NCBI RefSeq assembly: GCF_009467795.1
Contig: NZ_WIAX01000012.1
Location: 62,001 to 126,000 of the forward strand
From: Nesterenkonia halophila
Lineage (GTDB): Bacteria; Actinomycetota; Actinomycetes; Actinomycetales; Micrococcaceae
Direction: 5' to 3'
Length of the DNA: 64,000 nucleotides
A model generated the notes under the pieces. It ran no database searches and was not told the origin of the DNA. It was given only the letters and a program-made list of their open reading frames with translations. The translations under genes were made by a program, and so were the position numbers. Each line of letters opens with the position of its first letter. Within the stretch, counting starts at the first letter, position 1. Below, one piece after another: positions 1 through 64,000 of the stretch.

Positions 1-195
1 CAGCCGCGCGAGCAGCCCGTTGCCGACCACGACGTCGTAGCCCAGCGCCTGGCCGCCCGATCCGCCGCCGTCGCCGACGGTGATCGTCGTCGGCTCCGGC
101 GCCTCGCCGGCGGGCGCGGAGGTCTGCTCGGCGCCCGTCTCCTCGCCCTGCGGGCGCTGATCGGGCTCGGGTGCGGGATCGGCCTGGTCGTTCAT
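1..195 (-). CDS. aroB: 3-dehydroquinate synthase, N-terminal part
   Basis: Only the first 65 codons are in the window; the gene runs off the left edge. The ATG at 195 is preceded by an AGGAG ribosome site. Translation gives a roughly 50-residue Pro/Glu/Gly-rich lead-in and then YDVVVGNGLLARL, the usual N-terminal strand of AroB, which makes 3-dehydroquinate from DAHP using NAD and a metal. It starts 33 bases after the aroK stop, and aroC-aroK-aroB is a standard actinobacterial order. The identification rests on this short motif and on context. The low-complexity N-terminal extension is longer than usual for AroB. Confidence 0.8.
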   Translation of the reverse strand, partial: MNDQADPAPEPDQRPQGEETGAEQTSAPAGEAPEPTTITVGDGGGSGGQALGYDVVVGNGLLARL

Positions 196-228
196 CGAGT
201 CTGGTCTTCTCCTGACGGGGTGGGACGC

Positions 229-822
229 TCAGTCGTCGGACCGGGCTCGTCGGCCGCGGTCCAGCTGCGCAACGATGGTATCGACTCTCTGCTCGATCGT
301 CCCATCGGCCGGGTCGAGCACGACGTCGGCGCTCTGCCGGTAGAGCAGCTCGCGGGCGGCGTAGGTCTCGGCCCACCGGGCCGCCGGATCCCCGCCGAGC
401 ATCGGACGGGAGGAGCCGTCGCCCAGCCGCGGCAGCGCCTGCTCCACCGTCAGGTCCAGCATCACCACCAGATGCGGACGCAGCCGCTCGCGCGTGGCGG
501 ACGAGAGCACCGAGCCCCCGCCCAGGCTGATCACCGACGGGCGCGGCGCGTCGAGGAGCTCGGCGACGAGCCGCTCCTCCTCGGCGCGGAAGGCCTGTTC
601 GCCATGGCCGCGGAAGAAGTCGGCGATCGGCCCGTGGCGCGCGACGAAGAAATGGTCGCTGTCGACGTGCGGCCGCGCCAGCCGACGGGCCAGCGCCGCG
701 CCGACGGTGGACTTGCCCGAGCCCATCGGGCCGATCAGCACGATGCTGCGCGGCTCACCCTGATGCGGCTCCGGGACGGGGACCTCGCTTGTGGACACCC
801 TGACACCCCCGTCCATGCTCAC
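229..822 (-). CDS. aroK: Shikimate kinase
   Basis: Phosphorylates shikimate at the 3-hydroxyl with ATP, step five of the chorismate pathway. The 197-residue product has a Walker A loop GPMGSGKST near residue 31, the shikimate-binding DSDHF stretch, a GGG motif (SLGGGSV), and an R-P lid region (GDGSSRPML). The GTG at 822 overlaps the aroC stop in a GTGA junction, so translation is probably coupled; an internal ATG at 816 is a possible alternative start. The extra ~25 residues before the first beta strand are typical of actinobacterial versions and appear non-conserved. Confidence 0.95.
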
Positions 823-2066
823 TCGTCCTGCATCGCCGCCGGAGCCTGCAGCGGGTCCCCGTCCGCGCCGGCGACGCCGGGCTGCTCGCCCAGCCGCGGC
901 AGGTTCTGCTTATAGCCCTCCAGGTTGCGGCGCACCTCGGCGACCGAGTCTCCGCCGAACTTCTCCAGCACCGCCTGGGCGATCACCAGCGCGACCATGG
1001 CCTCGGCGACGACGCCGGCGGCCGGCACCGCGCAGACGTCCGAGCGCTGGTGGTGGGCGGTGGCGGCCTCTCCGGTCGCGGTGTCTACCGTGCGCAGCGA
1101 CTTCGGCACAGTGGCGATGGGCTTCATGCCGGCCCGCACGCGCAGCGGAGTGCCGATGCTCATGCCGCCCTCGACGCCGCCCGCACGGTTGCTGCTGCGC
1201 CGGACGTCCTCGCCGTCGGGCTCGATCTCGTCGTGGGCGGCCGAGCCGCGACGCCGCGTGGTGCGGAAGCCGTCGCCGAGCTCGACGCCCTTGATCGCCT
1301 GGATGCCCATGAGCGCACCGGCCAGCCGGGAGTCCAGCCGGCGGTCCCAGTGCACGTAGGAGCCCAGCCCCGGCGGCAGGCCGTCGACGACGACCTCCAC
1401 GGAGCCGCCGAGCGTCTCGCCGGCCTTGTGCGCGTCGTCCACCTCGGCCACCATCCGCTCGGAGGTCGCCGGATCAGTGCAGCGCAGCGGGTCGGCGTCG
1501 AGCCGCTCGACGTCGGCGGCCGAGGGCGTCTCGACGTCCTCGGGCACCTCCACCGGGCCGACGGCGGTGGTGTGCGAGACCGTAGTGATGTCCAGCTGGG
1601 CGAGGAACTGCTGAGCCAGCGTGCCCAGCGCGACGCGCGTGGCCGTCTCGCGGGCGGAGGCGCGCTCGAGCACCGGCCGAGCCTCGGAGAAGCCGTACTT
1701 CTGCATGCCGGTGTAGTCGGCGTGGCCCGGTCGCGGACGGGTCAGCGGCGCATTCCGGGCCAGGCCCTCGAGCTCGGCGGGGTCGACCGGATCCGGGGCC
1801 ATGACCTTCTCCCACTTGGGCCACTCGGTGTTGCCGACCTCGATGGTCACCGGCGCGCCGAGGGTCAGTCCGTGGCGGACGCCGGCCAGCAGGCTGACCT
1901 GGTCCTGCTCGAACTTCATCCGGGCGCCGCGACCGTATCCCAGCCGCCGGCGGGCCAGCGCGGCCTGCACGTCCTCAGTCGAGACGGGGACTCCGGCCGG
2001 GAGGCCCTCGAGGATCCCGACGAGGGAGCGGCCGTGCGATTCTCCGGAGGTCAGCCAACGCAACAT
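819..2066 (-). CDS. aroC: Chorismate synthase
   Basis: Converts EPSP to chorismate with reduced FMN, the last shikimate-pathway step. The 415-residue protein begins [17 protein letters not shown], the conserved N-terminus with the active-site His, and carries the RGSAAHDEI and [13 protein letters not shown] segments typical of the FMN-binding fold. The ATG at 2066 lacks a well-spaced Shine-Dalgarno; instead a CATGAT box lies six bases upstream, so the transcript may be leaderless. It is followed by aroK (4-base overlap) and aroB. The C-terminal ~20 residues beyond the LPRLGEQPG region are low complexity. Confidence 0.97.
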
Positions 2067-2072
2067 GGCTCC

Positions 2073-2078
2073 ATCATG
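2073..2078 (-). promoter_or_regulatory. Candidate -10 box of aroC (leaderless)
   Basis: CATGAT on the minus strand ends six bases before the aroC ATG. This places the expected transcription start on or next to the initiation codon. Confidence 0.45.
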
Positions 2079-2152
2079 CCATGTCGAGGTCCCGCGCCGA
2101 GGGGGCGGGCGGGCCGGTCCCGCATCGTGGACGCGGTCCGCGCCGCCGCGCG

Positions 2153-3178
2153 TCAGCCGGGCAGGTCGACGGCCGCGCGCATCGCCGCGACCATCGCCGC
2201 CCGACTCTCCGGCGGCTCCTCCGCCGCCGGACGCGGCGTCGCGGCGGTGAACAGGTCGACCTGGGCGACGGCCTGGTGCAGCAGCATCGACAGTCCGCTG
2301 ACCACGACGCCGCCGCGAGACTCCCAGGCCGTGGCCAGCCGCGAGGGCCAGGGATCGTAGGCGACGTCGAGCAGCGGCACCTCGGCGGTGCGCGGCGCGC
2401 CGCCTTCGCCAGCCGCCCCGCGCCCCGCCGAGGGGGCGGCGAGCTGCTCGGCGAGTCCGTCGGCGGCGGACGGCGGCAGCGTGGAGACCACGGCGGCCGG
2501 AGTCGGATGCGCGCCCCGGCCGGAGAGGTCGTCCACCAGGTCCTCCAGCGGCAGGGTGAGCAGCCGCAGCCCCAGCGTCTCGGCCACCGGGCGCAGAGTC
2601 TCGGCGCGCTCCGGCGCCCGGGCGTGGCAGCGGACGTCGACGAAGCCCAGCTCCGCGGCGGCGGCCAGCGTCGCCGCCGCCGTCGCCCCGGCGCCGACGA
2701 GGGCGAAGGGAGCTTCGGACACTCCGCCGGCGGCCGGTCGGAGTCCCTCCGGGCGGGCCTCGCGCAGCGCGGCGACGATGCCGTCGACGTCGGTGTTCTC
2801 CCCGCGGCGCCGACCGTCCCGGTGGACGACGGTGTTCAGCACCCCGAGTCGGCGCACCCGGTCCGAGACGGCGTCCATATGCTCGACCATGGCGGCCTTC
2901 AGCGGCATGGTCACCGACCAGCCCAGCCAGGGCGGCCCCGACGGATCGGCGTCGGCGGCGGCCAGGAAGGCCTGCAGGCCGTCGACGTCGACCTCCCGGC
3001 GGGTGTACTCCGCCGCCAGCCCCAGATGGGCGTAGGCCGCGCCGTGCAGCGCCGGCGAGAGGGAGTGGCCGATGGGGCTGCCCAGCACCGCCGCGCGGGC
3101 GATCGGCGTCGCCTCCGCGGCGCCGTCCGCGGCGACGGCGCCTCCGGCTCGGTCCGGTCCGTCGGTCATGGGGTTCAC
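2153..3178 (-). CDS. aroE: Shikimate dehydrogenase
   Basis: Reduces 3-dehydroshikimate to shikimate with NADPH. The N-terminal domain shows the substrate motif [13 protein letters not shown] and the catalytic Lys in [13 protein letters not shown] Rossmann turn GAGATAAAT follows, and NTVVH with NTDVDG marks the cofactor and substrate pocket. At 341 residues it is longer than the usual ~280 because of an Ala/Gly-rich N-terminus and a low-complexity segment near residues 245-265. The GTG at 3178 overlaps the mltG stop (GTGA), and an ATG at 3169 is an alternative. The mltG-aroE-aroC-aroK-aroB order is conserved in Actinobacteria; aroE is 86 bases from aroC. Confidence 0.95.
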
Positions 3179-4764
3179 TCGTTGCGCGTCTCGGTGTTGG
3201 GCGCGTCGCCGTCGCCGCAGATGTCCGGGTTCTCCTCGCAGTACGCGTCGTACTCGTCCACGTACTCCTGATGCTCCGAGTAGGTCTCGGCGAACTTGGT
3301 CTCGCCGGTGGCGATGTTCGTGGTCACCCAGTAGTAGTAGTCGTTGTCCTCCGGGTCGGCCACCGCCTCGATCGCGTCCTTCGTGACCGCCTCGATCGGT
3401 CCGGGCGGCAGGCCGCGGTGGGCGTGGGTGCTGTACTCGTTCTCCGGGTCGTCCAGCTCATCGCGACTCAGATGCAGATCGCGCTGCTCGAGCCCGTAGT
3501 TCGCCGTCGAGTCGATCTGCAGGTATCCGTCGGTCTCCGAGTTGTCCGGCTGCAGCCGGTTCTCGATGATCCCGGCGACGGTGCGGTAGTCGTCCGGCTG
3601 CGCCTCGGCGGTGAGCAGCGAGGCCTTGGTCACCGCCTCGTACTGCTCGGCCGGATCCGTCACGCCCGCGTCTTCGAGCCTGCCCAGCGTCTCGTCGACC
3701 ATCTGCTGCAGGATCTCGGCCGCACCGGCGTCGACGGGGAATCGATGCTCGCCGGCGGCCAGATAGCCCTCCAGGCTCTCGGCCTGCTCGGGCAGTCCGA
3801 ACTCCGTCGGGTCCTCGGCGGCGTCCCGGAGCTCGTCGGCGGAGTACTCGGTGGCCTCGGCGATCGCGTCGTAGGCGGCGTCGAGGCGGGTGCCGGAGCT
3901 CAGCGCCACGTAGAGCTGGCTCTCCTGCTCGGCCGAGAGCACGCCGACGGCGTCCTCGGCTGGCATCTGCTCGTTCATCTCATAGTCGCCCACCTGCAGC
4001 GTGCCGATCTCCTCGGCGTCCTGCAGCGCCTGGTCGAAGGCCTCGGCGCTGGCGACGATGCCCTCGGAGGCCAGCTCGTGGGCCACCGCTCCCCAGCCGT
4101 CGCCGCGCTCGACGGTGAAGGTCACGGGTCCGCCGGCGACGGCGTCGTAGTCCTCGGGCTCGCTGAAGACGCCGCCGAAGACGGTCCGGAAGACCACAGC
4201 CAGGACCACCATCAGCGCCACCAGTCCGGCCAGCACCGAGACCAGCGTGATGTTGCGCCGCCGACGACGCTGGCGCCGCTTGTCGAGGATGCGGCGCCCC
4301 GGCGCGCCGGCCAGCGGGGTCACCGTCTGGTAGCCGCGGCCGTAGTCGGACGAGCTGATGAGCACCGGAGTGCCCTCGGCATCGTGCTCGATGTGCTCGT
4401 CGGCTCCCAGCAGCCGGGCGTCGAGCGGGGCCTCGGAGGGGTCCCGGTCCTGCGGATCCTCCGAGGCCCCGGGGCCGGCGTCGTCGTCCGTCTCGCCCTC
4501 CGGCCCGCGCTCGGGATCGCTCGCGGGCTCCGCCGGGTCCTGAGAGAGCACGGCGTCCAGCGAGACGGTGCCCGCCGTCGCGGGCGACGGCGGGCCGGCG
4601 GCCGCCGTGCCGATGGGCACCTCCGCGGGAGTCTCGGCGGACTGGGCGAGCGACTCCGCCGAGTCCGGTTCGCCCCCGTCCGATGCGTCGCTGCCCGGGG
4701 GCGGCGGGCTCTGCTCGGCTCGCCGCCGCCGCGACCCGTGCTCGGGCGGCTGGTCATCGCTCAC
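3175..4764 (-). CDS. mltG: Endolytic murein transglycosylase MltG
   Basis: A membrane-anchored lytic transglycosylase (YceG family) that cuts nascent glycan strands and is thought to set strand length. I chose the GTG at 4764 (VSDDQPPEH, 529 aa) because GAGGAC lies just upstream; a GTG at 4878 has no ribosome site. From this start: a strongly acidic, Pro/Ser-rich cytoplasmic region (1-155), a basic patch ([10 protein letters not shown]), one membrane segment (~171-198), a LysM-like lobe, then the catalytic lobe with the family Glu in KASLLTAE and the STANYGL and HRGLPPGPI segments. The ~160-residue acidic cytoplasmic tail is unusual. The usual upstream ruvX and alaS are not present here. Confidence 0.93.
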
Positions 4765-4912
4765 GCGGGGGTCCTCACTGGTCGTCGAAGGGCTGGCGGG
4801 CGCCGGTCCGTCGTCGGACGCCGGTGCCGCGTCGCGACGGAGTCGCCGCACGGGCGGTCCGGAACGTGGCCCGCGCACCCGCCGGCCGGTCCGGCCGGAA
4901 TGCTCGTCGCCT

Positions 4913-4918
4913 ATCGTA
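4913..4918 (-). promoter_or_regulatory. Candidate -10 box upstream of mltG
   Basis: TACGAT on the minus strand in the gap between the DUF349 gene and mltG. It would give a leader of about 140 bases to the GTG at 4764. No clear -35 is visible. The rest of 4765-5043 is GC-rich with short inverted repeats and no gene. Confidence 0.35.
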
Positions 4919-5043
4919 ATCCATCCGTGATCAGCGGGGCGCGGACCGCTTCGGGACGTGCGGCGGGCGTGTCGCCGCGCTCGGCGTCCGGAGTCGACGA
5001 CCGGGCCCGGAGCCGACGACGGCGCGCCCGCCGGCGGACGGCC

Positions 5044-6444
5044 TCACTCGCCGGCGAGCATCCGCCGCCAGCTGCGCCGGGCCTCGAGCGCCTCCTCGGC
5101 CTCCTTGATGCGTCGTTCCTCGCCGTGCTCGCGAGCCGCCGCCAGCGACTCCTCGAGCTCGCCGATGGTCTCATCGAGCTGCGCGAGCATCGAGTCCTGC
5201 CGTGCCCGGGTCTCCGGGTCCGCCTGCCGCCACTGCGCATCCTCGGCCTCGCGGAAGGCATCCTGGATCCGCTTCACCGCACCTTCCATGCGCTTGACGT
5301 CGCCGCGCGGCACGCGGCCGGCCTCGTCCCACCGCTCGAGCAGCGCGTGGTACTGCTCCCGGACCTGGTCGGGCTTGGTGAAGGGCATCAGTTCCTCGAG
5401 CTCGGCGAGGATCTGCTCCTTGGCCGCCAGGTTCTGCGCGTACTGCGCATCGGTCTCGGCGTTGGCCTGCTCGCGGGCGGCGAAGAAGACGTCCTGCGCC
5501 GCGCGGAACCGCGCCCACTGGGCGTCGTCGGTCTTCCGCGCCCCGCGGCCGACCGCCTTCCAGTCATCCATGAGCCGGTGGAAGGCCTTCGTCGTGGGGC
5601 CGAAGTCGGTGCTGTGCTGCAGCTCCTCGGCCCGGGCGATCAGCTCCTCCTTGGTCTGCTTGACCTCGGCGTGGTGCTGGTCGCGTCGGCTGAAGAAGGC
5701 CCGACGGTTCTTGTCGAACGTGCTGCGGGCCGCGCGGAACCGCTTCCAGTAGGGGTCCTCCTGGGCCTTGGTGACCCGCGGCGGCTTCTTCTGTTCGGCC
5801 TTCCAGGCGTCGAAGAGCTCCTGCATGCGCTGCTGGGCGGTCTTCCAGTGCTGCTGGTCCGGGTCGGCGGCGGCCAGCCGCTCGGCCTCGGCGACGATCT
5901 CCTCGCGCACGGCCAGGTGGGCGTCCACTGCGGCCTCGGCCTCGGCCGTCTCCTGCGCGGCGAGCCCGTCCACGCCGGCGGCGATCTCGTCGAGCACGCC
6001 GCCCAGTGCGGCGACGTCGCCGACCCACGGCCCCGACTCGAGCTCGCGGCGCAGCGCCTGCATGCTCTCGCGCAGCGGTCTGGCGCCGTCGGCGGCGGAC
6101 TCCACCCGGGCCTTCAGCAGCAGCGCCCGGTCGTAGAGGTCGTCGAACTTCCGGGCGAAGTACAGCAGCGCCTCGTCGGCGGTCGCCTCGGGGTACTGCC
6201 CCACATAGTCCGGAGAGCTCGCGGAGCTCTCGGACGACGAGGCGGCTGAGGAGTCGGGCGCGCCGTCTCCGTCGCCGTCGGCCGTCCGCTCGGCGTCGGC
6301 CGCGGGGCCTGCCGCCTCGTCCGACCGTCGCTGGGGCTGTCCGGCGGCGAGGGCGTAGACGTGTCCTTCGTCGTCGACGCGGGCGAGCTGACGCGCCTGC
6401 TCCGCCGACGTCTCGTGGTGACCGGGTTTCACTGCGGGACTCAT
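5044..6444 (-). CDS. DUF349 repeat protein
   Basis: A 466-residue, Glu/Ala/Gln-rich, probably largely helical protein. It contains several DUF349 repeats, each with a conserved Trp and basic-aromatic pattern, for example DPYWKRFRAARSTFDKNR, DDAQWARFRAAQDVFFAAR and EDAQWRQ toward the C-terminus. The N-terminus begins near HVYALAAGQPQRR and a Ser/Glu low-complexity linker. Function is unknown; the family sits next to hisS in many actinobacteria. I chose the ATG at 6444, since TAGGCT lies seven bases upstream and there is no Shine-Dalgarno; a GTG at 6450 is the alternative. There are no membrane segments and no catalytic motif. Confidence 0.85.
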   Translation of the reverse strand: MSPAVKPGHHETSAEQARQLARVDDEGHVYALAAGQPQRRSDEAAGPAADAERTADGDGDGAPDSSAASSSESSASSPDYVGQYPEATADEALLYFARKFDDLYDRALLLKARVESAADGARPLRESMQALRRELESGPWVGDVAALGGVLDEIAAGVDGLAAQETAEAEAAVDAHLAVREEIVAEAERLAAADPDQQHWKTAQQRMQELFDAWKAEQKKPPRVTKAQEDPYWKRFRAARSTFDKNRRAFFSRRDQHHAEVKQTKEELIARAEELQHSTDFGPTTKAFHRLMDDWKAVGRGARKTDDAQWARFRAAQDVFFAAREQANAETDAQYAQNLAAKEQILAELEELMPFTKPDQVREQYHALLERWDEAGRVPRGDVKRMEGAVKRIQDAFREAEDAQWRQADPETRARQDSMLAQLDETIGELEESLAAAREHGEERRIKEAEEALEARRSWRRMLAGE

Positions 6445-6451
6445 GTCCACC

Positions 6452-6457
6452 AGCCTA
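6452..6457 (-). promoter_or_regulatory. Candidate -10 box of the DUF349 gene (leaderless)
   Basis: TAGGCT on the minus strand, separated by seven bases from the ATG at 6444. It lies in the divergent gap shared with hisS. Confidence 0.45.
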
Positions 6458-6553
6458 CCGGCCCGGACTCGTCGACGGTGAGCTGCGCCTCAGCCGCATC
6501 GGCCCGGCCGGGGCAGGCCGGCGTCCGGCTCACCGCACGCCGCCGACGGCCGG

Positions 6554-6559
6554 TATGAT
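6554..6559 (+). promoter_or_regulatory. Candidate -10 box of hisS
   Basis: TATGAT, five of six matches to the sigma-70-type consensus, in the hisS/DUF349 intergenic gap. It implies a leader of about 100 bases before the hisS ATG. Confidence 0.5.
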
Positions 6560-6663
6560 GTCCTGCGGCCCCGGACCCGCGGTCCGGGCTCGTCCCGGCG
6601 CCGCGCCGACGCCGCGCCGCACTGCCCGCATCACCCCACGATCACGAGGAGCGCGCACCCTCC

Positions 6664-7989
6664 ATGGCACGTTCGACCTCCCTCTCCGGCTTCACCGAGT
6701 GGCTTCCCGACGAGCGCCTCGTGGAGCTGCATGTGCTCGACACGCTGCGGGAGGTCTTCGAGGCCCATGGGTTCGCCTCCGTGGAGGCGCGCGCGGTCGA
6801 GACCATCGACACGCTGCTGCAGAAGGGCGAGATCGACAAGGAGATCTACGGGATCTCCCGGCTGCAGGACGACGAAGCCTCTGCCGGAGACGCCCGGCTG
6901 GCGCTCCACTTCGACCTGACCGTGCCCTTCGCCCGCTACGTGGTGGAGAACGCCGGACACCTGGCCTTCCCCTTCCGCCGGTACCAGATGCAGAAGGTCT
7001 GGCGCGGCGAGCGGCCGCAGGAGGGCCGCTACCGCGAATTCACCCAGGCCGACATCGACATCGTCGGCGACGGCGCGCTGCCCTTCCGCAGCGACGTCGA
7101 GATGGTCGTCGTCATGGCCCGCGCCCTGGAGCGTCTGCCCCTCGGCGACTTCCGGCTGCGGCTGAACAACCGCAAGCTCTCCGAGGGCTTCTACCGCTCC
7201 ATCGGCCTGGAGGACACCGCCGCCGTGCTGCGGGCGATCGACAAGCTGGAGAAGATCGGCCCGGAGAAGGTCGCCGCCGAGCTCGCCGAGACCGCCGGCG
7301 CCACCGAGGAGCAGGCCGCCAAGGCGCTGAAGCTCGCCCAGATCCGCACCGAGGACACCTCCTTCGTCGAGCAGGTCCGCGCACTGGGCGGCGAGCACGA
7401 GCTGCTGGAAGAGGGCCTGACCGAGCTGACCGAGGTCGTCGGCGAGCTGGAGCGCCGGGTCCCCGGCCGCGTCGTCGCCGATCTGTCCATCGCGCGCGGA
7501 CTGGACTACTACACCGGCACGGTCTGCGAGACGGTGCTGGTCGGCCGCGAGGGGCTGGGCTCGATCTGCTCGGGCGGGCGCTACGAGTCGCTGGCTTCGA
7601 CGGGGAAGCGGACCTTCCCCGGCGTCGGCCTCTCCATCGGGGTCACCCGGCTGGTCTCGCAGATCCTGAAGGACGTCACCGCCACCCGCTCGGTGCCAAG
7701 CGCGGTCTACATGACCCTGCGCACCGACGAGGACTGGGGTGCGGCCCAGGACGTGGCCGATCAGCTGCGCGCCCGCGGCATCGCCGTCGAGGTCGCGCTG
7801 ACCGCGGAGAAGTTCGGCAAACAGATCCGCCACGCCGACCGACGCGGCATCCCCTTCGTCTGGTTCACCGACGCCGAGGGGAACCACGAGGTCAAGGACA
7901 TCCGCTCCGGCGAGCAGGCTCCCGCCGACCCGCAGACCTGGGCTCCGCCGCTCGAGGCCGCCGCCCCGCGCGTGGTGCCGGTCGAGTGA
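6664..7989 (+). CDS. hisS: Histidyl-tRNA synthetase, eukaryote/archaea-like type
   Basis: Class II synthetase charging tRNA-His. Motif 1-2 region: HFDLTVPFARYVVENAG and FRRYQMQKVWRGERPQEG-RYREF-TQADIDIVG; His-A motif RGLDYYTGTVCE; motif 3 GVGLSIGVTRLV; then a C-terminal anticodon domain (AVYMTLRTDE onward). The LTVPFARY, RYREF-Q-D-DI and YYTG signatures resemble eukaryotic/archaeal HisRS more than the standard bacterial form (RPEGT, YYTK/R). At 441 residues it has the usual length. The ATG at 6664 has AGGAG about 12 bases upstream. The gene is divergent from the DUF349 gene and followed by aspS. Confidence 0.93.
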   Translation: MARSTSLSGFTEWLPDERLVELHVLDTLREVFEAHGFASVEARAVETIDTLLQKGEIDKEIYGISRLQDDEASAGDARLALHFDLTVPFARYVVENAGHLAFPFRRYQMQKVWRGERPQEGRYREFTQADIDIVGDGALPFRSDVEMVVVMARALERLPLGDFRLRLNNRKLSEGFYRSIGLEDTAAVLRAIDKLEKIGPEKVAAELAETAGATEEQAAKALKLAQIRTEDTSFVEQVRALGGEHELLEEGLTELTEVVGELERRVPGRVVADLSIARGLDYYTGTVCETVLVGREGLGSICSGGRYESLASTGKRTFPGVGLSIGVTRLVSQILKDVTATRSVPSAVYMTLRTDEDWGAAQDVADQLRARGIAVEVALTAEKFGKQIRHADRRGIPFVWFTDAEGNHEVKDIRSGEQAPADPQTWAPPLEAAAPRVVPVE

Positions 7990-8000
7990 CCGCTGAGTGA

Positions 8001-8041
8001 CCGCGGAGTCGCCCTCCGCGGCGCCGCGGGCGGCCGCCCGC
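8001..8041 (+). other. GC-rich hairpins between hisS and aspS
   Basis: CCGCGGA-N7-TCCGCGG (8001-8021) is followed by the 16-base perfect palindrome GCGGGCGGCCGCCCGC. They could end or attenuate hisS transcription, but there is no T-tract. A weak CAGAAT box near 8064 may be the aspS -10. Confidence 0.3.
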
Positions 8042-8175
8042 GCTCCCGCCGGCCCGCCAGTGACAGAATCATCCGGACGACCGCTCCCCCGGGAGAGCTG
8101 AGCCGATCCGGGCTCCGACCAGCCGATGCGACCGGCCCGCTCCGCGACCGACGGAGGGCCTGAAGGAAGGACGAC

Positions 8176-9987
8176 GTGCTCCGCACACTGCACAACGGCG
8201 ACGTGAACGCCGCACACATCTCCGAGACCGTGACCCTGGTGGGCTGGGTGGCCCGTCGCCGCGACCACGGCGGCGTGGCCTTCCTCGATCTGCGCGACGC
8301 CTCCGGCGTGGTGCAGGTCGTCGTCCGCGAGGAGGAGGACTTCGCCGCGCTGCGCAACGAGTTCGTCCTGCAGGTCACCGGCACCGTCGAGCGCCGACCC
8401 GCGGGCAATGAGAACCCCGCGCTGGCCTCCGGCGAGGTCGAGGTCATCGCCTCCACGGTGACGGTGCTGAACGCCGCCGACCCGCTGCCCTTCCAGATGG
8501 ACGCCCACCAGGAGGTCGGCGAGGAGGCGCGGCTGCGCCACCGCTACCTGGACCTGCGCCGCGAGGGCCCGCAGAAGGCGCTGCGGCTGCGCTCGGAGGC
8601 GAACCGGGTCGCCCGCGAGCTGCTGCACGCCGAGCGGTTCACCGAGATCGAGACGCCGACGCTGACCCGCTCGACGCCGGAGGGCGCCCGCGACTTCCTG
8701 GTGCCGGCCCGCCTGGCGCCGGGCTCCTGGTACGCGCTGCCGCAGTCGCCGCAGCTGTTCAAGCAGCTGCTGCAGGTCGGCGGCTTCGAGCGCTACTACC
8801 AGATCGCGCGCTGCTACCGCGACGAGGACTTCCGCGCCGACCGGCAGCCGGAGTTCACCCAGCTGGACATCGAGGCCAGCTTCGTCGACCAGGAGGACGT
8901 CATCGGCTGGTCCGAGGAGCTGATCCGTCGGCTCTGGGCGCTGATCGACGTGGAGATCGACACGCCCATCCCGCACATCACCTATCGCGAGGCGATGGCG
9001 CGCTACGGCACCGACAAGCCGGACCTGCGCTTCGGGCTGGAGCTCACCGAGCTGACCGAGTACTTCGCCGAGACCCCGTTCCGGGTCTTCCAGTCCCCCT
9101 ACGTGGGTGCGGTGGTCATGCCCGGCGGAGCCTCCCAGCCGCGGCGGACGCTGGACGCCTGGCAGGAGTGGGCCAAGCAGCGCGGAGCCAAGGGCCTGGC
9201 CTATGTGCTCGTCGGCGAGGACGGCGAGCTCTCCGGCCCGGTGGCGAAGAACATCTCCGAGTCCGAGAAGGCCGGCCTCGCCGAGGCCGTGGGCGCGAAC
9301 CCCGGCGACTGCATCTTCTTCGGCGCCGGCGAGGTCACCGCCTCCCGCGGGCTGCTGGGCGCGGCCCGCGTGGAGATCGCCGAGACGGTCGGGCTGATCG
9401 ACCACGCCGCCTGGTCCTTCGTCTGGGTGGTCGACGCGCCGATGTTCGAGCCGGCCGACGAGGCCACCGCCGCCGGCGACGTCGCCGTGGGCTCGGGCGC
9501 CTGGACTGCCGTCCACCACGCCTTCACCGCGCCGAAGCCGGAGTTCGCCGACTCCTTCGACGTCGACCCCGGCGCCGCGCTGGCGAACGCCTACGACCTG
9601 GTCTGCAACGGCAACGAGATCGCCGGCGGCTCGCTGCGTGTGCACCGGCAGGACGTGCAGGAGCGGATCTTCGAGGTCATGGGCATCGGCGAGGAGGAGG
9701 CCCGCGAGAAGTTCGGCTTCCTGCTCGACGCCTTCCAGTTCGGCGCCCCGCCGCACGGCGGCATCGCCTTCGGCTGGGACCGCGTGGTCGCCCTGCTGGC
9801 CGGCGAGGAGTCGATCCGCGAGGTCATCGCCTTCCCCAAGTCCGGCGGCGGCTTCGACCCGCTGACCGCCGCTCCGGCGCCGATCACGACCCAGCAGCGC
9901 CAGGAGGCCGGCGTGGACGCGACGCCCGAGCCGGCACCGGGCGAGGGCACCCAGGGCGCGGCGAAGCAGCCGGTCGACGAGTCCTGA
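8176..9987 (+). CDS. aspS: Aspartyl-tRNA synthetase (AspS, bacterial type)
   Basis: Class II synthetase of 603 residues. An N-terminal OB-fold anticodon domain ([20 protein letters not shown]) precedes the catalytic core with RYLDLRR, motif 2 [19 protein letters not shown], and motif 3 [16 protein letters not shown]. The ~120-residue GAD insertion between motifs 2 and 3 (around ARTDKPD-like [12 protein letters not shown] to the DHAAW segment) is the bacterial hallmark. The start is a GTG with a strong AAGGAAGG site at the right spacing. The C-terminal ~25 residues ([15 protein letters not shown]) are a variable tail. Whether it also charges tRNA-Asn depends on residues I cannot assign confidently. 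Confidence 0.97.
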
Positions 9988-9992
9988 GGCGC

Positions 9993-10029
9993 GGCGGCGC
10001 CCGGCGGCGGAACGCCGTCAGGCGCCGCC
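9993..10029. terminator. Hairpin between convergent aspS and dtd
   Basis: GGCGGCGCC (9993-10001) pairs with GGCGCCGCC (10021-10029), with an inner CGGCG/CGCCG stem. It lies just after the aspS stop and includes the end of dtd, so it can serve both converging transcripts. No T-tract. Confidence 0.5.
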
Positions 10030-10491
10030 CCGCCGCGGGCCGCTCAGCTCGTCGGTGTCGACGACGAGCGTCACCGGCCCGTCGTTGACCAGCTCGACCT
10101 CCATGTCCGCGCCGAAGTTGCCGGTGTGCACCCGTGCGCCGAGCCGCCGCAGCGCGGAGACGAAGGACTCGTAGAGCGGCTCGCTGACCGGCCCCGGGGC
10201 CGCCCGGCTCCACGAGGGCCGACGACCCCGGCGGACGTCGGCGTGCAGGGTGAACTGGCTGACCACCAGCAGCGGAGCCGCGGCCTGGGCGCAGGAGCGC
10301 TCCCCCGCCAGGATCCGCAGCCCGACGATCTTGTCGGCCAGCAGCTCGGCCTCTTCGGCGGTGTCCTGATGGGTGACGCCGAGCAGCACGACCAAGCCCT
10401 CGCCGTCGAAGCCGCTCGCCGTCGCCCCGGGGTCGTCGTCGCCGGTCAGCCGGACGTGGGCGCGGGAGACGCGTTGGATGACAGCACGCAT
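10018..10491 (-). CDS. dtd: D-aminoacyl-tRNA deacylase
   Basis: Hydrolyses D-amino acids wrongly attached to tRNA, a proofreading function. The 157-residue protein starts [13 protein letters not shown] and has the two cross-subunit active-site motifs, [10 protein letters not shown] (SQFTL type) and [13 protein letters not shown] (NxGPVT). Length and motifs match the DTD family. A short insertion ([15 protein letters not shown]) sits after the first strand. There is no Shine-Dalgarno; a CAGACT box lies six bases before the ATG, suggesting a leaderless mRNA. The gene is divergent from rarA and convergent with aspS. Confidence 0.95.
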
Positions 10492-10497
10492 GCCCCT

Positions 10498-10503
10498 AGT
10501 CTG
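10498..10503 (-). promoter_or_regulatory. Candidate -10 box of dtd (leaderless)
   Basis: CAGACT on the minus strand ends six bases before the dtd ATG. Confidence 0.4.
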
Positions 10504-10520
10504 GCACGTCCCGCCGAGGG

Positions 10521-10600
10521 CCGCCCGGTGTCGCCCGGTGTCGCCCGGTGTCGCCCAGTGCTGCCCAGTGCTGCGCAGTGCCGCTCAGCGCTGTTCGGCG
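10521..10600. repeat. Degenerate 10-bp tandem repeat
   Basis: About eight head-to-tail units of the type TCGCCCGGTG (exact or near-exact in the first four) decay to CTGCCCAGTG, CTGCGCAGTG and CCGCTCAGCG. They fill most of the gap between dtd and rarA. The period is close to one helical turn. Confidence 0.85.
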
Positions 10601-10680
10601 CCGCCCCGAGGCGCGGCGGCCGGTTCCGGCGCGATAGAGTCGGGGCGGATCCGGACGACGACGGCGGCGAGGAGGCGACG

Positions 10681-12069
10681 GTGACCGATCAGCTCGGCGG
10701 GGACCTGTTCTCCAGCGCACAGTCCGACGACGGCGGGGGCGGGGCCTCCGGCACCGGACGTCACACGCCGCTGGCCGTGCGCATGCGGCCCCGGTCGCTG
10801 GACGAGATCGTCGGCCAGCAGCATCTGCTCGACGCCGGTTCGCCGCTGCGCGTGCTCGCCGAGGGTTCGCGAGGCCCGGCGGGCCCGGCGTCAGTCATCC
10901 TCTACGGCCCGCCCGGCACCGGCAAGACCACTATCGCCCACGTCATCGCCCGCGGCGACACACGGCGCTTCGTCGAGCTCTCGGCGATCCGCGCCGGCGT
11001 GAGGGACGTCCGCAAGGTCATGGACCAGGCTCTGGAGGACCGGGACCTGCGCGGGGTGACCACAGTGCTCTTCCTCGACGAGATCCACCGCTTCAACAAG
11101 GCCCAGCAGGACGCCCTGCTGCCCGGAGTGGAGAACGGCTGGATCATCCTGGTCGCCGCGACCACGGAGAATCCGTCCTTCTCGATCATCTCCCCGCTGC
11201 TCTCCCGCTCGCTGATGCTCACCCTGCAGCCGCTGACCGAGCAGGACCTCGGCGGACTCCTCGACCGTGCGCTGACCGAGCCGCGCGGGCTGGACCGCAC
11301 GCTGACGCTCGACGACGACGCCCGCGGCCACATCCTGCGGATGTCCGGCGGCGACGCCCGGCGGGTGCTCACCACGCTGGAGGCCGCCGCCGCCGTCGCC
11401 GCAGGTCGCCAGGACGACGCCGAGGGCGCCGGGGTGATCACCGCCGCCGACGCCGAGCAGGCGATGGACCATGCCGTGCAGCGCTATGACCGCGACGGCG
11501 ATCAGCACTATGACATCATCTCGGCATTCATCAAGTCGCTGCGCGGCTCCGATCCCGATGCCGCGCTGCACTGGCTGGCGCGGATGATCGTCGCCGGCGA
11601 GGACCCCCGCTTCCTCGCCCGGCGCCTGGTGATCGCCGCCGGCGAGGAGGTCGGGATGGCCGACCCCACGGCCCTGCAGACGGCCGTGGCCGCCGCCCAG
11701 TCCGTGCAGCTCATCGGCATGCCCGAGGCGCGCATCCTGCTCGCCGAGGCGACGGTGCACATCGCCACCGCGCCGAAGTCCAACGCCTCCTATCAGGCGC
11801 TCGACGCCGCCATCGCCGATGTGAAGGCCGGACGGACCGGCGCCGTGCCGCCCCACCTGCGCGACGCCCACTACGCCGGCGCGGCACGCATGGGGCACGG
11901 GGCGGAGTACTCCTACGCCCATGACGGGCCGCACCATGTGGTGCCGCAGCAGTACCCGCCCGACGAGCTCGTCGGCGTCGACTATTACCAGCCCAGCGGC
12001 AACGGCCAGGAACGCGCCGTCGCCGAGCGGCTGGAGCGGCTGCGAGCGATCGTGCGCGGACAGCGCTGA
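10681..12069 (+). CDS. rarA: Replication-associated recombination protein A (AAA ATPase)
   Basis: RarA/MgsA/WRNIP1-type clamp-loader-like ATPase acting at stalled replication forks. The 462-residue product has an N-terminal [21 protein letters not shown], Walker [10 protein letters not shown], Walker [16 protein letters not shown], sensor 1 ATTENPSF, and the C-terminal tetramerisation region with [26 protein letters not shown] and the MG(H)-rich tail. I chose the GTG at 10681 ([10 protein letters not shown]) because GGAGG is seven bases upstream; the frame stays open far upstream but that part overlaps dtd and is not protein-like. Confidence 0.95.
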
Positions 12070-12136
12070 GCGCCCGGAGGCGTCGACGCTGACCGGCCCC
12101 GGCGGCCGTTCCCCGCCCGCTCCCCGGACACAGACG

Positions 12137-12180
12137 ACGAACGGGCCCGGCCCCTCCGTGGAGGGACCGGGCCCGTTCGT
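12137..12180. terminator. Bidirectional hairpin between rarA and qcrB
   Basis: ACGAACGGGCCCGG and its complement (12167-12180) form a 14-bp stem, extended by CCCTC/GAGGG around a GTG loop. It lies between the convergent rarA and qcrB stops and can terminate both. No T-run, as is common in high-GC actinobacteria. Confidence 0.75.
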
Positions 12181-12212
12181 GCATCCGCCGGCGGCGGATC
12201 AGCACCGGTCGA

Positions 12213-13931
12213 TCAGTGGTGGCCGGAGCCGATCTGCTGCTGCTCGCGAGCCTCGAGACCGCCGTCGTCATGACCGTCGTGGTGGTCGTGCTCCAGCGCT
12301 TCCAGGTACTCCTGGCGGGACACCGGGGCCACCCGGTCCTCGTAGAACCAGCGGTTCAGCCCCGCCCGCAGCTTCTCGAGGCGGGTGATCCGGCCCTTCG
12401 CATTCGGCACCGGGCCCGAGGGCTCCGGCGACTCGAAGGCCACCAGCGTGTAGAGCTCGTAGTCGTCCGGCCGCCGGTGTCGCTCGGTGAACTCGCCGTG
12501 CGGCTTCATCTCGATGACGCCGGCCTCGTGGCCGTGGAGCACCGTCTCGCGGTCCTTGCGCTGCAGCGCCAGGCAGATCCGCTTGGTGACGATGAACGCG
12601 AACACCGGACCGACGAAGATCAGCACCCGCGACCAGTAGGTGATGTCGTTCAGCGAGAGGTCGAAATGCGTGGCGATGAGGTCGTTCGCGCCCATCCCCC
12701 ACAGGATGCAGTAGAAGGTCACCGTCGCCGTGCCGAAGGCGGTCCGGGCCGGGGCGTTGCGCGGACGGTCTAGGATGTGGTGATCGCGCTTGTCGCCGCT
12801 GATCCAGGCCTCGATCCAGGGCCAGACGAACATCCCGGCGAACAGGATGCCGACCGGGATCAGCGGGACCAGCACCGGGGTGGCGACGGTGTTGCCGCCC
12901 CACGGCGTCGGGATCACGAACTCCAGCGGGATGTCCCCGATCCACCCGGGCATCATGCGCAGCACGCCCTCGAAGGGACCGATGTACCAGTCCGGCTGCG
13001 CGCCGGCCTGCACCGGCGAGGGATCGTACGGCCCGTAGTTCCACAGCGCGTTGATCTGGAAGGTGCCCGCGATCAGCGCCAGGATGCCGAAGACGATGAA
13101 GAAGAAGCCGCCGGCCTTGGCCGCATAGACCGGGCCGACCGGGTAGCCCACCACGTTGCGCTCGGTGCGGCCCGGGCCGGGGTACTGCGTGTGCTTGTGC
13201 AGCACGACCATGAACAGGTGGACGACCACCAGGGCCAGGATGATCCCGGGGATGATCAGGATGTGCAGCACGTAGAGCCGCGGGATGACCGCCTCGCCGG
13301 GGAACTCGCCGCCGAAGAGGAAGAAGGACATGTAGGTGCCGACCACCGGCAGGGCCTTCAGGATGCCGTCGATGATGCGCAGACCGTTGCCGGAGAGCAC
13401 CTCGTCGGGCAGCGAGTAGCCAGTGAAGCCGGCCCCCAGGCCCAGGAGCAGCAGCGCGCAGCCGACGACCCAGTTGAGCTCGCGCGGCTTGCGGAAGGCG
13501 CCGGTGAAGAACACCCGGAGCATGTGCACCGACATCGCCATCACGAAGACCAGCGCGGCCCAGTGATGGATCTGGCGCATGAACAGCCCGCCGCGCACAT
13601 CGAAGGAGAGGTCCAGCGACGACGCGTAGGCCGCCGACATCTCCATGCCGTTCATCGGAGCGTACTTGCCCTCGTACTCGACCGTCGCCATGGACGGGTC
13701 GAACCAGAAGGTCAGGAAGATGCCGGAGATGATCAGGATGACGAAGCTGTACAGCGCCACCTCGCCGAACATGAACGTCCAGTGGTCCGGGAAGATCTTC
13801 CGCCCGAACTCACGGACCATGTTCGTGCCGCCCACGCGCTGGTCGACGTAGTCGGCGATGCGACCCGTGCGGGTCTCCGGCTGGAAGGCCGCCGGTCCGG
13901 CCGCCGTGGAGTCGGATGCCTGTGTGCTCAT
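12213..13931 (-). CDS. qcrB: Cytochrome bcc complex cytochrome b subunit
   Basis: Membrane cytochrome b of the menaquinol:cytochrome c reductase that forms a supercomplex with aa3 oxidase in Actinobacteria. Heme b ligands appear as two His pairs 14 residues apart: HHWAALVFVMAMSVH and HILIIPGIILALVVVH. The Qo site PEWY-type loop is replaced by QPDWYIGP, as in actinobacterial QcrB. There are eight or nine hydrophobic helices in 572 residues, then a ~150-residue cytoplasmic C-terminal extension ending in a His-rich tail (DHHDGHDDGG). The ATG at 13931 overlaps the qcrA stop (ATGA), which fixes the start. Confidence 0.96.
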   Translation of the reverse strand: MSTQASDSTAAGPAAFQPETRTGRIADYVDQRVGGTNMVREFGRKIFPDHWTFMFGEVALYSFVILIISGIFLTFWFDPSMATVEYEGKYAPMNGMEMSAAYASSLDLSFDVRGGLFMRQIHHWAALVFVMAMSVHMLRVFFTGAFRKPRELNWVVGCALLLLGLGAGFTGYSLPDEVLSGNGLRIIDGILKALPVVGTYMSFFLFGGEFPGEAVIPRLYVLHILIIPGIILALVVVHLFMVVLHKHTQYPGPGRTERNVVGYPVGPVYAAKAGGFFFIVFGILALIAGTFQINALWNYGPYDPSPVQAGAQPDWYIGPFEGVLRMMPGWIGDIPLEFVIPTPWGGNTVATPVLVPLIPVGILFAGMFVWPWIEAWISGDKRDHHILDRPRNAPARTAFGTATVTFYCILWGMGANDLIATHFDLSLNDITYWSRVLIFVGPVFAFIVTKRICLALQRKDRETVLHGHEAGVIEMKPHGEFTERHRRPDDYELYTLVAFESPEPSGPVPNAKGRITRLEKLRAGLNRWFYEDRVAPVSRQEYLEALEHDHHDGHDDGGLEAREQQQIGSGHH

Positions 13932-14986
13932 GCGTTGCCACGCTCCCAGTAGCTCGGGCCGACGGGTTCGGTGAAGTCGCTGCGCGCCACGAGGAAGCCC
14001 TCGTCGTCGACGGCGATCGGCAGCTGCGGCAGCGGACGGCCCGCGGGGCCGAAGATCACCTCGAACTCGTTGGCGGCGTCGAAGGTCGACTGGTGGCAGG
14101 GGCACAGCAGATGGTGGGTGTGCCGCTCGTAGAGCGCCACCGGGCAGCCGACGTGGGTGCAGACCTTCGAGGCGGCGATGATGCCCTCGTAGGTCCAGTC
14201 CTCACGGCCCTCCGAGACCGTCTCGATCTCCTCGGGGTCCATGCGGATCAGCAGCACCACGGACTTGGCCTTCTCGGCGAGCTTCTCCCCGTGGTCGGTG
14301 ATGTCCAGCAGCGTCTCCGGCACGATGTGCATCGCCGAGCCCACCGTCAGATCGGCCGCGCGCACCGGAGTGCCGGTGGGGTCGCGGACCAGACGGACGC
14401 CCTCGTCCCAGATGGTGTGACGCATGCGCTCCGGGCCGAAGTCCTCGGAGAGGTCGAGGTCGCGGAAGAGCACGACGGCGGGCAGCGGGGCCAGCACGGC
14501 CGCGCCGATGAGGGTGTTGCGGATCAGCGGACGACGCTTGATCCCGGACTCCTCCAGCACGTCCCCGACGATCTGCTCGGCCTCCTGCCGCTGGTCCTCG
14601 GTGCGCAGCGGCTTGCGGGCCTCGACCAGCTCGTGGTCGGGCATCAGCGTCTTCGCCCAGTGCACCACGCCGAGCCCGATGCCGAGCATGGCGAAGGCCA
14701 CGCCGACGCCGAGCAGCGTGTTCTGCAGCCGCACCTCGTGGAGATCGGCGGTGTGGCCGACGACGAAGTAGCCGATGAAGAAGATCACGGTGCCGATGAT
14801 CGAGACGAGGAAGAGCACCGCGACCTGGCGCTCGGAGCGCTTGGCGGTGTTCTCGTCCTCGTCTGCCAGCCGCGGGCGGTGCGGGGGCAGTCCGGGGTCG
14901 TCGATGGCGTACTGCCCCGACTCCCCGTCACCGGCATTGATGACGGCGCCCGATTCCCTCGGGTCGCCGTTACCGTGCTCGCCCAT
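13928..14986 (-). CDS. qcrA: Rieske iron-sulfur subunit of the bcc complex
   Basis: Carries the [2Fe-2S] cluster passing electrons from menaquinol to cytochrome cc. Cluster-binding boxes are CTHVGC and CPCHQS near residues 285-305. Three N-terminal hydrophobic segments (around 58-80, 90-112 and 155-175) are the actinobacterial arrangement, instead of the single anchor of mitochondrial Rieske proteins. 352 residues; the ATG at 14986 has AGGACGAG seven bases upstream. It is the middle gene of qcrC-qcrA-qcrB. Confidence 0.97.
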   Translation of the reverse strand: MGEHGNGDPRESGAVINAGDGESGQYAIDDPGLPPHRPRLADEDENTAKRSERQVAVLFLVSIIGTVIFFIGYFVVGHTADLHEVRLQNTLLGVGVAFAMLGIGLGVVHWAKTLMPDHELVEARKPLRTEDQRQEAEQIVGDVLEESGIKRRPLIRNTLIGAAVLAPLPAVVLFRDLDLSEDFGPERMRHTIWDEGVRLVRDPTGTPVRAADLTVGSAMHIVPETLLDITDHGEKLAEKAKSVVLLIRMDPEEIETVSEGREDWTYEGIIAASKVCTHVGCPVALYERHTHHLLCPCHQSTFDAANEFEVIFGPAGRPLPQLPIAVDDEGFLVARSDFTEPVGPSYWERGNA

Positions 14987-15064
14987 ATGGTTCTCGTCCT
15001 TTGCTTGAGTGATCGTGTGCTTCGGTGCGTGTGCGCGGTGCTGATGCTCACCGCCGGGCGGGGA

Positions 15065-15862
15065 TCAGGACGACCGGGAGGTCAGCCAGACCATGGCGCC
15101 GATGAGCAGCGCCAGGCCGCCGCTCCAGACGAACAGCCCCTCCGACACCGGCCCGAGCGAGCCGAGCGCGAAGCCGCCGGGCGTGCCCTGCGACTCGTAG
15201 GTCTTCAGGAAGGCGATGATGTCCTGCTTGTCCTCCGGCGGGATGTTGGCGTCGTTGAAGACCGGCATGTTCTGCGGGCCGACGAGCATGGCCTCGTAGA
15301 TGTGCTTCTCCTCGACGCCGTGCAGCGAGGGGGCGAACTTCCCCTCGGTGAGCGCACCGCCGGCCGCCGCAGCGTTGTGGCACATCGCGCAGTTGATGCG
15401 GAACAGCTCGCCGCCCCGGGTGGCGTCGCCCTCCTCGGCGTCGAGGAGGTCCTCCCCGGGCACCGACGGGCCGGCGCCCAGCGAGGCCACATAGGCGGCC
15501 AGCTGCTGGGTCTGCTCGTCGTTGAACTGGGCCGGCTTGCGCTGCGCCTGCGGGCCCTGCATCTGCATGGGCATGCGGCCGGTGCCGACCTGGAAGTCCA
15601 CCGAGGCCGCGCCAACGCCGATCAACGAGGGAGCGTCCTCGGTCCCCTCGGCGTTGATCCCGTGGCAGCTCGCGCAGTTGGCCGCGAAGAGCTTCTCCCC
15701 CTCGTCGATGTCCGAGGCCGAGTACTCCTGCGCCTCGCTGCTGGCCTGCGCCTCGTTGATCGTGGTGGCGGCGGCATACAGGCCTCCGGTCATCAACAGA
15801 CCCAGGAGGAGCAGTGCCACGCCGGCGAACGGGTGGCGACGCTTCTGTGAGAGTGCCTTCAC
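15065..15862 (-). CDS. qcrC: Diheme cytochrome c subunit of the bcc complex
   Basis: Membrane-anchored diheme cytochrome c that hands electrons directly to the aa3 oxidase, replacing a soluble cytochrome c. Two heme motifs, CASCH and CAMCH, lie about 100 residues apart. An N-terminal signal-anchor (FAGVALLLLGLLMTGGLYA) and a C-terminal helix (GLFVWSGGLALLIGAMVWL) flank them. 265 residues; GTG start with AGGA about eight bases upstream. It lies downstream of ctaE with a 106-base spacer containing a hairpin. Confidence 0.97.
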   Translation of the reverse strand: MKALSQKRRHPFAGVALLLLGLLMTGGLYAAATTINEAQASSEAQEYSASDIDEGEKLFAANCASCHGINAEGTEDAPSLIGVGAASVDFQVGTGRMPMQMQGPQAQRKPAQFNDEQTQQLAAYVASLGAGPSVPGEDLLDAEEGDATRGGELFRINCAMCHNAAAAGGALTEGKFAPSLHGVEEKHIYEAMLVGPQNMPVFNDANIPPEDKQDIIAFLKTYESQGTPGGFALGSLGPVSEGLFVWSGGLALLIGAMVWLTSRSS

Positions 15863-15894
15863 GTGCCGTGTCCTAACTTCTCGGTGCGGGACCT

Positions 15895-15914
15895 GCGCTC
15901 CGCCCGCGGAGCGC
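15895..15914 (-). other. Small hairpin between ctaE and qcrC
   Basis: GCGCTCCG-CCCG-CGGAGCGC, a perfect 8-bp stem with a tetraloop in the ctaE-qcrC spacer. It may tune readthrough or mRNA processing inside the operon; no T-tract. Confidence 0.4.
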
Positions 15915-15968
15915 GAGTCGAGTGGACGGGTGTCGGTCGCCTGCCGGCGCCGTCGCTGCGGGTGCGTG

Positions 15969-16616
15969 CTAGATGACGGTCGGCAGGATGTAGACGACGC
16001 CGAACAGGGCGATCCACACGACGTCGACGAAGTGCCAGTAGTACGAGATGACGACCGCCGCGCTGGCCTCCTTATGGGTGAACTTCACGCTGAAGTAGGC
16101 CCGGGCGATCACATAGCAGAACGCGACAAGCCCGCCGATCACGTGCAGACCGTGGAAGCCGGTGGTGATGTAGAAGGCGGAGCCGAAGGAGTTCGTCTGG
16201 ATCGTCACCCCGTGGTGGACCAGCTCGGCGAACTCGAAGGTCTGACCGGCGATGAAGACCGCGCCCATGAGGAACGACAGGATGTACCACTCGACCATCC
16301 CCCAGCCCTTGACGTTCAGCAGCGACCCGGTGCGGCGGGGCTGATGGCGCTCGGCGGCGAACACGCCGAACTGCGCGGTCACCGAGCTGGCCACCAGGAT
16401 CACGGTGATCAGCGTCGCGAGCCGCAGGTCGAGCTGCGCGCTGTACTCGGACCACATCTCGGCCTGCGAGGACCGAAGCGTGAAGAACATCGCGAACAGG
16501 CCGGCGAAGAACATCAGCTCGCTGGTGAGCCAGACGATGGTGCCCACAGAGACCATGTTCGGCCGGTTGGGCAGAGTGCGCGCCGGGACATTGGGGGCTT
16601 GGGTTGCAGTCGTCAC
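15969..16616 (-). CDS. ctaE: Cytochrome c oxidase subunit III
   Basis: Structural membrane subunit of the aa3 oxidase. The 215-residue protein has five or six hydrophobic helices; conserved family segments are [38 protein letters not shown] and the C-terminal [12 protein letters not shown]. The GTG at 16616 has no Shine-Dalgarno; a CATAAT box ends six bases before it, so translation is probably leaderless. It heads the ctaE-qcrC-qcrA-qcrB run and is divergent from trpD, the same arrangement as in mycobacteria. Confidence 0.96.
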
Positions 16617-16622
16617 GAAGAC

Positions 16623-16628
16623 ATTATG
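16623..16628 (-). promoter_or_regulatory. Candidate -10 box of ctaE-qcrCAB (leaderless)
   Basis: CATAAT on the minus strand, six bases before the GTG. A weak TGGCGA lies 18 bases further upstream as a possible -35. Confidence 0.55.
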
Positions 16629-16892
16629 GCCTGAATGCGGCGGTATTCGCCATCTCTCGCCGGCGCGTGGCGGGCCTTCGATTCCACGTCAGCAGGCCGA
16701 TCCCCCGCCAGCATCGCGGAGCGCGGCATCGACCGGCGTCGCGAATGTGACCGAAATTTCTACGATGTGTCGAACAACGGGGCGGGCGGAGGGCCCGGAC
16801 GGGGCCTCCGCGGGGGTCCGCGACGGGTCCCGCCCGGGAGCAGCACCCCGCCCGGCGGCGACACGGGGAGAGCCGGCCGCGCCGCTGCGGGA

Positions 16893-16898
16893 TATCCT
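16893..16898 (+). promoter_or_regulatory. Candidate -10 box of trpD (leaderless)
   Basis: TATCCT, six bases before the trpD GTG. There is no ribosome-binding sequence in the same region. Confidence 0.45.
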
Positions 16899-16904
16899 GG
16901 CGTC

Positions 16905-18008
16905 GTGAGTGACGCAGCCGAGACCACCCCGCGCCCCGACGAGTCGTCCGCCTCGAGTCCCGCCCGACTGCCGGGCGGCTGGCCCGAGCTGCTCGAGACG
17001 CTGCTCGCCGACCGCGACCTCAGCACCGCGACGGCCGCCTGGGCGATGGATCGCCTGATGAGCGGCGAGCTCGCCGACAGCGAGGTCGCGGCCTTCCTCA
17101 TCGCCATGCGCGCCAAGGGCGAGACCGCAGAGGAGCTCGTGGGCCTCAGCGCCACGATGCTCGACAAGGCCGTTCCGGTGCCGGTGCCCAGTCCGACGCT
17201 GGACATCGTGGGCACCGGCGGCGACCGCCTCGGCACGGTGAACATCTCGACGATGTCCTCGCTGGTGGCCGTCGGGGCCGGAGCACGGGTGGTCAAGCAC
17301 GGCAATCGAGGAGCGTCGACCACCGCCGGCGCCGCCGACGTGATCGAGGCGCTGGGCGTCGACCTCTCCCCCGCCGCCGAGACCATCGCCGGCGCCGTCG
17401 ACGAGGTCGGCATCACGTTCCTCTTCGCCGGATCGGTCCACCCGGCCATGCGCCATGTCGGCCCGGTGCGTCGCCAGCTGGGCGTGCGCACCATCTTCAA
17501 CTTCCTCGGACCGCTGACCAATCCCGCCCGGGTCACGGCCCAGGCGCTGGGCTGCGCCCACGAACGCCTCGCCCCGCGGATGGCCGAGGTGCTGGCCGCC
17601 CGCGGCACCCGCGGGATGGTCTTCCGCGGCCGCGACGGACGCGACAAGATCACCACCTCCACGGCCACCGACCTGTGGGAGGTCCGCGACGGCGAGGTGA
17701 CCCACCACGAGATCGTTCCGGAGCAGTTCGGGCTGGCCCGGCGGCCGGTGGAGGCGCTGGCCGGCGGCGACGGCGCGCAGAACGCCGCACTGGTGCGCTC
17801 GGTCCTAGCCGGCGAGCCCGGCCCGGTGCGCGAGGCGGTGCTGCTCAACGCCGCCGCGGGTCTCACCGCCCTCGACGAGGACCACGCCGCCCCGCTGCCC
17901 GAGCGGATACAGACCAACATGGCCCGGGCGGCCGCCGCGATCGACGACGGCGCCGCCGCCGAGGTCCTGCGCCGCTGGGTGGACTACACGACCTCCGGCC
18001 GCGCCTGA
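16905..18008 (+). CDS. trpD: Anthranilate phosphoribosyltransferase
   Basis: Transfers the phosphoribosyl group of PRPP to anthranilate in tryptophan synthesis. Motifs: GTGGD (LDIVGTGGDRLGTVNIST) for PRPP/Mg, KHGNRGASTTAGAADVIEALG for anthranilate, and FNFLGPLTNP. The GTG at 16905 (VSDAAETTPRP, 367 aa) is preferred: it follows a -10-like TATCCT by six bases, while the open frame further upstream is Gly/Arg-rich noise. Length matches the family plus a ~25-residue N-terminal tail. As in other actinobacteria, it stands apart from the other trp genes, beside ctaE. Confidence 0.95.
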   Translation: MSDAAETTPRPDESSASSPARLPGGWPELLETLLADRDLSTATAAWAMDRLMSGELADSEVAAFLIAMRAKGETAEELVGLSATMLDKAVPVPVPSPTLDIVGTGGDRLGTVNISTMSSLVAVGAGARVVKHGNRGASTTAGAADVIEALGVDLSPAAETIAGAVDEVGITFLFAGSVHPAMRHVGPVRRQLGVRTIFNFLGPLTNPARVTAQALGCAHERLAPRMAEVLAARGTRGMVFRGRDGRDKITTSTATDLWEVRDGEVTHHEIVPEQFGLARRPVEALAGGDGAQNAALVRSVLAGEPGPVREAVLLNAAAGLTALDEDHAAPLPERIQTNMARAAAAIDDGAAAEVLRRWVDYTTSGRA

Positions 18009-18055
18009 CCCTGCGCCCGAGACGGCCCTGACGCCGCCTGGAGATCGCCGGCGCG

Positions 18056-18706
18056 TCAGTCGGCCTCGCGCGGGCCGACGACGGCGCCGCGGGGCGCGTC
18101 CTCGGCCTCGTCGGCCTCATCAGGGTCGTCGTGGCCGAAGGGATCCCGGTCGACGCCCGGCGTCCAGGTGTGGCCCGGAACTGTCCATCCCTCGCGCTTC
18201 AGCGCCTTCTTCCAGCGCCGCGACCAGCGGGAGTTCAGCCGGTCGACGTAGAGCCGGCCGTCGAGGTGGTCGTACTCGTGCTGCAGGATCCGCGCGAACC
18301 AGCCGGTGGCCTCAAAGGCCACCGGCTCGCCGTCGGCGTCCAGCCCGCTGATCTCCACGTGGTGGCTGCGCTTCAGCGGGAAGCCGTAGCTGGGGACCGA
18401 GAGGCAGCCCTCGCTCTCCTCGTCGCGGTCGGGCTCCTCCTGCGAGACGCGGCCGATCAGCCGCAGCCGCGGATTGATGAACACCCCGCGGGCGGGCAGC
18501 CCGGGGCCGGCCGGCGGATACGTGTAGGTGAAGAGACGCAGCCCCACCCCCACCTGCGGGGCGGCCAGGCCCACGCCGTGGGCGGCGTCCATGGTCTCGT
18601 ACATGTCCTCGACGAGGGTGCGGATCTCCTCGTCGACGACGCTGACCTCGGCGGCACGACGATGCAGCACCGGCTCGCCGTGGATGGTGATGGGGCGGAT
18701 GCTCAT
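18056..18706 (-). CDS. def: Peptide deformylase
   Basis: Removes the N-formyl group from new proteins; a metal hydrolase. All three motifs are present: GVGLAAPQVG, EGCLSVP and the zinc-binding QHEYDHLDG. The 216-residue product has a C-terminal acidic tail (FGHDDPDEADEAEDA) beyond the usual catalytic core. The ATG at 18706 (MSIRPITIHGEPVL) is chosen because a TAGAAT box ends seven bases upstream and there is no Shine-Dalgarno; an in-frame GTG at 18727 would sit upstream of the promoter. Convergent with trpD (47-base gap). Confidence 0.95.
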   Translation of the reverse strand: MSIRPITIHGEPVLHRRAAEVSVVDEEIRTLVEDMYETMDAAHGVGLAAPQVGVGLRLFTYTYPPAGPGLPARGVFINPRLRLIGRVSQEEPDRDEESEGCLSVPSYGFPLKRSHHVEISGLDADGEPVAFEATGWFARILQHEYDHLDGRLYVDRLNSRWSRRWKKALKREGWTVPGHTWTPGVDRDPFGHDDPDEADEAEDAPRGAVVGPREAD

Positions 18707-18713
18707 GGGCACG

Positions 18714-18719
18714 ATTCTA
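18714..18719 (-). promoter_or_regulatory. Candidate -10 box of def (leaderless)
   Basis: TAGAAT on the minus strand, seven bases before the def ATG, just after the ctaF terminator hairpin. Confidence 0.55.
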
Positions 18720-18724
18720 GCGTG

Positions 18725-18779
18725 CACACGACGGCGGGCCCGCCGCGGAGCGTGTCCGCGACGGGCCCGCCGTCGTGTG
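18725..18779 (-). terminator. Terminator of the ctaC-ctaD-ctaF operon
   Basis: An 18-bp perfect stem (arms 18725-18742 and 18762-18779, CACACGACGGCGGGCCCG and complement) is extended by CGCGGA/TCCGCG inside. It sits between ctaF and the def promoter. Confidence 0.8.
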
Positions 18780-18814
18780 AGATGCGTCCTGCCGGACGCG
18801 TGCCGCGCCGCGGC

Positions 18815-19216
18815 TCAGTGCGCGTAGCGCTTGCGGTTGTACTCCATCACCCAGCCGGTGACGAAGAACAGCGCCGGGATGGAGCCGAGGAAGAAGAACC
18901 ACCAGCCGATGGCCATGCCGAAGAACACCATGGCGCTGGAGAAGCCCAGCCCCAGCGGCCACCAGCTCCACGGGGCGAAGTCTCCGTAGACCCCGGCCTG
19001 CTCGTGGATCTCGCCCTCGGGGTTGTCGCCGTCCATCACGTGGTGGTGCTTGGCCGTCAGCCGCAGGTAGAACCACAGCATGAAGCCCAGCCCGGCGGTG
19101 AGCAGCAGCAGCGGGAATCCCGCCAGCTCCTCGAAGCCGGTCACGAAGCCGTAGATGAAGGCGATCACCAGGACGAAGACGCCCAGCGAGCCGAAGAGAG
19201 TCGCGTTGATCTTCAT
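18815..19216 (-). CDS. ctaF: Actinobacterial cytochrome c oxidase subunit IV
   Basis: Small membrane subunit of the actinobacterial aa3 oxidase. The 133 residues hold four hydrophobic segments (around 7-27, 35-52, 88-108 and 108-125) and the family-typical MKINATLFG start and HEQAGVYGDFAPWSWWPL segment. The ATG shares one base with the ctaD stop (TGATG), so it is coupled to ctaD. It is the last gene of the ctaC-ctaD-ctaF operon. Confidence 0.93.
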   Translation of the reverse strand: MKINATLFGSLGVFVLVIAFIYGFVTGFEELAGFPLLLLTAGLGFMLWFYLRLTAKHHHVMDGDNPEGEIHEQAGVYGDFAPWSWWPLGLGFSSAMVFFGMAIGWWFFFLGSIPALFFVTGWVMEYNRKRYAH

Positions 19217-20940
19217 CAGATGCCTTCCTTGTCTTTCTGATCGGCCGGGCCGAACACCGCGCCGGCCGGGGACCGCTCACTGTGCCGGTCGGAGAGCTCC
19301 GGGTGGTGCAGGTCCAGGGCCGGGCGCTCCGAGCGGATGCGCGGCAGCGAGTAGAAGTTGTGGCGCGGCGGCGGGCAGGAGGTCGCCCACTCGAGCGAGG
19401 CGCCGAAGCCCCAGGGGTCGTCGACGAGGACCTTCTTGCCCTTCCGGTGCGTGACCCAGACGTTCCAGAAGAACGGGATCAGCGAGGCGCCCAGGATCAT
19501 GGCGAAGACCGAGGAGAACTGATTCATCGCGGTGAACCCGTCCTCGGGCATGTAGTCGGCGTAGCGCCGCGGCATGCCCATCACGCCGAGCCAGTGCTGG
19601 ATCATGAAGGTGCCGTGGAAGCCGACGAAGAGCATCCAGAAGTTGATCTTGCCGAGCCGCTCGTTGAGCATCTTGCCCGTCCACTTCGGCCACCAGAAGT
19701 AGAAGCCGGCGAACATCGCGAAGACCACGGTGCCGAAGACCACGTAGTGGAAGTGGGCGACGACGAAGTAGCTGTCCGAGAGGTGGAAGTCCAGCGGCGG
19801 GGCGGCGAGGATGATACCGGTCAGTCCGCCGAACAGGAAGGTCACCAGGAAGCCGAGGCTCCACAGCATCGGCGTCTCGAAGGTGATCGAGCCGCGCCAC
19901 ATGGTGCCGATCCAGTTGAAGAACTTCACGCCGGTCGGCACGGCGATGAGCATCGTCATCAGGGCGAAGAAGGGCAGCATGACCGCACCGGTGACGTACA
20001 TGTGGTGGGCCCACACCGTCACCGAGAGGGCGGCGATGCTGATGGTCGCGTAGACCAGACCCTTGTAGCCGAAGATCGGCTTGCGGCTGAACACCGGCAG
20101 GATCTCGGAGATGATGCCGAAGAACGGCAGCGCGATGATGTAGACCTCAGGGTGTCCGAAGAACCAGAAGAGGTGCTGCCACAGGATGGCCCCGCCGGAC
20201 TCCGGGTCGAAGATGTGGCCGCCGAAGCGCCGGTCCAGGCCCAGGCCGAACAGCGCCGCGGCCAGCGGCGGGAAGGCCATCAGGATCAGGATCGCGGTGA
20301 TCAGCGTGTTCCAGGTGAAGATCGGCATGCGCCACATGGTCATGCCCGGCGCACGCATCGAGATGATCGTGGTGATGAAGTTGACGCCGCCCATGATCGT
20401 CCCGAAGCCGGAGAGCGCCAGGCCGAAGACCCACAGGTCTCCGCCCACTCCCGGCGAATACGTGGTGTCGGCCAGCGGCGCATAGGCGAACCAGCCGAAG
20501 GACGCCGCGCCCTGCGGGGTCAGGAAGCCCGCGACGGCGATCAGCGAGCCGAACAGGAAGAACCAGAAGGCCAGCGCGTTCAGCCGCGGGAAGGAGACGT
20601 CGGGGGCGCCGATCTGCAGCGGCATCACCACATTGGCGAAGCCGGCGAACAGCGGCGTCGCGAACATCAGCAGCATCACCGTGCCGTGCATGGTGAACAG
20701 CTGGTTGTACTGCTCCTTCGTCTCCAGCAGCTGCATGCCCGGCTCGAAGAGCTCGGCGCGGATCAGCAGCGCCATGACGCCGCCGATGCAGAAGAAGAGG
20801 AAGGAGGCGATCAGGTACATGTACCCGATGATCTTGTGGTCCGTCGTCGACAGCCAGCTGACGACGATCTGACCCTTGGAGCGCGGGACGACCGGCGCGA
20901 TCTCGCGCGCGTCGTCGGCGCTGTATTCGTAGGTCGCCAC
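19216..20940 (-). CDS. ctaD: Cytochrome c oxidase subunit I
   Basis: Catalytic subunit of the aa3 oxidase with heme a and the heme a3-CuB site. Visible ligands: CuB region GHPEVYI with the His-Tyr pair, HH in WAHHMYVTG, and HFHYVVFG for the hemes. Twelve hydrophobic helices in 574 residues. The K-channel/crosslink Tyr in HPEVY and a Glu in this helix mark an A-type oxidase. The GTG at 20940 has GAGGGGGA upstream and lies two bases after the ctaC stop. Confidence 0.97.
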
Positions 20941-20942
20941 GC

Positions 20943-21812
20943 TCAGTCCCCCTCGGTCGCGGTCACGTCGTCGTGACGGTTGGTGTTGCGATCGTACTCG
21001 TCGCCGAGGTGGCCCTCGGGCAGGGTCTCGAGGTACTCGCGGAACTCGTCCTCCTCGACGACCTCCACGTTGAACAGCATCTCCGAGTGGTACTCGCCGC
21101 AGAGCTCGGCGCACTTGCCGTCGAAGCTGCCGACCTCCTGCGGGGTCAGGTGGATCTCATTGGTGCGGCCGGGCACCATGTCCCGCTTCTGCAGGAACGC
21201 CGGGATCCAGAACGAGTGGACGACGTCGCGGGAGTTCAGCTGGAACTCCACCGGCTCGTCGACCGGCAGGTAGAGCGTGGGCAGGTCCTCCTGCGCGCCC
21301 GACTCGCCGTCGAGCTGGCCCTGGACGCCGACCGAGTAGCGCTGCTCGCCGTCGTACTCATAGTTGAAGTCCCAGGACCACTGCTTGCCGCGGACGTCGA
21401 CGACGAGCGAGGGCTCCTCCTCGTCCGAGTCGACCGAGCGCTGCACCTGGTCGGTGTAGAAGAAGAGCACCCCGACCATGACCAGCGGCACGATCGTGTA
21501 CATGATCTCCAGCGGGATGTTGTACGCCAGCTGGCGGGGGTAGCCGGAATCGCCCTTGCGGCGACGATAGGCCACCATGCACCACAGCATGAGGCCCCAG
21601 GTCAGCAGACCCACCGCCAGAGCGGCAATCCAGGAGTTGACCCACAGATCAGTCAGTTCAGCAGTATTGCTGGTGGTCTCCCGGCTTCCGGGCAGCCAGC
21701 CGCGCTGGACCTGCTCCGAACAGCCCGTCAGCACCAGTGCCGCCGCGCTGGCCAGTGCGATGCCCTTCACTGCGCGCTGGCCTCGGCTGCCGGTTCGTCT
21801 CTCCGAACTCAC
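20943..21812 (-). CDS. ctaC: Cytochrome c oxidase subunit II, lipoprotein with CuA
   Basis: Takes electrons from cytochrome cc into the oxidase. It has a signal peptide ending in the lipobox LVLTGC, so it is probably lipid-anchored. Two membrane helices follow ([19 protein letters not shown] and the [15 protein letters not shown] region). The cupredoxin domain carries the CuA ligands in HSFW and [12 protein letters not shown]. The GTG at 21812 (VSSERRTGS, 289 aa) has a GAGGAAGAGGAAGG ribosome region. First gene of ctaC-ctaD-ctaF, with an unusual operator-like dyad about 160 bases upstream. Confidence 0.96.
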
Positions 21813-21968
21813 AGACGGCCCTTCCTCTTCCTCGGTGTGCGAACGTGCTCGACACGTGATGGGGCCGCCCCTCCCCCGCCTCGGCGGGGCAGGGCCGTCG
21901 ACCCGGGCGGGTGCTCGGCAGCACCCGGCGAGCCGCGGCACGGAACGACCTTGGACGCTTCGACCACA

Positions 21969-21974
21969 AGATTA
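21969..21974 (-). promoter_or_regulatory. Candidate -10 box of ctaC-ctaD-ctaF
   Basis: TAATCT on the minus strand partly overlaps the TACTAC half-site of the adjacent dyad. It would give a leader of about 150 bases. Confidence 0.4.
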
Positions 21975-21989
21975 CTACCAACTGTAGTA
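21973..21989. promoter_or_regulatory. Perfect dyad TACTAC-N5-GTAGTA upstream of ctaC
   Basis: TACTAC-CAACT-GTAGTA is a 17-bp dyad in an AT-rich pocket of otherwise GC-rich DNA, over the probable core promoter of ctaC. BlaI/MecI-family repressors are known to bind TAC...GTA-type dyads; assignment to that family is inference. Confidence 0.55.
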
Positions 21990-22129
21990 GTTCGCCGCCC
22001 CCGGCGGTCCGCTGTGACACGGTGTGATCCGCGGAGGAGCCCGGGTGACCTGGATCGACGGCGGCCGCCTCGGGCGCCGACGTCACCCGACCGCCGCGCC
22101 GCGGCGCGGCGGGACAGGGGCCGGACGCA

Positions 22130-22188
22130 CTGAGGCTCCGCCCGTCCGGCGCGCCACCTCGGTGACGGCCGGTCGGACGGAGCCTCAG
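22130..22188 (-). terminator. Terminator of the ErpA-like gene
   Basis: Arms of 21 bases (22130-22150 and 22168-22188) begin CTGAGGCTCCG and pair with two mismatches around a 17-base loop. It lies 58 bases downstream of the stop codon. Confidence 0.75.
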
Positions 22189-22245
22189 CAGCGTGCGGAT
22201 GTGGGAAGGATCTCCCGCCCGCTCCCTCCGCAGATCAGCGGATGA

Positions 22246-22629
22246 TCAGTGGAACGAATCGCCGCAGGCGCAGGAGCCTCCGGCGTTGGGGTTGTCGATC
22301 GTGAAGCCCTGCTTGGAGATCGAGTCCTCGAAGTCGATGGTCGCGCCCTCGAGGTAGGGGGTGCTCATCTTGTCGACGATGACCTCCACCCCCTGGAAGG
22401 AACGCAGCGCGTCGCCGTCGAGCACCCGCTCGTCGAAGTACAGCTGGTAGATCAGGCCCGAGCAGCCGCCGGGCTGCACGGCGACGCGCAGGCGCAGGTC
22501 CTGGCGGCCCTCCTGCTCCAGCAGCGAGCCGACCTTCTCGGCGGCCGCGTCGGTCAGCTCGACCTGGTGGACGGGGCGGCCCTCGACCGCGCCGGGGGTC
22601 TCTGCAACTTCCTGGGTGGGCGTGCTCAT
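22246..22629 (-). CDS. erpA: HesB/IscA-type iron-sulfur insertion protein (ErpA-like)
   Basis: A-type carrier that delivers Fe-S clusters to target enzymes. The 127-residue protein has the three conserved Cys: GGCSGLIYQL and the C-terminal GGSCACGDSFH. The preceding segment SKQGFTIDNPNAGG is typical of the family. The ATG at 22629 (MSTPTQEVAETPG) has AGAGAGG at a suitable spacing; a GTG at 22638 is less likely. The gene lies next to the oxidase operon, as in other actinobacteria. ErpA versus IscA cannot be separated from sequence alone. Confidence 0.9.
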   Translation of the reverse strand: MSTPTQEVAETPGAVEGRPVHQVELTDAAAEKVGSLLEQEGRQDLRLRVAVQPGGCSGLIYQLYFDERVLDGDALRSFQGVEVIVDKMSTPYLEGATIDFEDSISKQGFTIDNPNAGGSCACGDSFH

Positions 22630-22656
22630 CGCGTGCACCTCTCTCGTGAGGAACGT

Positions 22657-22731
22657 CAGTGCTGGTCATGCCGATCGGCCCCGGCCCTCGCCGGAGCCCG
22701 GCGATCGGCGCAGCACTGGTCAGTGCTGGTC
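22657..22731 (-). promoter_or_regulatory. Nested inverted and direct repeats upstream of erpA
   Basis: CAGTGCTGGTC occurs at 22657-22667 and 22721-22731, with the inverted copy CAGCACTG at 22711-22718. Inside, GCCGATCG (22670-22677) pairs with CGATCGGC (22702-22709). Two mutually exclusive hairpins are possible: long 22657/22718, and short 22711/22728. Confidence 0.5.
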
Positions 22732-22848
22732 CGGACGATGCGGACGGACGGATCGACCGGGAGAGGCCGGACCGCCCGAGGCGTCGGACACCTCGCATGC
22801 CCGTCCTCTTCACCGTACCAACCCGACGGCGCCCCGGTTCATTCCCGC

Positions 22849-22854
22849 TACACT
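22849..22854 (+). promoter_or_regulatory. Candidate -10 box of the DUF3043 gene (leaderless)
   Basis: TACACT, exactly six bases before the GTG start. No Shine-Dalgarno. Confidence 0.5.
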
Positions 22855-22860
22855 GGCGGG

Positions 22861-23493
22861 GTGTTCAGACGACAGAAGACGCAGACCGACCAGCATGCCC
22901 GGGACCGCGACGCCGACGCCGCCGGTCACGACGCCGCGCCGGCCGACGACGGCGCCGACGCGCCCCGGAAGCCCCAACCCAAGGGCCACCCGACCCCGAA
23001 GCGCCGCGACCAGGTGGCGGCGCGGAAGCAGCCGCTCGTCGCCGGCAGCCGCGCGGAGAAGCAGGCGGCCAAGCAGGCCCAGCGCGAGAAGATGCGCGAG
23101 CTGCGCGCCAAGCAGCGCGAGGCGATGGAGACCGGCGACGAGCGCTATCTGCCCGAGCGCGACCGCGGGGCCCAGCGCCGCTTCGTGCGCGACTGGGTCG
23201 ACGCGCGCACCGGCATCGCCGAGTGGATGCTCGTCGTGGTGATCGTCTTCCTGTTCATCTCGCTGATCGTCGCCGAGCAGCTGCGCATGCTGATGTCCGG
23301 CGTGCTCTGGGCGATGGTGCTGGTGGTCCTCGTCGAGGCCTTCTTCGTCGCCCGCGCCGCACGCCGCCGCGTGGCGGAGAAGTTCGGGGAGCCCGAGCGC
23401 GGCATCCGCTTCTACGCGATCATGCGCACGCTGCAGATCCGCCGGCTGCGCCTGCCGAAGCCGCAGGTCAAGCGCGGCGAGCACCCGAGCTGA
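22861..23493 (+). CDS. DUF3043 membrane protein
   Basis: A 210-residue actinobacterial protein of unknown function. The N-terminal ~100 residues are charged and helical ([19 protein letters not shown], then Lys/Gln/Glu-rich). Two hydrophobic segments (around 122-142 and 148-168) follow, then a basic C-terminal region. PKRR near the start and [18 protein letters not shown] before the first helix match the family pattern as I know it. The last 26 bases overlap the convergent pyrD 3' end. The GTG at 22861 follows a -10-like box by six bases. Confidence 0.85.
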
Positions 23494-24622
23494 CGCGCCG
23501 GGCGGCCAGCCCGCGGTTGATCCTCCGGACCCACAGCGGCCCCTCGTAGATGAAGGCGCTGTAGCCCTGCACCAGGTCTGCGCCCAGCTGCAGACGACGG
23601 TCGACGTCGGCGGCGTCGACCACGCCGCCGACGGAGATCACGGCGGCCTGCGCCGGCAGCCGCCGACGCAGGCGGACCAGCACCTCCTCGGCGCGGGCGG
23701 CCAGCACCGGACCGCTCAGCCCGCCTGCGCCGGCGTCCTCCACCTGCGCGGCGGAGGTGTGCAGCCCGTCGCGGGAGATCGTGGTGTTGGTGGCGATCAC
23801 GCCGTCGAGCCCCAGGTCCGCGACCAGATCCGCCACGGCGTCGACGTCGGCGTCGGCGAGGTCGGGGGCGATCTTCACCAGCAGCGGCGCCCGGGCCCCG
23901 GCCGCTTCCTCCGTTGCCGCGTCGGCGGCCTCGCGCACCGCCTGCAGCAGCGGCCGCAGCGACTCGATGTCCTGCAGCTGCCGCAGACCCGGGGTGTTGG
24001 GCGAGGAGACGTTGACGACCAGGTAGTCCGCCCAGGGCGCGAGCTGGCGCGCGGAGAATCGGTAGTCCTCCACCGCCTCCTCCAGCGGCGTGGCCTTGGT
24101 CTTGCCGATGTTCACTCCGATGACCGGCACATGGCGTCCGGCCGCGCGCAGCCGCTCGGCGCGCCGGCGCATCGCCTGCAGCCGGCTCCGCACCTCGACC
24201 GCGCCGTCGTTGTTGAAGCCCATGCGGTTGATCAGCGCGCGATCGGCGACCAGCCGCGCCAACCGCGGTCGCGGGTTCCCCGGCTGGGCCTGGGCCGTGA
24301 CCGTGCCGATCTCGATGTGGCCGAAGCCCAGCGCCGCCAGCGGGAGCACCGCCGCGGCCCCCTTGTCGAAGCCGGCGGCCAGGCCGAAGGGAGAGGGCCA
24401 TTCGCGGCCCAGCGCCCGGGTCCGCAGACTCGGCGCGGGCCGGGTGAGCCGCGCGAGGGCGGCCGAGGCGCCGAGACGGTCCGCCAGCCGCAGCCCGGCG
24501 ACCACCAGCCGGTGGGCGTCCTCGGGATCCATCCGGGACAGGACGGTGCGGAAGAGCCGCGAATAGAGCGGAGCCGCGGAGCGGGCGTCCGCGCGGGAGG
24601 AGGTGGGGCGCGCTGTCGGCAT
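23468..24622 (-). CDS. pyrD: Dihydroorotate dehydrogenase, quinone type (class 2)
   Basis: Oxidises dihydroorotate to orotate with FMN and passes electrons to quinone at the membrane. Class 2 features: an N-terminal helical membrane-contact region ([19 protein letters not shown]), [12 protein letters not shown], the FMN segment [16 protein letters not shown], and catalytic Ser in [23 protein letters not shown] and [13 protein letters not shown] complete the barrel. 384 residues. The ATG is preceded by TAGGAT and six bases and no Shine-Dalgarno, so probably leaderless. Divergent from the hydrolase gene. Confidence 0.95.
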
Positions 24623-24628
24623 GGCACC

Positions 24629-24634
24629 ATCCTA
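24629..24634 (-). promoter_or_regulatory. Candidate -10 box of pyrD (leaderless)
   Basis: TAGGAT on the minus strand, six bases before the pyrD ATG. Confidence 0.5.
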
Positions 24635-24703
24635 AGCGTCCGCAGTGCCGGGGCCGTCGACACCGCCCCCGCGTCGTCCGGCATCCTCCGACGGGCGGCC
24701 CGA

Positions 24704-24709
24704 TAGCAT
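24704..24709 (+). promoter_or_regulatory. Candidate -10 box of the alpha/beta hydrolase gene (leaderless)
   Basis: TAGCAT, six bases before the ATG. With the pyrD box it forms a back-to-back pair of leaderless promoters within 94 bases. Confidence 0.5.
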
Positions 24710-24715
24710 GCCGTC

Positions 24716-25864
24716 ATGGACGTCTCCGCCGACGACCCCTGCCGCCGCGCCGCGGCCTCCGCGCTCGACGACGCCCTGCTCGACGACACCCCGCCGGGCG
24801 CGTGGGTCTCCGACGTGCTGGACGGCTGCTCCCGCCGGACGCTGCCGCTGGCCGACGACGGCGCCGGTCCGGCCGCGGCCACGCTGGTGCGGCTGGACGA
24901 GGAGCCGGGCCGCGCTCCGGGTTCCCGGCACGACGCCGCCGCCGTGGCCGCCGCCCCGGTGCTGCACGTGCACGGCTGGTCGGACTACTTCTACAACCTG
25001 CCCCTGGCCCGCCGGCTCAGTGCGGCGGGACGGCGCTTCTACGCCCTGGACCTGCGGCGCTACGGCCGCAGCCTGCGCCCCTGGCAGACCCCGGGTTACG
25101 TCGACGACCTGGCCCGGTACGACGAGGAGCTCGACGCGGCGCTGGCGATCATCGCCGAGGAGAACCCCGGGGCTCCGACACCGGTGATCCACGCGCACTC
25201 CACCGGCGGGCTCGTCGTCGCACTGTGGAGCCACCGGCACCCCGGCCGCACCTCGGCCCTGGTGCTCAACAGCCCCTGGCTGGAGATGCCCGGCGACGCC
25301 CCGGCGCGCACCGCGGTCGAGGCGCTGGCGGCCCCGCTGACCCGTCTGGATCCCGACCGGCCGCTCTCGCTCCCCCGGCTGGACCACTATTGGCGCTCGC
25401 TCTCCGTCGAGGCGCGCGGCGAATGGCGGCTGCATCCGCGCTGGCGCCCGCGGAAGTCGTTCCCGATGGCGCCGGGGTGGATGCGCGCCGTCGTCGCCGG
25501 ACACCGGGCGGTGGCCGCGGGCCTGGACATCACCGTGCCGGTGCTGGTCCTGCTCTCCGAGAAGACCCGCTACCAGCGACGCTGGAGCGAGGAGCTGACC
25601 ACCTCCGACGCCGTGCTCGACGTCGAGGTGCTGGCCCGCCGCGCCGTCCGGCTCGGTCCGCAGGTCACCGTGACGCGGATCGAGGGGGCGCTGCACGACG
25701 TCTTCGCCTCGCGGGCGCCGGTCCGCCGGACGGCGCTGGACGCGATGCTGCGCTGGCTGAGCGCCTACGGCCCGGAGGCGCCGGCGCCAGCGGCGCCGCC
25801 GGAGGACGCCGACGTCCCCTGTGTCGACTCCCCCTCCTGCGGCGAGGAGGCCCCGGGCACCTGA
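24716..25864 (+). CDS. Alpha/beta hydrolase (lysophospholipase-like)
   Basis: A 382-residue serine hydrolase. Oxyanion segment [11 protein letters not shown] near residues 83-93; nucleophile elbow HAHSTGGLV (Ser ~161); a likely acid in the [12 protein letters not shown] region; a likely catalytic His in [10 protein letters not shown]. The order fits the Hydrolase_4 (monoacylglycerol lipase/lysophospholipase) family. No signal peptide, so probably cytosolic; the natural substrate is unknown. The final 100 bases overlap antisense to uppS, and the tail there is Pro/Ala-rich, so the protein may have been extended by loss of an earlier stop. Confidence 0.85.
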
Positions 25865-26646
25865 TCCACGGCGCCGCCGTAGCGGCGGTCGCGGCGGGCG
25901 TAGATGTCCAGCGCGCGCCACAGCGTGGTGCGATCGACGTCCGGCCAGAGCACGTCGAGGAAGACCATCTCGGCGTAGGCCGACTGCCAGAGCAGGAAGT
26001 TGGAGATCCGCTGCTCGCCAGAGCTGCGCAGGAAGAGGTCGACGTCGGGCAGGTCGGGCTCGTCGAGATGCGCGGCCAGCGTGGACTCGCGGATCCGCTC
26101 GGGGTCCAGCCGGCCGTCGGCGGCCTTGCGGGCGATCTCCCGGGCCGCGTCGGTGATCTCGGCCCGGCCGCCGTAGTTGACGCACATCGTCAGCGTGCAG
26201 CGGTCGTTGTCCTTGGTCAGCTCCTCGGCCGCCTCGAGCTCGCGGATCACCGACTTCCACAGCCGCGGGCGCCGGCCGTTCCAGCGCACGCGCACTCCCC
26301 AGGAGTGCAGCACCTGGGCCTGGTGCCGGATCACGTCCCGCGAATAGCCCATCAGGAAGCGGACCTCCTGCGGAGAGCGCTTCCAGTTCTCGGTGGAGAA
26401 GCCGAAGACGCTGACATGCGACACACCGGCCTCCACAGCGCCGGCGATCACCTCCATCAGCGCCTGCTCGCCGGCCCGGTGGCCCTCGGTCCGCGGCAGT
26501 CCGCGCTGGTTTGCCCAGCGGCCGTTGCCGTCCATGACGATCGCGACGTGGCCGGGGATCAGCTCGGCGGGGAGCCGCGGCGGCGTCGCGCCGTCGGCGT
26601 GCGGCCACGGGTCCGCATAGCTGCGGACGGTCGAGGATGATGCCAT
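25765..26646 (-). CDS. uppS: Isoprenyl diphosphate synthase (UppS family)
   Basis: cis-Prenyltransferase that makes polyprenyl diphosphate carriers for cell-wall synthesis. Motifs: MDGNGRWA with the catalytic Asp, [20 protein letters not shown], and [23 protein letters not shown]. About 293 residues with a low-complexity C-terminal tail. The ATG at 26646 ([10 protein letters not shown]) is favoured, with CATAAT seven bases upstream. In actinobacteria there are often two paralogues (Z- or E,Z-products); which one this is cannot be told here. Downstream of recO, as is common. Confidence 0.94.
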
Positions 26647-26653
26647 GGCGACC

Positions 26654-26659
26654 ATTATG
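26654..26659 (-). promoter_or_regulatory. Candidate -10 box of uppS (leaderless)
   Basis: CATAAT on the minus strand, seven bases before the uppS ATG. Confidence 0.5.
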
Positions 26660-26725
26660 GCGCGTGTCCGCGGCCGGCGGGCACAGCGACGCGTCAGCCC
26701 GGCGAGGCCCGAGCCCGCAGAGATC

Positions 26726-26776
26726 TTCAGCTCAGCGAGGTGTTCAGCCCAGCGAGGTGTTCAGCCCAGCGAGACG
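26726..26776. repeat. Three 17-bp tandem repeats at the recO 3' end
   Basis: Units 26726-26742, 26743-26759 and 26760-26776 (TTCAGCCCAGCGAGGTG and close variants). Unit 3 contains the last recO codons and stop, so the other two are copies of the recO 3' end. Confidence 0.85.
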
Positions 26777-27498
26777 AGCCGGCGCTCCAGATGGTGCTGC
26801 AGATGGGCGACGACGACCTCGCCGGCGTCGTGGCGGCTCGTCGCGTCGACGGCCCGGGTGCTCTCCCAGTCGCCGGCCTGCAGCGCCGCCAGCAGCTCGA
26901 CGACGGTCCGGGAGGTGCTCAGCGCCCCCGGGGCGCGGCAGTCGCCGCACAGCGGGCCGCCCCACGCCGGGTGGAAGCTCTCCTGCGGGCCGGGACGCCC
27001 GCAGGAGGCGCAGGCCTCCCAGGAGATCCCCCATCCGGCCAGGCCCATCGCCCGCAGCAGATGGGAGTGCAGCACCAGGTCCGGCGGATGCACCGAGCGG
27101 GCCAGCGCCGAGAGAGCCCCGTGGAGCAGGGCGAACTGCGCTGCGGTGCCGTCGGCGTCGGCGTCGGTGAGTCGCTCGGCCGCCTCGGCCATGATGGCCG
27201 CCGCCCGGTACTTGTCGTAGTCGGCGACGATCTGCGAGCCGTAGGTCCCGCGCGAGACGGCCTGGGTGATCAGGTCCAGGCTCCGGCCGTGGACGAGCTG
27301 CACGTCGGCGACCATGAAGGGTTCGAGGGTGGCGCCGAACTTCGACGACGTCCGCCGCACACCCTTGGCGACGGCGCGCACCAGCCCGTTGCCGCGGGTG
27401 AGCAGGGTGATGATGCGGTCTGCCTCGCCGAGCTGCTGGGTGCGCAGCACGACGGCGGCGTCCCGATAGCTGCGCGAGGCGAAGGTCGATCCGGACAC
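26761..27498 (-). CDS. recO: DNA repair protein RecO
   Basis: Mediator of RecA loading in the RecFOR pathway. N-terminal OB fold (RDAAVVLRTQQLGEADRIITLLTR), helical core, and a four-Cys zinc site CASCG...CGDC. 245 residues, normal length. The GTG at 27498 has no ribosome site but a TAGACT box six bases upstream, so probably leaderless. The stop lies in a 17-bp tandem repeat. Followed by uppS. Confidence 0.94.
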   Translation of the reverse strand: MSGSTFASRSYRDAAVVLRTQQLGEADRIITLLTRGNGLVRAVAKGVRRTSSKFGATLEPFMVADVQLVHGRSLDLITQAVSRGTYGSQIVADYDKYRAAAIMAEAAERLTDADADGTAAQFALLHGALSALARSVHPPDLVLHSHLLRAMGLAGWGISWEACASCGRPGPQESFHPAWGGPLCGDCRAPGALSTSRTVVELLAALQAGDWESTRAVDATSRHDAGEVVVAHLQHHLERRLVSLG

Positions 27499-27504
27499 CG
27501 CCCC

Positions 27505-27510
27505 AGTCTA
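27505..27510 (-). promoter_or_regulatory. Candidate -10 box of recO (leaderless)
   Basis: TAGACT on the minus strand, six bases before the recO GTG. Confidence 0.5.
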
Positions 27511-27556
27511 CTCCCGACTCCGCCCGCATCCGCCCGCCTCCCTCGCCCCGCTCCCC

Positions 27557-27596
27557 GTCCCGGAGGCCGCGCTGCGGCCGGCGCGGCCTCCGGGAC
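27557..27596 (-). terminator. Terminator of leuA
   Basis: A perfect 16-bp stem, GTCCCGGAGGCCGCGC and its complement, with an 8-base loop, 26 bases after the leuA stop. Confidence 0.8.
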
Positions 27597-27621
27597 GACG
27601 GAGCGCGCGGGGCGGAAGGGC

Positions 27622-29593
<1,972 letters not shown>

Positions 29594-29600
29594 GGCACAC

Positions 29601-29606
29601 AACGTA
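29601..29606 (-). promoter_or_regulatory. Candidate -10 box of the leuA leader transcript
   Basis: TACGTT on the minus strand, seven bases before the leader ORF GTG. Confidence 0.45.
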
Positions 29607-29692
29607 GCATGCCCTCGACGGCGGCGGCACATGCCGGCCGACGCGTCCAGAGTGTGGACCGCGTGCGACGATCGGCCGACGCCTCGGATCGT

Positions 29693-30679
29693 TCAGAAGC
29701 CCAGCTTGCCGAGCTTCTTCGCGTCGCGCTGCCAATCCTTGGTGACTTTGACATGCAGGTCCAGGTAGACCGGGGTGCCCAGCAGCTTCGCGATGGATTC
29801 GCGGGCCTCGGTGCCGATCGCCTGCAGCCGGCGCCCGCCGCGGCCGATGATGATCGCCTTCTGCGAGTCGCGCTCGACGTGGATGCTGGCGTGGACGTCG
29901 ACCAGCGGCCGGTCCTCCGGCCGGCCCTCGCGCGGGGCCATCTCGTCGACGACGACGGCGATGGAGTGCGGGAGCTCGTCGCGCACGTCCTCCAGCGCCG
30001 CCTCGCGGACGAGTTCGGCGACCATGACCGCCTCGGGCTCGTCGGTCAGATCGCCCTCCGGGTACAGCGGCGGCGAGAGCGGCAGCCGTCCGACCAGCTC
30101 GTCGGCGACCACCTCGACCTGGTCGTCGGCCGTCGCGGAGACCGGGATGATCGCGTCGAAGCCGTCGTCCTGACGGCCCCGCCCGGCCAGCCGCTCGCGG
30201 CCCAGCGCCTCGACGGCCATCAGCTGCTCGGCCAGCGCATCGCGGGCCACCCGGTCGGTCTTGGTGACCAGGGCCACCACCGGCTGGTGCGGCACCTTGG
30301 TCAGCTGCTCGGCGATGAACCGGTCGCCGGGGCCGATCGCCTCGTCCGCCGGCAGGCAGAAGCCGATGACGTCGACTTCGGAGAGGGTCTCGATCACCAG
30401 ATCGTTGAGCCGCTGGCCGAGCAGCGTCCGCGGGCGGTGCAGCCCCGGGGTGTCGACCAGCACCAGCTGGGAGTCCTCGCGATGGACGATCCCGCGGACG
30501 GTGTGGCGGGTCGTCTGCGGCTTCGACGAGGTGATCGCGACCTTCTCGCCGACCAGCGCGTTGGTCAGCGTGGACTTGCCGGCGTTCGGCCGCCCGACGA
30601 AGCTGGCGAAGCCGGCACGATGGTTCTCATCGTGCTCGGCGAAGCGCACGGTCCGGGGATCGCTCTGGGGATCGCTCAC
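29693..30679 (-). CDS. era: GTPase Era
   Basis: Ras-like GTPase that helps mature the 30S subunit by binding 16S rRNA. G1 GRPNAGKST, G2 TTRHTVRGI, G3 DTPG (VDTPGLHRP), G4 TKTD, then a C-terminal KH domain with IIIGRGGRRLQAIG. 328 residues, the long form with extra charged residues. The GTG at 30679 overlaps the preceding gene's stop (GTGA). It is the last gene of the dnaJ-rsmE-phoH-ybeY-corC-era run and lies 298 bases before leuA. Confidence 0.96.
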   Translation of the reverse strand: MSDPQSDPRTVRFAEHDENHRAGFASFVGRPNAGKSTLTNALVGEKVAITSSKPQTTRHTVRGIVHREDSQLVLVDTPGLHRPRTLLGQRLNDLVIETLSEVDVIGFCLPADEAIGPGDRFIAEQLTKVPHQPVVALVTKTDRVARDALAEQLMAVEALGRERLAGRGRQDDGFDAIIPVSATADDQVEVVADELVGRLPLSPPLYPEGDLTDEPEAVMVAELVREAALEDVRDELPHSIAVVVDEMAPREGRPEDRPLVDVHASIHVERDSQKAIIIGRGGRRLQAIGTEARESIAKLLGTPVYLDLHVKVTKDWQRDAKKLGKLGF

Positions 30680-32091
30680 TGCTGCTCCTGCTGCTCGTCG
30701 GTGCGGGGCTCGTCGGTGCTGCGGCCGTCGGCGTCGGCATCGGACGGACGCTCCATGGTCTCACGCTTCTCTCCGGAGGGGGCCGGGACGGCGAGCACAT
30801 GGCTGATGCGGTTCCGCCGGCCGGAGAGTCCGTCGGCGCGCACCAGCACGCCGCGGATCTCGGCCTCGGAGCCGACGATCGGCACCTGCCCCAGCGCCTT
30901 GGCGAGCAGACCGCCGACAGTGTCGACGTCCTCCTCGTCGTCGAGGTCGATCCCGTGGAGCGCGGCGAAGTCGTCGACGCTCATCCGGGCCGAGAGCCGG
31001 CGCCGCCCGTCGCCGAGCTCCTCGACGTCGGCGGTCTCGACGTCGTACTCGTCGACGATGTCGCCGACGATCTCCTCGATGAGGTCCTCCAGCGTCACCA
31101 GCCCGGCGGTCCCGCCGTACTCGTCGGCGACCACGGCGACATGCGTGGACTCGCGCTGCAGCTCGGGCAGCAGCGCCGAGACGCGCTGGGACTCGGGCAC
31201 GAAGCGCGCCTCGCGCTGGACCTCGGCGGCGACGATGCCCGCGGGGTCCCGCTCGGCGAAGGCCGCCGGCGGCTCCCCGGCGTGCAGCCGGTGCTCCAGG
31301 AAGGCGACGTCCTTCAGATAGATCATGCCGGTCACCGCATCCGCCGAGCCCTCGATGACGGGCGCCCGGGAGCAGCCGGAACGCAGGAAGATCGACATCA
31401 CCTCCCCCAGCGTCGCCGTCGCGGAGACCGAGACGATGTCGGGGCGCGGGACCATCACCGCGCGCACCCGGGTCTCCGAGAGGTCGAAGACCGACTGGAT
31501 CAGCTCGGCCTCGGCGTCCTCGATGACGTCGCCCTCCGACGCGCGCACCACGGCATCGCGCAGCTCCTCGTCGTCGAAGAAGCCCTGGTCCGGGCCGCCG
31601 GTGCCGGGCACCAGTCGCGTGCCCCCGGCGATGAGCAGCCTCGGGACGGGGCCCAGCACCGTGCGCAGCCCGCGCACCAGCCGCGCGGTGTGCGCGGCGA
31701 CCAGCAGGTGGTGCTGTCGGCCCACCCGGCGCGGCGAGAGCGTGGCGAGCCCGATCCCGCCCAGCACCAGCAGGCCGGCCGCGGCGAGGCCTCCGGCCAG
31801 CAGTCCGCCGGCGAGCCGTACGGCCGCCAGAGTCACCAGCAGCACGGCGACCGCCGCCCCGAGCCAGCGCCAGAGCTGCAGCGCGACAGTGTGCGGGACC
31901 GGGTCGTCCAGGATGCGGGCCACCGCGCTCGAGCCGTGCTTCTGCGCGGCCTCCTCGGCCTCGCGGCGGCTCAGCCGCATGAACGCGGACTCCGCCGTGG
32001 ACAGCACGACGGCGGCCAGCGCGCAGAGCGCGGCGAGCACCAGCAGCCCCATCGGCAGCATCGGCCCGTCGCCCAGGGATCCCTCGCTCAT
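30676..32091 (-). CDS. CNNM/CorC-type transporter-associated protein with CBS pair
   Basis: A hemolysin-C-like membrane protein, possibly for Mg/Co efflux or homeostasis. Three or four N-terminal hydrophobic helices (residues 9-34, 75-95, 98-115) form a shortened CNNM region, followed by two CBS motifs (MVPRPDIVSVSATATLGEVM and HVAVVADEYGGTAGLVTLEDLIEEIVGDI) and a CorC_HlyC domain (ARMSVDDFAALHG). The last ~40 residues are acidic/Gln-rich. 471 residues. ATGA overlap with ybeY upstream and GTGA with era downstream imply one translationally coupled unit. The transport role is inferred from the family only. Confidence 0.9.
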   Translation of the reverse strand: MSEGSLGDGPMLPMGLLVLAALCALAAVVLSTAESAFMRLSRREAEEAAQKHGSSAVARILDDPVPHTVALQLWRWLGAAVAVLLVTLAAVRLAGGLLAGGLAAAGLLVLGGIGLATLSPRRVGRQHHLLVAAHTARLVRGLRTVLGPVPRLLIAGGTRLVPGTGGPDQGFFDDEELRDAVVRASEGDVIEDAEAELIQSVFDLSETRVRAVMVPRPDIVSVSATATLGEVMSIFLRSGCSRAPVIEGSADAVTGMIYLKDVAFLEHRLHAGEPPAAFAERDPAGIVAAEVQREARFVPESQRVSALLPELQRESTHVAVVADEYGGTAGLVTLEDLIEEIVGDIVDEYDVETADVEELGDGRRRLSARMSVDDFAALHGIDLDDEEDVDTVGGLLAKALGQVPIVGSEAEIRGVLVRADGLSGRRNRISHVLAVPAPSGEKRETMERPSDADADGRSTDEPRTDEQQEQQ

Positions 32092-32599
32092 GCGTGAGTT
32101 CCGGTGGTCGGCGTCGGGGCCGGGCGGCCGAGGAAGCCGCTCAGAAGCTCGGTCTGCAGGGCGAACATCCGCCGCCGCTCCTCCTCCTCGGCGTGGTCGT
32201 GGCCGAGCAGATGCAGCATCCCGTGCACGGCCAGCAGAGCGAGCTCGTCGTCGGTGCCGTGGCCGGCCTCGGCGGCCTGACGCGTGGCGACCTCGGGGCT
32301 GATCACCACGTCGCCGAGCGTCCCTGCGACGACGGGCTCCTCCACCGTGCCGGCGCGCAGCTCGTCCATCGGGAAGCTCATCACGTCGGTGGTGCCGGGC
32401 AGATCCAGCCAGTCCTCGTGCAGGGCGGTCATCTGCTCGTCGTCGATCAGCGTGATCACGACCTCGACGGCGGCGCCCAGGTGGAGGCGCTCCAGCACGT
32501 GGGCGGCGAGCCGGCGGAGCATCTCCGGGGACCCGGCCGCGACGCGGTCGGAGCCGGAGACGTCCTCCACGACGACGCCGGAAGTCTCGGCGGCGTCGG

Positions 32600-32603
<4 letters not shown>
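32088..32603 (-). CDS. ybeY: Endoribonuclease YbeY
   Basis: Single-strand RNase for 16S rRNA 3' maturation and ribosome quality control. Zinc-binding motif HGMLHLLGHDH near residue 133; upstream VITLIDDEQMTALHEDWLDLPGTTDVMSFP fits the family. 171 residues. It overlaps phoH upstream and the CBS gene downstream by four bases each. Confidence 0.96.
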
Positions 32604-33664
<1,061 letters not shown>

Positions 33665-33671
33665 CGCCGCC

Positions 33672-33677
33672 AGTCTA
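33672..33677 (-). promoter_or_regulatory. Candidate internal -10 box of phoH
   Basis: TAGACT on the minus strand, seven bases before the phoH ATG. The box contains the rsmE TAG stop. Confidence 0.35.
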
Positions 33678-34511
33678 CTGGCCGTCGGCGCCGGGGCGGT
33701 CCCAGCGTCCCAGCAGCACCTGCACCGCCGTCAGCGCGGCCGGCCCGGCGGTCGACGAGCGCAGCACCGTCGGGCCCAGGCGCGCCGGCCCGGCCCCGGC
33801 CTCGGCCAGCCGGGAGATCTCGGCCTCCGAGATGCCGCCCTCCGGTCCCACGAGCAGCAGCAGCGTCTGCGGCGTCGTGCCGTCCGCGCCGTACCCGCCC
33901 GCCGTGCCCCCGGCGGCGCCCGCCGGCGGCAGCCCGAGGGAGGCCAGCGCCTCGGCGAGCGTGTGCTCCTCGGTCTCGTGGAGCACCACGGCGGCGAGGT
34001 CCGCCGAGGATGCGATGCGCTCGGCGAGCTGGGCGGTGGAGTGCAGCGCCTCGACCTCCGGGATCGCGGTCCGGCGGGTCTGCTTGGCCGCCGTGCGCAC
34101 GGTGGAGACCCACTCAGCATGCTTCTTCGCCTCGCGGCCGGGCTTCCAGCGGGCCACCGAACGCTCGGCGCTCCACGGCACGATCCGCTCGACGCCGAGC
34201 TCGGTGGCCGACTCGATCGCCTGCACGTCGCGCCGGTCCTTGGCCAGCGCCTGGACCAGCACCAGCTGCGGGACCGGACGCGGCTCGACGTCGACGCGGC
34301 GGACCTCCACAGTCAGCTCGCCCGAGCCGGTCGCGGCCACCACGCCCGCGGCCCGGCGGTCGCGGGTGTCCGAGAGGACGATCTCCTCCCCCGGAGCCAG
34401 TCGCATCACGGTGGCCGCGTGGTGGCCCTCGGCGCCGTCGACCAGCACCCGGGCCCCGACCTCGACGGCGTCCAGCGCCCCCGGGGCCAGGTGGAACAGC
34501 GGAGCGGTCAC
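33675..34511 (-). CDS. rsmE: 16S rRNA m3U1498 methyltransferase
   Basis: SPOUT methyltransferase. N-terminal PUA-like part ([19 protein letters not shown]), catalytic part with [27 protein letters not shown] and the SAM knot [15 protein letters not shown]...[11 protein letters not shown]. 278 residues with a Gly/Ala insertion around residues 205-220. The GTG at 34511 overlaps the dnaJ stop (GTGA). It lies directly after dnaJ, as in most Actinobacteria. Confidence 0.95.
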
Positions 34512-35632
34512 AGACTGTCCCAGGCCTCGCGGAGCTTGGTGAAGACGCCGCGGTGCTCGGTGGTGGACTCGCCGGCCTCCTCGTCGCGCTCCTCGGCGAG
34601 CTCGCGGAGCAGCTCCTTCTGCCGGTCGCTGAGCTTCTGCGGGGTCTCGACCTTCAGGTGGACCTTCAGCGCCCCGCGTCCGCCGCCGCGCAGGTGCTGC
34701 ACGCCGCGGTCGCGGAGGGTGAAGACCTCGCCGGACTGCGTGCCCGGCTTCACCTCGATCTGCTCCTCGCCGTCGAAGGTGTCCAGGCTGACCGTGGTGC
34801 CCAGCGCCGCGGCGGTCATCGGCACGGTGACGGTGGCGTGCAGATCGTTGCCGCGGCGGGTGAAGACCTCGTGCGCGCGCACGTCGACCTCGATGTAGAG
34901 GTCGCCGGAGGGGCCCCCGGCCAGACCGGCCTCGCCCTCGCCGGCCAGGTGGATCCGGTTGCCCTTGTCCACGCCGGCGGGGATCTTGACCTTCAGCGTG
35001 CGCCGCTCGCGCACCCGGCCCTGGCCGTCGCACTCCTGGCAGGGGTCCTCGATGATCGAGCCGAAGCCGGAGCAGCGGGCGCAGGTCTCAGTCTGCAGCA
35101 CAGTGCCCAGGATCGAGCGCATCGGCCGCTGGATCTGGCCGTGGCCGCCGCAGTCGGAGCAGGTGGTCGGCGTCGAGCCCTCGCGCGTGCAGGTGCCGTC
35201 GCAGACTGAGCAGGTCACCGCCGTCTCGACCTCGACCTCCTTGGTCGTGCCGAAGGCCGCGTCCTGCAGGTCGATGCGCACGCGGATCAGCGAATCCTGG
35301 CCGCGCCGGGTGCGCGAGGCCGGGCCGCCTCCCCCGCCGCCGAAGAAGGTCTCGAAGATGTCGCCGAAGCCGCCGAAGCCGCCGCCGAAGCCTCCCCCGC
35401 CGAAGGACGGGCCGCCGCGGCCGTTCTCGTCGCCGGTGGCGTCGTAGTTCCGCCGCCTCTCCTCGTCGGAGAGCACCTCGTAGGCGCGGCCGAGGACCTT
35501 GAACTTCTCCGCAGCCTCCTCCGAGGGGTTCACGTCCGGATGCAGCTTGCGGGCCTGCTTCCGGTACGCCTTCTTGATCTCCTCCGTCGACGCGTCGCGG
35601 TCGACGCCGAGCGCCTCGTAGTAGTCAGTCAC
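34508..35632 (-). CDS. dnaJ: Chaperone protein DnaJ
   Basis: Hsp40 co-chaperone of DnaK. J domain with HPD (KLHPDVNPS) in residues 1-70, a Gly/Phe-rich linker ([16 protein letters not shown]), four zinc motifs, then the C-terminal substrate domains. Three zinc motifs are CxxCxGxG ([24 protein letters not shown]); the first reads CSVCDGTC, lacking the final Gly. 374 residues. Three bases separate it from hrcA, so this is the DnaJ2-type gene controlled with hrcA. GTG start. Confidence 0.96.
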
Positions 35633-35635
35633 TGT

Positions 35636-36652
35636 TCACCCTTCAGACAGGATTCGGGAAAGATAGCGTGCCATCGCGCGCACCGCCGACATCGTCGAGC
35701 CGTAGTCCATGCGCGTGGGTCCGACGACGCCCAGCTGGGCGCCGTCGTCGGCGCCGTATTCCGCGGCGACCACCGCAGTTCCGGCGAGCGAGTCGTGGCT
35801 GGTCTCGTGGCCGATGCGCACCGAGAGACCGCGCTCGTCCTGCTTCATCTCCTCCAGCAGGCGCAGCAGCACCACCTGCTCCTCGAGGGCCTCCAGGACC
35901 GGTCCGAGCGAGGGCCCGAGGTCCTGGTCGGACCTGGCGAGGTTAGCAGTGCCCGCCATGATGATGCGATCCACCCGTCCGGACTCCAGGATCGCGGCCA
36001 CTGTCTGCGCGACCACCGCCATGGCCGGCTGCAGCAACGGCTCCACCGAGCCGATGAGCCGGTCCACCGGCAGCGGCAGCGCCGTCGCCGATCGGTTGTG
36101 CAGCTGCGAGACGAGCCGACGTCCGATGACGTGCAGCGACTCCTCCTCGAGGCCCTCGGCCAGCGTGACCATCCGCTGCTCGACCTTGCCGGAGGAGAGG
36201 ATCACCACGACCAGCACCTTCTGCCGGCCCATGGAGAGCACCTCGACATGGCGGATCCGCGCGGTGCTGTGCTGCGGATGCTGCAGCACCGCGACCTGAT
36301 TGGTCAGCATCGCCAGCAGGCGCACCGTCTGCTCCAGCATGGCCTCGTAGTCGTCGGCGGCCTCGACCAGGGCGTCCATCGCCCGCTGCTCGGCGGGACT
36401 GAGCGGCCGGATCTCGGAGATCCGGTCGACGAAGAGCCGATAGCCCCGGTCGGTGGGGATGCGGCCGGCGGAGGTGTGCGGGGCCTCGATGAGCCCGTCG
36501 GCCTCCAGATGCGCCATGTCGTTGCGGATCGTCGCCGGCGAGACCTCCAGATTGTGCCGGTCCACCAGGGCCTTGGAGCCGACGGGCTCGTGGCTGTGGA
36601 CATAGTCCTCCACGATGGCGCGCAGCACCTGCAGTCGTCGCGTGTCCGACAT
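35636..36652 (-). CDS. hrcA: Heat-inducible transcription repressor HrcA
   Basis: Represses chaperone genes through CIRCE operators. N-terminal winged helix (RRLQVLRAIVEDYVHSHEPVGSKAL, then VSPATIRNDMAHLEADGLI, TSAGRIPTDRGYR) and a GAF-like dimer domain. 338 residues from ATG 36652, which has GAGGAGGA at good spacing; the frame continues upstream but that part covers the operator and is not protein-like. Its own promoter contains a CIRCE-like site, so it is probably autoregulated together with dnaJ. Confidence 0.96.
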   Translation of the reverse strand: MSDTRRLQVLRAIVEDYVHSHEPVGSKALVDRHNLEVSPATIRNDMAHLEADGLIEAPHTSAGRIPTDRGYRLFVDRISEIRPLSPAEQRAMDALVEAADDYEAMLEQTVRLLAMLTNQVAVLQHPQHSTARIRHVEVLSMGRQKVLVVVILSSGKVEQRMVTLAEGLEEESLHVIGRRLVSQLHNRSATALPLPVDRLIGSVEPLLQPAMAVVAQTVAAILESGRVDRIIMAGTANLARSDQDLGPSLGPVLEALEEQVVLLRLLEEMKQDERGLSVRIGHETSHDSLAGTAVVAAEYGADDGAQLGVVGPTRMDYGSTMSAVRAMARYLSRILSEG

Positions 36653-36777
36653 TGCTGCTCGGTCCTCCTCGTGGGCGGGGCTGGGTGGTCCGGGATGCCC
36701 CGGCGGGCCGGGGCGTGGCCGGTGCGGTCTCGGGCACTCTCCGTGCGCGGGCGGGGCGCGCCTCGGGCGCCCGACGG

Positions 36778-36804
36778 CTGGCACTCTCCGCGGGCAGGTG
36801 CTGA
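36778..36804. promoter_or_regulatory. CIRCE-like HrcA operator
   Basis: CTGGCACTC-N9-AGGTGCTGA against the consensus TTAGCACTC-N9-GAGTGCTAA: 7/9 and 6/9 matches with the exact 9-base spacer. It begins where the -10 box TAGAAT ends, so it covers the predicted hrcA-dnaJ start point. A further GCACTC half-site lies at 36734-36739. Confidence 0.75.
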
Positions 36805-36809
36805 TTCTA
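36804..36809 (-). promoter_or_regulatory. Candidate -10 box of hrcA-dnaJ
   Basis: TAGAAT on the minus strand, abutting the CIRCE-like site. Implied leader about 145 bases. Confidence 0.55.
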
Positions 36810-36873
36810 TCGTCTCGCCCCGGCTGTTCGCCTCCCCACAGCGCGCCTCCTCCCTGGGCGAACGCGGCCTTGC

Positions 36874-36879
36874 TAAGGT
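36874..36879 (+). promoter_or_regulatory. Candidate -10 box of the DUF3097 gene
   Basis: TAAGGT, nine bases before the GTG. The transcript would be leaderless or nearly so. Confidence 0.35.
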
Positions 36880-36888
36880 CTGCAGACT

Positions 36889-37776
36889 GTGACATCCGCT
36901 GGATTCTCCGCCGACTGGTCCGCCTGGGGCCCCACGGACCTCGCCGCCCGCCGCCGCGCCCAGCAGCGCGAGATCGACGACGTGCCGGCGGACCCGGGAA
37001 CAGTGGTCGAGGAGGCCGAGAGCGGCTGGGTCGGCGCCGTCGTCGGCGTCGAGGCCGCCGGCGGCGTGCAGGTGGTGAGTCTCGAGGACCGGCGCGGACG
37101 CGCCCGGGCCTTCCCGCTGGGCCACGGCTTCCTGGTCGACGGCGAACCGGTGCGGCTGGTCGCCCCGACGCCGCGGACGAGCGCCCCGGCCGCCCCCCGG
37201 CGGACCGCTTCGGGCTCAGTGGCCGTCGACGGCGCCGCCGCCCGCGTCGCCCGCGCCTCGCGCATCTGGGTCGAGGGCACGCATGACGCCGAGCTGGTCG
37301 AGAAGGTCTGGGGCGAGGACCTCCGCCTGGAGGGCGTCGTCGTCGAGCCGCTGCACGGCGCCGACGACCTGGTCGGCGCGCTGCGCGAGTTCGCCCCCGG
37401 CCCCGGTCGCCGCGTGGGCGTGCTGCTGGACCACCTGGTCTCCGGATCGAAGGAGACGCGGATCGCCGCCGAGGCCATGGCGCTCTCCGGCGCGCGCGAC
37501 AACGTGCTGGTCCTCGGCCATCCGTACGTCGACGTCTGGCAGGCGGTGAAGCCGCAGCTGCTCGGGCTGGATCGCTGGCCGGACATCCCGCGCGACGTCG
37601 ACATCAAGATCGGCACGCTGCGCGCGCTGGGCTGGCCGCACGCCTCCCAGCGCGACGTCGCCCACGGCTGGAAGCGCATCCTCGGCACTGTGGGCAGCTA
37701 CACCGACCTGGAGCCCGCGCTGCTCGGACGGGTGGAGGAGCTCATCGACTTCGTCACCGCCGAGCCGCAGGGCTGA
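36889..37776 (+). CDS. DUF3097 protein
   Basis: A 295-residue actinobacterial protein of unknown function. It has an SH3-like N-terminal part (GWVGAVVGVEAAGGVQVVSLEDRRGR), then RIWVEGTHDAELVEKVWGEDLRLEGV, a toprim-like stretch with GVLLDHLVSGSKETRIA and NVLVLGHPYVDVWQAVKP. The EGTHDAE and LLDHLV segments recall the acidic residues of a Toprim fold, so a nucleic-acid role is possible but unproven. No signal or membrane segment. Divergent from hrcA in many actinobacteria. Confidence 0.85.
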   Translation: MTSAGFSADWSAWGPTDLAARRRAQQREIDDVPADPGTVVEEAESGWVGAVVGVEAAGGVQVVSLEDRRGRARAFPLGHGFLVDGEPVRLVAPTPRTSAPAAPRRTASGSVAVDGAAARVARASRIWVEGTHDAELVEKVWGEDLRLEGVVVEPLHGADDLVGALREFAPGPGRRVGVLLDHLVSGSKETRIAAEAMALSGARDNVLVLGHPYVDVWQAVKPQLLGLDRWPDIPRDVDIKIGTLRALGWPHASQRDVAHGWKRILGTVGSYTDLEPALLGRVEELIDFVTAEPQG

Positions 37777-37891
37777 ACGGCCCGTCCCGCGGCTGCCTGT
37801 GACTGCCCCAGACCGCCTGAGACCGTCCGGCCGGAGCCGACACGCCTCGACGCGGCGCCGCGGATGTCGGCGCGCATCCAGGCGCGGCGGC

Positions 37892-37897
37892 TAGAAT
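37892..37897 (+). promoter_or_regulatory. Candidate -10 box of the DUF4870 gene
   Basis: TAGAAT in the 216-base gap after the DUF3097 gene; it would give a leader of about 90 bases. The rest of the gap shows no gene. Confidence 0.4.
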
Positions 37898-37992
37898 GCG
37901 CGCCAGGGCACTGTTCGCCGTCCGTCTCCGCGGCGGCGACGCGCCCGCGACAGACCGCCGACCCGAGTGCACGTGAAGAGAGCTGAGGTGCC

Positions 37993-38412
37993 GTGTCACA
38001 GCCGGACAGTTCCGCCGAGCGTCCCGAGCGCTCCCGCGCCTCCGAGCATCTGCAGGGCTCCTCGCCGGCCGCCCTGCCGCTGACCCCCGCCGAGGACCGG
38101 CGCTGGGCGACGCTCGCGCACTTCGGCGGGCTGATGGGCTGCCTGCCGTCGCTGGTGATCTATCTGGTCTTCCGCGACCGCGGGCCGTTCGTGGCCCAGG
38201 AGTCGAAGGAGGCGCTGAACTTCACGCTGCCGCTGACCGTGCTTCTGCTGGCCGCCTACATGCTGGCGCTGCTGCCGCTGATCGGCTGGATCTTCGGACT
38301 GGCGGCGGTGCTGCTCTGGGTCGTGATGACGCTGGCCGGACTCATCGCCGGCATCGAGTGCAACAAGGGCCGTCCCTACCGCTATCGGCTGAACCTGCGC
38401 CTGGTGCACTGA
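37993..38412 (+). CDS. DUF4870 (Tic20-like) small membrane protein
   Basis: 139 residues. After a Ser/Pro-rich N-terminus comes TPAEDRRWATLAHFGGLMGCLPSLVIYLVF, the DUF4870 signature, then FVAQESKEALNFTLPL and two or three hydrophobic helices, ending in a Tyr/Arg-rich stretch (GRPYRYRLNLRLVH). Probably an inner-membrane protein; function unknown. GTG start with GCTGAGG upstream. It ends 10 bases from the convergent hemW stop. Confidence 0.88.
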   Translation: MSQPDSSAERPERSRASEHLQGSSPAALPLTPAEDRRWATLAHFGGLMGCLPSLVIYLVFRDRGPFVAQESKEALNFTLPLTVLLLAAYMLALLPLIGWIFGLAAVLLWVVMTLAGLIAGIECNKGRPYRYRLNLRLVH

Positions 38413-38422
38413 TCCGCCGCGA

Positions 38423-39694
38423 TCAGTCCGCCAGCCGGCGAGTGACCGCGTCGGCCAGCAGCCGGCCCTGCAGGGTCAGCACCAGCCGGCCGGCGGGATG
38501 CTCCGCATCCGGCACCAGCGGCTCCTCCTCCACCAGCCCCTCGGCGACGAGCCGGGAGGTGGTCTCCGCGGTGATCGGCTCGGCGGCCTCCAGCGCGGCG
38601 TGCGCGGCGAGATCCAGCCCCTCGGCGATGCGCAGCCGGAGCATCAGATGCTCCAGGGCGACCGCCTCGGCGTCGAGCACTTCACGGCCGTGGCCCGGGC
38701 TGATGCCGGCGGCCAGCCGCTGCGCGTAGGCCGCGGGATGCTTCACGTTCCACCAGCGCAGGCCGGCCAGATGCGAATGCGCTCCGGGGCCGGCGCCCCA
38801 CCAGTCGGTGTCCTGCCAATAGTGCAGATTGTGCCGCGACCGCATCCCCGGCCCGCGGGAGAAGTTCGACACCTCGTACCAGGAGTAGCCCGCCTCGGCG
38901 AGGATCCGGTCGGCCAGCAGGTACTTGTCGGCGTGGTCGTCGCCGTCGACGTCGGCGAGCCGCCCGCGCCGGATCTGCGCGGCCATGGCGGTGCCTTCTT
39001 CGATGATCAGCGAGTACGCCGAGAGGTGGTCGGGATCCATCGCCACGGCCTCGCGCAGGCTCGTCTCCCAGTCGGCGAGGCTCTCGCCGGGAGTGCCGTA
39101 GATGAGGTCCAGGCTGACCTCCATGCCGGCGCCGCGGACCGCCGCGACCGCGCGCGAGACGTTGGCCGGGTCATGGGTGCGGTCCAGCGTGGCCAGCACA
39201 TGCGGCACCGCCGACTGCATCCCGATGCTCACCCGGGTGAAGCCGGCCGCGGCCAGCGTGGCCGCCGCGGCGTCGTCGAGCGTGTCCGGGTTGGCCTCCG
39301 TGGTGACCTCCGCACCCTCGACGAAGCCGAAGAGCTCCCGGGCGCGGGTCAGGATGCGGGCGAGCTCCTCGGCGGGCAGCAGCGTCGGGGTGCCGCCGCC
39401 GAAGAACACCGTCGACAGCCGGCGGGCGGGCGCCGCGGCGGCGTCGAGGACGCCGGCGGCGAACTCCAGCTCGGCGATCAGCGTGTCCGGGTAGCTCTCC
39501 CGCGAGGCGCCCTCGCCGAGATCCGCGGCGGTGTAGGTGTTGAAGTCGCAGTACCCGCAGCGGACCGAGCAGAACGGGATGTGGACGTAGAGTCCCAGCG
39601 GTCGGTCGGCGCGGGCGGGCAGGGCCGCGCGGACGGCGGGCGGCGGGGATCCGTCGCTCGGGACGGGGTCGCCGGGCGGCAGGGCGGCCGGCAC
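38423..39694 (-). CDS. hemW: Radical SAM heme chaperone HemW
   Basis: HemN-like radical SAM protein that delivers heme; often misnamed coproporphyrinogen oxidase. Cluster motif CSVRCGYC (CxxxCxxC) within YVHIPFCSVRCGYCDFNTY. It lacks the fourth N-terminal Cys of true HemN (CxxxCxxCxC) because the residue after DF is Asn. FFGGGTPTLL and SIGMQSA follow, and the HemN C-terminal domain begins near NVKHPAAYAQRL. 423 residues. GTG start four bases after lepA stop; lepA-hemW is a common pair. Confidence 0.94.
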   Translation of the reverse strand: MPAALPPGDPVPSDGSPPPAVRAALPARADRPLGLYVHIPFCSVRCGYCDFNTYTAADLGEGASRESYPDTLIAELEFAAGVLDAAAAPARRLSTVFFGGGTPTLLPAEELARILTRARELFGFVEGAEVTTEANPDTLDDAAAATLAAAGFTRVSIGMQSAVPHVLATLDRTHDPANVSRAVAAVRGAGMEVSLDLIYGTPGESLADWETSLREAVAMDPDHLSAYSLIIEEGTAMAAQIRRGRLADVDGDDHADKYLLADRILAEAGYSWYEVSNFSRGPGMRSRHNLHYWQDTDWWGAGPGAHSHLAGLRWWNVKHPAAYAQRLAAGISPGHGREVLDAEAVALEHLMLRLRIAEGLDLAAHAALEAAEPITAETTSRLVAEGLVEEEPLVPDAEHPAGRLVLTLQGRLLADAVTRRLAD

Positions 39695-39698
39695 CGGG

Positions 39699-41549
<1,851 letters not shown>

Positions 41550-41588
41550 GTGTCGGACATCCTTCTCTGGGCGTCGGGGCGGGCGGAC

Positions 41589-41610
41589 GGATCCATTCTT
41601 CCATGGATCC
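41589..41610. promoter_or_regulatory. Inverted repeat GGATCCAT-N6-ATGGATCC upstream of lepA
   Basis: A perfect 8-bp dyad between the rpsT terminator and the lepA start, more AT-rich than its surroundings. Possible operator or leader hairpin for lepA-hemW. Confidence 0.45.
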
Positions 41611-41623
41611 GCGCGCGGGTATG

Positions 41624-41663
41624 CCGAAGGCCCCGGCGCAACGAGCTGCGCGGGGGCCTTCGG
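41624..41663 (-). terminator. Terminator of rpsT
   Basis: 17-base arms beginning CCGAAGGCCCC (41624-41640 and 41647-41663), with one mismatch and a 6-base loop, 72 bases after the rpsT stop. Confidence 0.8.
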
Positions 41664-41734
41664 GTGGCCCGCCGTCGGGCGGCGGGCGGAGGTTCGCATC
41701 GCGCCGCGGCGGGCCCGCGGTCAGTGCGGACCGA

Positions 41735-41995
41735 TCAGAGGGAGTTCACCTTCGCGGCCAGGCCGGCCTTGCGGTTGGCGGCCTGGTTCTTGTGGATGAC
41801 GCGCTTGGAGGCGGCCTTGTCCAGCTTGCGGGCCGCGACGCGCTGCGCGGCGAGCGCCGTGTCCTTGTCGCCGGCGGAGACGGCCTTCCGGACCTTCTTG
41901 ATCGAGGTCTTCAGGTCCGACTTGACGGCCTGGTTGCGCTGGCGGGCCTTCTCGTTGGTGAGGACGCGCTTCTTCTGAGACTTGATGTTAGCCAC
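41735..41995 (-). CDS. rpsT: Ribosomal protein S20
   Basis: 86-residue primary 16S-binding protein. [19 protein letters not shown] is the conserved start, and the rest is basic and helical ([21 protein letters not shown]). It sits between holA and lepA, as usual. It has a long, structured leader (see 42107-42165) and its own terminator. Confidence 0.97.
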
Positions 41996-42106
41996 GTGAT
42001 GTCTTCCTGTCTGGGGTTCACTGCGTACGTGAGGGCTGCATCCCTGCGTGGCGGCAGAAGACAGACTGAGTGGCGTGGGGGGCCATGGCGATCACGCGGC
42101 TCGTCA

Positions 42107-42165
42107 GGCAGAGGGACCTCGAACCGCGCAGAGGGATCTCTGCCGCAGGGGGTGCCGGCCCATGA
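42107..42165 (-). promoter_or_regulatory. Structured leader of rpsT
   Basis: On the minus strand GCAGAG can pair with either of two CTCTGC copies (hairpin 42128-42143, or a longer one reaching 42107), followed upstream by GGCCC-ATGAC-GGGCC (42151-42165). Alternative pairing suggests a regulatory leader, perhaps autogenous control by S20. Confidence 0.4.
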
Positions 42166-42188
42166 CGGGCCGTGAGCACTGCGTCGCC

Positions 42189-42194
42189 ATGTTA
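42189..42194 (-). promoter_or_regulatory. Candidate -10 box of rpsT
   Basis: TAACAT on the minus strand, about 190 bases before the rpsT ATG. Confidence 0.4.
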
Positions 42195-42243
42195 CCAGAG
42201 ACCGGACGGTAGGACCCGGCGGGCGGCGGGGAGGCGCTCCGAG

Positions 42244-43257
42244 TCAGCGCCCCACGCCGGCGGCGACGACGGCCAGCGCATGCTCGACGGCATACTCCGG
42301 AGTGCGCGAGGCCCCCTTCGCCTCGGCGTCGGCCCGGGCGATCGCCTCCACCGCCGCTCCGGCCCGTGCGGACTGCCAGCGGCGCGCGGTGTCCTGCGCC
42401 TGGCGCAGCTGCCAGGGCGCGGCGCCCAGCGTGGAGGCCAGCGCGTCGGGGCTGCCGCGATGGTCGACCAGCGCGGCGATCTGCCGCCCCTTGCGGGCCA
42501 GCGCGGCGGTGACCGCGATGGGCGAGACGCCGGTGGAGATGGCGTGGCGGTAGAGGCGCACGGCGTCGGCGCCGCGTCCCTCGAAGGCGGCGTCGGCGAC
42601 TTTGAAGGCCGTGGCCTCGACGCGCCCGCCGTGGTACCGGTCGACGTGCTCCTCGGTGACCTCGCCGTCGATGTCCCGGATGAGCTGACGGCACGCCCCG
42701 CCGAGATCGGAGAGCGAGGAGCCGGCCGCGGCGACCAGCGCGCGGGCGGCGTCGGGCTGGATCTCCCGTCCGGCGGCGCGGAACTCGCGGCGCAGGAAGT
42801 CCAGCTTGTCGGCGTCGGTCTTCGCCGCCGAGCAGTCGACGACGACGGCGCGCTTCGCCAGGACATCCAGGAGCTTCTTGCCCCGGTTTCCACCGGTGTG
42901 GCGGAAGACCAGCGTGACGTCGTCGGCGACCTCGTCGAGGTAGGACAGCGCCTCCTGCAGAAAGGCGTCCGAGGTCTGGGCCAGATCCTCGGCGAGGATG
43001 AGGCGGGCCTCGCCGAACAGCGAGGGCGAGGCCAGCGTGGCCAGCGCGCCGGAGGCCGCGGAGCTGACGTCCAGCCGGGTGTACTCCAGATCCGGGTGCT
43101 GGACGCGCAGCTGCTCCTTGACGCGGTCCGTCGCCCGGGTCGCCGCGTAGTCCTCGGGCCCCTTGAGCAGCATCAGCGGCGCCGGCTCGACGGTGCGGAA
43201 GTCGACGCCGGCGGAGCCGGAGGATCGGCGGGAGGACCCGCGCTGCGCTGCTGCCAT
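42244..43257 (-). CDS. holA: DNA polymerase III delta subunit
   Basis: Clamp-loader subunit that opens the beta clamp. The 337-residue protein has the delta-type N-terminal domain (MLLKGPEDYAATRATDRVKEQLR), a DVSSAASGALATLASPSLFGEARLIL segment with the clamp-contact region, and the C-terminal collar (ALARKGRQIAALVDHR). No P-loop, as expected. The ATG at 43257 (MAAAQRGSS) follows a TAGGAT box by seven bases. It precedes rpsT, as in many Gram-positives. Confidence 0.92.
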   Translation of the reverse strand: MAAAQRGSSRRSSGSAGVDFRTVEPAPLMLLKGPEDYAATRATDRVKEQLRVQHPDLEYTRLDVSSAASGALATLASPSLFGEARLILAEDLAQTSDAFLQEALSYLDEVADDVTLVFRHTGGNRGKKLLDVLAKRAVVVDCSAAKTDADKLDFLRREFRAAGREIQPDAARALVAAAGSSLSDLGGACRQLIRDIDGEVTEEHVDRYHGGRVEATAFKVADAAFEGRGADAVRLYRHAISTGVSPIAVTAALARKGRQIAALVDHRGSPDALASTLGAAPWQLRQAQDTARRWQSARAGAAVEAIARADAEAKGASRTPEYAVEHALAVVAAGVGR

Positions 43258-43264
43258 GCTCCCC

Positions 43265-43270
43265 ATCCTA
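43265..43270 (-). promoter_or_regulatory. Candidate -10 box of holA (leaderless)
   Basis: TAGGAT on the minus strand, seven bases before the holA ATG. Confidence 0.5.
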
Positions 43271-43310
43271 CGAGGAACCTCCCGCGCCGGTCCTGCCGCC
43301 CTCCCCCGCG

Positions 43311-43374
43311 GCGATGACTCGGCGGCAACTGTGGGAATGCATCGGCGTTCCCGCACTTTCCGCCGAGTCATCGC
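43311..43374. repeat. Palindromic repeat, copy 1 (also a likely terminator)
   Basis: 30-base arms around ATCG; 26 of 30 pairs plus two wobble pairs. The left arm reads GCGATGACTCGGCGGC, then AACTGTGGGAATGC. It lies between the MaoC gene stop and holA start on the minus strand. The first 28 bases from GATGACTC match copy 2 (52722 on) at 23 positions. Confidence 0.8.
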
Positions 43375-43429
43375 TCCGGCACACGGCACACGGCACACGC
43401 CGCAAGCCGCGGGCTGCGGAGCGCGGGCG

Positions 43430-44404
43430 TCAGTCGTGCTCGGGCAGCTGCAGCTCGCCGTGGAAGTGCCGACGACGGCGGCGCGCGTCCCAGCCGGTGA
43501 TCCGCGTCCGCCCGGCGCCCAGGTCCTCGGCGGCGACGGCGACCTGCGCCGGCAGCCGGATCGGCGCCTCGAAGGTGATGCGCCAGCGGTGCCCGGCCTC
43601 CTGCGGCTCGCGCCCCTCGAGCATCTTCGCGGCGGCGTGCATCCCGTGGGCGATGGCGCTCGGCATGCCCAGCGCCTTCGCGGTGAGCGCCGAGAGATGG
43701 ATCGGATTGCAGTCCCCCGAGACGGCCGCCCAGGAGCGCCCGGCATCGGCGCCGAACCTCCACGACGCCGTCCGCGGCGGCAGGGCGACGGCGTCGCCGT
43801 CCCGCCGGCCCGATTCCTCGGACGATCCGGCCGCCGGCTCGTCCGGCAGCCGCAGCCCGCGGGCGAGGTAGGTCGAGGTCCCGGTCCAGAGCACGTCCTG
43901 CTCCGCCGGAGCCGCGGGATCGGCCTGCTCCCGCAGCACCTCGGTGACGATGTCGACCTGCACACCCCGTCGGTGCTCGCGCAGATTCTCCGCCCGTGCA
44001 CGGATCTGCAGCGGCTGCTCGACGCCGATCGGCCGCCGATGCTCGACGGCGTTGGACAGGTGGACCAGCCCCATCAGCGGCAGCGGGAACCGACGGTCGG
44101 CCATCAGCGCCACCTGCACCGGGAAGCCCAGCACGTGGACCAGCGCCGAGGGCAGCGACCAGCGGTGCACGCCGTCGAAGGCCTCGCCGCCGACGAGCCG
44201 CCGGTAGGCCTCCGTCGTCGCCGTCGTCGCCCCGGCGGAGCGGGCCGCGAGCGCCTGGTCGGGCAGTGCACCCACTTCGCCGGAGCCGCGCACCGCCCGG
44301 CCGGCGGCGTCGGCGGCGGCGCGGGCATAGAGGCCGGCCAGCGACGGCATCTCGATCCGGCGGAGGTCGGCGACGACGGGTGCCGGTGAGAACGTCTCGG
44401 ACAT
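43430..44404 (-). CDS. MaoC-type (R)-enoyl-CoA/ACP hydratase
   Basis: Double hot-dog dehydratase of 324 residues. The C-terminal hot-dog carries the hydratase-2 motif SGDCNPIHLSALTAKALGMP then SAIAHGMHA with the catalytic Asp/His. The N-terminal half is a degenerate hot-dog. Relatives include mycobacterial HtdX, encoded beside fabG4 and fadA2, the same neighbourhood as here. ATG 44404 with GAGGAGG upstream, 11 bases after the fabG stop. Likely hydrates enoyl-CoA in the beta-oxidation set. Confidence 0.9.
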   Translation of the reverse strand: MSETFSPAPVVADLRRIEMPSLAGLYARAAADAAGRAVRGSGEVGALPDQALAARSAGATTATTEAYRRLVGGEAFDGVHRWSLPSALVHVLGFPVQVALMADRRFPLPLMGLVHLSNAVEHRRPIGVEQPLQIRARAENLREHRRGVQVDIVTEVLREQADPAAPAEQDVLWTGTSTYLARGLRLPDEPAAGSSEESGRRDGDAVALPPRTASWRFGADAGRSWAAVSGDCNPIHLSALTAKALGMPSAIAHGMHAAAKMLEGREPQEAGHRWRITFEAPIRLPAQVAVAAEDLGAGRTRITGWDARRRRRHFHGELQLPEHD

Positions 44405-44415
44405 CGGGGACCTCC

Positions 44416-45801
44416 TCAGGCGCCGATCAGGTTCTGGCCGCAGACGCGCAGCGTCATCCCGCTGGTGCCGCCGGCGGCCGGCGAGGCCAGGAAGGCCACC
44501 GTCTCTGCGACGTCCTCGGGCAGCCCGCCCTGGCTGAGCGAATTCAGCCGACGGGCGACTTCGCGGGCGACCATCGGCATCTTCGCGGTCATCTCGGTCT
44601 CGATGAAGCCCGGGGCCACCGCGTTGATCGTGCCGTGCCGGGACTCGAGCTCGGGCGCCGAGGCGGCGACCATGCCCATCACGCCGGCCTTCGAGGCCGC
44701 ATAGTTGGTCTGCCCTCGATTGCCCGCGATCCCCGAGGTCGAGGCCAGCGAGACGATCCGCGGCGCGTGCGAGAACAGCTCGGAGGCCAGCAGGCGACGA
44801 TTGATGCGCAGCTGGGCCTCGAGGTTCACCGCGATCACCGAGCTCCACCGCGAGGCGTCCATGTGGGCCAGCAGCTTGTCCCGAGTGATGCCGGCGTTGT
44901 GGATCACGACGTCGAGCCGGCCGTGCCGCTGCTCGGCATGCTCGAGGATCCGGTCGCCGGCGTCCTCGGCGGTGATGTCCAGCTGCAGCGCCGTGCCGCC
45001 GACCTCGTTCGCCACGGCCGCCAGAGCCTCGCCGGCGGCCGGGACGTCGACGGCGATCACCTGTGCGCCGTCGCGGCGCAGGGTGCGGGCGATGGCCGCC
45101 CCGATCCCCCGGGCCGCGCCGGTGACGACGGCGACCTGGCCGGCCAGCGGGCGGTCCCAGTCCTCGGGCAGCGTGCCGTTGACGCTGTCCACGGAGAGGA
45201 ACTGCCCGGAGACGAAGGCCGAGCGCCCGGAGAGCAGGAAGCGCAGCACTCCGGCCACGCCCGGCGCCGCCGCGTCCAGCGACTCCTGCAGCACCACGCC
45301 GTTGGCCGTGGCTCCGGCGCGCATCTCGCGGCCGAGCGAGCGGGTCAGTCCTTCGACGGCGCGGCGGGCCGCGCGCACCGAGGGGTCGCGCGCGTCCTGG
45401 GGATCGCGCAGCACGGTGATCACCCGGCCCGACGGAGCGATCTGCCGCTGGACGTCGGCCAGGCGCAGCACCGTCTCCTGCAGGTCCCCCGGCGCCGAGA
45501 CGGCGTCGAAGCAGGCCACGACGCCGGACAGCCGCTCCTCGTCGCCGATGTGCCGGCGCACGTCCAGCCCCCAGCGCAGCAGCAGCTGGGCGATGTCCTC
45601 GGCGCCGGAGGTCTCGCCGAGCACCAGCACCGGGCCGTCGGCGAGCGCCGCCCCCGGCGTGTGCCGGCGCAGCGGCGCCGGACGCGGCAGGCCCAGCGCG
45701 CGGCCGATGCGCCGGCCGAGCTCCGTGTTGACCAGGGCGGTGTAGGTGTCGGTCGGCCGCGGCTGCGCCGCCGGCCGAGACTGCGGGCTCCGCTGGATCA
45801 T
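44416..45801 (-). CDS. Two-domain 3-oxoacyl reductase / 3-hydroxyacyl-CoA dehydrogenase (FabG4 type)
   Basis: High-molecular-weight FabG of 461 residues. Residues ~1-205 form a degenerate Rossmann domain (VLVLGETSGAEDIAQLLLRWG, no active site). Residues ~218-461 are an active SDR: VVTGAARGIGAA, NAGITRDKL, Ser in SLASTSGIAG, and YAASK, then the NAVAPGFIETEMT loop. This matches mycobacterial FabG4, an NADH-dependent acyl-CoA-acting enzyme. It is 14 bases from the ORF for thiolase upstream and 11 from the MaoC gene. In this locus it probably runs as the 3-hydroxyacyl-CoA dehydrogenase. Confidence 0.92.
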   Translation of the reverse strand: MIQRSPQSRPAAQPRPTDTYTALVNTELGRRIGRALGLPRPAPLRRHTPGAALADGPVLVLGETSGAEDIAQLLLRWGLDVRRHIGDEERLSGVVACFDAVSAPGDLQETVLRLADVQRQIAPSGRVITVLRDPQDARDPSVRAARRAVEGLTRSLGREMRAGATANGVVLQESLDAAAPGVAGVLRFLLSGRSAFVSGQFLSVDSVNGTLPEDWDRPLAGQVAVVTGAARGIGAAIARTLRRDGAQVIAVDVPAAGEALAAVANEVGGTALQLDITAEDAGDRILEHAEQRHGRLDVVIHNAGITRDKLLAHMDASRWSSVIAVNLEAQLRINRRLLASELFSHAPRIVSLASTSGIAGNRGQTNYAASKAGVMGMVAASAPELESRHGTINAVAPGFIETEMTAKMPMVAREVARRLNSLSQGGLPEDVAETVAFLASPAAGGTSGMTLRVCGQNLIGA

Positions 45802-45808
45802 CGTCGGC

Positions 45809-47104
45809 TCACCGTCCTTCCAGGATCGCGGTGATGCCCTGGCCGCCGGCGGCGCAGACCGAGATGAAGCCCAGCTTCCCCGGCTTGCCGTGCAGCCGCT
45901 TGGCCAGCGAGGCCACGATGCGCCCGCCGGTGGCCGCGAACGGGTGGCCGGCGGCCAGCGACGAGCCGTCGACGTTGAGCCGGCTGCGGTCGATGCGGCC
46001 CAGCGCGCCGTCGAGGCCGAGGTGCTCGCGGCAGTACTCCGCGTCCTCCCAGGCCTTCATCTGGGCCAGCACTGTGGAGGCGAAGGCCTCGTGGATCTCG
46101 ACGTACTCGAAGTCGTCGAAGGTCAGCCCGTGGCGGGTGAGCATCCGCGCGGCCGCCCGCGTGGGCGCCATGAGCAGCCCCTCGGCGCCGTCGACGAAGT
46201 CGGTGGCGGCGAGCTCGTGGTCGACGAAGGTCGCCAGCTGCGGCAGGTCGCGGGACTCGGCGAACTCCTCGCTGCCCAGCAGCACCGTCGCCGCGCCGTC
46301 GGTCAGCGCGGTGGAGTTCGCCGCCGTCATCGTCGCCTCCTCGCCGAGGTCCCTGCCGAAGACCGGCGAGAGCGTCGCGAGCTTCTCCAGCGTCGAGTCG
46401 GGGCGCAGATTGTCGTCCTTCGCGACGCGACGGAACGGGGTGACGAGGTCGTCGAAGAATCCGCGGTCCCAGGCGGCGGCCAGGTTCTGGTGGCTGGCCA
46501 GGGCCAGCTCGTCCTGCTCGGTCCGGGTGATCCCCCACTGGTGGGCGGTGACGGCCATGTGCTCGCCCATCGACATGCCGGTGCGCGGCTCGTCCACGCC
46601 CGGCGCCTGCGGGGCGAGGTGGCCCGGACGGATCCTCGCCAGCGCCTTGAGCCGCTGGCCGGCGGTCTTGGCCCGGTTGGCCTCCATCAGGATGCCGCGC
46701 AGCGCGTCGCTGACCACCAGCGGCGCGTCGGAGATCGAGTCCACTCCCCCGCCGACGGCCGAGTCTATGCGGCCCAGCCGGATCTTGTCGGCCAGCGATC
46801 CGATGGCCTCCATGCCGGTGGCGCAGGCCATCTGCACGTCGTGGGCGGGGGTCCGCGGATCCAGCGGGGTGCCCAGCAGCGACTCGCGGACGAGGTTGAA
46901 GTTCTTCGGGTGCTTCAGCACCGCCCCGCCGGCGACGGCGCCGAGCTGCTCGCCCTGCAGGGCGAAGCGGGCGACGAGCCCGTTCAGCGCCGAGGTCAGC
47001 ATGTCCTGGGTGGACGCGCCCGCATACGCCTTATGGGCGCGGGCGAAGGGGATCCGATTGCCCCCGATGATCACGGCGTCTCGGGGGGCGTCGACGGTGT
47101 GCAT
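45809..47104 (-). CDS. fadA: Acetyl-CoA C-acyltransferase (thiolase)
   Basis: Thiolase of 431 residues. Nucleophilic Cys in VQMACATGMEA; HEAFAS; HPFAATGGR; and the second Cys in CAAGGQG. VIIGGNRIPFARAHKAY is the family start. Similar to mycobacterial FadA2-type thiolases and the trifunctional-beta lineage. The ATG at 47104 (MHTVDAPRDAV) has AGAGGAGAG upstream; the frame extends further without support. First gene of the fadA-fabG-maoC operon, divergent from the acyl-CoA oxidase-like gene over a shared operator. Confidence 0.94.
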   Translation of the reverse strand: MHTVDAPRDAVIIGGNRIPFARAHKAYAGASTQDMLTSALNGLVARFALQGEQLGAVAGGAVLKHPKNFNLVRESLLGTPLDPRTPAHDVQMACATGMEAIGSLADKIRLGRIDSAVGGGVDSISDAPLVVSDALRGILMEANRAKTAGQRLKALARIRPGHLAPQAPGVDEPRTGMSMGEHMAVTAHQWGITRTEQDELALASHQNLAAAWDRGFFDDLVTPFRRVAKDDNLRPDSTLEKLATLSPVFGRDLGEEATMTAANSTALTDGAATVLLGSEEFAESRDLPQLATFVDHELAATDFVDGAEGLLMAPTRAAARMLTRHGLTFDDFEYVEIHEAFASTVLAQMKAWEDAEYCREHLGLDGALGRIDRSRLNVDGSSLAAGHPFAATGGRIVASLAKRLHGKPGKLGFISVCAAGGQGITAILEGR

Positions 47105-47160
47105 GCGGCACTCTCCTCTGGCTCGGGGGGGGGTGGCGAGCAGTCGGGACATGGATTTAT

Positions 47161-47172
47161 TACTGATCAGTA
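47161..47172. promoter_or_regulatory. Perfect palindrome TACTGATCAGTA in the divergent fad promoter
   Basis: 12-bp perfect palindrome within an AT-rich patch (47151-47181) between fadA and the acyl-CoA oxidase-like gene. TetR-family regulators of fatty-acid genes bind such short palindromes; assignment is inference and no regulator gene is adjacent. Confidence 0.6.
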
Positions 47173-47181
47173 TCTTAGACT
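47172..47181. promoter_or_regulatory. Back-to-back -10 boxes of the divergent fad genes
   Basis: Minus strand TAAGAT (47177-47172) for fadA and plus strand TAGACT (47176-47181) for the oxidase gene, both touching or abutting the palindrome. Confidence 0.45.
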
Positions 47182-47356
47182 ACCTGTGGTGACTGTCACT
47201 GTCACCCGGACACCCGCCGGCGTCGACCGCCCGCGGCCCGGGGCGCGGGCAGGACGCCGTCGCCCGCCCTGGTCAGCCCCTCCGGCGATCGGCCGCACGG
47301 GGCGTGGACCAGGCCGAGGACCGGCCCGCCGGATCAGCACATCAGAGGAGCGCACC

Positions 47357-49468
47357 ATGAGCCAGACCGCCCGCCCGACCGCCGCCCGCGATGCCGCCGC
47401 AGGCACTGCCGGCGCTGCAGGCGCCGCACGCACCGCCGACACCGCCGACGACGCCGGAAGCCGCCCCGCTCCGGACGGCGCCGTGCTGCAGGAGCTGCTG
47501 CTGGGACGCTGGGCCGAGACCCGCCGCGAGGCCCGCGCCGTCGCCGCCGACCCGCGGTTCCACCGCGTCGGGGGGCTGTCCACCGCCGAGCACCGCGAGC
47601 GCGTCTTCGCCCAGCTCGCCGGACTCGTCGAGGAGGGTGCGGTCCAGCGTGCCTTCCCGCGCGAGTACGGCGGCCAGGACGCCCACGGGGCGAACATCGC
47701 CGCCTTCGAGGAGCTCGTCGTCGCCGATCCCTCGCTGCAGATCAAGGCCGGGGTGCAGTGGGGGCTCTTCGGCGCGGCAGTGATGCACCTGGGCACCGAG
47801 GAGCACCACCGGCGCCTGCTGCCGCCCATCGTCGACCTGCGGGTCCCTGGGGCCTTCGCGATGACCGAGATCGGCCACGGCTCCGACGTCGCCTCCATCG
47901 GCACCACCGCCGAGTACGACCCGGAGTCCGAGGAGTTCGTCCTGCACACGCCGTTCACCGGCGCCACCAAGCGATACCTGGGCAACGCCGCCGTCCACGG
48001 CCGCGACGCGGTGGTCTTCGCGCAGCTGATCACGAACGGCGTGAACCACGGGGTGCACTGCTTCTACTGTCGGATCCGCGAGGACGACGGCTCGGCGCGC
48101 GAGGGGGTCACCATCTCCGACGACGGCGAGAAGGGCGGGCTGAACGGCGTCGACAACGGCCGGCTGAGCTTCGACCGCGTCCGGGTGCCGCGCGTCGACC
48201 TGCTGGACCGCTACGGCGCCGTCGCCGCCGACGGCACCTACAGCTCCCCCATCGAGAGTCCGGGCCGGCGCTTCTTCACCATGCTGGGCACGCTGGTGCA
48301 GGGCCGTGTCTCGCTGACCGGCGCCTCCATCGCCGCCTCGAAGATCGCGCTGCAGGGCGCGATCACCTACGGCGAGCAGCGGCGGCAGTTCCACGCCTCC
48401 TCCACCACGGAGGAGGAGGTGCTGATGGACTACCAGCTGCATCAGCGGCGGCTGATCCCGAAGCTGGCCACCACAGTGGCCGCCGGGTTCGCCCATGAGA
48501 AGCTGCTGACCAAGCTCGACGACGTCTTCTCCGGCGCCGACGACTCCGACGAGAACCGCCAGGAGCTGGAGACGCTGGCCGCCGCGCTGAAGCCGACGGC
48601 GACCTGGCACGCGCTGGACACTCTGCAGGAGGCCCGCGAGGCCTGCGGCGGCGCCGGTTTCATGGCCGAGAACCGCTTCGCGACGCTGCGCGCCGACCTC
48701 GACGTCTATGCGACCTTCGAGGGCGACAACAATGTGCTGCTGCAGCTGGTGGCCAAACGGCTGCTCAGCGACTACGCCGCCGAGTTCCGCCAGGCCGACG
48801 TCGGGGCCCTCTCGCGCTATGTGGTCTCCCAGGCGCAGTCGACGGTGCTGCACCGCTTCGGTCTGCGCCGGGCGCTGCAGAACGTGCAGGACACCGGCGA
48901 CGAGCGGCGCAGCGCCAACTGGTTCAAGCAGACCGAGGTGCAGCGCAGCCTGCTCTCCGACCGAGTGCGGCAGATGGTCGCCGACGTCGCCTCCGCGCTG
49001 CGCAGCACCGCCAAGCTCGGACCGGCGGAGAAGGCCGAGGCGTTCAACGAGCACCAGCACGAGATCATCGCCGCCGCGTCCGCGCACGCCGACCTGCTGC
49101 TCTGGGAGTCCTTCACCGAGGTGCTGGAGACTGTCGAGCACGAGGACACCCGGACGGTGCTGACCTGGCTGCGCGACATCCATGCGCTGTCGACGATCGA
49201 GCAGCACCTGGACTGGCATCTGCTCCACGGGCGGATCTCCGCCCAGCGGGCGCGGACGCTGACGCCGTATCTCAACCGGCTGCTGGCGCGGGTGCGCCCC
49301 TACGCGCGGCAGATCGCCGAGTCCTTCGGCTACACCGCCGACCACCTGCGCATGGAGGTCGCCTCCGGCGCCGAGGCCGAGCGGCAGGCCGAGGCGGCCG
49401 AGTACCACCGCCGCCGGCGCGCCTCCGGGGACGCTCCGGTCGACGAGAAGACGCTGCGTCGGCGCTGA
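47357..49468 (+). CDS. Acyl-CoA oxidase/dehydrogenase family protein
   Basis: Flavoprotein for the first beta-oxidation step. 703 residues, longer than ordinary acyl-CoA dehydrogenases (~390-610) and close to the acyl-CoA oxidase family. Segments: FAMTEIGHGSDVASIGTTAEYD (FAD/substrate), CGGAGFMAENRF, DVYATFEGDNNVLLQLVAKRLL, then an ACOX-like C-terminal helical domain. The ATG at 47357 has AGAGGAG; an in-frame GTG at 47189 placed seven bases after a -10 box could add 56 residues. Ala-rich N-terminal tail. Whether it uses oxygen or an electron-transfer flavoprotein is not decided here. Confidence 0.88.
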   Translation: MSQTARPTAARDAAAGTAGAAGAARTADTADDAGSRPAPDGAVLQELLLGRWAETRREARAVAADPRFHRVGGLSTAEHRERVFAQLAGLVEEGAVQRAFPREYGGQDAHGANIAAFEELVVADPSLQIKAGVQWGLFGAAVMHLGTEEHHRRLLPPIVDLRVPGAFAMTEIGHGSDVASIGTTAEYDPESEEFVLHTPFTGATKRYLGNAAVHGRDAVVFAQLITNGVNHGVHCFYCRIREDDGSAREGVTISDDGEKGGLNGVDNGRLSFDRVRVPRVDLLDRYGAVAADGTYSSPIESPGRRFFTMLGTLVQGRVSLTGASIAASKIALQGAITYGEQRRQFHASSTTEEEVLMDYQLHQRRLIPKLATTVAAGFAHEKLLTKLDDVFSGADDSDENRQELETLAAALKPTATWHALDTLQEAREACGGAGFMAENRFATLRADLDVYATFEGDNNVLLQLVAKRLLSDYAAEFRQADVGALSRYVVSQAQSTVLHRFGLRRALQNVQDTGDERRSANWFKQTEVQRSLLSDRVRQMVADVASALRSTAKLGPAEKAEAFNEHQHEIIAAASAHADLLLWESFTEVLETVEHEDTRTVLTWLRDIHALSTIEQHLDWHLLHGRISAQRARTLTPYLNRLLARVRPYARQIAESFGYTADHLRMEVASGAEAERQAEAAEYHRRRRASGDAPVDEKTLRRR

Positions 49469-49505
49469 CCGGCCGAGTCGCGGCCGGCGGCCGGCTCCCC
49501 GGGGC

Positions 49506-49550
49506 GGGGGCCCGCCGCCGGCCCGGACTCCTGGTCCGCGGCGGGACCCC
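49506..49550 (+). terminator. Terminator of the acyl-CoA oxidase-like gene
   Basis: GGGGGCCCGCCGC (49506-49518) pairs with GCGGCGGGACCCC (49538-49550), one mismatch, plus an inner GGAC/GTCC stem. Confidence 0.65.
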
Positions 49551-49555
49551 GGTCC

Positions 49556-49561
49556 TATCCT
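49556..49561 (+). promoter_or_regulatory. Candidate -10 box of the small Cys-motif gene
   Basis: TATCCT, giving a leader of about 35 bases before the ATG at 49603. Confidence 0.35.
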
Positions 49562-49602
49562 GAGGACGAGGACGACGAACGTTCCCCGGTGGTGAGAGCC
49601 CG

Positions 49603-49929
49603 ATGCGAGACGAAGAGCCCCAGTCTCCCGACCCGACGATCGACCCGACTGCCGACGACCCGCCCTCCCCGACGACGTCCTCGCCCCCGACGTCGCGGAG
49701 CCGCCCGGCCCATGACGCCGTCGCAGGCCTGGGCTCCGCGGCCCCCTCCGAGGCGGTCGACGCCGCGCCGCCGTCCGCCGAGCATGCCGGACACGTCGAG
49801 GGGCCCTCCCCCGAGCCGGCGGCCCCGAGCGCCGCGCCGGCCGGACAGAGCTCCCGCCTGCGGCACGGGCTGTGCCCGAGCTGCTTCATCGAGCTGCCGC
49901 TCTCCGGACTCTGCGACACCTGCGACTGA
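49603..49929 (+). CDS. Small protein with C-terminal four-Cys motif
   Basis: 108 residues, not recognised. The first ~85 are Pro/Ser/Ala/Asp-rich and look disordered. The last ~22 read RHGLCPSCFIELPLSGLC then DTCD, two CxxC pairs 14 residues apart, like a minimal zinc ribbon. It has weak ribosome-site support (GTGAGAG) and a -10-like box upstream. It lies between a terminator and pepN, on the same strand. The Cys pattern argues for a real gene; codon use alone is not decisive at this GC content. Confidence 0.55.
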   Translation: MRDEEPQSPDPTIDPTADDPPSPTTSSPPTSRSRPAHDAVAGLGSAAPSEAVDAAPPSAEHAGHVEGPSPEPAAPSAAPAGQSSRLRHGLCPSCFIELPLSGLCDTCD

Positions 49930-49982
49930 CGGCTTCCGCGTTGCGGGCGGGCCGGCGGAGGGCTTGAATGAGAGGCATGCCC

Positions 49983-52709
49983 ATGACATCGTCCGCATAC
50001 CCCGTCCCCTCGTCCTCTCCGGCGCCGGCGCCGGCCGTCGACCGGTCCGACGTCGAGAACCTCACCCGCGAGGAGGCCGCCGCCCGTGCCGGACACCTGC
50101 AGGTCACCTCCTGCACCGTCGACGTCGACCTGCGCGACGCCGCCGCCGCGGGGCAGACCACCTACCCGGTGCGCACCCGGATCTCCTTCACCTCCTCGAC
50201 GCCCGGCGCCGAGACCTTCCTGGACTACCTGGGGTCCTCGGTCGAGTCGGTGGTGCTCAACGGCGAGACGCTCGACGTCGCCGAGCACGCCGGCGCCGCC
50301 CGCATCCGCCTGCCGCGGCTGCAGGAGCAGAACGAGGTCGAACTGCACACCACCTCGGTCTACTCGCGCTCCGGCGAGGGGCTGCACCGCTTCGTCGACC
50401 CGACCGACGGGCAGGTCTACCTCTACACCCAGTACGAGCCGGCCGACTCCCGCCGCGTCTTCCCGGTCTTCGAGCAGCCGGATCTGAAGACCCGCTTCCG
50501 GATCAGCATCACCGGCCCGGACACCTGGCAGCTGCGCTCCAACGGCGCCGCCGTCTCGCGCACCCCGGTCGAGGGCGCCGCACGAGGCCTCGACGCCGGG
50601 CTGGTCCGCGTCGAGTTCGCCGAGACCCCGGTGATGTCCAGCTACATCACCGCGCTGCTGGCCGGCCCGTACCACTGCGTCGAGTCGACCTGGCGCGGCG
50701 GCGTCGCCGACGGCGAGGAGTTCGACATCCCCCTGGCGCTGCTCTGCCGGGCCTCGCTGGCCGAGCACCTCGACGCCGAGGAGCTCTTCGACCTCACCCG
50801 CCGCGGTCTGGACTTCTTCCACGCCGAGTTCGCCCACCCCTACCCCTGGGGCGCCTATGACCAGGCCTTCGTCCCCGAGTACAACCTCGGCGCCATGGAG
50901 AATCCGGGCCTGGTGACCTTCACCGAGAAGCATGTCTTCGACACCGCCGCCACCGACGCCCAGCACGAGACGCGGGCGAACACGCTGATGCACGAGATGG
51001 CCCACATGTGGTTCGGCGACCTGGTCACCCCGCAGTGGTGGGACGACCTCTGGCTCAAGGAGTCCTTCGCCGACTACATGGGCGCGCTGGCGGTCGACGA
51101 GGCCACCGGCTTCACCACCTCATGGATCTCCTTCGCCAACGGCCGGAAGGCCTGGGCCTACGTGCAGGACCAGCTGCCGACCACCCATCCGATCGTCGCC
51201 GACATCGCCGATCTGGAGGCCGCCGACCAGAACTTCGACGGCATCACCTACGCCAAGGGCGCCAGCGTGCTCAAGCAGCTGGCCGCCACCGTCGGCCGCG
51301 AGGCCTTCCGCACCGCCGCCCGCCGGTACTTCTCGCGGCATGCCTTCGGCAACGCCACGCTGCAGGACTTCCTGGCGGTGCTCGAGGAAGTCTCGGGCGA
51401 GGACATGGGCCGGTGGGCGCAGGCCTGGCTGCAGACCGCCGGCGTGCCGGAGCTGGCCGCCGACGTCGAAGGCTCCGGCACGCCGCAGCGGCACGTGCTG
51501 GTGACCCAGACCGGCCTCGATCCGGCCACTGAGCGGCCGGTCTCCCGGCCGCACCGCATCCGCTGCGCCGTCCATGCCCTCGATGCGGACTCCGGAGAGC
51601 TGCGCCGCGCCGACGTCGCCGACGTCCGGCTGTCCCCCGAGGACCCGGCCGGGCGCGTCGTCGTCGAGGATCTGCAGCTGCCGGCCGAGGGCACCCCGCG
51701 GCTGCTGCTGCCCAACGAGGACGACCTGACCTACGCGAAGCTGCGGCTCGACGCCGAGTCCACCGCCGCCGTGCTCACCCACCCGGTGGCCGACCCGCTG
51801 GCCCGGGCGACGGTGTGGGCGGCACTGTGGTCGATGGTCCGCGACGGCGAGCTGCCCGCCCGCCGCTTCGTCGAGGCGGTCATGGAGCTCGGCCTGCAGA
51901 TCACCGAGGTCGGCGTGGTCCAGAGCCTGCTGCGTCAGGCCGACCGGGCACTGCAGGCCTATGTCCCGGCCGAGGAGCGCGAGGCTCTGCAGGCCCGCTT
52001 CGCCGACCGGCTCGCCGGCCATCTGGCCGAGGAGGCCGGGGGCGACCGCCAGCGCGCCGCCGCGCGCACGCTGGCGACGGTCTCCCGGCGGACGGACGCG
52101 CAGCTGGACCTGCTGGCCGCGCTGCTCGACGGCGACGCCGTCGGCCGCGGGATCGAGGGCCTGGAGGTCGACGAGGAGCTGCGCTGGGCCTTCCTGCAGG
52201 CGCTGACGGTCCACGGGCGCACCGAGGCCGCGCAGCTGGACGCCGAGCTGGAGTCCCGCACCACGGCTCGCGGCCGCGTCGCCCACCGACTGGCGCTGTC
52301 CGCCCGCCCGCACGCAGTGGTCAAGGAGAACGCGCTGGAGCAGGCTATCAGCGGGATCGACGAGGACGGCGAGGAGCTGTCCAACGACCACCTCACCGCC
52401 ACTGTCGACGGCTTCTGCTGCGGCCCGCCGTCGCTGATCGAGGTCCACGACGCGACGTACTTCGCCGCGCTGGAGGACGTCTGGCGGCGGATGAGCCAGG
52501 GCCAGGCCACCCGGGTGGTCTCCGGGCTCTTCCCCGGAGCCCGGGATCTGGCCGAGGGCCAGCAGCCCGAGGAGCATCCCACGGCCCGGCAGGTCGCGGC
52601 CTGGCTGGCGGAGCATCCGCAGGCCCCGGCGGCGCTGCGCCGCATCCTGCGCGAGGAGCAGGACCACCTGCTGCGCGGGCTGCGCGCGCAGCAGGCCGCC
52701 CGCAGCTGA
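49983..52709 (+). CDS. pepN: Aminopeptidase N (M1 family)
   Basis: Zinc metallo-aminopeptidase of 908 residues. N-terminal beta domain, then the substrate motif GAMENPGLVTF and zinc motif HEMAHMWFGD...WLKESFADYMG (HExxH-18-E). The ERAP1-like C-terminal helical domain fills residues ~540-900. No signal peptide, so cytosolic. The ATG at 49983 (MTSSAYPVPSS) is chosen because GAGAGG lies seven bases upstream; ATGs at 49968 and 49977 precede or overlap that site. Convergent with tatC across a palindromic repeat. Confidence 0.96.
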   Translation: MTSSAYPVPSSSPAPAPAVDRSDVENLTREEAAARAGHLQVTSCTVDVDLRDAAAAGQTTYPVRTRISFTSSTPGAETFLDYLGSSVESVVLNGETLDVAEHAGAARIRLPRLQEQNEVELHTTSVYSRSGEGLHRFVDPTDGQVYLYTQYEPADSRRVFPVFEQPDLKTRFRISITGPDTWQLRSNGAAVSRTPVEGAARGLDAGLVRVEFAETPVMSSYITALLAGPYHCVESTWRGGVADGEEFDIPLALLCRASLAEHLDAEELFDLTRRGLDFFHAEFAHPYPWGAYDQAFVPEYNLGAMENPGLVTFTEKHVFDTAATDAQHETRANTLMHEMAHMWFGDLVTPQWWDDLWLKESFADYMGALAVDEATGFTTSWISFANGRKAWAYVQDQLPTTHPIVADIADLEAADQNFDGITYAKGASVLKQLAATVGREAFRTAARRYFSRHAFGNATLQDFLAVLEEVSGEDMGRWAQAWLQTAGVPELAADVEGSGTPQRHVLVTQTGLDPATERPVSRPHRIRCAVHALDADSGELRRADVADVRLSPEDPAGRVVVEDLQLPAEGTPRLLLPNEDDLTYAKLRLDAESTAAVLTHPVADPLARATVWAALWSMVRDGELPARRFVEAVMELGLQITEVGVVQSLLRQADRALQAYVPAEEREALQARFADRLAGHLAEEAGGDRQRAAARTLATVSRRTDAQLDLLAALLDGDAVGRGIEGLEVDEELRWAFLQALTVHGRTEAAQLDAELESRTTARGRVAHRLALSARPHAVVKENALEQAISGIDEDGEELSNDHLTATVDGFCCGPPSLIEVHDATYFAALEDVWRRMSQGQATRVVSGLFPGARDLAEGQQPEEHPTARQVAAWLAEHPQAPAALRRILREEQDHLLRGLRAQQAARS

Positions 52710-52720
52710 GCCCGCCGCAC

Positions 52721-52782
52721 GGATGACTCCGCGGCTCGGGTGGGAATGCGGTCATATTCCCACCCGAGCCGCGGAGTCATCC
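52721..52782. repeat. Palindromic repeat, copy 2 (also a likely bidirectional terminator)
   Basis: 27-bp perfect stem: left arm 52721-52747 starts GGATGACTCCGCGGC and ends GTGGGAAT; right arm 52756-52782; 8-base loop. It lies between convergent pepN and tatC. It shares the outer GATGACTC, inner GCGGC and tip GTGGGAATGC with copy 1 at 43311. Confidence 0.85.
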
Positions 52783-52801
52783 CCGGTGTCGGCGGGTCAG
52801 G

Positions 52802-53650
52802 TCAGACCTCGCCGGGGTCGTCGATGAGTGCCTCGTTGGCCTGCTCCCGCTCCTGGTCGCGACGCGCCCGGCGCTTGTCGTTGATCAGGCAGAGCACGAT
52901 GGCCACGGCGAAGAGGACCACCAGCGGCCCGGCGATGAAGAACATCGACACCGCGTCGCCGCCGGGCGCGGCCAGCGCCGACATCAGCGCGATGAGCATC
53001 ACCGTGCCGCGCCAGCTCTGCAGCACCCGCTTGCCGCTGACCAGGCCCATCATGTTCACCCCGACCAGCACGACCGGGAGGATCATCGCCACGCCGAAGG
53101 CCAGGAAGAGGTGGATGACGAAGGTGAAGTACACGTCCGGGGCGATGATGTTCGACGTGCCCTCGGGGTTCAGCGTGAAGAAGAAGCGGATGGCCCGCGG
53201 CAGCACCACATAGGCCAGCCAGATGCCGCCCAGGAACAGCGGCACGGAGACGGCCAGGAAGCTCAGCGCATAGCGCTTCTCGCGCTTCTTCAGCCCGGGC
53301 ATGATGAAAGCCCAGATCTGGTAGAGCCACATCGGCGCCGAGATCACGATCCCCACGAACAGCGAGATGCGGATCATCAGGTCGAGCGGCTGCCCGACAG
53401 TGTTGAAGGCGATCTCCGTGGTGCGGTCGACGTCGTCATAGCCGAGCACCGGGGCGGTGAGGACCTGGAAGATCTGGTCGTACAGGATGATGCCCGCGAC
53501 CGCGCCCAGCACGATGCCGGCGGCGGCGAGGACGAGCCGCTTCCGGAGCTCGCGCAGATGCTCCTTCAGCGGCATCCGTCCCTCGGGGTCGCGGCGACGC
53601 GGCCGACGACGGCCGGTGGAGCGGGGATCGCCGGTCTGCGTCCTCGCCAT
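52802..53650 (-). CDS. tatC: Sec-independent protein translocase TatC
   Basis: Twin-arginine signal receptor in the membrane. MPLKEHLRELRKRL is the TatC start motif, followed by six membrane helices; the loop FIMPGLKKREKRY and FGVAMILPVVLVGVNMMGL are typical. 282 residues with ~25 basic residues before the motif and a charged tail. GTG or ATG start (reads MARTQTGD); five bases after tatA stop. End of the pafBC-tatA-tatC region. Confidence 0.96.
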   Translation of the reverse strand: MARTQTGDPRSTGRRRPRRRDPEGRMPLKEHLRELRKRLVLAAAGIVLGAVAGIILYDQIFQVLTAPVLGYDDVDRTTEIAFNTVGQPLDLMIRISLFVGIVISAPMWLYQIWAFIMPGLKKREKRYALSFLAVSVPLFLGGIWLAYVVLPRAIRFFFTLNPEGTSNIIAPDVYFTFVIHLFLAFGVAMILPVVLVGVNMMGLVSGKRVLQSWRGTVMLIALMSALAAPGGDAVSMFFIAGPLVVLFAVAIVLCLINDKRRARRDQEREQANEALIDDPGEV

Positions 53651-53655
53651 CGGCG

Positions 53656-53937
53656 TCAGCTGCGGTCTCGCCGCTGCTCGGCACCCTCACCGCTGCGCTG
53701 AGCGGACGGGTCCTCCGCGTTCACCACGCGGCCCTCCACGGCGGGCTTCTCCCCCTCCTCCGCGGACTCCTGCGACGAGTCCTTCGAGCTCGACTCGCCG
53801 CTCATCGTCTGCACCTCCGACTTGAAGATGCGCATCGACTGTCCCACGGACTTGGCCAGCTGCGGCAGCTTCGGCGCGCCGAACAGCAGGATGATCAGCA
53901 GGGCGATGATGGCGATCTGCCAGGGACCGAGACTCAT
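53656..53937 (-). CDS. tatA: Sec-independent protein translocase TatA
   Basis: Pore-forming Tat subunit: MSLGPWQIAIIALLIILLFGAPKLPQLAKSVGQSM gives the short membrane helix, FGxxKLP hinge and amphipathic helix (shown here as MSLGPWQIAIIALL, LFGAPKLP and LAKSVGQSMRIFK). 93 residues with an acidic Ser/Glu-rich tail. ATG 53937 has AAAGGA nine bases upstream and a TATCCT box further up. It pairs with tatC. Confidence 0.95.
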   Translation of the reverse strand: MSLGPWQIAIIALLIILLFGAPKLPQLAKSVGQSMRIFKSEVQTMSGESSSKDSSQESAEEGEKPAVEGRVVNAEDPSAQRSGEGAEQRRDRS

Positions 53938-53965
53938 ACCAGTACGTCCTTTCGTCTTATTTCCA

Positions 53966-53971
53966 GGATAC
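53966..53971 (-). promoter_or_regulatory. Candidate -10 box of tatA-tatC
   Basis: TATCCT on the minus strand; leader of about 22 bases before the tatA ATG. Confidence 0.45.
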
Positions 53972-54006
53972 TCCACCGGACGACGGTCGCGGTCACGCCG
54001 CGGAGC

Positions 54007-56373
54007 TCAGCGCGCGACGTCGCCGTCGAGCCTGTCGAGCCCCTCGGCGGCGCGGCGTCGGATCTCCGCGGCGACGTCGGCGGGTCGCAGCACCACCACG
54101 TCGCCGGCCAAGCGCAGCCCCAGGTCGGTCAACCAGGCGTCGCTGCGGTAGCTGATCTCCACCGTCCGGGCGCCGTCGTCGTCGACGCGGTGCCGCAGCG
54201 GGGCGTGCTCCTCTGCGGCGCCGGCCGCCGGCGGGGAGAAGCGCAGCACCGCCGTCGGGTCGCCCGCGCGGTGCGGCACCCGCGGCCGCGTCGCCGTCGT
54301 CGCCGCCACGGCGGCGGCCTCCGCACCGATCGGAGAGCAGGGCAGCAGCTCGAGTCCCAGGAGGCGGGAGAGCAGGAAGTAGCGCTCTCCGCGGGAGCTG
54401 CGGCACCAGGCGCGCAGGTAGGTGCGCCCGACGTCGTGGACCAGGTCCACCGGCTCGACCTCGCGCACGGTGCGCGCGCCGTCGGACTTCTCGTAGTCCA
54501 GGCGCACCGCGTGCTCGTCGCGGATCGCCGTCCGGAGCGCGGCCTGGTGCTCGTAGGGGTCGGTCCGCGCCCAGGAGATCCGGGCGGCCGAGGCCGACTC
54601 GACCACCTCCGCCGGCGCGAGGCCCTGGACCTTCTCGCGCAGCGCGCGGGCCGGCTCCTGGAGTCCCACGTCCTCCGGCGCGTCCGAGGCGATCAGCCCT
54701 TCCAGGGCGATGAGCAGCGAGAGCGCCCCGCCGGCGGAGAGCCCCAGCGGCCGGCCGAGCGTCTCGGCGCTGCGCCCGGCGGGCATCTCGAGGCTCAGCG
54801 TGACGTCGGGCTCGACGATCTCCTCGACGAACCCGCGCCGGGTCAGCGGGATCGTCGGGCGGACCGTCACGAAGTCGGCGTACTCGGCGGCGTCGTAGCT
54901 GCCGGTCTGCTCGACGGTGACCAGCAGCTGGTGCAGCGCCTCGACGCTGATGCCGGTGCGGTCCAGCACCTGACTCACCGGCGCGCCGCCGCCGGCGTGC
55001 AGGAAGGGCAGCACCTCCATGGCCCGGCTGATCTGCCAGCGGCTGCTGGTGCTGCTCTCGCCGCGGTCGGCGAGCCGCTTCAGCCGGCCGACGGCGGTGT
55101 CGCGATGCTCCTCGTGGGCGGTGGAGACCGCCTGCAGGTGCGAGCGGATCTTGCCGACCAGGCGCGGACCGTCCGCGCGCCGCACCTCCGGCAGCCGGAC
55201 GGCGAGATCGGCGACGACCGAGTCGTGCAGCGTGGTCTCCAGCGTGAGCCGCACCGCTCCGTCGTCGAGCTCCTCCACGCTGCCGGGCACGGCCAGCGGG
55301 CGGTGGACGGCGGCGGCGGAGCCGGTCAGCTCCAGCTCGACGGTCTCGCCCGCCTCGACCGGCCCGAGGTCGGCCAGCTGCTCCGTCGTCACCGCGCAGG
55401 CGTCGACGACGCCGGCCTCCAGGTCGCCGCGCAGCCTGGACAGCCGCTCGGCGTCCTCGCCGTCCAGGGCGGAAGCCTCCGCCGGCTCGACGGCCCCGTG
55501 GATGCGGTCCAGCCGGAAGACCCGCACCCCGTCGCGGGCCAGGTCATGGCCGACCAGATACCAGCGTCCGCGCATTCCCCAGCCGAAGGGGACCACAGTG
55601 CGTCGCGCCGGACGTTGCCGGCCGCGCGCAGTGTAGTCGAAGGTCACCGGTGCGCGGTCGGGCAGCCGGACCAGCGTCTCCAGGTGCTCCAGATCCGCAT
55701 CGCCGCCGACGCCGAGCCGGTACTCGCCCGGCCGGCGCCCGACCAGCGCCTCGAGCCCGGCGGCCGGCAGCTCGCCGTCGGCGGACTCGGCGTCCGCGGC
55801 GTCGAGCCGGCCGGCGTCGGTAAGCGCGCCGACGGCCCGCCGGATGCTGCGCTGGGCCCCGGTGCCGGTCCAGGCCAGCTGGGCACGATCCAGGGCCAGC
55901 GCCTCGGCGGCGGTGATGCGCATCGGGGGCAGACCCTGCCGGCGGTGGTCGATGACGTAGCGATGGTCCTGCCGCCCGGAGGAGACCGCGCCGTCGGGAT
56001 CCTCCTCGACGTCCTGCGGAGCGCGGCCGAGGCGGGCGGCGTCTGTGACGACGAAGCCGAGCTGCCCCAGCAGCCGCTTGTCGCGGTTCAGCATCCGATC
56101 GAAGGTGCGGTCGGACTGCTCGCGATAATCCTCGATCCGGCTCTTGATCTGCCACTTGGTCAGCCCGACGGACCCTTCGTCGGCGATCGTCGCCGCCAGC
56201 GAGAGTGCGCGGCTGACGGCGCGCTCGGCGCTGACGTCCTGCTCGTGCCGCTCATCGTGCGCGGCGGTGAAGTCCGCCTCCTCGCCGCGGGCCAGGTCGA
56301 CGGCGTCGTCGGAAAGGCTGGTGGCCTGCTGGGCGGCGGAGCGCGACCCTCCGCGGTACTGGTAGCCGGCCAC
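54007..56373 (-). CDS. pafBC: Fused PafB-PafC WYL transcriptional regulator
   Basis: DNA-damage response activator; in mycobacteria PafB and PafC are separate proteins, while in Arthrobacter they are naturally fused. This 788-residue protein shows two tandem halves. Half 1 (~40-400): winged helix (GLTKWQIKSRIEDYREQSDRTFDRML, split motif) and WYL domain (RGRWYLVGHD). Half 2 (~425-788): HTH-like PVSQVLDRTGISVEALHQLL and WYL-type RTYLRAWCRSS. GTG start six bases after the FKBP gene stop. The position between pafA/FKBP and tatA is standard. Confidence 0.92.
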   Translation of the reverse strand: MAGYQYRGGSRSAAQQATSLSDDAVDLARGEEADFTAAHDERHEQDVSAERAVSRALSLAATIADEGSVGLTKWQIKSRIEDYREQSDRTFDRMLNRDKRLLGQLGFVVTDAARLGRAPQDVEEDPDGAVSSGRQDHRYVIDHRRQGLPPMRITAAEALALDRAQLAWTGTGAQRSIRRAVGALTDAGRLDAADAESADGELPAAGLEALVGRRPGEYRLGVGGDADLEHLETLVRLPDRAPVTFDYTARGRQRPARRTVVPFGWGMRGRWYLVGHDLARDGVRVFRLDRIHGAVEPAEASALDGEDAERLSRLRGDLEAGVVDACAVTTEQLADLGPVEAGETVELELTGSAAAVHRPLAVPGSVEELDDGAVRLTLETTLHDSVVADLAVRLPEVRRADGPRLVGKIRSHLQAVSTAHEEHRDTAVGRLKRLADRGESSTSSRWQISRAMEVLPFLHAGGGAPVSQVLDRTGISVEALHQLLVTVEQTGSYDAAEYADFVTVRPTIPLTRRGFVEEIVEPDVTLSLEMPAGRSAETLGRPLGLSAGGALSLLIALEGLIASDAPEDVGLQEPARALREKVQGLAPAEVVESASAARISWARTDPYEHQAALRTAIRDEHAVRLDYEKSDGARTVREVEPVDLVHDVGRTYLRAWCRSSRGERYFLLSRLLGLELLPCSPIGAEAAAVAATTATRPRVPHRAGDPTAVLRFSPPAAGAAEEHAPLRHRVDDDGARTVEISYRSDAWLTDLGLRLAGDVVVLRPADVAAEIRRRAAEGLDRLDGDVAR

Positions 56374-56379
56374 AGTCGC

Positions 56380-56784
56380 TCACGCCGCTCGGCGCACGCC
56401 GACGAGGTCGACGACGAAGATCAGCGTCTCGCCCGGCCCGATGGCCGACCCGGCGCCCTGCTCCCCGTAGGCAAGATGGGGCGGGATCTCGAAGCGCCGC
56501 CGGGCGCCTTCCTGCATGCCGATCAGTCCCTGGTCCCATCCCTGGATGACCTGGCCGATGCCGGCGGTGAAGTCCAGCGGCTTCCCGCGGTTCCAGGAGG
56601 CGTCGAACTCCTCCCCGGTGGACCAGGAGACTCCGACGTAGTGGCAGGAGACCTGGTCGCCGGGCTCCACGGCGGTTCCGCCGCCCGGGATGAGCTCCTC
56701 GATCACCAGATCCTCCGGCGGCGTCTCGCCGGGGAAGTCGACCTCGGGTCGGGTGCGGTCGTAGCTGCGCTGGCCGAAGGACAT
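56380..56784 (-). CDS. FKBP-type peptidyl-prolyl isomerase, cytosolic
   Basis: Single-domain FKBP, 134 residues. Core motifs: VSCHYVGVSWSTGEEFDASW, VIQGWDQGLIGMQEGARRRFEIPPHLAYG and GPGETLIFVVDLV. No signal peptide. ATG 56784 (MSFGQRSYDRT) with AGAGGA upstream and its own -10-like box at 56863. Encoded between the FKBP lipoprotein and pafBC. Confidence 0.95.
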   Translation of the reverse strand: MSFGQRSYDRTRPEVDFPGETPPEDLVIEELIPGGGTAVEPGDQVSCHYVGVSWSTGEEFDASWNRGKPLDFTAGIGQVIQGWDQGLIGMQEGARRRFEIPPHLAYGEQGAGSAIGPGETLIFVVDLVGVRRAA

Positions 56785-56862
56785 GGTCCGGGGTTCCTCT
56801 CGCGTCACGGGCGGTGTCGACCGGCGGGCCCTGAGCCGGACCGGTCCTGCGTCACATCGGCC

Positions 56863-56868
56863 AGCCTA
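56863..56868 (-). promoter_or_regulatory. Candidate -10 box of the cytosolic FKBP gene
   Basis: TAGGCT on the minus strand in the 159-base spacer between the two FKBP genes. Confidence 0.35.
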
Positions 56869-56943
56869 TCCTGGCGCGGCGCGCCGACGAGCGGCACCCG
56901 ACGATCGTGTCATTCCTCGCCGCGCACGCGGAGGAGCACCGGA

Positions 56944-58032
56944 CTACTGGCCCTGCTGGCCCTGCTGGCCCTGCTGGCCCTGCTGGCCCTGCTGGAGATC
57001 CTCCTGCGGCACTGCGGCCACGAGGTCGACGACGAAGATCAGATCCTCGCCGGCCATCTCATGCTCGCTGTCTTCGGGGTACGCCTCCGCCGCCGGGACC
57101 ACCATGAGGACCCGGTCGCCGACATGCTTGCCGGTCAGCGCCTCCTCCCATCCGGTGATCGAGGTGTCCCAGGTGAACTGGTACGGGCGCTGCGGGGTCT
57201 CCTCCTCGGAGTCCTCCGCGGCGGAGGCGGACGGCGACTCGCCCCCGGAGTCGTCCCCGGAGCCACCCTCAGACTCTTCCTCCGACGACGCCGTGACGCC
57301 CGGCCAGCTCGAGTCGAAGACCTCGCCGTCGGACCACGTCCAGCCGGTGTAGCGGGCGAGCATCACCTGGTCGTCGGCGATCTCCTCGCCGTCGCCCTGG
57401 ATGAGCACCTCGCTCTGCGTGCTCTCCGGCACCTCGGCGTCCTCGCCGGGCGCCTCGACCAGCTCCGGCGCCTCACCTTCAGTCGACTCGACGGCCGGCA
57501 GGTCGCCCGACTGCTCGACCTCCTCGCCGGAGGCATGGTCGGGCAAGGTGTCCTCGACGCGCAGCACCGACAGCTGATCGGCGGGCTGCTGCATCATCTG
57601 CTGCTGTCCGCCGCTCTGCGCCTCGGCCGGCACGTACAGGGCGATCTCTCCGCCGACTTTCAGCCCGGTCTCGGTCAGCGACTTGTAGGAGAACTCGTCG
57701 CCGGCCTTCAGCTCGGGCAGGTACAGCATGCCCGGCGCGCCGGAGGAGAAGTTCTCCTGCTGCACCGACCCGGAGCTGGGATCCACCGAGGCCTGGGAGA
57801 ACTCGATGAGGTGATCGCCCTCGACCTCCGCGCCGTCACCGGCGTCGAGCACGAGCGAGGACCGCTCCTCGGTCTCGATCGCGTCCTTGACGACGACCTC
57901 CGGGGCGCCCTCCTCGGTCATGTGCACGTCGAGGCCCTCCAGGGCCGACGAGTCGCCGATGCCGTCTCCTCCGCCGCAGCCCGCCAGCAGCAGGACGGCG
58001 GGCAGGGACAGGGCGAGATGCTTTCTGCTCAC
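56944..58032 (-). CDS. FKBP-type isomerase lipoprotein with C-terminal QQG repeats
   Basis: 362-residue exported lipoprotein: signal peptide with lipobox LLLAGC (residues ~13-18). Two FKBP-like modules follow: a degenerate one (~55-165) and a better one (~215-345) with MLARYTGWTWSDGEVFDSSW and TGWEEALTGKHVGDRVLMVVP. Between and inside are acidic Ser/Glu-rich stretches. The C-terminus is a (GQQ)n repeat. The GTG at 58032 has GGAGG upstream. Downstream of pafA, as in other actinobacteria. Likely folds exported proteins. Confidence 0.9.
   Translation of the reverse strand: MSRKHLALSLPAVLLLAGCGGGDGIGDSSALEGLDVHMTEEGAPEVVVKDAIETEERSSLVLDAGDGAEVEGDHLIEFSQASVDPSSGSVQQENFSSGAPGMLYLPELKAGDEFSYKSLTETGLKVGGEIALYVPAEAQSGGQQQMMQQPADQLSVLRVEDTLPDHASGEEVEQSGDLPAVESTEGEAPELVEAPGEDAEVPESTQSEVLIQGDGEEIADDQVMLARYTGWTWSDGEVFDSSWPGVTASSEEESEGGSGDDSGGESPSASAAEDSEEETPQRPYQFTWDTSITGWEEALTGKHVGDRVLMVVPAAEAYPEDSEHEMAGEDLIFVVDLVAAVPQEDLQQGQQGQQGQQGQQGQ
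56947..56995. repeat. 9-bp tandem repeat encoding the QQG tail
   Basis: Five exact CTGGCCCTG units plus a partial one at the 3' end of the FKBP lipoprotein gene. Such an in-frame repeat can change length by slippage. Confidence 0.9.
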
Positions 58033-58186
58033 GAGGGAGGACCTCCAGAGTCGGGACGACGGGGCGCGGATGCAGAGTCGCGGATGCGGGGTCGCGGCGA
58101 GGCCTCGGGAGACGATCCCCGCCGGGGAGCACTGTACCTGCGGAATCTGGACTCGCCGCACACGGAACCTCCGGCGCGGCGCCGGC

Positions 58187-59677
58187 TCAGATCAACGGCG
58201 GGTCCGACGGCGGCGCGTCGCGGACGCGATACCGCTCGCTCAGCGCCAGCGGACCCGGCTGCGCGGCGCGCTGCTCGATGTCCAGCTCCTGCAGCCCCGC
58301 GGCCCGGTCGCCGAGCTTGTCGAGCAGCGACTCCAGGCGCGGCTCCTCCACGGCGAGGGGGTCCTTGAGCATCAGCGCCTCCAGCGGTCGCTCCACGAGC
58401 TTGTGCTGGACCCAGTCGACCTGGTGCTCGACGCCGAAGGCCCGCGCAGTGGACAGGAAGCGGCCGCGCAGGCTCGCCCGCGTGGTCGCCGGCGGATCCA
58501 CCGTCGCGCGGCGGACGGCGTCGTCGTCGACCAGCCGGGTGGCGCGCCCGCGCCGCTCGAGCATGCGGAAGAGACCCCGCTCGGGGTGGACGTCGTGGTA
58601 GGCCATGTCGACCTGGGTCAGCCGCGGAGCGTCCAGCGGCAGACCGCCGCGGGCGGCGACGTCCTCGACGGTGCGTTTCTTGATCGCCCAGTCGATGTCG
58701 GCCTCGATCAGCGTGTGGTCGCCCGAGGAGACGGCCTGCAGCGTGCGCTCCCAGAGTTCGAGCACGGCGTCGACGTGCTCGTGATGGGCCCCGTGCTCGG
58801 CGACGAAGCGGCGGGAGCGGTCCAGCAGCGCCGACTGCACGTCGACGGCGGTGACCCGCCGGCCGTCGCGCGTCGGCACTGTCGCGGTGCCGGTGAGGTC
58901 ATGGCTGATCGTGCGGATGGCGGCGATCGGGTCCTCGAGTTCGAAGTCCCCCAGCGGGACGCCGGCCTCGATCATCCGCAGGACCAGGTCGGTGGACCCG
59001 AAGCGCAGCAGCTGCGTGGTCTCGGACATGTTCGAGTCGCCGACGATGACGTGCAGCCGCCGGTGCACTCCGGCGTCGGCGTGCGGCTCGTCGCGGGTGT
59101 TGATGATCGGCCGCGCACGAGTGGTGGCCGAGGAGATGCCCTCCCACATGTGATCGGCGCGCTGGGAGAAGGCCCAGTGCGCGCCGCGGCCGTCGGCCGC
59201 CGGCACGATGCGCCCGGCCCCGGCCAGCAGCTGGCGGGTGACCAGGAACGGCAGCAGGATCGTCGACAGCCGCCGGAAATGCGTGGTGCGCGGGATCAGG
59301 TAGTTCTCGTGGGAGCCGTAGGAGTTGCCCTGCGAGTCGATGTTGTTCTTCAGCAGGTACAGCGTGCCGGCATAGCCGTCGGCGGCCATCGCCTGCTCCG
59401 CCCGGAGGGCGAGGTCGTGCATGATCAGCTCGCCGGCCCGGTCCGAGGCGATCAGGTCGGTCAGCCGGTCGCATTCGGCGGTGGCGTACTCGGGGTGCGA
59501 GCCCACGTCGAGGTACAGCCGGGAGCCGTTCGGGATGAAGACGTTGGAGCTGCGCCCCCAGTCCAGGACCGGCCGGAAGAGGTAGCGGGCGGTCTCCTCG
59601 GGAGGCAGACCGCGCCGCTCCCCGCCGCGGTGCGCCAGACCGAACTCGGTCTCGACGCCGACGACGCGACGATCCAT
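58187..59677 (-). CDS. pafA: Pup-protein ligase PafA
   Basis: Joins the C-terminal Glu of Pup to target Lys with ATP; glutamine-synthetase-like fold. Motifs: GVETEFGLA (ATP/Mg Glu), RLYLDVGSHPEYATAECD, LLKNNIDSQGNSYGSHENYL, NTRDEPHAD and RLHVIVGDSNMSE. 496 residues, ~40 longer than mycobacterial PafA, with a loose C-terminal tail. ATG 59677 (MDRRVVGVETEFG) lies four bases after the pup stop. The Glu in VETEFG and the D-G-S-H-E region are intact, so it should be active. Confidence 0.97.
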   Translation of the reverse strand: MDRRVVGVETEFGLAHRGGERRGLPPEETARYLFRPVLDWGRSSNVFIPNGSRLYLDVGSHPEYATAECDRLTDLIASDRAGELIMHDLALRAEQAMAADGYAGTLYLLKNNIDSQGNSYGSHENYLIPRTTHFRRLSTILLPFLVTRQLLAGAGRIVPAADGRGAHWAFSQRADHMWEGISSATTRARPIINTRDEPHADAGVHRRLHVIVGDSNMSETTQLLRFGSTDLVLRMIEAGVPLGDFELEDPIAAIRTISHDLTGTATVPTRDGRRVTAVDVQSALLDRSRRFVAEHGAHHEHVDAVLELWERTLQAVSSGDHTLIEADIDWAIKKRTVEDVAARGGLPLDAPRLTQVDMAYHDVHPERGLFRMLERRGRATRLVDDDAVRRATVDPPATTRASLRGRFLSTARAFGVEHQVDWVQHKLVERPLEALMLKDPLAVEEPRLESLLDKLGDRAAGLQELDIEQRAAQPGPLALSERYRVRDAPPSDPPLI

Positions 59678-59681
59678 GCCG

Positions 59682-59909
59682 CTACTGTCCGCCCTTCTGC
59701 ACGAAGCCGCGGACGAACTCCTCGGCATTGGACTCCAGCACCGAGTCGATCTCGTCGAGCAGCCCGTCGAGCTCCTCGGCCTGCTGTCGAGCCTGGGCGC
59801 TGCCGCCCGCCGCGCCGGCGTCGCCCGCACCGGGCCCGCCGTCGCCGGGCTCCTCCTGCCGGGCGTCCTGCGGACGGCGCTCGGCGCCGCCCTGAGTGTG
59901 TGAGGCCAT
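59682..59909 (-). CDS. pup: Prokaryotic ubiquitin-like protein Pup
   Basis: 75-residue, Gln/Glu/Gly-rich protein tag. The conserved C-terminal helix LDEIDSVLESNAEEFVRGFVQKGGQ ends in GGQ (last part: EFVRGFVQKGGQ), so Dop must deamidate the terminal Gln to Glu before ligation. ATG 59909 (MASHTQGGAERR) with AGAAGG eight bases upstream. It lies between dop and pafA, where prcB-prcA would follow in proteasome-bearing actinobacteria; here pafA starts four bases later. Confidence 0.97.
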   Translation of the reverse strand: MASHTQGGAERRPQDARQEEPGDGGPGAGDAGAAGGSAQARQQAEELDGLLDEIDSVLESNAEEFVRGFVQKGGQ

Positions 59910-59988
59910 GGAGATCACCTTCTGCCGACGTGTCGTGCTGTCGATGCCGATCCCTCGGCGGAAGCGTCGAGGGATCCGTCCTGCGAGT

Positions 59989-61824
59989 CTACGTCCTCCG
60001 CCGCGAGGAGTCGGCCGAGGGGCTCGGACCGGTCGACGGCGCCGAGCCCGGGCCGCCGTCCTGCCAGGAGACCTGCTCCAGCATCCGGCGCAGCCCGCTG
60101 ATCATCGCCCGCGGGTCCTTCGCCGCGAGCAGCACCGGCTCGGCCTCGGCGCGGGCGCCGGTGGTGGGCTCGGGCATGCTCAGCCGCTCGGGCGGCGACG
60201 CCGGATCCGGACGCAGCAGGATCTGGTCCCAGCTCGCCCCGGCGAGCAGCTCGGGATGCTCGGCGACGAGCTGACCGCGCAGCCAGGCCCGCGTCTCCTC
60301 CGGGGCGTGGGCGGCCGACCAGCGCACGGCGTCGTCGGTGAACAGCCGGCGCATCCGTCCGGCACGGACCAGCCGGTGGTGCAGCCCCTTCTCCGGGCGG
60401 ATGTCGTGGTACTGCAGGTCGACCATCGCCAGCACCGGCGCGTCCCAGTCCAGCCCGTCGCGCCGGCGGTAGGACTCGAGCAGCTGCCGCTTGGCCACCC
60501 AGTCGACGCGGTCGGCCGCGGCGTCGACGTCCTCGGCGAGGTCGTCGAGCAGCTGCTCCCAGGCATCCAGCACCTCGGCGGTCTCGGTGTCGGGCGCATG
60601 GCGGGCGGCCTTGGGGCCGGACTTCTCGGCGGCGCGGGAGACGGCGGCGCGCAGATACAGCCGCTGGATCTGCAGCGCGGTCATCTCGCCGCGGTTGGTG
60701 CGCACCGCCGTCTGCAGCGTCGGGTCGTGGGAGATCGCCTTCAGCGCGCCGACCGGATCCCGCAGCCGCAGCTGCGGGGCGCGGCCCGATTCGATGAGGT
60801 CGAGGACCAGCGCCGTGGTGCCCACTCGCATCCAGGACGAGTACTCGCTCATGTTCGCATCGCCGATGATCACGTGCAGCCGGCGGTGCCGATCGGCGTC
60901 GGCATGCGGCTCGTCGCGGGTGTTGATCAGCGGTCGCCGGATCGTGGTCTCCAGCCCGACCTCCTCGAAGAAGAAGTCGGCGCGCTGCGAGATCTGATAC
61001 CCCGGCTCCGGGTGCTCGGCGCCGATCCCCACGCGTCCGGCGCCGCAGAGGATCTGCCGGGTCACGAAGAACGGGATCAGCCCGGCGGCGAGCTCGTCGA
61101 AGGGCAGCTCGCGCGGCACCAGGTAGTTCTCGTGCGCCCCGTAGGAGGCCGACTTGCCGTCGGTGTTGTTCTTGTAGAGCAGCACCTGCGGGCTGCCCTC
61201 CTCGGCGGCCAGCCGCTCCGCGGCGCGGCGGACCACCAGATCGCCGGCGACGTCGTGCAGCACCGCCCGCTTGGCCCCGACGGTCTCCGGGGCCGAGTAC
61301 TCCGGATGGGCGTGGTCGACGTAGAGCCGCGCCCCGTTGGACAGCACCAGGTTGGTCAGCAGATGCGGCTGGTCCTCGCGCATCCGGAAGAAGTCGCCGC
61401 GCCAGCCGGCGGCTCCGGCCTGCTGGAACTCGACGTCGGCGCGGCCCGCGGCCGCTCCCCCGGCGCCTTCGGCGACGTCGGCCGGGCTGGGGTCCGGACC
61501 GCTGACCCCGGTCAGCGGCTCGACGCCTGCGGCGGCCTCGCCGTCGTCGACTGAGCTATCACCGGCGTCGACTGCTTCGGAGCTGTCAGTCAGCTGGCTC
61601 GGATGCGCCGCGGAGCGCGGCAGCACCCAGCCGCGGGCATCCACCAGCGGCGACTCGGACTGATAATCCCATTCGGCACCGGCGACCTGTCCTCCGGCCT
61701 CGGTCACGGCGGCGGCGTAGGCGTTGACCAGCTCGATGGACAGCGCCACGTGACTGGCCCGGGGGTTGCTCGGCGCATGGACCCCGTACTCGGTCTCCAT
61801 GCCGATCAGCCGTCGCACGCTCAT
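59989..61824 (-). CDS. dop: Pup deamidase/depupylase Dop
   Basis: Deamidates Pup-Gln and removes Pup from targets. Motifs: GMETEYGVHAPSN, WDYQSESPLVDARGW, NGARLYVDHAHPEYSAPE, YKNNTDGKSASYGAHENYL, NTRDEPHADADRHRRLHVIIGDANMSEYSSW (seen in pieces). 611 residues against ~500 normally. The excess is a Ser/Asp/Glu/Ala-rich insertion of ~60 residues after WVLPRSA (residues ~75-140), the place of the Dop-loop, plus a C-terminal tail. ATG overlaps the ATPase stop (ATGA). Confidence 0.96.
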   Translation of the reverse strand: MSVRRLIGMETEYGVHAPSNPRASHVALSIELVNAYAAAVTEAGGQVAGAEWDYQSESPLVDARGWVLPRSAAHPSQLTDSSEAVDAGDSSVDDGEAAAGVEPLTGVSGPDPSPADVAEGAGGAAAGRADVEFQQAGAAGWRGDFFRMREDQPHLLTNLVLSNGARLYVDHAHPEYSAPETVGAKRAVLHDVAGDLVVRRAAERLAAEEGSPQVLLYKNNTDGKSASYGAHENYLVPRELPFDELAAGLIPFFVTRQILCGAGRVGIGAEHPEPGYQISQRADFFFEEVGLETTIRRPLINTRDEPHADADRHRRLHVIIGDANMSEYSSWMRVGTTALVLDLIESGRAPQLRLRDPVGALKAISHDPTLQTAVRTNRGEMTALQIQRLYLRAAVSRAAEKSGPKAARHAPDTETAEVLDAWEQLLDDLAEDVDAAADRVDWVAKRQLLESYRRRDGLDWDAPVLAMVDLQYHDIRPEKGLHHRLVRAGRMRRLFTDDAVRWSAAHAPEETRAWLRGQLVAEHPELLAGASWDQILLRPDPASPPERLSMPEPTTGARAEAEPVLLAAKDPRAMISGLRRMLEQVSWQDGGPGSAPSTGPSPSADSSRRRT

Positions 61825-63608
61825 GCCCGTCCTCCGTTCCGCTCGGTGGCGCGCTCGCTCGTCCGGTCGCCGGTCGCGGCCGGCCGCTCGACGGCGACCA
61901 CCGGCGTCGGCGCCGAGCCGAGCACGCGGGCCCACTCCTGAGGGTCCGCCGTGCTGAGCAGGTCCTGCTGGTCGGCCAGCTCGTCGTCGACGGCGACGCG
62001 CAGGTGCTCGGCCGTCACGCCCTTGGTCTCCGGATCCCGTCCGGCGCCGAGGTGCTCCTTGATCGCGGCCTTCTTCGCCCGATCGACGATGCTGCCCAGC
62101 ACCGCGCCCGAGACGAATTCCGCAGCGGCCAGGTCCGTGATCCCGCCGTCGGCATGACGCAGGCGCAGCCACGCCCGACCGTCGGCCGGGAAGAGCCGCG
62201 AGACCACGGTCTCCACCAGCTGCTGGACCGCCTCGTCACGACCGCCGCGCGCGGCCACCTGATCGGCCCGCAGCGGCACTCCGGCTCCCAGGTGGATGCG
62301 CAGGATCTCGCGGGCGCCGTCGACGGCGGGGCGCCGCACCCGGATCTTCACGTCCAGCCGCCCCGGACGCAGGATCGCCGGGTCGATCATGTCTTCACGG
62401 TTCGACGCACCGATGACGATGACGTTGTCCAGCGTCTCGACACCGTCGATCTCGGCCAGCAGCTGCGGCACGATCGTCGTCTCCACATCGGAGGAGACCC
62501 CCGAGCCGCGAGTGCGGAACAGCGCCTCCATCTCGTCGAAGAAGACCACCACCGGATGGCCGGCGTCGGCGCGCTCCCGGGCGCGGGAGAAGATCACCCG
62601 GATATGGCGCTCGGTCTCGCCGACGTACTTGTTCAGCAGCTCCGGGCCCTTGATGTTCAGGAAGAACGGCGAGCGCACCCCGCCCTCGGCGCCGGGCCTC
62701 TCCTCGGCCAGCGAGGAGGCGACCGCCTTGGCGATCATCGTCTTGCCGCAGCCCGGCGGCCCGTAGAGCAGGATGCCCTTCGGCGCCGAGAGTCCGTGCT
62801 CGCGGAAGAGGTCGGCGTGCTGGAAGGGCAGCTCGACGGCATCGCGGATCTGGGTGATCTGCTCGCCCAGTCCGCCGATGTCGGCGTAGCTGACGTCGGG
62901 GGTCTCCTCCAGCACGACGTCCTCGACCTCGGAGAGCGGGACGATCTCGGTGGCGGTGCCGGTGCGCAGGTCCACGGTGACCGCGTCGCCGACGCGCACC
63001 GGCTGGTCGGCGCGGCGGCTCGCCGCCGGGGACAGACGGACCACCCGCTCGTCCTCGCCGCGGGAGAGGATCACCAGACGGTCGTCGGGCAGCACCTCCT
63101 TGACCCGTGCGATCTCCCCGGTGGCCTCCGGCTCGAGCACCGCGACCACGGCCAGGTGCTCGTTCAGCAGCACCTCCGCACCCGGCTCCAGCTCCTCGGG
63201 GTCGAGCAGCGGCGAGAGGCTCACCCGCATCCGGCGTCCGGCATGGAGCACGTCGACGCCGGGACCGGCGGCCGCCTCGATCTCGCGCCCCTCGACGACT
63301 TCGTGCCGCGGGCGGTAGGCGATGACGGTGGCGAAGGAGAAGGGCGCCTGACCGTCGGCGTGCAGCGCCTCGCGCAGCTCCTCGATGCGCCCGCGGGCGG
63401 CGGTCAGCGTCTCGGCCAGCTGGGTGTTCTGCCGCCCGGCGATGCGCGCCTCCTCCTCGAGCTCCCGAGTCCTCCGGCGCATGGAGTCCAGCTGCCGGCG
63501 GGTCTGCTCGAGTCGGCCGCGCAGCTGCTCGGCATCGTCCTGCCGCACGTCGTCCTGTCGCGCGTGGTCCTGCCGGGCATCGTCCTGCTGCGGGTGGTCC
63601 TGGCTCAC
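61821..63608 (-). CDS. arc: AAA ATPase forming ring-shaped complexes (ARC/Mpa)
   Basis: Pup-recognising hexameric unfoldase, 595 residues. N-terminal coiled coil (~26-85), two OB domains (~90-235), then the AAA module: Walker A GPPGCGKT (283-290), pore region KYVGETE, Walker B VVFFDEM (~354-360), sensor NREDMIDPAILRPGR. It ends TERNGGRA, without the C-terminal GQYL motif that docks Mpa to the 20S proteasome. Residues 8-27 are a QDDAR-type 5-residue repeat. GTG start, GTGA overlap with the methyltransferase gene. Confidence 0.95.
   Translation of the reverse strand: MSQDHPQQDDARQDHARQDDVRQDDAEQLRGRLEQTRRQLDSMRRRTRELEEEARIAGRQNTQLAETLTAARGRIEELREALHADGQAPFSFATVIAYRPRHEVVEGREIEAAAGPGVDVLHAGRRMRVSLSPLLDPEELEPGAEVLLNEHLAVVAVLEPEATGEIARVKEVLPDDRLVILSRGEDERVVRLSPAASRRADQPVRVGDAVTVDLRTGTATEIVPLSEVEDVVLEETPDVSYADIGGLGEQITQIRDAVELPFQHADLFREHGLSAPKGILLYGPPGCGKTMIAKAVASSLAEERPGAEGGVRSPFFLNIKGPELLNKYVGETERHIRVIFSRARERADAGHPVVVFFDEMEALFRTRGSGVSSDVETTIVPQLLAEIDGVETLDNVIVIGASNREDMIDPAILRPGRLDVKIRVRRPAVDGAREILRIHLGAGVPLRADQVAARGGRDEAVQQLVETVVSRLFPADGRAWLRLRHADGGITDLAAAEFVSGAVLGSIVDRAKKAAIKEHLGAGRDPETKGVTAEHLRVAVDDELADQQDLLSTADPQEWARVLGSAPTPVVAVERPAATGDRTSERATERNGGRA
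63528..63587. repeat. 15-bp repeat in the ATPase N-terminus
   Basis: About four degenerate in-frame units encode QDDAR, QDHAR, QDDVR and QDDAE just before the coiled coil. Confidence 0.7.
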
Positions 63609-64000
63609 TGGTCCTCCTCTCGATCCCCCTCGGCGACGGCGGCGTCCGTGCCGCCCGGCTCGCCGGCGGGGCCGACGTCGGGGTCGTCGAGCTCGCCGTC
63701 GACGGCCCCGCGGGCGGCGTCGGCGAGCTTCTGCGCGTGGGCGGCGGCCTTGCGGGCCTTCTTGCCGGTGACCGGGCGCTTCTTGAAGGCCTGTTCGTCC
63801 CAGGGCTGCTGGACGTCGTCGGGCAGCCAGGCCGCCAGGTCCTCGGCACTGACCTCGGACTGCTTCTCACGCTTCTTCAGCGTCAGCGGCGTCTCCTCGT
63901 CGGCGAGCCGCCGAGCGGCCAGCAGGAAGCCGGTGTGGGCGATCATCCGGTGATCCGGCCGCACCGCCAGCCCGTCGAGGTGCCACGTGCGCACCATGGT
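63605..64000 (-). CDS. trmI: tRNA (adenine-58-N1)-methyltransferase, C-terminal part
   Basis: The gene runs off the right edge; its last 131 codons are seen. The segment TMVRTWHLDGLAVRPDHRMI then AHTGFLLAARRLADE matches the end of actinobacterial TrmI (m1A58 methyltransferase), which commonly precedes the ARC/Mpa gene. A ~95-residue Lys/Ala/Asp-rich tail follows (KKREKQSEVSAEDLAAWLPD onward), longer than usual. The catalytic SAM domain is outside the window, so the call rests on the tail motif and context. Confidence 0.8.
   Translation of the reverse strand, partial: TMVRTWHLDGLAVRPDHRMIAHTGFLLAARRLADEETPLTLKKREKQSEVSAEDLAAWLPDDVQQPWDEQAFKKRPVTGKKARKAAAHAQKLADAARGAVDGELDDPDVGPAGEPGGTDAAVAEGDREEDQ

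Follow-up and report, generated by a model that had tools for sequence, protein, structure and literature searches.

REP elements, including the REPs and REPINs associated with a RAYT (the GTAG super-family), are dispersed palindromes that occupy convergent and tandem gaps, for the most part behind genes, and some of their families are species-specific, according to the cited parts of two studies (PMC3733652, PMC3116915); the two palindrome families of Nesterenkonia considered here, F1 and F2, are likewise dispersed and mostly situated behind genes. However, REPs and REPINs are 20-40 bp long, carry an unpaired GTAG tag and come with a RAYT, whereas F1 and F2 are symmetric, untagged palindromes of 60-70 bp, occurring in tens of copies with no Y1_Tnp gene in the carriers tested. 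The CGTC-tagged REPs, including the Rickettsia RPE, are palindromic families without a dedicated transposase, tagged at one end and found predominantly in alpha-Proteobacteria, as stated in the cited section of PMC3733652. On that description, F1 and F2 resemble them as palindromic families for which no dedicated transposase was found, but are untagged and reside in Nesterenkonia. MITEs are short, contain inverted repeats and are present or absent at individual sites. The same holds for F1 and F2; in the one clean pair no target duplication was seen, and no partner transposon end was found among the half-sites of the N. halophila draft. DNA uptake signals occur in hundreds of copies, also singly, and paired uptake sequences are used as terminators in Neisseria (DUS) and H. 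influenzae (USS). A fixed uptake word (USS; 9 bases, ~1300 copies) occurs as inverted pairs at gene 3' ends, as described for H. influenzae and A. pleuropneumoniae in the cited part of PMC5217627. F1 resembles these paired uptake sequences in forming inverted pairs at gene 3' ends, but consists of long palindromes in much smaller numbers (32 and 63 copies in two species), with no single copies in N. halophila. Titles and abstract starts of open-licence PMC articles yielded no description of F1, F2 or a third family, F3, in Nesterenkonia.

The window analysed here is a stretch of 64,000 nt from the Nesterenkonia halophila contig NZ_WIAX01000012.1; the draft genome it belongs to (G000) comprises 2.19 Mb and is 65.5% complete. 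The first-pass annotation had pointed out two related palindromes sharing 23 of 28 left-arm positions, and we confirmed both the places and the number of shared positions, the 60-bp cores being situated at 43313-43372 (copy 1; G000:C23:105313-105372) and 52722-52781 (copy 2; G000:C23:114722-114781). Copy 1 has arms of 28 nt, matching at 24 positions and not matching at four, and a loop of 4 nt; it scores 72.3 bits on the + strand against the F1 covariance model (R1) and, with a few flanking bases, folds as RNA at -53.2 kcal/mol on the + strand (z -10.5 versus shuffles) and -46.7 kcal/mol on the - strand. In copy 2, 26 of the 28 arm positions match, the two mismatches adjoining the loop, and 27 perfect pairs are formed if the next outer pair is included; the RNA fold with a few flanking bases is -61.8 kcal/mol (+ strand, z -11.3), a second value being -61.4 kcal/mol. 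Copy 2 lies 12 bp past the stop of a pepN-type aminopeptidase gene (49983-52709, + strand; Pfam Peptidase_M1 and ERAP1_C) and 20 bp past the stop of the convergent tatC (52802-53575, - strand; PF00902). Copy 1 is located between two - strand genes, 57 bp past the 3' end of a MaoC-domain gene (43430-44404; PF01575) and 55 bp before holA, encoding DNA polymerase III delta (42244-43257; PF06144, PF21694). Here and below, gene ends and orientations are those of the script-based gene caller of the present analysis. Three other long palindromes in the window (18725-18779, 12137-12180 and 27556-27597) have no visible likeness to F1.

The half-site pattern, with at most three mismatches, has 4 matches in the window (maximum in 100 shuffles, 0). 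The genome-wide half-site search proposed in the annotation produced 49 half-sites in the draft, the reversed-pattern control producing none. A covariance model built from 22 copies revealed at least 32 elements in N. halophila (64 strand-wise matches) and at least 63 in Nesterenkonia sp. F (G024; 126 matches, down to ~31 bits), so that the dispersed family is larger than had been claimed; both counts are lower bounds, as 150 first-look candidates were scored in each genome (of 1744 candidates in N. halophila). As regards an autonomous partner with F1 ends, all 49 half-sites of the incomplete N. halophila genome fell within the 32 palindromes (lists compared by eye), leaving no solo arms. The length is nearly constant: 30 of the 32 N. 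halophila copies are exactly 60 bp and two are 62 bp long, and over both genomes 93 of 95 copies are 60 bp long, again with two of 62 bp.

The conservation in relatives that had been expected is real but odd: of the other species examined, a single one has F1 in multiple copies, and further congeners have a family unrelated to it, situated partly at the gene ends that carry F1. A search of named genomes with the exact F1 pattern, possibly without those closest to the window's own record, matched 18 stretches, all of them in Nesterenkonia sp. F. Half-sites with at most two mismatches occurred in 8 of 58 genomes, more than one only in N. halophila and Nesterenkonia sp. F, and no other genome examined has multi-copy F1. 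A scan of 295 genomes with the F1 model (18 candidates scored in each; Nesterenkonia sp. F was apparently not drawn) matched 29 at E <=0.01, with a best score outside N. halophila of 51.3 bits and at most 6 strand-wise matches per genome. Most of the nine loci inspected were perfect palindromes of other sequence, which score anyway because a model with 28 pairs rewards pairing. A weak match in G023 (L171:1501-1570), with the ends GATGACTCTGC/GCAGAGTCATC, could from its sequence be a diverged F1 relative.

The F1 arm has the approximate consensus GATGACTCNGYGGNANGTGTGGGAAWG, the outer and inner blocks being nearly invariant. The module is symmetric, with a conserved outer block GATGACTCNGYGG, an inner block GTGGGAAW and a variable middle that largely matches itself. 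The annotation's remark that the variable middle bases pair within a copy extends to the family, since the arms match far above chance at many variable positions: within-copy agreement exceeded all 2000 shuffles at positions 6, 9, 11 and 14-18 (8 of the 15 tested) and all but 4 at position 7. There was no clear excess at positions 2, 5, 20, 26, 27 and 28, position 26 even showing a slight deficit (p 0.047). The F1 results come from two genomes, one of them 65.5% complete. Outside the element, the 12 preceding bases are rich in C and the 12 following ones rich in G (46-64% G from base 4 on, sides pooled), as if weakly extending the stem.

Most copies are located at gene 3' ends, in agreement with the annotation: the 95 elements of the two genomes comprise 46 in convergent, 35 in tandem and 14 in divergent gaps, compared with 7 convergent and 7 divergent gaps among the 53 gene gaps of the window. 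The median distance to the stop of genes ending there is 25 bp (quartiles 16-35, n = 127). The spread over N. halophila is uneven, with 8 copies in 138 kb of contig C11 and none in 594 kb of 19 contigs, where 8.7 would be expected (simulated p 0.0012; contigs unordered). The sites tend to be shared: 22 of the 32 N. halophila sites have both flanking genes in common with an F1 site of Nesterenkonia sp. F, 7 have one and 3 none.

The second family was first met at the pepN 3' end of G015, as a palindrome different from F1. At this gene end F1 is found in the window and in Nesterenkonia sp. F, and F2 in G011, G015, G020, G010 and G017. F2 is 70 bp long, has an asymmetric centre and is unrelated to F1. 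Half-sites of the F2 arm (at most three mismatches, 30 congeners) are numerous in G011 (32), G015 (22), G020 (18) and G010 (16), rare in G017 (4), G027 (2) and G018 (1) and absent from 23 congeners; the F2 model (R2, 150 candidates scored per genome) detected 17, 12, 10 and 8 elements in the first four genomes, 2 in G017 and one each in G021 and G027. Grouping 45 of the 47 elements of these four congeners by flanking genes gave 19 sites, 15 of them common to at least two genomes. Divergent gaps contain 7 of the 45 F2 copies. The two families differ in arm covariation: for F2 it did not stand out clearly from shuffles (pairing 95/500, covariation score 63/500), hence selection on pairing of its variable bases is unsupported. 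In a tree of the PepN protein (one gene), the F2-rich genomes are interleaved with the F2-poor relatives G018, G021, G022 and G027, and a palindrome scan of 220 kb of G022 showed no repeated family. In G011 and G020, pepN and its F2 copy are separated from tatC by a 357-aa gene (L189:1774-2847, L206:1806-2879; ATPgrasp_ST by Pfam in G011); in G018 and G021, as read, pepN is directly beside tatC.

F1 and F2 in part occupy the same gene ends. Seventeen gene families were present in both sets of fetched loci; six of the seven with F2 behind them also have F1, compared with none of the other ten (Fisher p 0.0006, an optimistic value, since the fetched loci are centred on elements, and the overlap shows matches falling centre on centre). 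One divergent gap (G024 C50:31482) is shared, by one flanking gene, with G011 and G020. The F2 model also found three copies of F3 in Nesterenkonia sp. F. By pattern, F3 occurs at ~8 places there, at 3 in N. halophila and at one each in G011, G021, G015 and G010, the matches in G015 and G010 not being palindromic; by eye it is colinear with F2, and RTGT at arm positions 17-20, seen by eye in both F1 and F2/F3, may hint at a common descent. The F3 singletons of G011 (L238) and G021 (L241) have an A-run before and a T-run after them, and from their sequence look like the only members resembling classical two-way intrinsic terminators. Another palindrome of Nesterenkonia sp. F (L251:88-155), related to F3 by eye, suggests further subfamilies.

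In both F1 and F2 the sites are conserved and the sequences are not, the turnover being faster than at synonymous sites. Twenty orthologous F1 pairs of N. halophila and Nesterenkonia sp. F (excluding matches by one flank only and the two sites of 62 bp) were identical at 46.9/60 positions, compared with 45.1/60 for random cross pairs. At variable columns they retained 0.10 of ancestral identity (95% CI -0.03 to 0.23), versus 0.68 at four-fold sites (19,125 sites from 106 gene pairs) and 0.31 in the 40-bp flanks; four-fold sites at 72% G+C may be slower than neutral DNA, and the flanks provide a fairer, weaker contrast. Partner shuffling detected a small residue of common descent (p 0.0046). 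For F2, with 3 to 10 element pairs per species pair, retention was -0.07 to 0.09 versus 0.34-0.50 for the comparison in five of six species pairs, and 0.52 versus 0.66 in the closest. Among the stem pairs of orthologous F1 copies, 56 had changed on both sides and 84 on one, a ratio given without a null model; changes of both arms fit copy replacement or arm-to-arm copying. Besides the operon-bracketing pairs described below there are no near-identical copies (next best 54/60 in N. halophila, best 56/60 in Nesterenkonia sp. F), which argues against frequent whole-element gene conversion.

Single copies may be present in one species and absent from another, four such pairs having been found. G010 has F2 between pepN and tatC and G027 does not; the remainder is alignable, the difference is ~74 bases (70 + 4), and no target duplication is visible. 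F2 behind a 565-aa gene is present in G011 and absent from G017, with boundaries roughly at the element edges. At the counterpart of a full F1 copy of Nesterenkonia sp. F (C10:6535), N. halophila keeps ~10 bases resembling the start of the left arm, and this remnant suggests loss of a copy. Conversely, Nesterenkonia sp. F is without the 127 bp that contain the N. halophila copy at C29:5044. With respect to target duplication, the pairs other than G010/G027 are too diverged, contain a remnant or involve a longer indel. At a candidate third shared site (G024 C49:1790), the flanks are too different from those of N. halophila to be read.

Two operons are bracketed by duplicate copies. On contig C11 of N. 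halophila (L258, G000:C11:51100-60900), a 9.5-kb operon with a TRAP transporter, sugar-acid catabolism and a GntR-type regulator (two genes named by Pfam, the others from reading the proteins) lies between two F1 copies alike at 58/60 positions, the best pair in the genome; in Nesterenkonia sp. F the outer genes of this site adjoin a single F1 copy and the operon is absent from the junction. In G010 (C1; L214:3001-9904), a 6.8-kb glycosidase (GH31)/LacI/transport operon (Pfam for two genes) lies between two F2 copies alike at 67/70, with further matching bases outside them (~8 left, 6 right); at its place G015 has a single F2 copy and no operon. The bracketing ends of both operons share little beyond the element. 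Either direction would fit: an operon gained through recombination at a palindrome, or one lost when two copies recombined. Also on C11, a third bracket encloses 1.5 kb between dissimilar copies (43/60), with no clear gene inside, and a plasmid search with the 9.5-kb operon found nothing at near identity.

We give an even chance to the explanation that the palindromes are REP-like repeats without a RAYT that are maintained as hairpins at gene 3' ends, undergo replacement in situ and provide joints for recombination. It starts from direct observations (the F1 family and its sites, the fast turnover, the presence or absence of copies, the bracketing of the two operons), and from these we infer a 3'-end function, a replacing mechanism and a trans-acting factor. 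The window palindromes would belong to a lineage-specific family, and the cell would maintain strong hairpins at the 3' ends of a restricted number of genes, where they would most likely act as 3' boundaries in both directions, by protection of RNA 3' ends or by termination without a U-tract. A spreading process would set the sequence of each site, replacing copies in situ with F1, F2 or F3 depending on the lineage, either through ectopic recombination or gene conversion, or through loss and re-insertion, and recombination at copies would gain or lose whole operons. Three features point towards a 3'-end role: the location is conserved, the hairpins are strong, and the asymmetric centre of F2 faces the sense direction in 16 of 18 tandem copies (one by a tied call); such a role is, however, unfit for the 14 of 95 F1 copies and 7 of 45 F2 copies between divergent genes.

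REP-like character, as proposed in the annotation, is retained in the distribution, the palindromes being extragenic and mainly behind genes, but not in the partner enzyme. The RAYT/IS200 domain (Y1_Tnp, PF01797), which the annotation had suggested looking for, was found in none of the seven carriers with at least two F1 or F2 copies (G000, at 65.5% completeness, G010, G011, G015, G017, G020 and G024), while 5 of 14 control genomes matched. An unpaired GTAG or CGTC end tag was seen neither in the pooled table of flanking bases nor by eye in the listed elements. The absence of a RAYT argues against membership in the REP/RAYT system, not against a REP-like way of life; for the CGTC-type repeats without a RAYT, too, no dedicated enzyme is known according to the cited part of PMC3733652.

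If, alternatively, the palindromes were sequence-conserved terminators, that is, hairpins without a U-tract that are read by RNA polymerase or a factor and have no mobility, their placement behind stops, their very stable folds and the sense orientation of F2 (by site, 6 unanimous and 2 mixed) would be expected. A classical terminator is not supported: no T-run follows the F1 stem (T at 4-23% at each of 12 bases, both sides pooled), and a scan for G+C-rich stems with a T-run found neither window copy. Nor, in tandem copies read along the sense strand, are G-U mismatches significantly commoner than A-C ones (F1, 42 vs 38, p 0.74; F2, 15 vs 9, p 0.31), and F1, oriented by position 26, has 10 sense and 8 antisense copies among 35 tandem ones (17 unassigned), hence the sense bias of F2 has no counterpart in F1. 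Together with the divergent sites, these results argue against a plain terminator. Moreover, 32 copies per 2.19 Mb are too few for most gene ends, and neither turnover beyond that of synonymous sites nor presence or absence of whole copies agrees with immobile terminators, so that we regard this alternative as unlikely. As signs of a 3'-end role are present, and those of a plain terminator and of a RAYT are missing, we adopted kept places with exchangeable palindromes.

The palindromes might also be docking sites of an undescribed recombination system in Nesterenkonia, at which incoming operons join or leave at gene ends with duplication of the site in an attL/attR-like manner, the recognition sequence (F1, F2 or F3) being lineage-specific and the places constant; we consider this quite unlikely. 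Integron attC sites have the ends GTTRRRY/RYYYAAC, and by eye these are in neither F1 nor F2. Rfam at the gathering score had no match in the window or in six loci.

Just as doubtful, in our view, is an origin as non-autonomous transposable elements, i.e. minimal double inverted repeats that some unrecognised transposase would carry to a few strongly preferred gene ends, where shared sites would reflect repeated insertion. The presence or absence of whole elements, the sites common to F1 and F2 and the differing orientation of F2 between species at two shared sites would fit. However, no target duplication is visible at G010/G027, the apparent arm remnant at one empty site means that at least some differences are losses, no solo arms were seen in the N. 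halophila draft, and the seven carriers searched gave no Y1_Tnp match. Viral contigs contained no exact F1 pattern, and plasmids gave 9 weak partial F1 matches, none convincing (best E 0.2), and no matches to F2 or F3.

Slightly less probable still are chromosome-organising or nucleoid-protein sites (matS- or parS-like), where a dimeric protein would read the conserved blocks and the hairpin would be incidental. This would account for conserved blocks on both arms, for F2 variable bases without clear covariation and for the uneven spread over the (unordered) contigs, but the F1 middle bases, hardly read by a protein, match between the arms, and the sister species of F2 carriers have either no copy or a single one. 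It is very improbable that the palindromes are DNA-uptake signals arranged in hairpin pairs, their dialects differing by lineage as in Neisseriaceae: lineage-specific sequences at shared gene ends do resemble a dialect change, but the copies number tens rather than hundreds, none stands alone outside palindromes in N. halophila, and an uptake word of 60-70 bp would be a long one.

For the reading as REP-like repeats kept as 3'-end hairpins, the related Nesterenkonia constitute a natural experiment, in which in part the same gene ends have different palindrome families, sites are filled or empty, and operons are framed by copies. Two propositions are thereby directly testable: that gene-end hairpins may be selected places filled by whichever repeat is active, and that they may serve as joints for the exchange of operons.
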